In this document: positions 1 through 23,139 of the stretch, piece by piece | Layout of the letters: the number at the start of each line of letters is the position of its first letter | Position numbering within the stretch: position 1 is the stretch's first letter | Notes under the pieces: generated by a model | What the model was told of the DNA's origin: nothing | What the model saw: only the letters and a program-made list of their open reading frames with translations | The model's database searches: none | Made by a program: the position numbers and the translations under genes | Virus record (IMG/VR): IMGVR_UViG_3300023184_000541 | Location: 1-23,139 of that record | Strand: one strand, 5' to 3' | Origin: a virus | DNA: 23,139 nucleotides

Positions 1-1
1 G

Positions 2-454
2 AATATCACCATCTCTTGTGAATCAGCAGGGGTTTCTAGGGCTTCGTATAACGTATGGATTAAATCTGATCCTGAGTTCGCTAAGAAACTAGCTGAAATA
101 GAACCTGAGGAGATAATGCTAGACTTCGGTGAGCATAAGCTGATGGAAAGGATAGCCAAAGGGGATACGTTAGCTACGATGTTCCTATTGAAGACTAAGG
201 GTAAGCGTAGAGGTTACATAGAAAGACAAGAAGTTGCTCACGAAGGTGATGTGGTGAAACAGATTACGGTTAACGTACTAAAAGCTAATCACGTGGATGA
301 AATCAAGAAGCTTGATGGTGATGAACATTTGTCTTTAGAGGATAGTGGGATGGTGGTTCCTGCTACTGAAGCTGGACACATTCAAGATATTCCTGTTTAC
401 GAGTACGATAAGGAGGTAGATGTACCAAATGAGATGGATGAATACGAAGAATAG
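2..454 (+). CDS. Probable terminase small subunit, 5'-truncated by window edge
   Basis: The reading frame is open from base 2 to the TAG at 452-454, so the gene starts outside the window and at least 150 residues are present. The visible N-terminal part (SCESAGVSRASYNVWIKSDP, then a run of acidic helix) reads like a helix-turn-helix that would contact DNA. It is followed by a helical segment (LMERIAKGDTLATMFLLKTK) and the phrase KGKRRGYIERQEV, a pattern seen in small terminase proteins of the phBC6A51/HTH type. The C-terminus is strongly acidic, as is common for the part that touches the large subunit. Small terminase recognises the packaging site and loads the large terminase, whose gene is next at 966. 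The internal ATG at 116 is unlikely to be the start because the HTH lies upstream of it. Family call is inferred from motif and position. Confidence 0.7.
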   Translation, partial: NITISCESAGVSRASYNVWIKSDPEFAKKLAEIEPEEIMLDFGEHKLMERIAKGDTLATMFLLKTKGKRRGYIERQEVAHEGDVVKQITVNVLKANHVDEIKKLDGDEHLSLEDSGMVVPATEAGHIQDIPVYEYDKEVDVPNEMDEYEE

Positions 455-584
455 ATCCGTAGGATATGAGAAATAGCGTTTAAATGCCATTTTAAGGCTT
501 ATACAGACACTTTAATTGTAAAGTAGTACTATGTATCCAAAATGACATAGAGTGTCTTAAATAGCCTCTAATTGCTTTTTATCT

Positions 585-604
585 ATGTTACCAATTTGGT
601 TACA
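585..604. repeat. 20-bp repeat copy 1 (near-palindrome)
   Basis: ATGTTACCAATTTGGTTACA occurs here and again, base for base, at 779-798. Within it GTTACCAA-T-TTGGTTAC (587-603) is an inverted repeat with a single mismatched pair (589/601), the form expected of a dimeric DNA-binding protein site. Two identical 20-mers 194 bases apart in a non-coding gap are unlikely by chance. An operator or a terminase-recognition site are the two obvious readings; both are inference. Confidence 0.7.
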
Positions 605-778
605 TTGTTATAAAGTAAAGGTAAAACTTCTACCTATTTATATTTATTTACATACAATTCGTAGCAAATACTACTTATTATATGTTACAAGATATAACAA
701 AATTACCCCTTACTATGTCACATATTTATATAAATTAGTGACATTATTATGAATGAATATTCAGAAAAATTCATGCAG

Positions 779-798
779 ATGTTACCAATTTGGTTACA
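779..798. repeat. 20-bp repeat copy 2 (near-palindrome)
   Basis: This is the second exact copy of the 20-mer at 585-604, in the same orientation. It lies about 170 bases before the large terminase start and just upstream of the tandem hairpins. The flanking bases of the two copies differ, so the conserved unit really is the 20-mer and not part of a longer duplication. Confidence 0.7.
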
Positions 799-819
799 AA
801 AGTTCGCTAATAGTAAACT

Positions 820-895
820 TATCAATCACAAAAGTTGCTTTATTAGACAACTTTGAGCCGTATATGATTGATAATCGGCTCACTAATGATTGATA
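820..895. repeat. Three copies of TGATTGATA, one inverted
   Basis: TGATTGATA is at 865-873 and 887-895 on the + strand, and its reverse complement TATCAATCA is at 820-828. Three copies of a 9-mer within 76 bases suggest an iterated protein-binding site. The middle copy sits in the loop of the 854-882 hairpin. The function is not known. Confidence 0.55.
831..882 (+). other. Two tandem hairpins before large terminase
   Basis: AAAGTTG (831-837) pairs with CAACTTT (848-854) across a 10-base loop. TGAGCCG (854-860) pairs with CGGCTCA (876-882) across a 15-base loop. Both stems are perfect 7-bp pairings and abut at base 854. The second is GC-rich in very AT-rich surroundings. No T-run follows either stem, so they do not look like ordinary intrinsic terminators. 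They may be part of a packaging site or a structured leader. Confidence 0.5.
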
Positions 896-924
896 CCCCT
901 ACCTTCCTATAAAACCAAAAGGTT

Positions 925-932
925 TAGCTTTG
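925..932 (+). promoter_or_regulatory. Possible Bacteroidota -7 element upstream of large terminase
   Basis: TAGCTTTG matches the TAnnTTTG -7 consensus and ends 33 bases before the terminase ATG at 966. No TTG is present at the usual distance upstream (about 17-23 bases), so only half of a promoter is visible. It would give a leader of roughly 25-30 bases. Confidence 0.35.
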
Positions 933-965
933 TCTTGAGCAAACCAAAAATTTTAATTTATTTCT

Positions 966-2102
966 ATGGAAGTAACCACCAATGTCGTCTTCGAGGTACT
1001 TAACAACTCTAAGAAAAGAATTTCTGTGATGCAAGGAGGTACAAGGTCAGGGAAGACTTACAATGTGCTTACTTGGTTTATAGTAAAACTACTCCAGGAG
1101 AAAGGCAAGACTTTAACGATTTGCCGTTCATCCCTACCGAGCATTAAAGGCTCCGTAATGAGGGATTTTATTGAGATATTGTCCAAATATGGGCTTTATT
1201 CAGAGGAAAAGCACAATAAATCAGAGAATTTATATTTCCTAAATGGAAATACGGTGGAGTTCGTTTCTACTGACCAACCTCAGAAGATTAGAGGTCGTAA
1301 AAGGCATTATCTGTTTATTAACGAGGCAAATGAGGTGAATTATGAATCTTGGATGCAATTAGCCCTAAGAACTACGGATAAAATCGTAATTGACTATAAC
1401 CCTTCCGATTATTACTCCTGGATTTATGATAAGGTCATCCCTAGAGAGGATACTGACTTTACAATTACTACTTACAAAGACAATCCATTCTTAGATAAGA
1501 ACATTATTGCGGAAATTGAGAGGTTGAAAGATGCTGACCACGAATATTGGAGAGTGTACGGACTTGGGGAAAGGGCAATATCAGAAGCTACGATTTATTC
1601 ACATTGGAGAAGAAGAAGAAACTTCCCTGAAGGTGGCGAGGTTTTCTATGGCCTTGACTTTGGCTATAACAACCAAACAGCCCTAGTAAGAGTTAAAAAC
1701 TTTGATGGTGACCTTTATGTCGAGCAATTAATCTACGACACAAAGATGTCTACCTCGCTTTTGATAGATCGGCTTAAATCGATGGGGCTATCTCGTAGAG
1801 ATGAGATATTTGCGGATGCTGCGGAACCAAAAACAATAGCCGAGGTGAATAAAGCAGGGTTTAATTTAAAATCAGCTACTAAAGATGTGTTTGCAGGAAT
1901 CAATAAGGTAAAATCTTTCCCATTGTTCGTAAAATCAGAATCTTTGGACTTGCTAGATGAGATTAAAAACTATAAATGGAAAACAGATCACGATGGCAAT
2001 ACAATGGATGAGCCTGTTAAGTTTAGAGACCATTTAATGGATGCGATGAGGTATGCTATTTACTCGAAATATGCGAAAGCGAAGAGAGGTTGGATTGTTT
2101 AG
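966..2102 (+). CDS. terL: Terminase large subunit (PBSX-type)
   Basis: This is the packaging motor: an N-terminal ATPase that pumps DNA into the prohead and a C-terminal RNase H-fold nuclease that cuts the concatemer. The Walker A motif GGTRSGKT is at residues 24-31 and the Walker B segment YLFINEAN at about 115-122. The nuclease acidic residues are D231 in GLDFGYNN, D284 in IFADAAEP, and D355/D359 in RDHLMDAMRYA. At 378 residues it is slightly shorter than many large terminases (about 400-550) but all motor and nuclease landmarks are present. Start ATG 966 precedes the conserved fold by about 20 residues and fits. The gap to the portal gene is short and holds a promoter-like element. Confidence 0.95.
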   Translation: MEVTTNVVFEVLNNSKKRISVMQGGTRSGKTYNVLTWFIVKLLQEKGKTLTICRSSLPSIKGSVMRDFIEILSKYGLYSEEKHNKSENLYFLNGNTVEFVSTDQPQKIRGRKRHYLFINEANEVNYESWMQLALRTTDKIVIDYNPSDYYSWIYDKVIPREDTDFTITTYKDNPFLDKNIIAEIERLKDADHEYWRVYGLGERAISEATIYSHWRRRRNFPEGGEVFYGLDFGYNNQTALVRVKNFDGDLYVEQLIYDTKMSTSLLIDRLKSMGLSRRDEIFADAAEPKTIAEVNKAGFNLKSATKDVFAGINKVKSFPLFVKSESLDLLDEIKNYKWKTDHDGNTMDEPVKFRDHLMDAMRYAIYSKYAKAKRGWIV

Positions 2103-2123
2103 GCTAAAAATTTGTTACTTTTG
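2095..2123 (+). promoter_or_regulatory. Bacteroidota-type promoter for portal/head operon
   Basis: TTG at 2095-2097 and TACTTTTG at 2116-2123 are 18 bases apart, fitting the TTG-N(17-23)-TAnnTTTG pattern of Bacteroidota sigma factors. Transcription would begin a few bases after 2123, giving a leader of about 10 bases before the portal GTG at 2139. The -7 element continues as TTTGTAAAAA, a 10-mer shared with the elements at 8063 and 19666. The upstream half overlaps the end of the terminase gene. Confidence 0.5.
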
Positions 2124-2138
2124 TAAAAATATCTTATA

Positions 2139-3545
2139 GTGAATTTAACAGACATATTATCTGCGGTAAATCCTTTTAAACAAAAGGCTACTAACAATAA
2201 AGATAAAAACCTAGGGGCTAACCCTCTTCCAAATTTTGGAGGCATCATAGGCGGTAGACCAATTTATCCAAATTTAGATTATCAGAAGTTCGTAGCGGAC
2301 TATACCCTTAACTCAGAAGTTTATTCCGTAGTAAAACGTATATGTAAAACTGTATCAACAGTTCCATTTTATGTTTACAAGGTTAAGAATAGAAAAGAAC
2401 TAACTAGATACAAGTCTACCATCGTAAACGCAGAAAGTACTTCTGATTTAGCAAAAGCTGAATTAATCAGAATTAAAGCACTTGATGAAATTGCAGATAC
2501 TCCATTAAACAAATTATTGGAGTCACCTAACGAGTATCAATCCTTCTCTGAATTATTAGAGAATGTTATTGGTTACAAACTAATAACTGGTAACTCGTAT
2601 ATATGGGCGAACAGATTATCTAGCGGTAAAGTTTCTGAACTTGTCACTCTCCCACCTCAATATATCGCAATCATTAGCGATGGTACAATCAATGGGGTTG
2701 AAGGTTACCAATTTACTCTAGTTGGGTGGGATAAGTTAGCAAAAGAAGATGTAATACATCTAAAATACTTCAACCCTATTTTTAATACTAATGCTCAACA
2801 ATTATATGGTTTATCTCCTCTACAAGCTGCGTATAGAACTATACAACGCAGTAACGATGCTAAGGATACCTCTGTAGGTATGTTGCAGAACCAAGGTCCG
2901 AAAGGAATATTGTATGCTGATGAATCAAATGACTTTGGACCAGAACAAGCTGGTAAGCTAAAAGAAGATTTTTACAATCAATATGGGACAAGAGGTCGTA
3001 TCGCTAAGAACGCAGGAAATATTTTAATAGCAGGTGCGAAGTTAGGTTGGGTGAATATGGGAATGAGCCCAGTTGATTTACAAATATTAGAATCAGAGAA
3101 AATAACACTTAGAGAACTTTGTAATGTTTACGGAGTTAACTCTGCTTTGTTTAATGATCCTGATAACAAGACTTATAACAATATGAAGGAAGCTAAGAAG
3201 GAAATGCTTACACAAGTAGTTCTTCCTGAGTTAGTTTTGCTTCGTGATGCCTTGAATAGATTCTTTGCTAGTGAAATGGGAAGAGATTATTATATCGATT
3301 TCGATATTACAGTATTCCCAGAGTTACAAGAAGATATGAAAGAGCTTTCTGCTATCTTATCTCAATCTTGGTGGATTACACCTAATGAGAAAAGAGCAGC
3401 TATGCGTTATGATATTGTTCAAGATGATACAATGGATGAGATTTATATTCCAGCAGGTTATTTACCAATAGCTGAAATTACAATGCTACAAAATCCAATG
3501 GATGCACAGCAACAAGGCGATTATAATATTCCACCAGTAAAATAA
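2139..3545 (+). CDS. Portal protein (HK97 family)
   Basis: The portal forms the dodecameric ring at the capsid vertex through which DNA enters and to which the tail attaches. At 468 residues it has the usual HK97-family length. Visible family features are the wing/clip region with SYIWANRL and ELVTLPPQYIAII, then DVIHLKYFNP and LYGLSPLQAAYRTIQ, which leads into the long stem helix, and the crown-side segment beginning SPVDLQILESEKITLRELCNVYGV. The start is GTG at 2139; no in-frame ATG precedes it, and it lies about 15 bases beyond a -7 element, implying a very short leader. Order (terminase, portal, protease, capsid) supports the assignment. Confidence 0.93.
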   Translation: MNLTDILSAVNPFKQKATNNKDKNLGANPLPNFGGIIGGRPIYPNLDYQKFVADYTLNSEVYSVVKRICKTVSTVPFYVYKVKNRKELTRYKSTIVNAESTSDLAKAELIRIKALDEIADTPLNKLLESPNEYQSFSELLENVIGYKLITGNSYIWANRLSSGKVSELVTLPPQYIAIISDGTINGVEGYQFTLVGWDKLAKEDVIHLKYFNPIFNTNAQQLYGLSPLQAAYRTIQRSNDAKDTSVGMLQNQGPKGILYADESNDFGPEQAGKLKEDFYNQYGTRGRIAKNAGNILIAGAKLGWVNMGMSPVDLQILESEKITLRELCNVYGVNSALFNDPDNKTYNNMKEAKKEMLTQVVLPELVLLRDALNRFFASEMGRDYYIDFDITVFPELQEDMKELSAILSQSWWITPNEKRAAMRYDIVQDDTMDEIYIPAGYLPIAEITMLQNPMDAQQQGDYNIPPVK

Positions 3546-3550
3546 TAACT

Positions 3551-3916
3551 ATGGCAACTTTTGTTGAATTTATATCACAACTTCATACTTCTAAGCAACA
3601 AGCAATCGTATGGCATCATCAAACAGATGATTTCTCTACGCATAAGGCTTTGCAGAATTATTACGATGGAGTTTTAGAACATATAGATGGATTAGTAGAA
3701 TCAGTAAGTGGTATCTATGGAAGACCATTCGGTTATTCCGTACAAACGCTTAAAGATTACCAAGACACCGAAATGGTTATAGTGTATTTCCAAGAGTTAT
3801 ACGCATACGTACAAAATCAAAGAGTAGCCTTGTATAACGAAACGTGGATACAAAATCAGATTGATGAGGTAGCACAATTAATAGCAGAAACGATTTATCT
3901 TTTAACTTTAGACTAA
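3551..3916 (+). CDS. Small helical protein, Dps/ferritin-like
   Basis: This 121-residue protein lies between portal and the gpF-like head gene. It appears wholly helical. Residues 18-50 (AIVWHH...THKALQNYYD...HIDGLVE) resemble the ferroxidase helices of Dps proteins. H31, D46 and E50 have the same 15- and 19-residue spacing as H43, D58 and E62 in Listeria Dps, and H22/H23 could stand in for the first histidine with a loop about three residues shorter. Dps-like domains occur in some phage genomes, generally without known role. The chemistry is inferred from the spacing only; a structural role in the head is equally possible. It starts 6 bases after the portal stop and is surely co-transcribed. 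Confidence 0.6.
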   Translation: MATFVEFISQLHTSKQQAIVWHHQTDDFSTHKALQNYYDGVLEHIDGLVESVSGIYGRPFGYSVQTLKDYQDTEMVIVYFQELYAYVQNQRVALYNETWIQNQIDEVAQLIAETIYLLTLD

Positions 3917-3922
3917 TGGTTA

Positions 3923-4753
3923 ATGCCAAAAATAATAACACCATCTCAACAATTCAACTTGCAACAAGTAATTGCAAGGAAATCCATAACCGAGTACAAG
4001 ACTAAATTAAAAGATGCTTTACAGGCTGATTTTAATAAAGCTGCTCAGTTAGTAAAAGAGTTAGGTGCTGCACAAGTAGCAAATCAAAGGAAGACATTTT
4101 TTAGTAGTGAGAAAGTTAGTAATATTTTACGAACTTTGTATGAAGGGGTTGGCGGATACACAGCGATGAGGTATCAAAAGATATTTGACAAGTATAAAAA
4201 AGATGATTCCATAGATTTTAATATGGATTCCATCTTTAGCGATTGGGTAGCCTTTATGCTTACCTATTGGACAGCGATAAGTGGTCCGAAAATGTACGGC
4301 ATACAGAACACTACAGATAATGAGATTGCTAGATTATTAAATCAAGCTATTGATTATGGAAGAGCAAACAATCTTTCGATAGATGAAGTTAACAATATGG
4401 CGATACAACTTCTAAGAGAAGGAAAAATAAACAACGCAAGAAGTTTAATGATTGCAAGAACTGAATCACATCAGGCACTTAGCACAGGAGCCTTAGGAGC
4501 AGCACAAAAAGTTAACATACCTTTGCTCAAGCAATGGGTTCACGCTGAGTATGTTGGTAGCCCAAGATATTGGCATCAGACTTTAGATAGTCAAACGAAC
4601 CCTGATGCTGGAGGAGTAAGATTACCTGTGAATCAACCATTCCTAGTAAACACTCCTAAATACGGAATAATAGAAATGCAATATGCACACGATGCTAGTG
4701 GAGGAGCAATAAACAATTGTAATTGCCGATGCTGCACGGTGTATGTTGATTAA
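3923..4753 (+). CDS. Head morphogenesis protein (Mu gpF / SPP1 gp7 family)
   Basis: This is a minor head protein carried in or on the capsid in few copies, thought to help capsid assembly and DNA delivery. The family C-terminal domain is visible: ARTESHQA at about residues 178-185, then QWVHAEYVGSPRYWHQTLD (histidines 208 and 218), a region ending in NPDAGG, and the terminal cysteine cluster CNCRCC at 266-271, likely a metal site. The N-terminal 170 residues are helical. At 276 residues it is within the family range. The start ATG at 3923 is 6 bases after the preceding stop. The stop overlaps an upstream candidate start of the protease gene. Confidence 0.85.
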   Translation: MPKIITPSQQFNLQQVIARKSITEYKTKLKDALQADFNKAAQLVKELGAAQVANQRKTFFSSEKVSNILRTLYEGVGGYTAMRYQKIFDKYKKDDSIDFNMDSIFSDWVAFMLTYWTAISGPKMYGIQNTTDNEIARLLNQAIDYGRANNLSIDEVNNMAIQLLREGKINNARSLMIARTESHQALSTGALGAAQKVNIPLLKQWVHAEYVGSPRYWHQTLDSQTNPDAGGVRLPVNQPFLVNTPKYGIIEMQYAHDASGGAINNCNCRCCTVYVD

Positions 4754-4763
4754 ACAAATAAAT

Positions 4764-5495
4764 ATGAGTAATTTTTATAACAGAAAATCGGTAGAAGGTG
4801 CTCCCATTGATATGGTAGACAGCAATAGAACCATTATGGTTTATTATTCTGCTTTCGGTAACGTAGATAGCGATGGTGATATAATCACCCCAGGTGCTTT
4901 TACTAAAACCTTAAAGGAAAATGGACCACAAGGCAAAAACAGAGTATGGCATCTAATGAACCACTCTACCGATAAGCCAGTAGCTAAACCTTTCGCTATG
5001 GAAGAGGATGCTTTTGGTTTGAAGGCTCAAGTTAAACTACCTAACACAACATTAGGTAATGATCTGTATGAATTATACAAAGCAGGTCACATCACAGAAC
5101 ACTCTATTGGCTTTCAGACTATCAAGTCTCAAGACAAAGGGCAGTTCAATGAAATCACAGAAATTAAATTGTACGAAGGCTCATCCGTTTTATGGGGAGC
5201 CAATGCTAATACTCCAACAGTAAGTGTAAAGTCTGAAGCGAAGACAGAGGTTATAGACGAAATAAACAAAACGATTAAGTCTTTAAGGTCTGGCAACTTC
5301 ACAGATGCTACATTCGAATTGTTAGAGTTAAGGCTAAAGCAATTACAACAATATCTATCTGAAATCGAAAACGTAGATTCAATTATCGAAGATTCACAAC
5401 CGCTTGAGAAAGCATTGGAAGAAGTCGAAAATCCGAATGTTAAGGCTGAGATGGAACTTGTGAATTATTTACAATCATTTAAAATTTTCAACTAA
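4764..5495 (+). CDS. Prohead maturation protease (HK97 gp4-like, U35)
   Basis: This is the serine protease that digests the scaffold and trims the capsid protein before expansion. The fold signature is present: DSDGDIITPGAF, the histidine in VWHLMNHSTDKPVAK (H67), the serine in GHITEHSIGF (S114), and the later EGSSVLWGAN strand. The core ends near residue 156. A helical, acidic tail of about 85 residues follows, which may serve as internal scaffold. I chose ATG 4764, preceded by an A-rich stretch and 10 bases after the previous stop. An in-frame ATG at 4743 would add seven residues and overlap the previous gene by 11 bases. The stop TAA shares its last base with the capsid ATG (TAATG). Confidence 0.92.
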   Translation: MSNFYNRKSVEGAPIDMVDSNRTIMVYYSAFGNVDSDGDIITPGAFTKTLKENGPQGKNRVWHLMNHSTDKPVAKPFAMEEDAFGLKAQVKLPNTTLGNDLYELYKAGHITEHSIGFQTIKSQDKGQFNEITEIKLYEGSSVLWGANANTPTVSVKSEAKTEVIDEINKTIKSLRSGNFTDATFELLELRLKQLQQYLSEIENVDSIIEDSQPLEKALEEVENPNVKAEMELVNYLQSFKIFN

Positions 5496-6637
5496 TGAAC
5501 TTAGAAGAAGTAAAAGGTGCATTTGACGGAGTTAAAAGCGAAGTTAAAGAAGCATTTGAAACTGCAAAAGCAGAAAACAACATCGCAATAGAAGCGGTAA
5601 AAGCAGACATCTCTGTATTAAAAGATGAAATAGAAAAATTAGAAGCAAAAAACAATCGTGCTAAAATGAATCAAAACGAAACAAAATCTTTCAATCAGTT
5701 ATTAGCTGAAGGGATAGAGAAGAACGCTGACAACATTGGTAAGATTGCAAGAGGTGAGCAAAAAAGCACATCATTTGCAATGGATGCTAAATCAGCAGGT
5801 ACAATGACTGAAGCTGTCAACTTAACTGGTGACATTCCTCGTCAATATGCAAATCAAGTTTACGCTTTACCTTCTCGTAAGGTTCACGTAAGAAGTATCA
5901 CTCCAATTGGTCAATTATCAACTGGTTTGTTTACTTTCCCTAAAGAAACAGGTGGCGAAGGTAACCCAGCTCCTCAAGTACAAGGTAGTTCTAAATCACA
6001 AGTTGATTTTGACATTACTATGTCTGATGCTGCTGCTCAGTACATTGCTGGTTTCACAAGAATTTCTCGTCAAATGTTGGATGATGTTCCTGCTATGACT
6101 TCTTTCTTACAAGCTCGTTTGTTAGAGAAGTATTTAGTAGCTGAAGATTACCAATTATTAAGTGGTGATGGAACTTCTCCAAACCTACAAGGTATTTTAG
6201 GTGTTGCTGCTTCTTATAGCGGTTCTTCTGCAGTTTATGTAGCTCAAATCATTGAGTCTTGTGCTCAAGTTGCTGCTGCAAACTACAATGTAACTGGTAT
6301 CTTAATTAACCCAACTGATTGGGCTCAAATTATGTTGACTCAGAACACTAATTCTCCATACTCTTTGCCTGGTGCTACAGTAGTATCTCCTGATGGAACT
6401 TTATCTATCGCTGGTATCCCTGTTTACCAATCAACTGCAATTACAGCTGGTACTTTCTTAGTAGGTGACTGGGCTATGGGTGCTCAAATTATGCAAAATC
6501 AAGGTATCAATATTCAGTTCTCTGAGTTTGATGCTGACAACTTCACTAAGAACTTAATTACAGTTCGTGTTGAGGCTAGAATTGCATTCCCAATTTACTA
6601 TCCTGGTGCGTTTGTAACAGGTACTTTTGGTGCTTAA
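5495..6637 (+). CDS. Major capsid protein (HK97 fold)
   Basis: This protein builds the icosahedral shell. The first 60 or so residues form a charged coiled coil (EEVKGAFDGVKSEVKEAFETAK), the delta/scaffold domain expected to be cut off by the protease just upstream. Mature capsid sequence probably starts near residue 90-100. It then has typical family segments: NQVYALPSRKVHVRSITPIGQ, the glycine-rich E-loop region (PKETGGEGNPAPQVQGSS), ITRISRQMLDD-like spine helix text at FTRISRQMLDD, the P-domain phrase ILINPTDWAQIM, and the C-terminal VRVEARIAFPIYYPGAFV. Length 380 fits. Six of ten arginines use CGT, whereas AGA dominates in neighbouring genes, a sign of selection for high expression. A strong terminator follows directly. 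Confidence 0.95.
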   Translation: MNLEEVKGAFDGVKSEVKEAFETAKAENNIAIEAVKADISVLKDEIEKLEAKNNRAKMNQNETKSFNQLLAEGIEKNADNIGKIARGEQKSTSFAMDAKSAGTMTEAVNLTGDIPRQYANQVYALPSRKVHVRSITPIGQLSTGLFTFPKETGGEGNPAPQVQGSSKSQVDFDITMSDAAAQYIAGFTRISRQMLDDVPAMTSFLQARLLEKYLVAEDYQLLSGDGTSPNLQGILGVAASYSGSSAVYVAQIIESCAQVAAANYNVTGILINPTDWAQIMLTQNTNSPYSLPGATVVSPDGTLSIAGIPVYQSTAITAGTFLVGDWAMGAQIMQNQGINIQFSEFDADNFTKNLITVRVEARIAFPIYYPGAFVTGTFGA

Positions 6638-6652
6638 TTAGTTCCATAATTT

Positions 6653-6682
6653 AGGTAGGGGTGTAAAAGCCCCTACCTTTTT
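6653..6682 (+). terminator. Intrinsic terminator after major capsid gene
   Basis: AGGTAGGGG (6653-6661) pairs perfectly with CCCCTACCT (6670-6678) around an 8-base loop, and TTTTT (6678-6682) follows. It lies 16 bases after the capsid stop and 12 bases before the next start. No -7 element is visible in the short gap, so genes downstream probably depend on read-through, which would set the capsid protein above the connector and tail proteins in amount. Confidence 0.9.
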
Positions 6683-6693
6683 AATACATTTAT

Positions 6694-7242
6694 ATGCAGA
6701 TCGTTAGAGATATTACGACAATAACAGAGCCTACTGACATTATTGTCACTTTAGAGGCAGCTAAAAACTATTTAAGAGTAGATTTTAATGAGGATGATGT
6801 TTTGATACAAGGTCTAATTGACTCTGCACAAAAAAGATTGGAGCAATATGCTGGTATTGCATTTTCTCCAAGAGAATTACAAGTGGTTGCCTTTGTGGAT
6901 GAGTTCATAGAACCTCCCTACGCACCAATTAATACCATATCAAAAATTGAATATTTTTCAGGTGGTGAGTGGATTGAACTTACTGCTGAATTTGATTATT
7001 ATACTTTAGGAGAAACCTATAAAAAGGTATTCTTTAGAACTGTTGGCCCCAATGAATTTAGGTTTACCTACGAGTGTGGGTTTACAATAGTTCCATCAAG
7101 CATCTACAATGCCATTTTAAAGCTTGTTTCTGACCTTTACGACTACAGATCATCTGAAAGTCCAAACGACAAGCTAAGTGAGACACAAATGACCGCATAC
7201 GAGCTTGTACAACCATTTAAAAGAATTAACTATATCCTCTAA
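6694..7242 (+). CDS. Head-tail connector / DNA-packaging adaptor (HK97 gp6-like)
   Basis: At 182 residues this matches the gp6-like adaptor that forms a ring under the portal. The family opening is clear: LEAAKNYLRVDFNEDDVLIQGLIDSAQKRLEQYAGIAF (residues about 19-57), followed by a strand-rich stretch around YAPINTISKIEYFSGGEW and a C-terminal helix with ILKLVSDLYDYR. Position immediately after the capsid gene is the standard one. Its stop overlaps the next start in TAATGA. The C-terminus ends in FKRINYIL, close to the RRIIWL-like endings of the family. Confidence 0.88.
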   Translation: MQIVRDITTITEPTDIIVTLEAAKNYLRVDFNEDDVLIQGLIDSAQKRLEQYAGIAFSPRELQVVAFVDEFIEPPYAPINTISKIEYFSGGEWIELTAEFDYYTLGETYKKVFFRTVGPNEFRFTYECGFTIVPSSIYNAILKLVSDLYDYRSSESPNDKLSETQMTAYELVQPFKRINYIL

Positions 7243-7562
7243 TGATAAGTCAGTTTAAACAAAGGATTATATTTAAAAGTAAAACAGGTGTATCTGATGG
7301 AGCAGGTGGTCAGGTGAATACCTTATCCCCTTACTATACCTCTTGGGCTCAAGTCGTAACTGATACAAACTCAAGGACTAATATAGCAGGTAAGGATAAT
7401 TTGAACGATACAATCTTGTTTAGAATTAGATATACTACCGAAAAGGTATTTACTAATGCTCTTGTAATAGGTTATAAATCAAGGACTTATATGATTAATT
7501 CTATTATAAACGAACGTGATGAGAATCAATATTATTTAATTGGCTGCTCAAGTTTAAAGTAA
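7242..7562 (+). CDS. Head closure / head-tail adaptor protein
   Basis: This is a 106-residue protein of the head-tail joining family (SPP1 gp16 or HK97 gp7 type), a small beta-barrel ring that plugs the connector. The recognisable opening is FKQRIIFKSKTGVSDGAGGQVNTLSPYYTSWAQVV, followed by FRIRYTTEKVFTNALVIGYKSRTYMINSIINERDENQYYLIGCS. That text (barrel strands ending in a description of nearby residues and a final strand) is the usual family layout. The start overlaps the preceding stop and the stop overlaps the next ATG, so translation is probably coupled. Confidence 0.85.
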   Translation: MISQFKQRIIFKSKTGVSDGAGGQVNTLSPYYTSWAQVVTDTNSRTNIAGKDNLNDTILFRIRYTTEKVFTNALVIGYKSRTYMINSIINERDENQYYLIGCSSLK

Positions 7563-8035
7563 TGATAATAAAAGTAAGAGGCATAGAATCATTAAAAAAA
7601 AAATTTGCTACTGGTTACGAGCAGTTTAAGCAGCATACCATTAACGAATTAAATGTTATGGTAGCTGATACGGCCACAGAGGCTAGGGCAAGTGCAGCTG
7701 ATTTACCATATTTACCTACAAGTGCTAAAAAGCCTTATGAAAGAACAGGTTTTTTATCTAGAAGCATTAATTCAATTCCATACAATGGTAGTTTTGCAGA
7801 GGTAATTGTAAATGCTAAATATGGTGGTTATGTAGAATTTGGAACTGGTAGCGGTTTTGGGTTACCTGATTTAAAATACAAACTGGCTAGTAAGAATGTT
7901 AGCCCTTATGCTACACTATTTAGAGGGAATGGCATTAGAAATAATAATATGGCTTATAGATCGTATTTATTTTATAATTTTGGCTTAGAGTACACAAAGG
8001 CATTAAAAAGGATAAAATCCTTTAAACTAACTTAA
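7562..8035 (+). CDS. HK97 gp10-like tail/neck protein
   Basis: This is a 157-residue member of the HK97 gp10 family, a protein of the neck or tail-completion region. Family features are the N-terminal helix (GIESLKKKFATGYEQFKQHTINELNVMVADTATEARASAADLPYLPTSAKK-type region, residues about 7-58), the substrate-like TGFLSRSINSIPYNG, and the highly typical strand VIVNAKYGGYVEFGTG (about 80-96). Gene order between head closure and tail terminator matches. The exact molecular role of the family is not settled. Confidence 0.8.
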   Translation: MIIKVRGIESLKKKFATGYEQFKQHTINELNVMVADTATEARASAADLPYLPTSAKKPYERTGFLSRSINSIPYNGSFAEVIVNAKYGGYVEFGTGSGFGLPDLKYKLASKNVSPYATLFRGNGIRNNNMAYRSYLFYNFGLEYTKALKRIKSFKLT

Positions 8036-8058
8036 ATATAAATATAAAATTAATTCGT

Positions 8059-8066
8059 TAAATTTG
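8059..8066 (+). promoter_or_regulatory. Bacteroidota -7 element before tail-terminator-like gene
   Basis: TAAATTTG matches TAnnTTTG and runs into TTTGTAAAAA (8063-8072), identical to the stretch at 2120 and 19666. The next gene's ATG is at 8073, so transcription starting a few bases after the element would give an almost leaderless message. The upstream stretch (8036-8058) is nearly all A and T and lacks a TTG at the expected distance, so only half of a promoter is visible. It would supply the tail genes downstream of the capsid terminator. Confidence 0.45.
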
Positions 8067-8072
8067 TAAAAA

Positions 8073-8501
8073 ATGAAGGACTGCGGATATACACTAAGGA
8101 AGGCTTATTTTGATAAGTTTATATCGGAATCCTACTCATTAGATGCCTATGATACTATAGCACCTGATACGGTAGAGCCGCCTTTTTTGATTATTAGTAG
8201 TCAGACACAATCAGAGAATAGTAATAAACAAAGCTTCGGTTTTGATGTTGCCATTCAATTTGACATAGTTTATACAACCTTTAAAGCAGGTGAAGTAGGA
8301 CAGAAAACAGTAGATGATTATGCAAATGAACTTTTAGGCATAATAGGGGTAAACCCACCTGATTATCCAAATACTGAACCTGATTTTAAAATAGTAACTA
8401 GAAAGCTTAGTTCTAACAACGCTATCTTTGACTATGTAAATGAAGTATATGTGTTTAGAAGGGTAATAACAGTAAATCATTTCGTGAATCAATTAACATA
8501 A
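8073..8501 (+). CDS. Tail-terminator-like protein
   Basis: This 142-residue protein sits where siphophages keep the tail terminator (lambda gpU-like, or the DUF3168 group), which caps the tail tube at the head end. Visible features are an N-terminal helix, the strand PPFLIISSQTQSENSNKQSFGFDVAIQFDIVYTT, a central helix QKTVDDYANELLGIIG and a last strand VYVFRRVITVNHFV, which is the alpha/beta order of that fold. No catalytic motif is expected. Assignment rests mainly on gene order, being between the gp10-like gene and the tail tube gene. Confidence 0.6.
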   Translation: MKDCGYTLRKAYFDKFISESYSLDAYDTIAPDTVEPPFLIISSQTQSENSNKQSFGFDVAIQFDIVYTTFKAGEVGQKTVDDYANELLGIIGVNPPDYPNTEPDFKIVTRKLSSNNAIFDYVNEVYVFRRVITVNHFVNQLT

Positions 8502-8518
8502 AAGAAAAATAAAATAAA

Positions 8519-8971
8519 ATGGCAACAACAAGTGTATTTAACGGAACTTCATTAGTAGTTCTAATTGGGGCAGAAGTAATAGGATATGCTACTTCTTGTT
8601 CTTTAAGTTTGGCAATTGATACTCCAGACGCATCTACAAAACAAAGTTTAGGATGGGCTGAGGAAATTGGTGGACAAAGGTCTTGGTCTTTAACAACTGA
8701 TGGTTTAGCTACAGTAGTTCCAGGATCAACTGCTCCTTATATCAGCACAGCTGAATTAAATGCTTTAGCGATTGATAGAACAGCAGTTCAAGTTAAATTT
8801 ACAACAGTAAATAACTCTACAGTAGATGGTGTAACCCCAGTTACAGGTGATGTAATTTATTCAGGTTATGCTTTTATTGAGAGTGTAGATATGACTGCTG
8901 ATATGGAGAATCCAGTTACTTATTCAGTTTCTTTTAAAGGAACAGGAGTATTGGATATCGATACCAACTAA
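8519..8971 (+). CDS. Major tail tube protein (TP901-1 type)
   Basis: This 150-residue protein is expected to stack as hexameric rings to form the tail tube. Family features are the opening NGTSLVVLIGAEVIGYATSCSLSLAIDTPDASTK, the central WSLTTDGLA segment, and the closing ENPVTYSVSFKGTGVL. The position just before the chaperone pair and tape measure is the normal one. A second gene at 13768 repeats the same pattern, indicating a duplication in this phage's tail gene set. The ATG at 8519 follows an A-rich stretch with no Shine-Dalgarno sequence. Confidence 0.88.
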   Translation: MATTSVFNGTSLVVLIGAEVIGYATSCSLSLAIDTPDASTKQSLGWAEEIGGQRSWSLTTDGLATVVPGSTAPYISTAELNALAIDRTAVQVKFTTVNNSTVDGVTPVTGDVIYSGYAFIESVDMTADMENPVTYSVSFKGTGVLDIDTN

Positions 8972-8998
8972 TAATAACCAACCAAAAACTAAACCAAA

Positions 8999-9370
8999 AT
9001 GAGAGGACAATTTGAATTAACTCTTTCCGATGGGAAGAAGATACCGATGCGTTTTTGTACGTGGAGTCTTAAAAGATTCTGTCAACTTCAAGGCATAGGG
9101 CCTTCTGAAATAGGAGAGGCTTTAAGTGGGAAAGATTCACTTGACGCTATAGTAAATCTGATGAAATCAGCCGCAGAATATCCATTATATTCACAAGGCA
9201 TTACTCCAACTTTTACAGAAATGGAAGTATGTGATTGGATAGATGATATGGGCGGTATGACTGGACAAAAATTCCAGGATGTAATGAAAACACTTTCAGA
9301 TAGTATGAATAGCGATATAGATGATAAGCCTACAAAGTCAAGTAAAAAGGATGGAGTAAAAAAAAATTAG
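8999..9370 (+). CDS. Tail assembly chaperone, gpG-like frame
   Basis: This 123-residue protein lies between the tail tube and tape measure genes, where siphophages encode the chaperone that coats the tape measure during tail assembly. It opens as a compact domain (FELTLSDGKKIPMRFCTWSLKRFCQLQGI), has a helical middle, and ends in a lysine-rich tail. The last codons before the stop at 9368-9370 lie within a run of nine A residues (9358-9366), a strong slippery site. A fraction of ribosomes probably shifts to -1 there and continues into the next reading frame, giving a gpG-T-type fusion of about 225 residues, as in lambda. Function is inferred from position and frameshift arrangement. Confidence 0.82.
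   Translation: MRGQFELTLSDGKKIPMRFCTWSLKRFCQLQGIGPSEIGEALSGKDSLDAIVNLMKSAAEYPLYSQGITPTFTEMEVCDWIDDMGGMTGQKFQDVMKTLSDSMNSDIDDKPTKSSKKDGVKKN
9358..9367 (+). promoter_or_regulatory. Programmed -1 frameshift site
   Basis: In the gpG-like frame the codons read GTA AAA AAA AAT TAG. This contains the slippery heptamers A_AAA_AAA (9358-9364) and A_AAA_AAT (9361-9367), both suited to -1 slippage. The -1 frame is open from the A run through LEWIDIERYT to the T-like domain without a stop. A stable hairpin lies further downstream at 9397-9423. Confidence 0.8.
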
Positions 9371-9396
9371 AGTGGATTGATATAGAACGTTATACA

Positions 9397-9423
9397 ATGG
9401 GGGAGTGCAAAGTGCTTCCCCAT
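9397..9423 (+). other. Hairpin over the ATG of the gpT-like frame
   Basis: ATGGGGGAG (9397-9405) can pair with CTTCCCCAT (9415-9423) with one G-U pair, leaving a 9-base loop that can form two further G-U pairs. It starts 30 bases after the frameshift site. That is farther than the usual 5-9 base spacer of a frameshift stimulator, but it would sequester the internal ATG and may slow ribosomes. Confidence 0.5.
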
Positions 9424-9675
9424 TTGTTTTGGGAGATGACAATGGCTGAATTAGACTTTGTGTGGTATGGGTATAGGCAAGAAGAGGAACAAAAATGGAT
9501 TAAAATTAGATGGCAAACCACAATGCTAATCAATATTCAATTACCAAAAGGTAAAAAAGTTAAACCTAAAGACCTTATTGAATTAGATTGTGATAATCGT
9601 AACTTTGTAAAGCCTAGAGTAATGGGGAAAGAGGAATTAGAGGCTGTTCTTAAAAAATACGAAAAAGTTAAATAA
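9397..9675 (+). CDS. Tail assembly chaperone, gpT-like extension made by -1 frameshift
   Basis: The first ATG of this frame is at 9397, but the frame is open back to the A9 run at 9358-9366, so the domain probably starts as LEWIDIERYTMGECKVLP, fused to the upstream chaperone. The text GECKVLPHLFWEMTMAELDFVWYGY closely resembles the C-terminal chaperone domain of many phages and gene transfer agents (G-x-x-P-x-x-FW-x-MT-x-x-E). The rest is short, basic and strand-rich. A hairpin at 9397-9423 would cover the ATG, which speaks against independent initiation. The fusion product would be about 225 residues, made in a minority relative to the short form. It acts with the tape measure protein during tail assembly. 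Confidence 0.75.
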   Translation: MGECKVLPHLFWEMTMAELDFVWYGYRQEEEQKWIKIRWQTTMLINIQLPKGKKVKPKDLIELDCDNRNFVKPRVMGKEELEAVLKKYEKVK

Positions 9676-9683
9676 ATTAGATA

Positions 9684-11858
9684 ATGGCAGATGAATTATT
9701 ACAGATTAGAGTCACAGCTGATTTTAAAGAAGCAGAAGGGGCATTTTTAAGATTAGGTAAAGTAGCTACATCTTTTGAAAGCAATATAAGATCAATTTCT
9801 GCTAATTTAAATAAAGAATTTAATAAAATAGTTGGATCAGCTGAATTATTTGGTAATTCAACCAATGTTGTTAAAGACAAAATGGATGCATTAAAAAATG
9901 CAATGGTTAGTCTTTTGGCATTAGGATTTCAGCCAATGAATCCAGAAGTTCAGAAATTAAAGCAACAATATGATGGACTTGCTAATACATTAACACCAAT
10001 AGCTCCTAAAATAAAACAAGTCGGTAAAGATGTTGCTGAAGCTGGAAATAGTGTAAAGAAATCAAATCAACAATGGACTAATTGGGCATTAGTATTACAA
10101 GATTTACCTTATGGATTTAGAGGTATTCAAAATAACTTGCCTGCTTTAGTTGGCGGTATAGCTGGTATGACTGGTATAATATATTTTGCAGCATCTGCTG
10201 TTATTGCTTTATATACCGCTTATGACCAAGGATCATTTAAGTCAAAAGCAGCTACTGAAGCAGCAAAGGCAAAAACAGAGCAATTAAAAAAAGAAAAAGA
10301 AGCTACTGATAGTCTTTATAATTCAACAGTTAGCGAAGCTGTAGAAGTTAGTAGTTTAATAGCTGTTATAAAAAATGAAACAGAAACAAGAAATAGAAAA
10401 TTTAGTGCATTAGAGCAATTAAAAAAGATAAACCCAGAGATATTTAATGGTTTAGTTTTAGAAAAAAATGAAGTAATTGGTATAGATGCTGCATATAAAA
10501 ATTATATAGAAAGTTTAAAAACAATTATTGCTGTTAAAATAAAACAAGCAGAATTAGAATCTGTTATTGCAAAAAGATTAAAAGCAGAAGGTGTTACATT
10601 ATCACAAGAAGAAAAAAATATACAAGCAACTGGTAAGGCATTAAATACAAATAGATTATCAAGAGCAACGGACTTGCAACAAAGGAAAGAACTTGTAGCA
10701 CAGCAAATTAAAGAAGCTAAATCTCAAGCTGTAATAAATGATTTAAAAAAGCAAGAGGAGGATATTTTAAGTCAAATACAAAGCTTATCAACTGGCATAA
10801 AAGTAACTACAAGTAAAGACGCTAGCGTAGGTAAAGAAGCACAAACGGCTAAGGCAAGAGTTGCATTAGAGAATAAAACAACATTAGATGTATTAAATAT
10901 TAAGCAACAAACCTATAAAGATGATATTCTTTTATATAAATATTATCAAGATTTAATAATTAATTTAGAAGAAAAACAAGCGTTAGAAGAAGCTAATAAA
11001 ATTGAAGCATCTGAATTAACATTACAGAATATAAGGGATATTGCCATAGAAAAAAGGATTAAGAATAGGCAAGATTTATCAGACAAGATTAAAAAACTTG
11101 TAGAAGATGATGTTAAGGTAGAATTAGATGCTGAAAAAGAAAAAGAAAAGGTTAGCAAGGATTTTAAAAACTCTTATAATTCGTTTAATAAACAACAAGA
11201 ATCAAGTTTTAAGCAATTCTATAAAACAAAATTAGATTTAGCTACTGGAGATTCGGCAGCTCAAAAAGAAATTTTATTAGATCAACGAGCACAAATAGAA
11301 GAAGGTCTTGTTTTAGGTGCAACAAGTTGGGATAATTATACAAAAGATGTTGGCGAAAATGTAAAAAAGACAGCTGAACTTGCTAAACAAATAGCTAAAG
11401 AAGCTATGGATTCATTACTAAAAATTGGTAATGGAATAATGACTGCTCTTGGGCCATCAGTAGATATGCTAATTGATAAAGGAGCTACAATAGGTGAGGT
11501 ATTATCAAAAGCATTTCAAGATTTAATAAAAACATTAACAAAGGTTATTATAACCGCTGCTATAGCTGTATTATTAATATCAATTTTGTTCCCTAGTATG
11601 CTTCAAACCGCAGGAGGTGCTTTAAAACTATTTGGTGGTTTAGTTGGTCAAGGAATGGGTATTGGTGGATTAATAGGTGGGGGAAGTAATACTGGAGGCT
11701 CAAAAGGGGTAGATGCAAGTTCAGGAACAAATACAATTAATGCAGCACAAGCTAATTCAACTTCTAATAATAATGGACAATTTGTATTGAGAGGAAGCGA
11801 TTTAGTTTTAGCTTTGAATAGATCAGAAACATCATTAAACCTTAGAAGAGGCTCATAA
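9684..11858 (+). CDS. Tail tape measure protein
   Basis: This protein sets tail length during assembly and is ejected ahead of DNA at infection. It is 724 residues, mostly helical and lysine/glutamate-rich, with long coiled-coil stretches (about residues 185-590). There are two hydrophobic segments, at about 153-178 (LPALVGGIAGMTGIIYFAASAVIALY) and 621-640 (VIITAAIAVLLISILF), and a glycine-rich stretch after the second. The C-terminus (NNNGQFVLRGSDLVLALNRS) is a motif repeatedly found at the end of Bacteroidota phage tape measures. Using about 0.15 nm per helical residue, the tail would be near 100 nm. Arginine is nearly all AGA/AGG, unlike the capsid gene. The stop overlaps the next ATG. Confidence 0.9.
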   Translation: MADELLQIRVTADFKEAEGAFLRLGKVATSFESNIRSISANLNKEFNKIVGSAELFGNSTNVVKDKMDALKNAMVSLLALGFQPMNPEVQKLKQQYDGLANTLTPIAPKIKQVGKDVAEAGNSVKKSNQQWTNWALVLQDLPYGFRGIQNNLPALVGGIAGMTGIIYFAASAVIALYTAYDQGSFKSKAATEAAKAKTEQLKKEKEATDSLYNSTVSEAVEVSSLIAVIKNETETRNRKFSALEQLKKINPEIFNGLVLEKNEVIGIDAAYKNYIESLKTIIAVKIKQAELESVIAKRLKAEGVTLSQEEKNIQATGKALNTNRLSRATDLQQRKELVAQQIKEAKSQAVINDLKKQEEDILSQIQSLSTGIKVTTSKDASVGKEAQTAKARVALENKTTLDVLNIKQQTYKDDILLYKYYQDLIINLEEKQALEEANKIEASELTLQNIRDIAIEKRIKNRQDLSDKIKKLVEDDVKVELDAEKEKEKVSKDFKNSYNSFNKQQESSFKQFYKTKLDLATGDSAAQKEILLDQRAQIEEGLVLGATSWDNYTKDVGENVKKTAELAKQIAKEAMDSLLKIGNGIMTALGPSVDMLIDKGATIGEVLSKAFQDLIKTLTKVIITAAIAVLLISILFPSMLQTAGGALKLFGGLVGQGMGIGGLIGGGSNTGGSKGVDASSGTNTINAAQANSTSNNNGQFVLRGSDLVLALNRSETSLNLRRGS

Positions 11859-13759
11859 TGGCATACGCAAATAAATATAAAATTACCTATGCTACTAAGA
11901 CTAGCAAAACAGCCTATTTATACATACAAGAGGATGGTTATGCTGGTGCTTTAATTGAATACCCAGGAATGAGTATTCAGTTACAATATTTACCTACTTC
12001 AGATGATCCGTTTGAGCCAATATTTGCTAGTCAATTAAATGTAGCAATAGATGTTACAGATGACTTATATAACATACCTGATTTTGTAACAACAGATGAT
12101 AGAAAATACTTTGTTAAGTTATACTTAGGTACTGATTTGGAGTGGACTGGATTTACAATTAACGATGATGTACAAATATCATTCTCTACAGGGAGGAAGC
12201 AATTATCGTTTAATTGCGTAGACGGACTAGCTATGTTAAAAGGTATTTTATTACCTATATCAACAAGTGTAGATATTAACGATTTCCAATCAGTATTGTA
12301 TTACATTATGTTATGTTTAAATAATGTAGATTTACCAACAACACCAAGCGTGGTAACAGCTTGTTCATTTTATGCCGTTGGCATGAATGATAGAGGAGAT
12401 AGTACAGCTGATGAGCCTTTCTCTCAGTCATATCTTCCATATAGAACATTTTTAGAGTCGGCTAATACCTATATTAATTGTTTTGATGCTATAAATAACA
12501 TTGTAAAATCATTTGGTTGCCGTTTGTTTATGGCTAAAGGAAAGTGGTGGATAGTTTCAGTTAATCAATTTGCTGAAACAAATGTTTATTATACAGAATA
12601 TACATATACAAGTACAATAAGTGCGAGTGGACAATTTAATGTTTCTAGTGAGATTCAAGGATATACAAGCAATACAAGTAATCTTTATTTTATTGATAAT
12701 AACCAATTAAAAATACTAAAGAAGGGGTTCAATAGAATTACATTAAGTCACGCTTTTAAAGGGGCTGTTAATTATTTTTCTAATGGTAATATAAGTCCAT
12801 ACGCATCAAACATACCAACAAATTGGACAACTGTTAAAAGTGGTACTGGTTCTAGTTATTTAATAAATCCTTATCCTAATGAATCATCTAATCAATATAG
12901 ATTAATAGCAGGGCCAGCAGCAGGTTCATATGTAAGAATTACTTCAAATGGTATGCCACTTGTAAATGCTGGAGAAGTAATAACATTTAGTTGGGACTAT
13001 TATGCTCAAGACCTAGTTGGATATAGAGGTAATGTTTATGTATCGCTAGTTGGTGCTAGTACCACTTATTATTGGGGTGGCACACCAGCAACTTGGAATA
13101 CAAATATTTTTACCAATTTTGTACAAGTGCCATCTGTAACAACAGATAATTACAATACTTATTCTTTAGAATTACCAGCAGCTCCAACATCAGGGCAATT
13201 AACATTTAAGTTTGCTGTTGAAGATGGCACAGTTAGATATGTTATTGTAGGTAATTTTGGGTTGACTGTAACTCCATTTGAAAAACAAATTGATTATACT
13301 TCTTTTATAAATAGCAATACACAATATACTAAGTCATTTGATATCAATTATGGTGTTTATGCAAGTACTCCATATACAACACAATTAGGAAGTTTATCTA
13401 ATAGTTCAGGAGAAACCTGGTACACTTGGTATCAATATGGTAAAGGAGTAAACTATGCTGGATTAAGTGGATTATTAATGCAGATGTATATTAATATTTT
13501 TGCACATAAAATTATTAATATAGATGGTACTTTATCTAGTTTTGATACAGACAATGGATATTTAGATGCTGCAAAAATGTTTACGGCTACCGATACAGAT
13601 CCATCACAAATCAATGTTAGTTCGAATTCTTATTTATTAGGAAATTCAACCATTGATTATGTGGCTGATTCAACTAGCGTAACTTTGCTTCAAATATCAA
13701 ATGCTGATATTGTGGCTACTAATGAATATGTGGTAACATATAACAATAATTATAAATAA
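11858..13759 (+). CDS. Large tail-tip / baseplate protein, unassigned family
   Basis: This 633-residue protein directly follows the tape measure, the place of distal-tail and tail-associated proteins. I do not recognise a named family with certainty. The N-terminal 160 residues are strand-rich (IEYPGMSIQLQYLPTSDDPFEPIFASQLNVAIDVTDD, FVKLYLGTDLEWTGFT, ISFSTGRKQLSFNCVDGLAMLKGI), a layout common in the tail protein that follows tape measure in Bacteroidota phages and suggestive of a hub fold. Residues about 320-470 look like an inserted beta-sandwich of carbohydrate-binding type (VITFSWDYYAQDLVGYRGNVYVSLVGA ... YSLELPAAP ... LTFKFAVEDG). The C-terminus returns to strands and ends in VVTYNNNYK. 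A tail-tip structural and possibly host-surface-binding role is inferred. Confidence 0.6.
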   Translation: MAYANKYKITYATKTSKTAYLYIQEDGYAGALIEYPGMSIQLQYLPTSDDPFEPIFASQLNVAIDVTDDLYNIPDFVTTDDRKYFVKLYLGTDLEWTGFTINDDVQISFSTGRKQLSFNCVDGLAMLKGILLPISTSVDINDFQSVLYYIMLCLNNVDLPTTPSVVTACSFYAVGMNDRGDSTADEPFSQSYLPYRTFLESANTYINCFDAINNIVKSFGCRLFMAKGKWWIVSVNQFAETNVYYTEYTYTSTISASGQFNVSSEIQGYTSNTSNLYFIDNNQLKILKKGFNRITLSHAFKGAVNYFSNGNISPYASNIPTNWTTVKSGTGSSYLINPYPNESSNQYRLIAGPAAGSYVRITSNGMPLVNAGEVITFSWDYYAQDLVGYRGNVYVSLVGASTTYYWGGTPATWNTNIFTNFVQVPSVTTDNYNTYSLELPAAPTSGQLTFKFAVEDGTVRYVIVGNFGLTVTPFEKQIDYTSFINSNTQYTKSFDINYGVYASTPYTTQLGSLSNSSGETWYTWYQYGKGVNYAGLSGLLMQMYINIFAHKIINIDGTLSSFDTDNGYLDAAKMFTATDTDPSQINVSSNSYLLGNSTIDYVADSTSVTLLQISNADIVATNEYVVTYNNNYK

Positions 13760-13767
13760 TAGAATAA

Positions 13768-14487
13768 ATGGCAAGTGTAATTAATGGAACTAATATAGTC
13801 TTATACAAATATGATTCAGACACAGGATTAAGCGTTCCTTTTGGTTCAGCTACAAGCTGTTCATTTCAACTAACAACAAATCAAGTAGAAGTGACTTCGC
13901 AGTCATCTGCTTGGTTTAGAGAATATAAGAATGATGTATTAACCTGGACTGTTAATTGCGATGGATTTATGTGCCTTAATACAGACTATGATTACTTAGC
14001 TATACTAGGTATGCAATTAGACCAAATAGACAACCCACCAATGCAAATTAAATTTGCTATCGATAATGATAATGGGGATGGTAGTGGCGATTTAGGGTTA
14101 TCTGTTTTTACTGGTACTGCTAATATTACCTCATCAACTTACACAGGAGCTGTTGAAGGGGCTTCTACTTATTCAGTATCTCTTCAAGGTTCAGGTTTAT
14201 TTTCAATAACAGGAACAATACCAACAGAAAGTGGTATCGTAATAGGTGGCTCTACAGTTCAAATGTTCGACTATACTGCAACAGGTGCAGAAGGTTATAC
14301 TATAACGTGGGTTGGTGCTATAGGTCTTACTTGTGTATCAGTATCTCGTGGTGGTGTAGAGGTTAGATCAATAGGCACAAGTGGGGCTCCAAGTGGTGAG
14401 AATGTAACATTCAACTCATCAACAGGAGTACTTACCTTTGCAAGAGCATTAGAATCAGATGAATTTATTCGTGGTATTTTTAAATAA
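13768..14487 (+). CDS. Second tail-tube-like protein with extra C-terminal domain
   Basis: This is a 239-residue protein whose first 155 or so residues parallel the tail tube protein at 8519. Both open with NGT..VVL/IVL, then ATSCS, then a W[AF]RE/WAEE segment, W[ST][LV] before a DG, a KF[TA] strand, and close with TYSVSxxGxG. The C-terminal 80 residues form a separate domain (DYTATGAEGYTITWVGAIGLTCVSVSRGGVEVR, ending TFNSSTGVLTFARALESDEFIRGIFK-like text), a type found at the ends of structural proteins in this phage group. It lies between the tail-tip gene and the fibre gene, so a ring at the tail tip or an adaptor carrying the fibre is more likely than a second tube. Paralogy is seen by eye only. 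Confidence 0.65.
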   Translation: MASVINGTNIVLYKYDSDTGLSVPFGSATSCSFQLTTNQVEVTSQSSAWFREYKNDVLTWTVNCDGFMCLNTDYDYLAILGMQLDQIDNPPMQIKFAIDNDNGDGSGDLGLSVFTGTANITSSTYTGAVEGASTYSVSLQGSGLFSITGTIPTESGIVIGGSTVQMFDYTATGAEGYTITWVGAIGLTCVSVSRGGVEVRSIGTSGAPSGENVTFNSSTGVLTFARALESDEFIRGIFK

Positions 14488-14502
14488 TTAACTTAATATA
14501 GG

Positions 14503-17500
14503 ATGAGTCAACAATTACAGATAACAGGTGGTGCGAAAGTAAGGTCATTAGAGGGAGTTATAACAGGAACAAGTGGTGTTTTATCAAGTGTTCCTTTAGG
14601 TGCTGCTAATGGGGTAGCTACGTTGGATTCAGGGGGTAAAGTGCCTGTATCTCAATTACCTGCTTCGGTTGTAACTTATTTAGGTACTTGGAATGCTGCG
14701 ACTAATACTCCTACTTTAGTGAACGGAACTGGAGATGCTGGTGATTTATATATTTGTAATGTTGCAGGTACAGTTAACTTTGGTGCTGGTCCTATTACTT
14801 TTGCGGTAGGGGATTGGGTATTATACGGAAGTGGAACTTGGCAGAAATCTAATGGACAAAATGGTACAGTTACTTCGGTAGCTGCATCAATTACAGGAAA
14901 TTCATTAGGTATAACAGGTTCTCCAATTACAACCGCTGGAACTTTAGCTTTTGCTTTTGCAGGAACTAATTTACAATATGTAAATGGAGCAGGTAATTTG
15001 ACCACATTTCCGACTTTATTGTCAAGTGTGGGTTTATCTATGCCAAGTGCTTTTAGTGTCTCTAATAGCCCTTTAACGAGCAATGGAACGATTGCAGTAA
15101 CAGGAGCAGGTTATCCATCTCAGTATATTAGAGGAGATGGTACTTTAGCGGATTTCCCTACAAGTGGTGGTGGCGGTTCTTCGGTTTCGTATTATCTTAA
15201 CGGAGGAACAAGTCAAGGCACTATTGGTGGTGTTAATTATTACCAAATGAGTAAAACTGCGGTAACTTCATCAGGAGTAGATTTTGCTAAATCAGGTGAT
15301 GGTTTAATAGTATCTTTTTTAACGGATGCTGGAGACCCTGCACAATTAAACATTCCTGCTGGTAATTGGAACTACGAGATTTATGCTTCAATGAGTTCTA
15401 ATGGCGGAACTCCACAGATATACGCAGAACTTTATGTATATAATGGGACTACTTTTACTTTGATTAGTACAAGTAGCAATGAAATTTTATACGATGGTGT
15501 CAATTTGAATTTGTACACTTTTGCGATGACAGTTCCAGCTACAACTTTGACTATAACGGATAGATTGGCTATTAAGTTATATTCTACAAATAGTGGTGGA
15601 AAGACTACAACAGTACATACACAAGATTCTCATTTGTGTCAAATTATAACAACTTTTAGTACAGGAATTACTGCGTTAAATGGTTTGACTGCTCAAGTGC
15701 AATACTTTGCAACAGGAACAAGTGGGAGTGATTTTAATATTTCTAGTTCTACTGCTACGCATACTTTTAACTTACCTACGGCATCTGCTACAAATAGAGG
15801 TGCATTATCAAGTGCTGATTGGACAACATTCAATAGCAAAGTTGGTGGTAGTGGTTCAGATGGCAGAGTCGCATTTTGGAATGGTGCAAGTAGTTTAAGT
15901 AGTAATGCTAATTTATATTGGGATAACTCAACATCAAGGCTAGGAATAGGCACTAATACCCCTAATGCAAGTTTAGGAATATTAAACTCTAGTTCAACAG
16001 GATTACAAATAAGAACTTCAGATACATCAAATCAATATCAAGCGAATATCTATTGGGATGCTTCTTATGGTATGGTTTATGGTTATTATAGAACAGGAGC
16101 TTCTACTACTGCTCACAATTTAACTTTTTACAATGCTTTAGGTGGTTTTTTATCAGTACCAGAAAGCAGCAATAATAACATAGGTTTTAATACTTTAAAT
16201 CCACAAGGTTCAAGTGCTACTACTGTTTATGACTTTACTTCAATAAGCACAAGCGTAGAATTAAGATTGCATAATCCTACAACAGGATATACTTCAACAG
16301 ATGGTTCTTATATAAAAGTAACTCCAACTGCTTTAGTAATAGCTAATGTGGAAACTGCTAGTCAAATATTAATCAACAATGGTGGAAGTGGTGTTGTTAC
16401 TATTGATGGAACAAATAATGTGGCAATAGGAAATATTGGAGTGATTCCTATGACACAACAATTAACTGTTGTTGGTTCAATTCAAGCCTATGGGGGTTCT
16501 ATTTATCAGACTGTTACATCTAGTATGTTAAAGGCTAATTCATCAGGACAAATCATTGCTGCGGTTGGCGGAACAGACTATGAATATCCTTTGACTTTTT
16601 CTAGTCCTTTAGTAAGAACTACAAATACTATTTCAATTCCTGCGGCAACAACAAGTGTTAATGGTTATTTGACTTCAACTGATTGGAATACTTTTAACAA
16701 TAAGGGAAGCGGAACTGTTACTTCGGTAACAGGAACTGCTCCAGTTGTTTCTAGCGGTGGTACAACTCCTGCAATATCAATGGCGGCTGCTACAACATCG
16801 GTTAGCGGTTATTTAACGTCAACTGATTGGAATACTTTTAACGGAAAGTTTACTTTGCCTTCGTTGACAAGTGGTTCAATATTATTTAGTAATGGTTCTA
16901 CTATTGCTCAAAATAATAACAGATTATATTGGGATAATACCAATATGAGATTAGGTATAGGTACACAATCGGTTTCTCAATATGTAACGTATATAGCTGC
17001 AAATGTGGGAGAAAATGCAAATGCTTGGCTAGGTATTGAAAATAAGAATACAACAGGTTCTACTGCGGTAAGATTATTGTTAAATGGTAGTACAACAAGT
17101 GGATTTCAGTATGTGCAATCTACAAACCTTACTCAGATTTATGCAAACGCAGGAGATATACTTTTATCTAATGGAAGTAGTTTAGGACTGAAAATAGCAA
17201 ATACAACAGGTGCTGCAACATTTGATTCAAGTGCAACTGCTACATCTTTTGTTAAGACAGGGGGAACATCAAGTCAATTCTTAAAGGCTGATGGTTCAGT
17301 AGATTCTACTGCTTATGGAACTATAACTTCTGTAACTGCTACTGCTCCTGTGGTTTCAAGTGGCGGAACAACTCCTGTTATATCAATGGCTGCTGCAAGT
17401 GCTTCAGTTGCAGGATATGTAACAACAGGAACTCAAACAATAGCAGGTGCTAAGACATTTAGTTCAGCAGCTATATTTTCTAGTACAATTAATTCAGTCG

Positions 17501-19329
17501 GAAGTATTGTTGCAAGTGGAACTGGAAATGTTACATTAGCAGCATATTCAAGTGATAATTTCCCATTATTTCAATTAGTAGATAGTAGAGTTGGGGGTAA
17601 AAATTGGAATATAGAAAATGGTAGAACAAGTGCAGGTTTATTAGAATTATATTCAAGCACAGTAGGAACTGTTGTTACTATAACACAAGCTGGTGCAGGA
17701 ACTTTTAGTTCAACTTTACAAGCTACAAAGATTGGTATTGGTGGAGCACCTTCTGCTTTTATATTAGATGTAACAGGTACTGCAAAAGTAAGCGGAGTAT
17801 TAACATTAGGTGGTGGTACAGGTGGATTAAACTTTACAAGTTCAACTTCAATTACAAATACAGGAGCAAGTGGGTATATTTCAATCTATGCAAATGGTGG
17901 TGGTTTATTTTTAGGTGGTTCTGCTGCAACTACTAATGTAACAATAGCTTCAGGAGGTTTAACCACATTTACTAATGGTATTGGAGTTAATGGTTATAAT
18001 GCGAGTATAAATGCTGCTGCATTGTTTAGTGGTTCAGTTGGAATTAATAATATAACTCCTTCTTATTCATTAGATGTTACAGGTACAGGAAGGTTTAGTG
18101 ATACATTATATTCTACAAAAACAAGTGGAAGAAGTTTTGGTAATGATTCATACGGAACAAACTTTGGATGGATTGCAATGTATGGAACAACACAGGGTAT
18201 TCAATTAGGTTTTGAAGGTACAACAGGTGGTCAATTAATTACTGGAGCAGGGGCAAACTATGGTATTTTAGTTAGTAAAGCAGGATTGGCAATTAGTGCT
18301 AATAATGGGGTAACAAATCATTTAAACATAGCATCCACAGGAGCAGCTACATTCTCAGGTCCTACAGTAACAATAGGAAGTGCAGTAGCAGCTACTAATG
18401 TTAAACTACTTTTAAATGGTGTAGCTAGTAAAGCAGCAGGTATTGAATTTCAGCAAAATGGAACTGCACAATGGTATATTGGTAATGGTATAGCATCAGA
18501 GGATAATAACTTTGAATTGTATAATAGTAATGGTACTATGGCAATGAAAATTATTAAATCTACTAATGCTATTAATTTTATAGGTAATGTAGGTATAGGT
18601 ACTGCTTTGCCAACAAGATTATTAGATGTTTCAAATACATCAGGAGATTCAAGCATAGCAATAACATCTGCTGATACAACAGGTCAATCCTCGTTATTCT
18701 TTGCAAAAACAAGTGATACGAATATTGGTGGTGTTTTATATACGCACTCTGATAATGTAATGGCATTCAGAGTTAATGATGCTACAAGAATGAGTATTAC
18801 AAGTGGTGGCAATGTATTAATAGGAACTACTACTCAAACTTATTCAACAAAATTAGAAGTAGTAAGTGGTGGAGATGCCATATCTTCTAAATGTGATAGT
18901 GGTGGAACTGCTATTTTATGTAATCCAGCTACAACTGGTTCAACATCAGCTTATTTTAAAGTAGGTTCAACAAATGCAGGCTATATTGGACATCCAACAT
19001 CATCTACTACATCATATAATACATCACCTTCTGATGAAAGATTAAAGTATAACATTGAAATATGGAATGAGAATGTTTTAGAATTATTTAAAAATATTAA
19101 TCCTAAAACTTATTCTCACATTTCTGACAATGATGAATCCATAAGATATAAAGGATTTATAGCACAACAAATGATTGATAAATTTCCAGAGGCATATCCT
19201 ATTGATAGACAAGGTTTTTATAATTATAATCCTTCGGCTATGGTAGTATATTTAATGAAAGCAATACAAGAGCAACAAGCGCAAATAGAAGAACTTAAAC
19301 AACAAGTACAATTACTTTTAAATAAATAA
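14503..19329 (+). CDS. Tail fibre / receptor-binding protein with C-terminal S74 chaperone
   Basis: This is the largest gene of the window, 1608 residues, the likely host-receptor binder. The N-terminus (QQLQITGGAKVRS, LDSGGKVPVSQLPASVVTYLGTWNA) is a typical fibre attachment start. The middle is a string of repeated modules: GTVTSV...PVVSSGGTTPxISMAAA, SVxGYLTSTDWNTFN, and several VGIGTxxPxxxLDVTG units (for example near bases 15938, 16952, 17731, 18039, 18589). The last 99 residues are an intramolecular chaperone of peptidase family S74: SPSDERLKYNI carries the Ser-Lys pair S1510 and K1515 used for self-cleavage, and the end is a coiled coil (AIQEQQAQIEELKQQVQLL) that drives trimer formation. 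The chaperone would be released after the trimer folds. Confidence 0.92.
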   Translation: MSQQLQITGGAKVRSLEGVITGTSGVLSSVPLGAANGVATLDSGGKVPVSQLPASVVTYLGTWNAATNTPTLVNGTGDAGDLYICNVAGTVNFGAGPITFAVGDWVLYGSGTWQKSNGQNGTVTSVAASITGNSLGITGSPITTAGTLAFAFAGTNLQYVNGAGNLTTFPTLLSSVGLSMPSAFSVSNSPLTSNGTIAVTGAGYPSQYIRGDGTLADFPTSGGGGSSVSYYLNGGTSQGTIGGVNYYQMSKTAVTSSGVDFAKSGDGLIVSFLTDAGDPAQLNIPAGNWNYEIYASMSSNGGTPQIYAELYVYNGTTFTLISTSSNEILYDGVNLNLYTFAMTVPATTLTITDRLAIKLYSTNSGGKTTTVHTQDSHLCQIITTFSTGITALNGLTAQVQYFATGTSGSDFNISSSTATHTFNLPTASATNRGALSSADWTTFNSKVGGSGSDGRVAFWNGASSLSSNANLYWDNSTSRLGIGTNTPNASLGILNSSSTGLQIRTSDTSNQYQANIYWDASYGMVYGYYRTGASTTAHNLTFYNALGGFLSVPESSNNNIGFNTLNPQGSSATTVYDFTSISTSVELRLHNPTTGYTSTDGSYIKVTPTALVIANVETASQILINNGGSGVVTIDGTNNVAIGNIGVIPMTQQLTVVGSIQAYGGSIYQTVTSSMLKANSSGQIIAAVGGTDYEYPLTFSSPLVRTTNTISIPAATTSVNGYLTSTDWNTFNNKGSGTVTSVTGTAPVVSSGGTTPAISMAAATTSVSGYLTSTDWNTFNGKFTLPSLTSGSILFSNGSTIAQNNNRLYWDNTNMRLGIGTQSVSQYVTYIAANVGENANAWLGIENKNTTGSTAVRLLLNGSTTSGFQYVQSTNLTQIYANAGDILLSNGSSLGLKIANTTGAATFDSSATATSFVKTGGTSSQFLKADGSVDSTAYGTITSVTATAPVVSSGGTTPVISMAAASASVAGYVTTGTQTIAGAKTFSSAAIFSSTINSVGSIVASGTGNVTLAAYSSDNFPLFQLVDSRVGGKNWNIENGRTSAGLLELYSSTVGTVVTITQAGAGTFSSTLQATKIGIGGAPSAFILDVTGTAKVSGVLTLGGGTGGLNFTSSTSITNTGASGYISIYANGGGLFLGGSAATTNVTIASGGLTTFTNGIGVNGYNASINAAALFSGSVGINNITPSYSLDVTGTGRFSDTLYSTKTSGRSFGNDSYGTNFGWIAMYGTTQGIQLGFEGTTGGQLITGAGANYGILVSKAGLAISANNGVTNHLNIASTGAATFSGPTVTIGSAVAATNVKLLLNGVASKAAGIEFQQNGTAQWYIGNGIASEDNNFELYNSNGTMAMKIIKSTNAINFIGNVGIGTALPTRLLDVSNTSGDSSIAITSADTTGQSSLFFAKTSDTNIGGVLYTHSDNVMAFRVNDATRMSITSGGNVLIGTTTQTYSTKLEVVSGGDAISSKCDSGGTAILCNPATTGSTSAYFKVGSTNAGYIGHPTSSTTSYNTSPSDERLKYNIEIWNENVLELFKNINPKTYSHISDNDESIRYKGFIAQQMIDKFPEAYPIDRQGFYNYNPSAMVVYLMKAIQEQQAQIEELKQQVQLLLNK
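16641..16842 (+). repeat. 144-base-spaced direct repeats inside the fibre gene
   Basis: Segments 16641-16698 and 16785-16842 are imperfect copies at a 144-base (48-codon) offset. Each ends with TCAACTGATTGGAATACTTT and the next four bases AAC preceded by T, giving 24 identical bases at 16675-16698 and 16819-16842. They encode the GYLTSTDWNTFN unit. A looser third version is at about 15800-15840 (ALSSADWTTFNSK). Segments 16711-16790 and 17317-17396 form a second repeated pair, at a 202-codon offset. Such repeats are where fibres gain or lose modules by recombination. Confidence 0.7.
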
Positions 19330-19331
19330 TT

Positions 19332-19658
19332 ATGAAGACAATACAACCAATTACAAGTTGGATTAACGGGCAATCAGTAGAAGCAACAATTCTTAATTCC
19401 TATGCAACTAATGTTACCTTAGGATATTCAGCAGACTTTTACTACGGATTACTAAATGAAACTTTAGGAATTGTAGCTGTTGGCTATTTAACAATGACAG
19501 GCGAAGCGTATCAAAAATGGTCGCAAGATTCTTATGCTTGGGATTGGGTAGCTACTACATTAGGTTTAACTATCACAGGGGATTACGTTCCACCAGTTAT
19601 AGAACCGATTGTTGAAACAATTGTTGAAACTCCTACTGCGGAAATTATAGCAGAATAA
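19332..19658 (+). CDS. Hypothetical protein downstream of tail fibre
   Basis: The ATG is three bases after the fibre stop, so this 108-residue protein is translated from the same message. I do not recognise the family. The first 85 residues form a compact-looking domain (ITSWINGQSVEATILNSYATNVTLGYSADFYYGLLNE, GYLTMTGEAYQKWSQDSYAWDWVATTLGLTI). The last 25 are a low-complexity acidic, proline-containing tail with a repeated IVET unit encoded by a direct ATTGTTGAAAC repeat (19609-19629). No signal peptide or membrane segment is evident. Position suggests a fibre-associated protein or fibre assembly helper; this is inference. Confidence 0.55.
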   Translation: MKTIQPITSWINGQSVEATILNSYATNVTLGYSADFYYGLLNETLGIVAVGYLTMTGEAYQKWSQDSYAWDWVATTLGLTITGDYVPPVIEPIVETIVETPTAEIIAE

Positions 19659-19661
19659 TCT

Positions 19662-19669
19662 TATATTTG
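19662..19669 (+). promoter_or_regulatory. Bacteroidota -7 element before lysis block
   Basis: TATATTTG fits TAnnTTTG and continues as TTTGTAAAAA (19666-19675), the same 10-mer as at 2120 and 8063. It ends 14 bases before the ATG at 19684. No TTG is visible at the usual distance upstream. It would drive the 19684-21277 gene run, allowing lysis genes to be expressed separately from the tail operon. Confidence 0.5.
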
Positions 19670-19683
19670 TAAAAATCAATATT

Positions 19684-19836
19684 ATGATAACATTATCAGA
19701 AGAGAATTTAAAAGCATTAGAGGTTTATTTAATTGAAGTTCCATTTAAGTACGCTAATCCTATCCTACAATTATTAGCTAAATTGTCACAAGAGCAGAAT
19801 CCACAAGCTCCTGAGGCTGAAGTGGTAGAAGGATAA
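19684..19836 (+). CDS. Small hypothetical protein, 50 residues
   Basis: A complete short frame of 50 residues begins MITLSEENLKALEVYLIEVP and ends EAEVVEG. It has its own -7 element just upstream, and its TAA shares a base with the ATG of the next gene (TAATG), both of which support it being a real gene. The predicted content is two amphipathic helices (LKALEVYLIEVPFKYANPILQLLAKLSQEQ) followed by an acidic tail. There is no membrane segment. I do not recognise it; proteins of this kind are common next to phage lysis genes, with unknown role. Confidence 0.65.
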   Translation: MITLSEENLKALEVYLIEVPFKYANPILQLLAKLSQEQNPQAPEAEVVEG

Positions 19837-20429
19837 TGAACTTCATTAAAAACAACATCTTGTTTATAGCCGTAATGCTCCTTGTGTTATGGCTATATTT
19901 TTTGCTTAAACCTAAGCAAGATGATAAAATTGACTTTGCTGGTATAAAGTACAACAAAGTACTAACGCTACACGATACTACGTACGAGAAGGTCTATATC
20001 AGTACATACAAAAAAGGTAAGGATATTCCATTTTATACTATTGATTCCGTACAGATTCCTGTACACGATACTTTATACGTATTATCCGATTATATGCGTA
20101 TATATGCGTATTCTGATACTATTAGAAAAGATAGTAATATCTTTGTAGTGAATGATACTATCAGCCAAAATAGGATTATTTCTAGGGGCTTCAATGCCAA
20201 ATTAACCGAAAAAACCATCATTTTAAGAGAGTACTACGCTAGTAAACCGACTAATACCCTTTATTTGGGCATTAGAGGCTCATATAGCCCACTTAATGGA
20301 TTAGAAGTACTAAGTCCTTCTTTAATGTTAAGTGTCAAAAATAAGGCTCTAATAGGCCTTAGCGTGGATATTAACAAAAATTATAATATTGGATACTCTG
20401 GCGGTATCTACTTTAAAATAGGAAAATAA
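19836..20429 (+). CDS. Single-pass membrane protein of the lysis block, unknown function
   Basis: This 197-residue protein has one membrane segment at the N-terminus (NILFIAVMLLVLWLYFLL, residues about 7-24), followed by a basic stretch (KPKQD) and a long strand-rich domain that would lie in the periplasm. The orientation with a short cytoplasmic N-terminus fits an inner-membrane anchor. Repeated HDT/SDT/NDT phrases (LHDTTYEKV, PVHDTLYVL, YSDTIRK, VNDTISQN) mark the domain. The C-terminal third reads like beta strands of a small barrel (LYLGIRGSYSPLNGLEV ... IGLSVDINKNYNIGYSGGIYFKI). It is placed just before holin candidates, so a spanin-like or envelope role is possible, but the sequence alone does not show it. 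Both ends overlap neighbouring genes by one base. Confidence 0.6.
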   Translation: MNFIKNNILFIAVMLLVLWLYFLLKPKQDDKIDFAGIKYNKVLTLHDTTYEKVYISTYKKGKDIPFYTIDSVQIPVHDTLYVLSDYMRIYAYSDTIRKDSNIFVVNDTISQNRIISRGFNAKLTEKTIILREYYASKPTNTLYLGIRGSYSPLNGLEVLSPSLMLSVKNKALIGLSVDINKNYNIGYSGGIYFKIGK

Positions 20430-20644
20430 TGAATTTCTTTACTAAAATGGTATCAGAAGACAAAGAGGTTTCTTCTAAAAGGGTAGCTGGAATCTTTGCC
20501 TTGGTAAATGGGGTAGTTTTAGCTTACCTATCTATTAAGTACGATATTAAAGAATGGTCATTTAATGGCTTACTTACCTTCTCAGGTATTTCACTTGGGT
20601 TAACAACAATTAATCAAATCTTTGAAAAAAAGCCTAATGCATAA
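20429..20644 (+). CDS. Putative holin, two membrane segments
   Basis: At 71 residues, with two hydrophobic segments (about 19-37, VAGIFALVNGVVLAYLSI, and 46-64, FNGLLTFSGISLGLTTINQI) joined by a short charged turn and with a charged C-terminus (FEKKPNA), this has the size and topology of class II holins. The N-terminus carries charged residues (MVSEDKEVSSKR). It lies two genes ahead of the endolysin, within an overlapping run, as phage holins do. Holins form the membrane holes that time lysis. The call is by topology and position; no holin family motif is claimed. Confidence 0.65.
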   Translation: MNFFTKMVSEDKEVSSKRVAGIFALVNGVVLAYLSIKYDIKEWSFNGLLTFSGISLGLTTINQIFEKKPNA

Positions 20645-20831
20645 TATTACAAGTTCTACTGAAATTTCTTCAGTTGGTGTAGCTTCAACAGCTATCTCTT
20701 GGCTATCCTTTATGGATTTTGTAAAGGTTACTCCATATACACAAATAATAGTTAACATTTTGTCTATTATATGGTTGTCATTACAAATATATAACTTCGT
20801 TAAAACGAAGATTATAAAAAGTAAAAAATGA
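20637..20831 (+). CDS. Second small membrane protein, holin/antiholin candidate
   Basis: This 64-residue protein has hydrophobic stretches at about residues 14-27 (VGVASTAISWLSFM) and 36-53 (YTQIIVNILSIIWLSLQIYNF) and a very basic C-terminus (VKTKIIKSKK). I chose ATG 20637; a TTG at 20622 would add five residues but lies further inside the upstream gene. It overlaps the putative holin by 8 bases and the endolysin start by 4, so the three are probably translationally coupled. Two adjacent small membrane proteins before an endolysin are often a holin with a regulator, or two-component holins. Which is which cannot be told from the sequence. Confidence 0.6.
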   Translation: MHNITSSTEISSVGVASTAISWLSFMDFVKVTPYTQIIVNILSIIWLSLQIYNFVKTKIIKSKK

Positions 20832-21277
20832 AAATTACCGCTCATTTCGATTTATCAGAATTTACTCGTAGCGAATCAGCTAAAAGAGAAGGATTAGATA
20901 ACACTCCCACCCCAGAACATTTAGAAAATATAAAGATACTTTGTGAGAAAGTGTTAGAGCCTATAAGAGCAAGGTTTGGACCTATTAATATCTCTAGTGG
21001 ATATAGAGGAAAGATGCTTAACCATTTCATTGGAGGGGCAATTAATTCAGATCATTGCGTAGGTCGTGCCGCCGATATAGATATGGATGATACAGGAGCA
21101 GGTATCACTAACACAGACATATTCAATTACATAAAAAATAACTTAGACTACGACCAATTGATAAATGAGCACAATTACTCTTGGGTTCACGTTGGCTATA
21201 GACTTGGGGCAAATAGAAAACAGACTTTAGATGCTGTAAAAGAAAAAGGTAAAACTGTTTATTATCCTCATAAATAA
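20828..21277 (+). CDS. Endolysin, peptidase M15 type
   Basis: This 149-residue zinc peptidase is expected to cut peptide bonds of peptidoglycan and so release progeny. The M15 (VanY/M15A-like) landmarks are SSGYRGKMLN at about 57-65, then SDHCVGRAADID with zinc ligands H76 and D83, a DQLINEH segment with likely catalytic E114, and the final ligand H121 in SWVHVGY. The enzyme fills the whole protein; there is no separate cell-wall binding domain, as usual for phages of Gram-negative hosts. No signal peptide is seen, so it needs the upstream holin candidates to reach the wall. The start overlaps the upstream stop (ATGA). The end YYPHK is complete, indicating that the neighbouring HNH gene has not disrupted it. 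Confidence 0.9.
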   Translation: MKITAHFDLSEFTRSESAKREGLDNTPTPEHLENIKILCEKVLEPIRARFGPINISSGYRGKMLNHFIGGAINSDHCVGRAADIDMDDTGAGITNTDIFNYIKNNLDYDQLINEHNYSWVHVGYRLGANRKQTLDAVKEKGKTVYYPHK

Positions 21278-21283
21278 ATTCCG

Positions 21284-21291
21284 TATCTTTG
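21284..21291 (+). promoter_or_regulatory. Bacteroidota -7 element before HNH gene
   Basis: TATCTTTG matches TAnnTTTG and lies between the endolysin stop (21277) and the ATG at 21310, giving a leader of about 14 bases. A clear -33 TTG is not visible. It suggests that the homing endonuclease gene brought or acquired its own promoter, which is common for such elements. Confidence 0.45.
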
Positions 21292-21309
21292 TGGTCTAAA
21301 TATAATATT

Positions 21310-21804
21310 ATGACTAAAATTAAAGACTACGAAAATTATGAAGTAAATGAATTAGGTGAAATATGGAGCTTACCTAAAAAAACTAGAAAAGGCACAAGAT
21401 TAATTAAACCAACATTAAACCCAAGAACAGGTTATTTATATGTTGATTTATGTGAAAATGGCAAGATAAAAAAATTCACAGTACATAGATTAGTTGCATT
21501 AAATCTAATACCTAATCCTGAACATAAATTACAAGTAAATCATATTAATGGGATTAAAACAGATAATAGGCTTTCTAATTTAGAATGGAATACACGAAGT
21601 GAAAATCAAAAACATTCAATTCAACTAGGGTTAAGAAGTGCAAAAGGAATAAAAAATTCACAAGCAAAATTAACGGAAAATGATGTTAAATCTATTAGAA
21701 ATTATAGCAATACATCATTAAAAAAAATTGCAAGTATCTTTGGTGTGAGTATAGGAACTATTAGCGAAGTAAGAGCAAAAAAAACTTGGCAACATTTAGA
21801 CTAA
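21310..21804 (+). CDS. HNH homing endonuclease (NUMOD4-HNH)
   Basis: This 164-residue protein is a mobile-gene nuclease that nicks or cuts related phage genomes lacking it, so that repair copies the gene across. The NUMOD4 segment is at about 4-50 (IKDYENYEVNELGEIWSL, then GYLYVDLCENGKIKKFTVHRLVA). The HNH core is at about 59-102: VHRLVALNLIPNP, then VNHINGIKTDNRLSNLEW and ENQKH, with histidines 59, 78 and 102. A C-terminal helix-turn-helix (LKKIASIFGVSIGTISEVRAKKTW, about 137-160) would bind DNA. ATG 21310 begins the NUMOD4 pattern; a TTG 21 bases upstream overlaps the promoter-like element and is unlikely. The gene sits between intact genes and is freestanding, not inside an intron that I can detect. 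Confidence 0.92.
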   Translation: MTKIKDYENYEVNELGEIWSLPKKTRKGTRLIKPTLNPRTGYLYVDLCENGKIKKFTVHRLVALNLIPNPEHKLQVNHINGIKTDNRLSNLEWNTRSENQKHSIQLGLRSAKGIKNSQAKLTENDVKSIRNYSNTSLKKIASIFGVSIGTISEVRAKKTWQHLD

Positions 21805-21819
21805 CCAAAACCAACCAAT

Positions 21820-22527
21820 ATGGCTAAAACCAAAAATGTGGGTATCATCGGTGATACTCATTTTCCATTTTGTCATCCCAAGTATTTAGACTTCTGTTAT
21901 GAAGTATTTAACAAGTTTCAGGTTTCTGAAATTGTCCATATTGGAGATGAGGTAGACAATCATGCAATATCATTTCACGAGCATAACCCTAATGGCGAAT
22001 CAGCTTCTAAAGAGGCTATTATGGCTATGCAACAATTAAACATTTGGTACAAGCGATTCCCTAATGTTAAAGTATGTATTGGTAACCACTCAGCCCTTCA
22101 TAAAAGAAAGGCTCTAGCGAACGGATTACCAGAACGTTTTATTAAAACCTATGAAGATGCTTGGGAAGCTCCTAAAGGCTGGAAATGGAGCTTAGAATGG
22201 GAAATAGATGGGGTATTATATACGCACGGTACAGGATCATCAGGACAAGCTGGTGCCATCAATAGAGCAAGAGATGCTCGTCAATCAACAGTCATTGGTC
22301 ATATTCACTCCTTTGGCGGTGTGCTTTATAGTAGCTCAGATAAGGATATGATATTCGGTATGAATGTCGGTTGTGGTATAGACATAAACGCTTACGCAAT
22401 GGAGTATTCACGACCTTTCCCCAAAAGACCAACATTAGGTTGCGGAGTCGTTTTAGATAGCGGAAGAATTGCTATATTTGTTCCGATGCCATTAGGAAGC
22501 AAGATAATAAGGCTGCCTAGAAAGTAA
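21820..22527 (+). CDS. Calcineurin-like metallophosphoesterase
   Basis: This is a 235-residue two-metal phosphoesterase. All core motifs are in order: GDTH (11-14), GDEVD (42-46), GNH (88-90), THG (135-137) and GHIH (160-163). The D-x-H, GD, GNH, H and GHxH ligands are thus present and the enzyme should be active. The substrate cannot be read from sequence; members act on phosphodiesters in nucleic acids, cyclic nucleotides or nucleotides. The GTGSSGQAGAINRARDARQS insert between the last two motifs is typical of phage members. It follows the HNH gene by 15 bases, after a CCAAAACCAACCAA stretch resembling that before 8999. A terminator hairpin follows at 22563. It may be a late or early gene; context does not decide. 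Confidence 0.9.
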   Translation: MAKTKNVGIIGDTHFPFCHPKYLDFCYEVFNKFQVSEIVHIGDEVDNHAISFHEHNPNGESASKEAIMAMQQLNIWYKRFPNVKVCIGNHSALHKRKALANGLPERFIKTYEDAWEAPKGWKWSLEWEIDGVLYTHGTGSSGQAGAINRARDARQSTVIGHIHSFGGVLYSSSDKDMIFGMNVGCGIDINAYAMEYSRPFPKRPTLGCGVVLDSGRIAIFVPMPLGSKIIRLPRK

Positions 22528-22562
22528 ACATTTAACAAACTCACTTTAGACAATTAACAAAT

Positions 22563-22607
22563 AAGTGTGTATCATATTGATAATCAATAAGGTATGCACT
22601 TTTTATT
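22563..22607 (+). terminator. Long hairpin terminator after phosphoesterase gene
   Basis: AAGTGTGTATC (22563-22573) pairs with GGTATGCACTT (22591-22601) with three G-U pairs. Inside it ATTGAT (22576-22581) pairs with ATCAAT (22583-22588). A T-rich run (22600-22608) follows directly. The G-U pairs exist only in the + strand transcript, so the structure supports termination of rightward transcription. Confidence 0.6.
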
Positions 22608-22625
22608 TCTGTAATAATTAAAACG

Positions 22626-22633
22626 TAAATTTG
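22626..22633 (+). promoter_or_regulatory. Bacteroidota -7 element before the final gene pair
   Basis: TAAATTTG matches TAnnTTTG just after the terminator hairpin. It ends one base before the ATG at 22635, so transcription starting at the normal distance would begin inside that short frame. No clear TTG is present upstream. It could still serve the second gene (start at 22759). Confidence 0.4.
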
Positions 22634-22634
22634 T

Positions 22635-22796
22635 ATGGGCGAACAACATCCTGATGAAGTAATTAAGGCTCTAAAATTAGAGCAGAAATTATTAGAAGAT
22701 AGATTGAAAGATGTAGCAATGAAGCTTAGATTAATCATTATTAAAGAGAGTGCGAAAGATGTTACTGCAAATAGAACAGCTTACGGAAGACGATAG
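22635..22796 (+). CDS. Small hypothetical protein, 53 residues
   Basis: The frame runs MGEQHPDEVIKALKLEQKLL, then a continuous charged amphipathic helix (EDRLKDVAMKLRLIIIKESAKDV), and ends NRTAYGRR. It looks like a single helical or coiled-coil protein. Its last 38 bases overlap the next gene in another frame, as coupled phage genes often do. The -7-like element ends at 22633, leaving no room for a leader, so either this ATG is not the real start (an internal ATG at 22719 exists) or the promoter call is wrong. I do not recognise the protein. Confidence 0.5.
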   Translation: MGEQHPDEVIKALKLEQKLLEDRLKDVAMKLRLIIIKESAKDVTANRTAYGRR

Positions 22797-23025
22797 CTAC
22801 GAGTTTGGAGATGGAACTGAACAAAGTAATGCTTGGATCAATATATATTTAGTTGAATCTGTAACAGATGATGACGAGGATAAAGAAAAGTGTTACGTAT
22901 ATATGCAATCACAAGACTTCTTCTATATTAATGAGAGCTCAGACTCTTTTATCAAGAGATACCAAGAGGCCTTATTCGGAACCGTTATAACAAGGTTCTA
23001 CGACAAAACAAATAGGCAAACATAA
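22759..23025 (+). CDS. Small acidic hypothetical protein
   Basis: This is an 88-residue acidic protein starting MLLQIEQLTEDDSYEFGDGT. It has alternating strand-like stretches (AWINIYLVESV, CYVYMQSQDFFYI) and a C-terminal helix (SSDSFIKRYQEALFGTVITRFY). A GTG at 22750 would add three residues; I prefer ATG 22759. There is no membrane segment, cysteine cluster or catalytic motif. It is followed by tandem terminators, so it ends a transcription unit. The family is unknown to me. Confidence 0.65.
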   Translation: MLLQIEQLTEDDSYEFGDGTEQSNAWINIYLVESVTDDDEDKEKCYVYMQSQDFFYINESSDSFIKRYQEALFGTVITRFYDKTNRQT

Positions 23026-23057
23026 GAAGCTCTCTCATAGTTGGTGGTTTTTGGTTT

Positions 23058-23089
23058 CACCCTCAGGTAAAAACTGGGGGTGTTTTATT
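23058..23089 (+). terminator. Intrinsic terminator 1 at right end
   Basis: CACCCTCAG (23058-23066) pairs with CTGGGGGTG (23074-23082) through nine pairs including one G-U, with a 7-base loop and a following TTTTATT run. It lies about 30 bases after the stop of the preceding gene. Confidence 0.8.
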
Positions 23090-23095
23090 ACAAAA

Positions 23096-23130
23096 AAGCC
23101 CCTCGTAGAAACGAGAGGCTTACCTTTATT
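23096..23130 (+). terminator. Intrinsic terminator 2 at right end
   Basis: AAGCCCCTCGT (23096-23106) pairs with ACGAGAGGCTT (23111-23121) with one mismatch and a 4-base AGAA loop, followed by a T-rich stretch. An A-rich run precedes it, so it could also act on leftward transcription entering from beyond the window. Two terminators 14 bases apart mark a firm transcription boundary. Confidence 0.7.
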
Positions 23131-23139
23131 TCAAAAAAA

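Follow-up and report, generated by a model that had tools for sequence, protein, structure and literature searches.

Intergenic palindrome arrays in a freshwater phage and other viruses resemble operators of bacterial defence regulators and may serve as decoys

The stretch of DNA analyzed here (the window) is a linear IMG/VR virus record of 23,139 bp from a freshwater phage, and its 5' end falls within terS, the gene for the terminase small subunit. The gap between terS and terL spans positions 455-965 (511 bp) and contains a series of short palindromic modules, designated here by letter. The genes and features of this part of the window are as follows.

2-454, + strand: terS, truncated at the 5' end by the contig end; terminase small subunit, PHROG 309 (E=6.6e-5)
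476-583, + strand: conserved left flank of the gap, GACACTTT..GTAGTACTAT.TATCCAAAA..AGTGTCTTAAAT, kept in nearly all relatives
585-604, no strand: module A copy 1, exact 20-mer; predicted HigA (PD-Lambda-2) operator
683-699, no strand: palindrome TGTTACAAGATATAACA, variants of which occur in other arrays
715-744, no strand: module D, TGTCAC-N16-GTGACA; AbiEi (DUF6088-type) operator class by its best alignment, to host AbiEi operators TGTCAC-N16/17-GTGACA
750-777, no strand: module C variant, TGAATGAATATTCAGAAAAATTCATGCA, left arm degenerate; AbiEi type-1 operator class by its best alignment, to the AbiE operator of L408
779-798, no strand: module A copy 2, second exact 20-mer; predicted HigA operator
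800-820, no strand: module N, AAGTTCGCTAATAGTAAACTT; recurs in arrays
831-854, no strand: module N copy 2, AAAGTTGCTTTATTAGACAACTTT; recurs in arrays
854-882, no strand: module B, TGAGCCG-N15-CGGCTCA; predicted SoFic operator, found in tandem at three Bacteroidota SoFic promoters
893-965, + strand: right flank before terL, conserved in relatives, with a possible -7 box TAGCTTTG at 925-932
966-2102, + strand: terL; PHROG 2 (E=2.5e-45), Pfam Terminase_3 (E=8.8e-28)

Elsewhere in the window, positions 14503-19329 hold a very long tail-fibre-like ORF, the C terminus of which (SDERLKYNIE..) resembles an intramolecular chaperone domain.

The first-pass annotation had singled out a 20-mer, ATGTTACCAATTTGGTTACA, as exactly duplicated at 585-604 and 779-798 and had described its core as nearly palindromic. 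Both observations hold, the core TGTTACCAATTTGGTTACA being a palindrome with a single mismatched pair. Allowing up to three mismatches, ATGTTACCAATTTGGTTACA was found 3 times, compared with a mean of 0.02 in dinucleotide-preserving shuffles of the whole window. Strong palindromes number 6 in the 511-bp gap (1.8 in shuffles), and their density across the gaps of relatives is 4.4 per 500 bp (1.4 in shuffles). A scan of the gap for sigma-70 promoters and terminators returned none. The sole forward-strand TAnnTTTG of the gap, TAGCTTTG at 925-932, fits the Bacteroidota -7 box; as it is conserved before terL in relatives, it is a possible terL promoter.

For relatives, we took the best 80 of more than 300 TerL-related contigs, with TerL identities of 93 to 100%. 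Their terS-terL gaps measure 197 to approximately 1,360 bp, with one further gap of 2,151 bp that holds genes, so a length of 511 bp, previously regarded as unusual, is normal for this phage group. Across these approximately 80 near-identical phages, both flanks of the gap are retained and the palindromic modules between them are swapped; a 20-bp core of the left flank is present in 94 viral stretches. The exact duplication of module A is particular to the window phage, most relatives carrying one copy or none. In five of the longest gaps (L071, L073, L032, L021, and L055) there is an ORF of 158 to 164 aa with GIY-YIG-like (MUG113/T5orf172) and HTH domains, which may be a mobile gene aiding variation of the gap. 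The phage map is apparently circular, at approximately 34 to 37 kb, with early genes running leftward and late genes rightward. A search for DNA-similarity relatives among cultured phages and plasmids gave background only.

The modules also occur outside this group. The core 19-mer of module A is present in 75 viral stretches, many of them without a related TerL, and there the site lies within arrays at other intergenic loci with similar neighbours. No homologue of the window TerL was detectable in 11 of 15 longer records sharing modules. Each of the long records examined (the window, G001 to G007, and seven others) has at most one multi-module array per genome, with a similar order of modules and nearly no overlap with ORFs, and several arrays are bordered by terminator-like hairpins. 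We count 102 distinct arrays, each combining two or more of the assigned module types, and 62 of them are outside the terminase gap; among 269 module copies, 264 lie outside ORFs. Because the loci were picked partly by modules A, F, and H and the left flank, this association is unbiased for the co-occurrence of modules B, C, D, and L.

This distribution bears on the earlier proposal that the gap is a pac or cos packaging site bound by TerS. Such a site would fit the position beside terS and terL and the repetition of the sites, but the same modules lie far from terminase genes in phages without a detectable homologue of the window TerL. Module A is also missing from many relatives whose TerL is 97 to 98% identical. 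Contig ends near terL are scattered (7, 50, 71, 86, 92, 150, 187, 287, and 484 bp, and further upstream), and G001 and G002 run unbroken through the gap. We therefore give a packaging site hardly any chance of being the explanation.

A bacterial counterpart was found for module A. Among approximately 85,000 GTDB species genomes, 9 contain its exact 19-mer; six of these, from Bacteroidota, have it directly upstream of a higB-higA pair and next to a -7 box, TAtaTTTG, making it a promoter-proximal site. In the genomes that were searched again, the 19-mer is single at up to one mismatch. The HigB protein belongs to PF09907 (Pfam E=2.5e-30), and PADLOC assigns the higBA pair to PD-Lambda-2 (E=1e-37 and 1e-40). 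Other higBA promoters have GTTACC-N5-GGTAAC or, with more distant HigA proteins, GTTCCC-N5-GGGAAC just before the -7 box, and the plasmid higBA operons of Chryseobacterium and Empedobacter have the same site class. To judge from the family and from the position at the promoter, HigA would repress through its palindrome. The assignment of module A as the operator of a bacterial HigA antitoxin (higBA, PD-Lambda-2) is well supported by these sequence matches. The commonest distal HigA operator, TTGTTCCCAATAGTGGAAC, had 0 occurrences in IMG/VR. Across module A contexts, agreement is 96 to 100% within the site versus mostly 32 to 57% just outside, and the T-T mismatch of the stem is kept in 60 of 64 contexts. 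The 19-mer is also found in two Mesorhizobium genomes and one IMG/VR record (L173, L177, and L201), where the surroundings match one another and are not near higBA.

Modules C, D, and L lead to a second defence system. A composite array was searched against 300 genomes of Flavobacterium, the genus of L176 (Flavobacterium zepuense), and besides A, C, and L the matches were mostly AT-rich background. One matched site, TGCATGAATTTTTCCGTTTTTTTCATGCA, precedes the -7 box of a Flavobacterium AbiEi-AbiEii gene pair (PADLOC AbiEi 1e-78, AbiEii 3e-48). Sites of the TTGCATGATTTTT..TTGCAA type also occur in the promoters of homologous AbiEi genes from Bradyrhizobium, Protochlamydia, and Caulobacter; such a site was not clear at the examined AbiEi genes of Agrobacterium, Legionella, and Methylomonas, and an underpowered search of 238 Bacteroidota genomes with the module H and C patterns gave 0 matches. 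Another match of the composite array lies upstream of an AbiEi gene of a second type (PADLOC 7.5e-71; DUF6088 2.9e-77). Nearly all of 30 Flavobacterium AbiEi (DUF6088) genes have a palindrome of 29 to 31 bp in front, formed by TGTCAC, TGTAAC, TGTCGC, or TGTCCC and its mirror, and the phage copies read TGTCAC-N16-GTGACA (module D) and TGTAAC..GTTACA. The spacer is mostly 16 bp in phage module D versus mostly 17 bp at host AbiEi genes, one host site (L443) having 16. AbiEi represses its own promoter via inverted repeats (PMC3985639, PMC7319586). Module C as the predicted AbiEi operator of AbiE, with a degenerate left arm in the window copy, and modules D and L as predicted operators of the second AbiEi type (DUF6088) are both well-supported assignments.

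For module B, two Flavobacterium genomes among the matches listed have DUF4172-Fic genes with tandem copies of TGAGCCG-N15-CGGCTCA surrounding the -7 box; two more exact or near-exact B sites in Flavobacterium among these matches are terminator-like hairpins and not promoters. Two Flavobacterium genomes and one Chryseobacterium plasmid have SoFic genes where tandem TGAGCC-N17-GGCTCA sites flank TATATTTG. The two Flavobacterium Fic genes are SoFic by PADLOC (1.6e-51 and 2.3e-52), and Pfam finds DUF4172 and Fic in their products. SoFic presumably binds DNA via its C-terminal domain, judging from the family and the promoter position. There is good support for module B as the predicted tandem operator of SoFic. 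Around module B in the phages, ATCAATCA/TGATTGAT switch jointly to ATCGCTCA/TGAGCGAT in some genomes, as if the arms were matched.

Modules E, F, G, H, I, K, N, and others fall outside the four operator types matched. Module G was found in 2 of 250 Flavobacterium genomes, both times in coding DNA, without operator context and less often than its reversed control, and a stricter pattern for module N had no match in 230 Flavobacterium genomes. Further palindromes recur among the viral sequences. TTACTCAATsGAsTGAGTAA (L283-L326) is present in 88 viral stretches, where it nearly always belongs to an array of this type, and no bacterial operator was found for it. TGTTCACGnnnnCGTGAACA (L333-L365) is shared by widely differing phages, GC-rich ones among them, and often has a further half-site (A/GTGAACA) approximately 10 bp downstream. 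In one virus record that is otherwise unrelated, an apparent XRE regulator gene is preceded by a palindrome resembling module A, GTTACCAATTTGGTAAC (L187 / G278:32,715).

With four module types matching operator DNA at bacterial promoters, it becomes improbable to a marked degree that the gap is instead a structured RNA or the leader of the terL mRNA, its palindromes acting as RNA hairpins. The gap does fold far more stably than its shuffles (z=-6.0), and some stems covary on both sides (ATCAATCA/TGATTGAT versus ATCGCTCA/TGAGCGAT), but any palindromic DNA folds well as RNA, and the module A stem retains its T-T mismatch. No Rfam family was matched, the lone chance-level match lying inside terL, and arrays are found in both orientations relative to genes.

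The first-pass annotation had offered a repressor operator as the alternative to a packaging site. That suggestion appears right in kind, although the regulator is probably not the phage's own, since the 20-mer matches a bacterial HigA operator and its neighbours match AbiEi and SoFic operators. The phages do encode small HTH proteins, and some gaps contain the HTH/GIY-YIG gene, which could point to regulators of their own; however, HigA, HigB, either AbiEi type, and SoFic have no homologue in 2.87 Mb of phage loci, and these modules occur, without promoters, in phages of differing gene content. Binding by the phages' own regulators is accordingly a highly improbable account. Reversed control patterns gave 0 contexts in phage DNA, versus 67, 18, 80, 52, and 172 contexts for the operator patterns.

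Phage and host copies differ in their surroundings. In bacteria, the sites adjoin the -7 box or the start codon of the defence gene. Phage sites have a -7 box at a distance of up to 30 bp in 8 of 58 contexts for module A, 0 of 82 for B, 0 of 38 for C, and 2 of 41 for D, versus 12 of 17 host sites at higBA and 24 of 25 at AbiEi. A functional defence operon was among the candidates considered and was rejected, nearly all phage sites being without a -7 box and the cognate genes being absent. The rarity of -7 boxes beside phage copies also counts against real operators that act in cis, as a sensor coupling transcription of the late gene terL to the toxin-antitoxin state of the host. In this phage group, the array does lie between terS and the possible terL promoter TAGCTTTG, where bound regulators could block transcription arriving from terS, but in other phages the genes next to the array are unrelated, its orientation varies, and terminator-like hairpins often enclose it; we consider a cis-acting sensor unlikely. 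It is also quite improbable that the modules are functionless operator relics of defence operons recombined through a hotspot. Their coming and going as blocks between fixed flanks, and the possibly mobile GIY-YIG/HTH gene in some gaps, would suit such an origin, but the module A operator is kept while its neighbouring sequence varies, no coding or promoter remnants were seen in the phage loci, and unrelated phages show the modules in a similar order.

Our preferred reading, to which we assign a probability of roughly 60%, is that the gap is a non-coding array of decoy operators: host HigA, AbiEi, and SoFic would be bound in trans, and toxin-antitoxin and abortive-infection defence would thereby be disturbed. 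Sequence comparison gives good support to the operator identity of modules A, B, C, and D/L and shows their intergenic position, the absence of promoters and cognate genes, and their spread in unrelated phages; from these we infer binding within the infected cell, titration, and a gain for the phage. Each assigned module would copy the site by which a host defence regulator represses its own operon. After injection and replication, the array would offer many operator copies, and the regulators would be bound in trans. For SoFic, decoys could hold the effector itself because the presumed DNA-binding protein is the effector, and for HigBA they could hold the antitoxin or toxin-antitoxin complexes. 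For AbiE, titration of the antitoxin-repressor would lead to higher expression of the operon with its antitoxin. Overall, abortive infection would be weakened or delayed. A benefit to the phage is not self-evident because titrating an autorepressor should derepress the toxin besides the antitoxin, and the sequence does not settle which consequence would be the helpful one: an increase in antitoxin, or the retention on DNA of either the antitoxin or the effector.

Recombination adds and removes modules, presumably following the defences of the hosts met. The similar clusters in unrelated phages suggest that viruses trap bacterial defence regulators with plain non-coding DNA. By extension, Bacteroidota phages would share through recombination one intergenic library of decoy operators per genome, titrating several defence autorepressors or effectors simultaneously (HigBA/PD-Lambda-2, two AbiE types, SoFic, and others), a wider proposal that we hold at about even odds. 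If true, abortive infection would be disarmed in a new way, by a DNA-only element that bears operators from four kinds of defence system and escapes gene-based searches. The arrays would then be a readout of the defences that phages meet in nature, and each unmatched palindrome (E, F, G, H, I, K, N, and others) would be a lead to an undiscovered host defence regulator.

To our knowledge, phage counter-defences are proteins or RNAs, and we know of no case of operator titration as a natural phage counter-defence; a search of the open-licence literature found no precedent for phages using decoy operators against regulators of toxin-antitoxin systems or of defence. In plasmid biology, multicopy operators titrate repressors, the surplus operators drawing an autorepressor off its promoter, and the window array may be likened to this in that its surplus operator copies would pull autorepressors off theirs. 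REP/BIME elements are likewise arrays of short extragenic palindromes, but they constitute one family in many copies, whereas a phage genome here has approximately one array, composed of many different palindromes. The autoregulatory operators of the hosts (higBA/PD-Lambda-2; AbiE [PMC3985639, PMC7319586]; SoFic) have palindromes, spacing classes, and half-sites in common with the phage sites, which differ in being without promoter or genes, in standing side by side in several kinds, and in lying in trans to the regulators. The pseudo-ToxI RNA repeats of Pectobacterium phage phiTE reportedly imitate, in non-coding form, a control element of a toxin-antitoxin system and disarm abortive infection; phiTE would mimic an RNA antitoxin of one system, whereas the window array would act as DNA and on several systems simultaneously.
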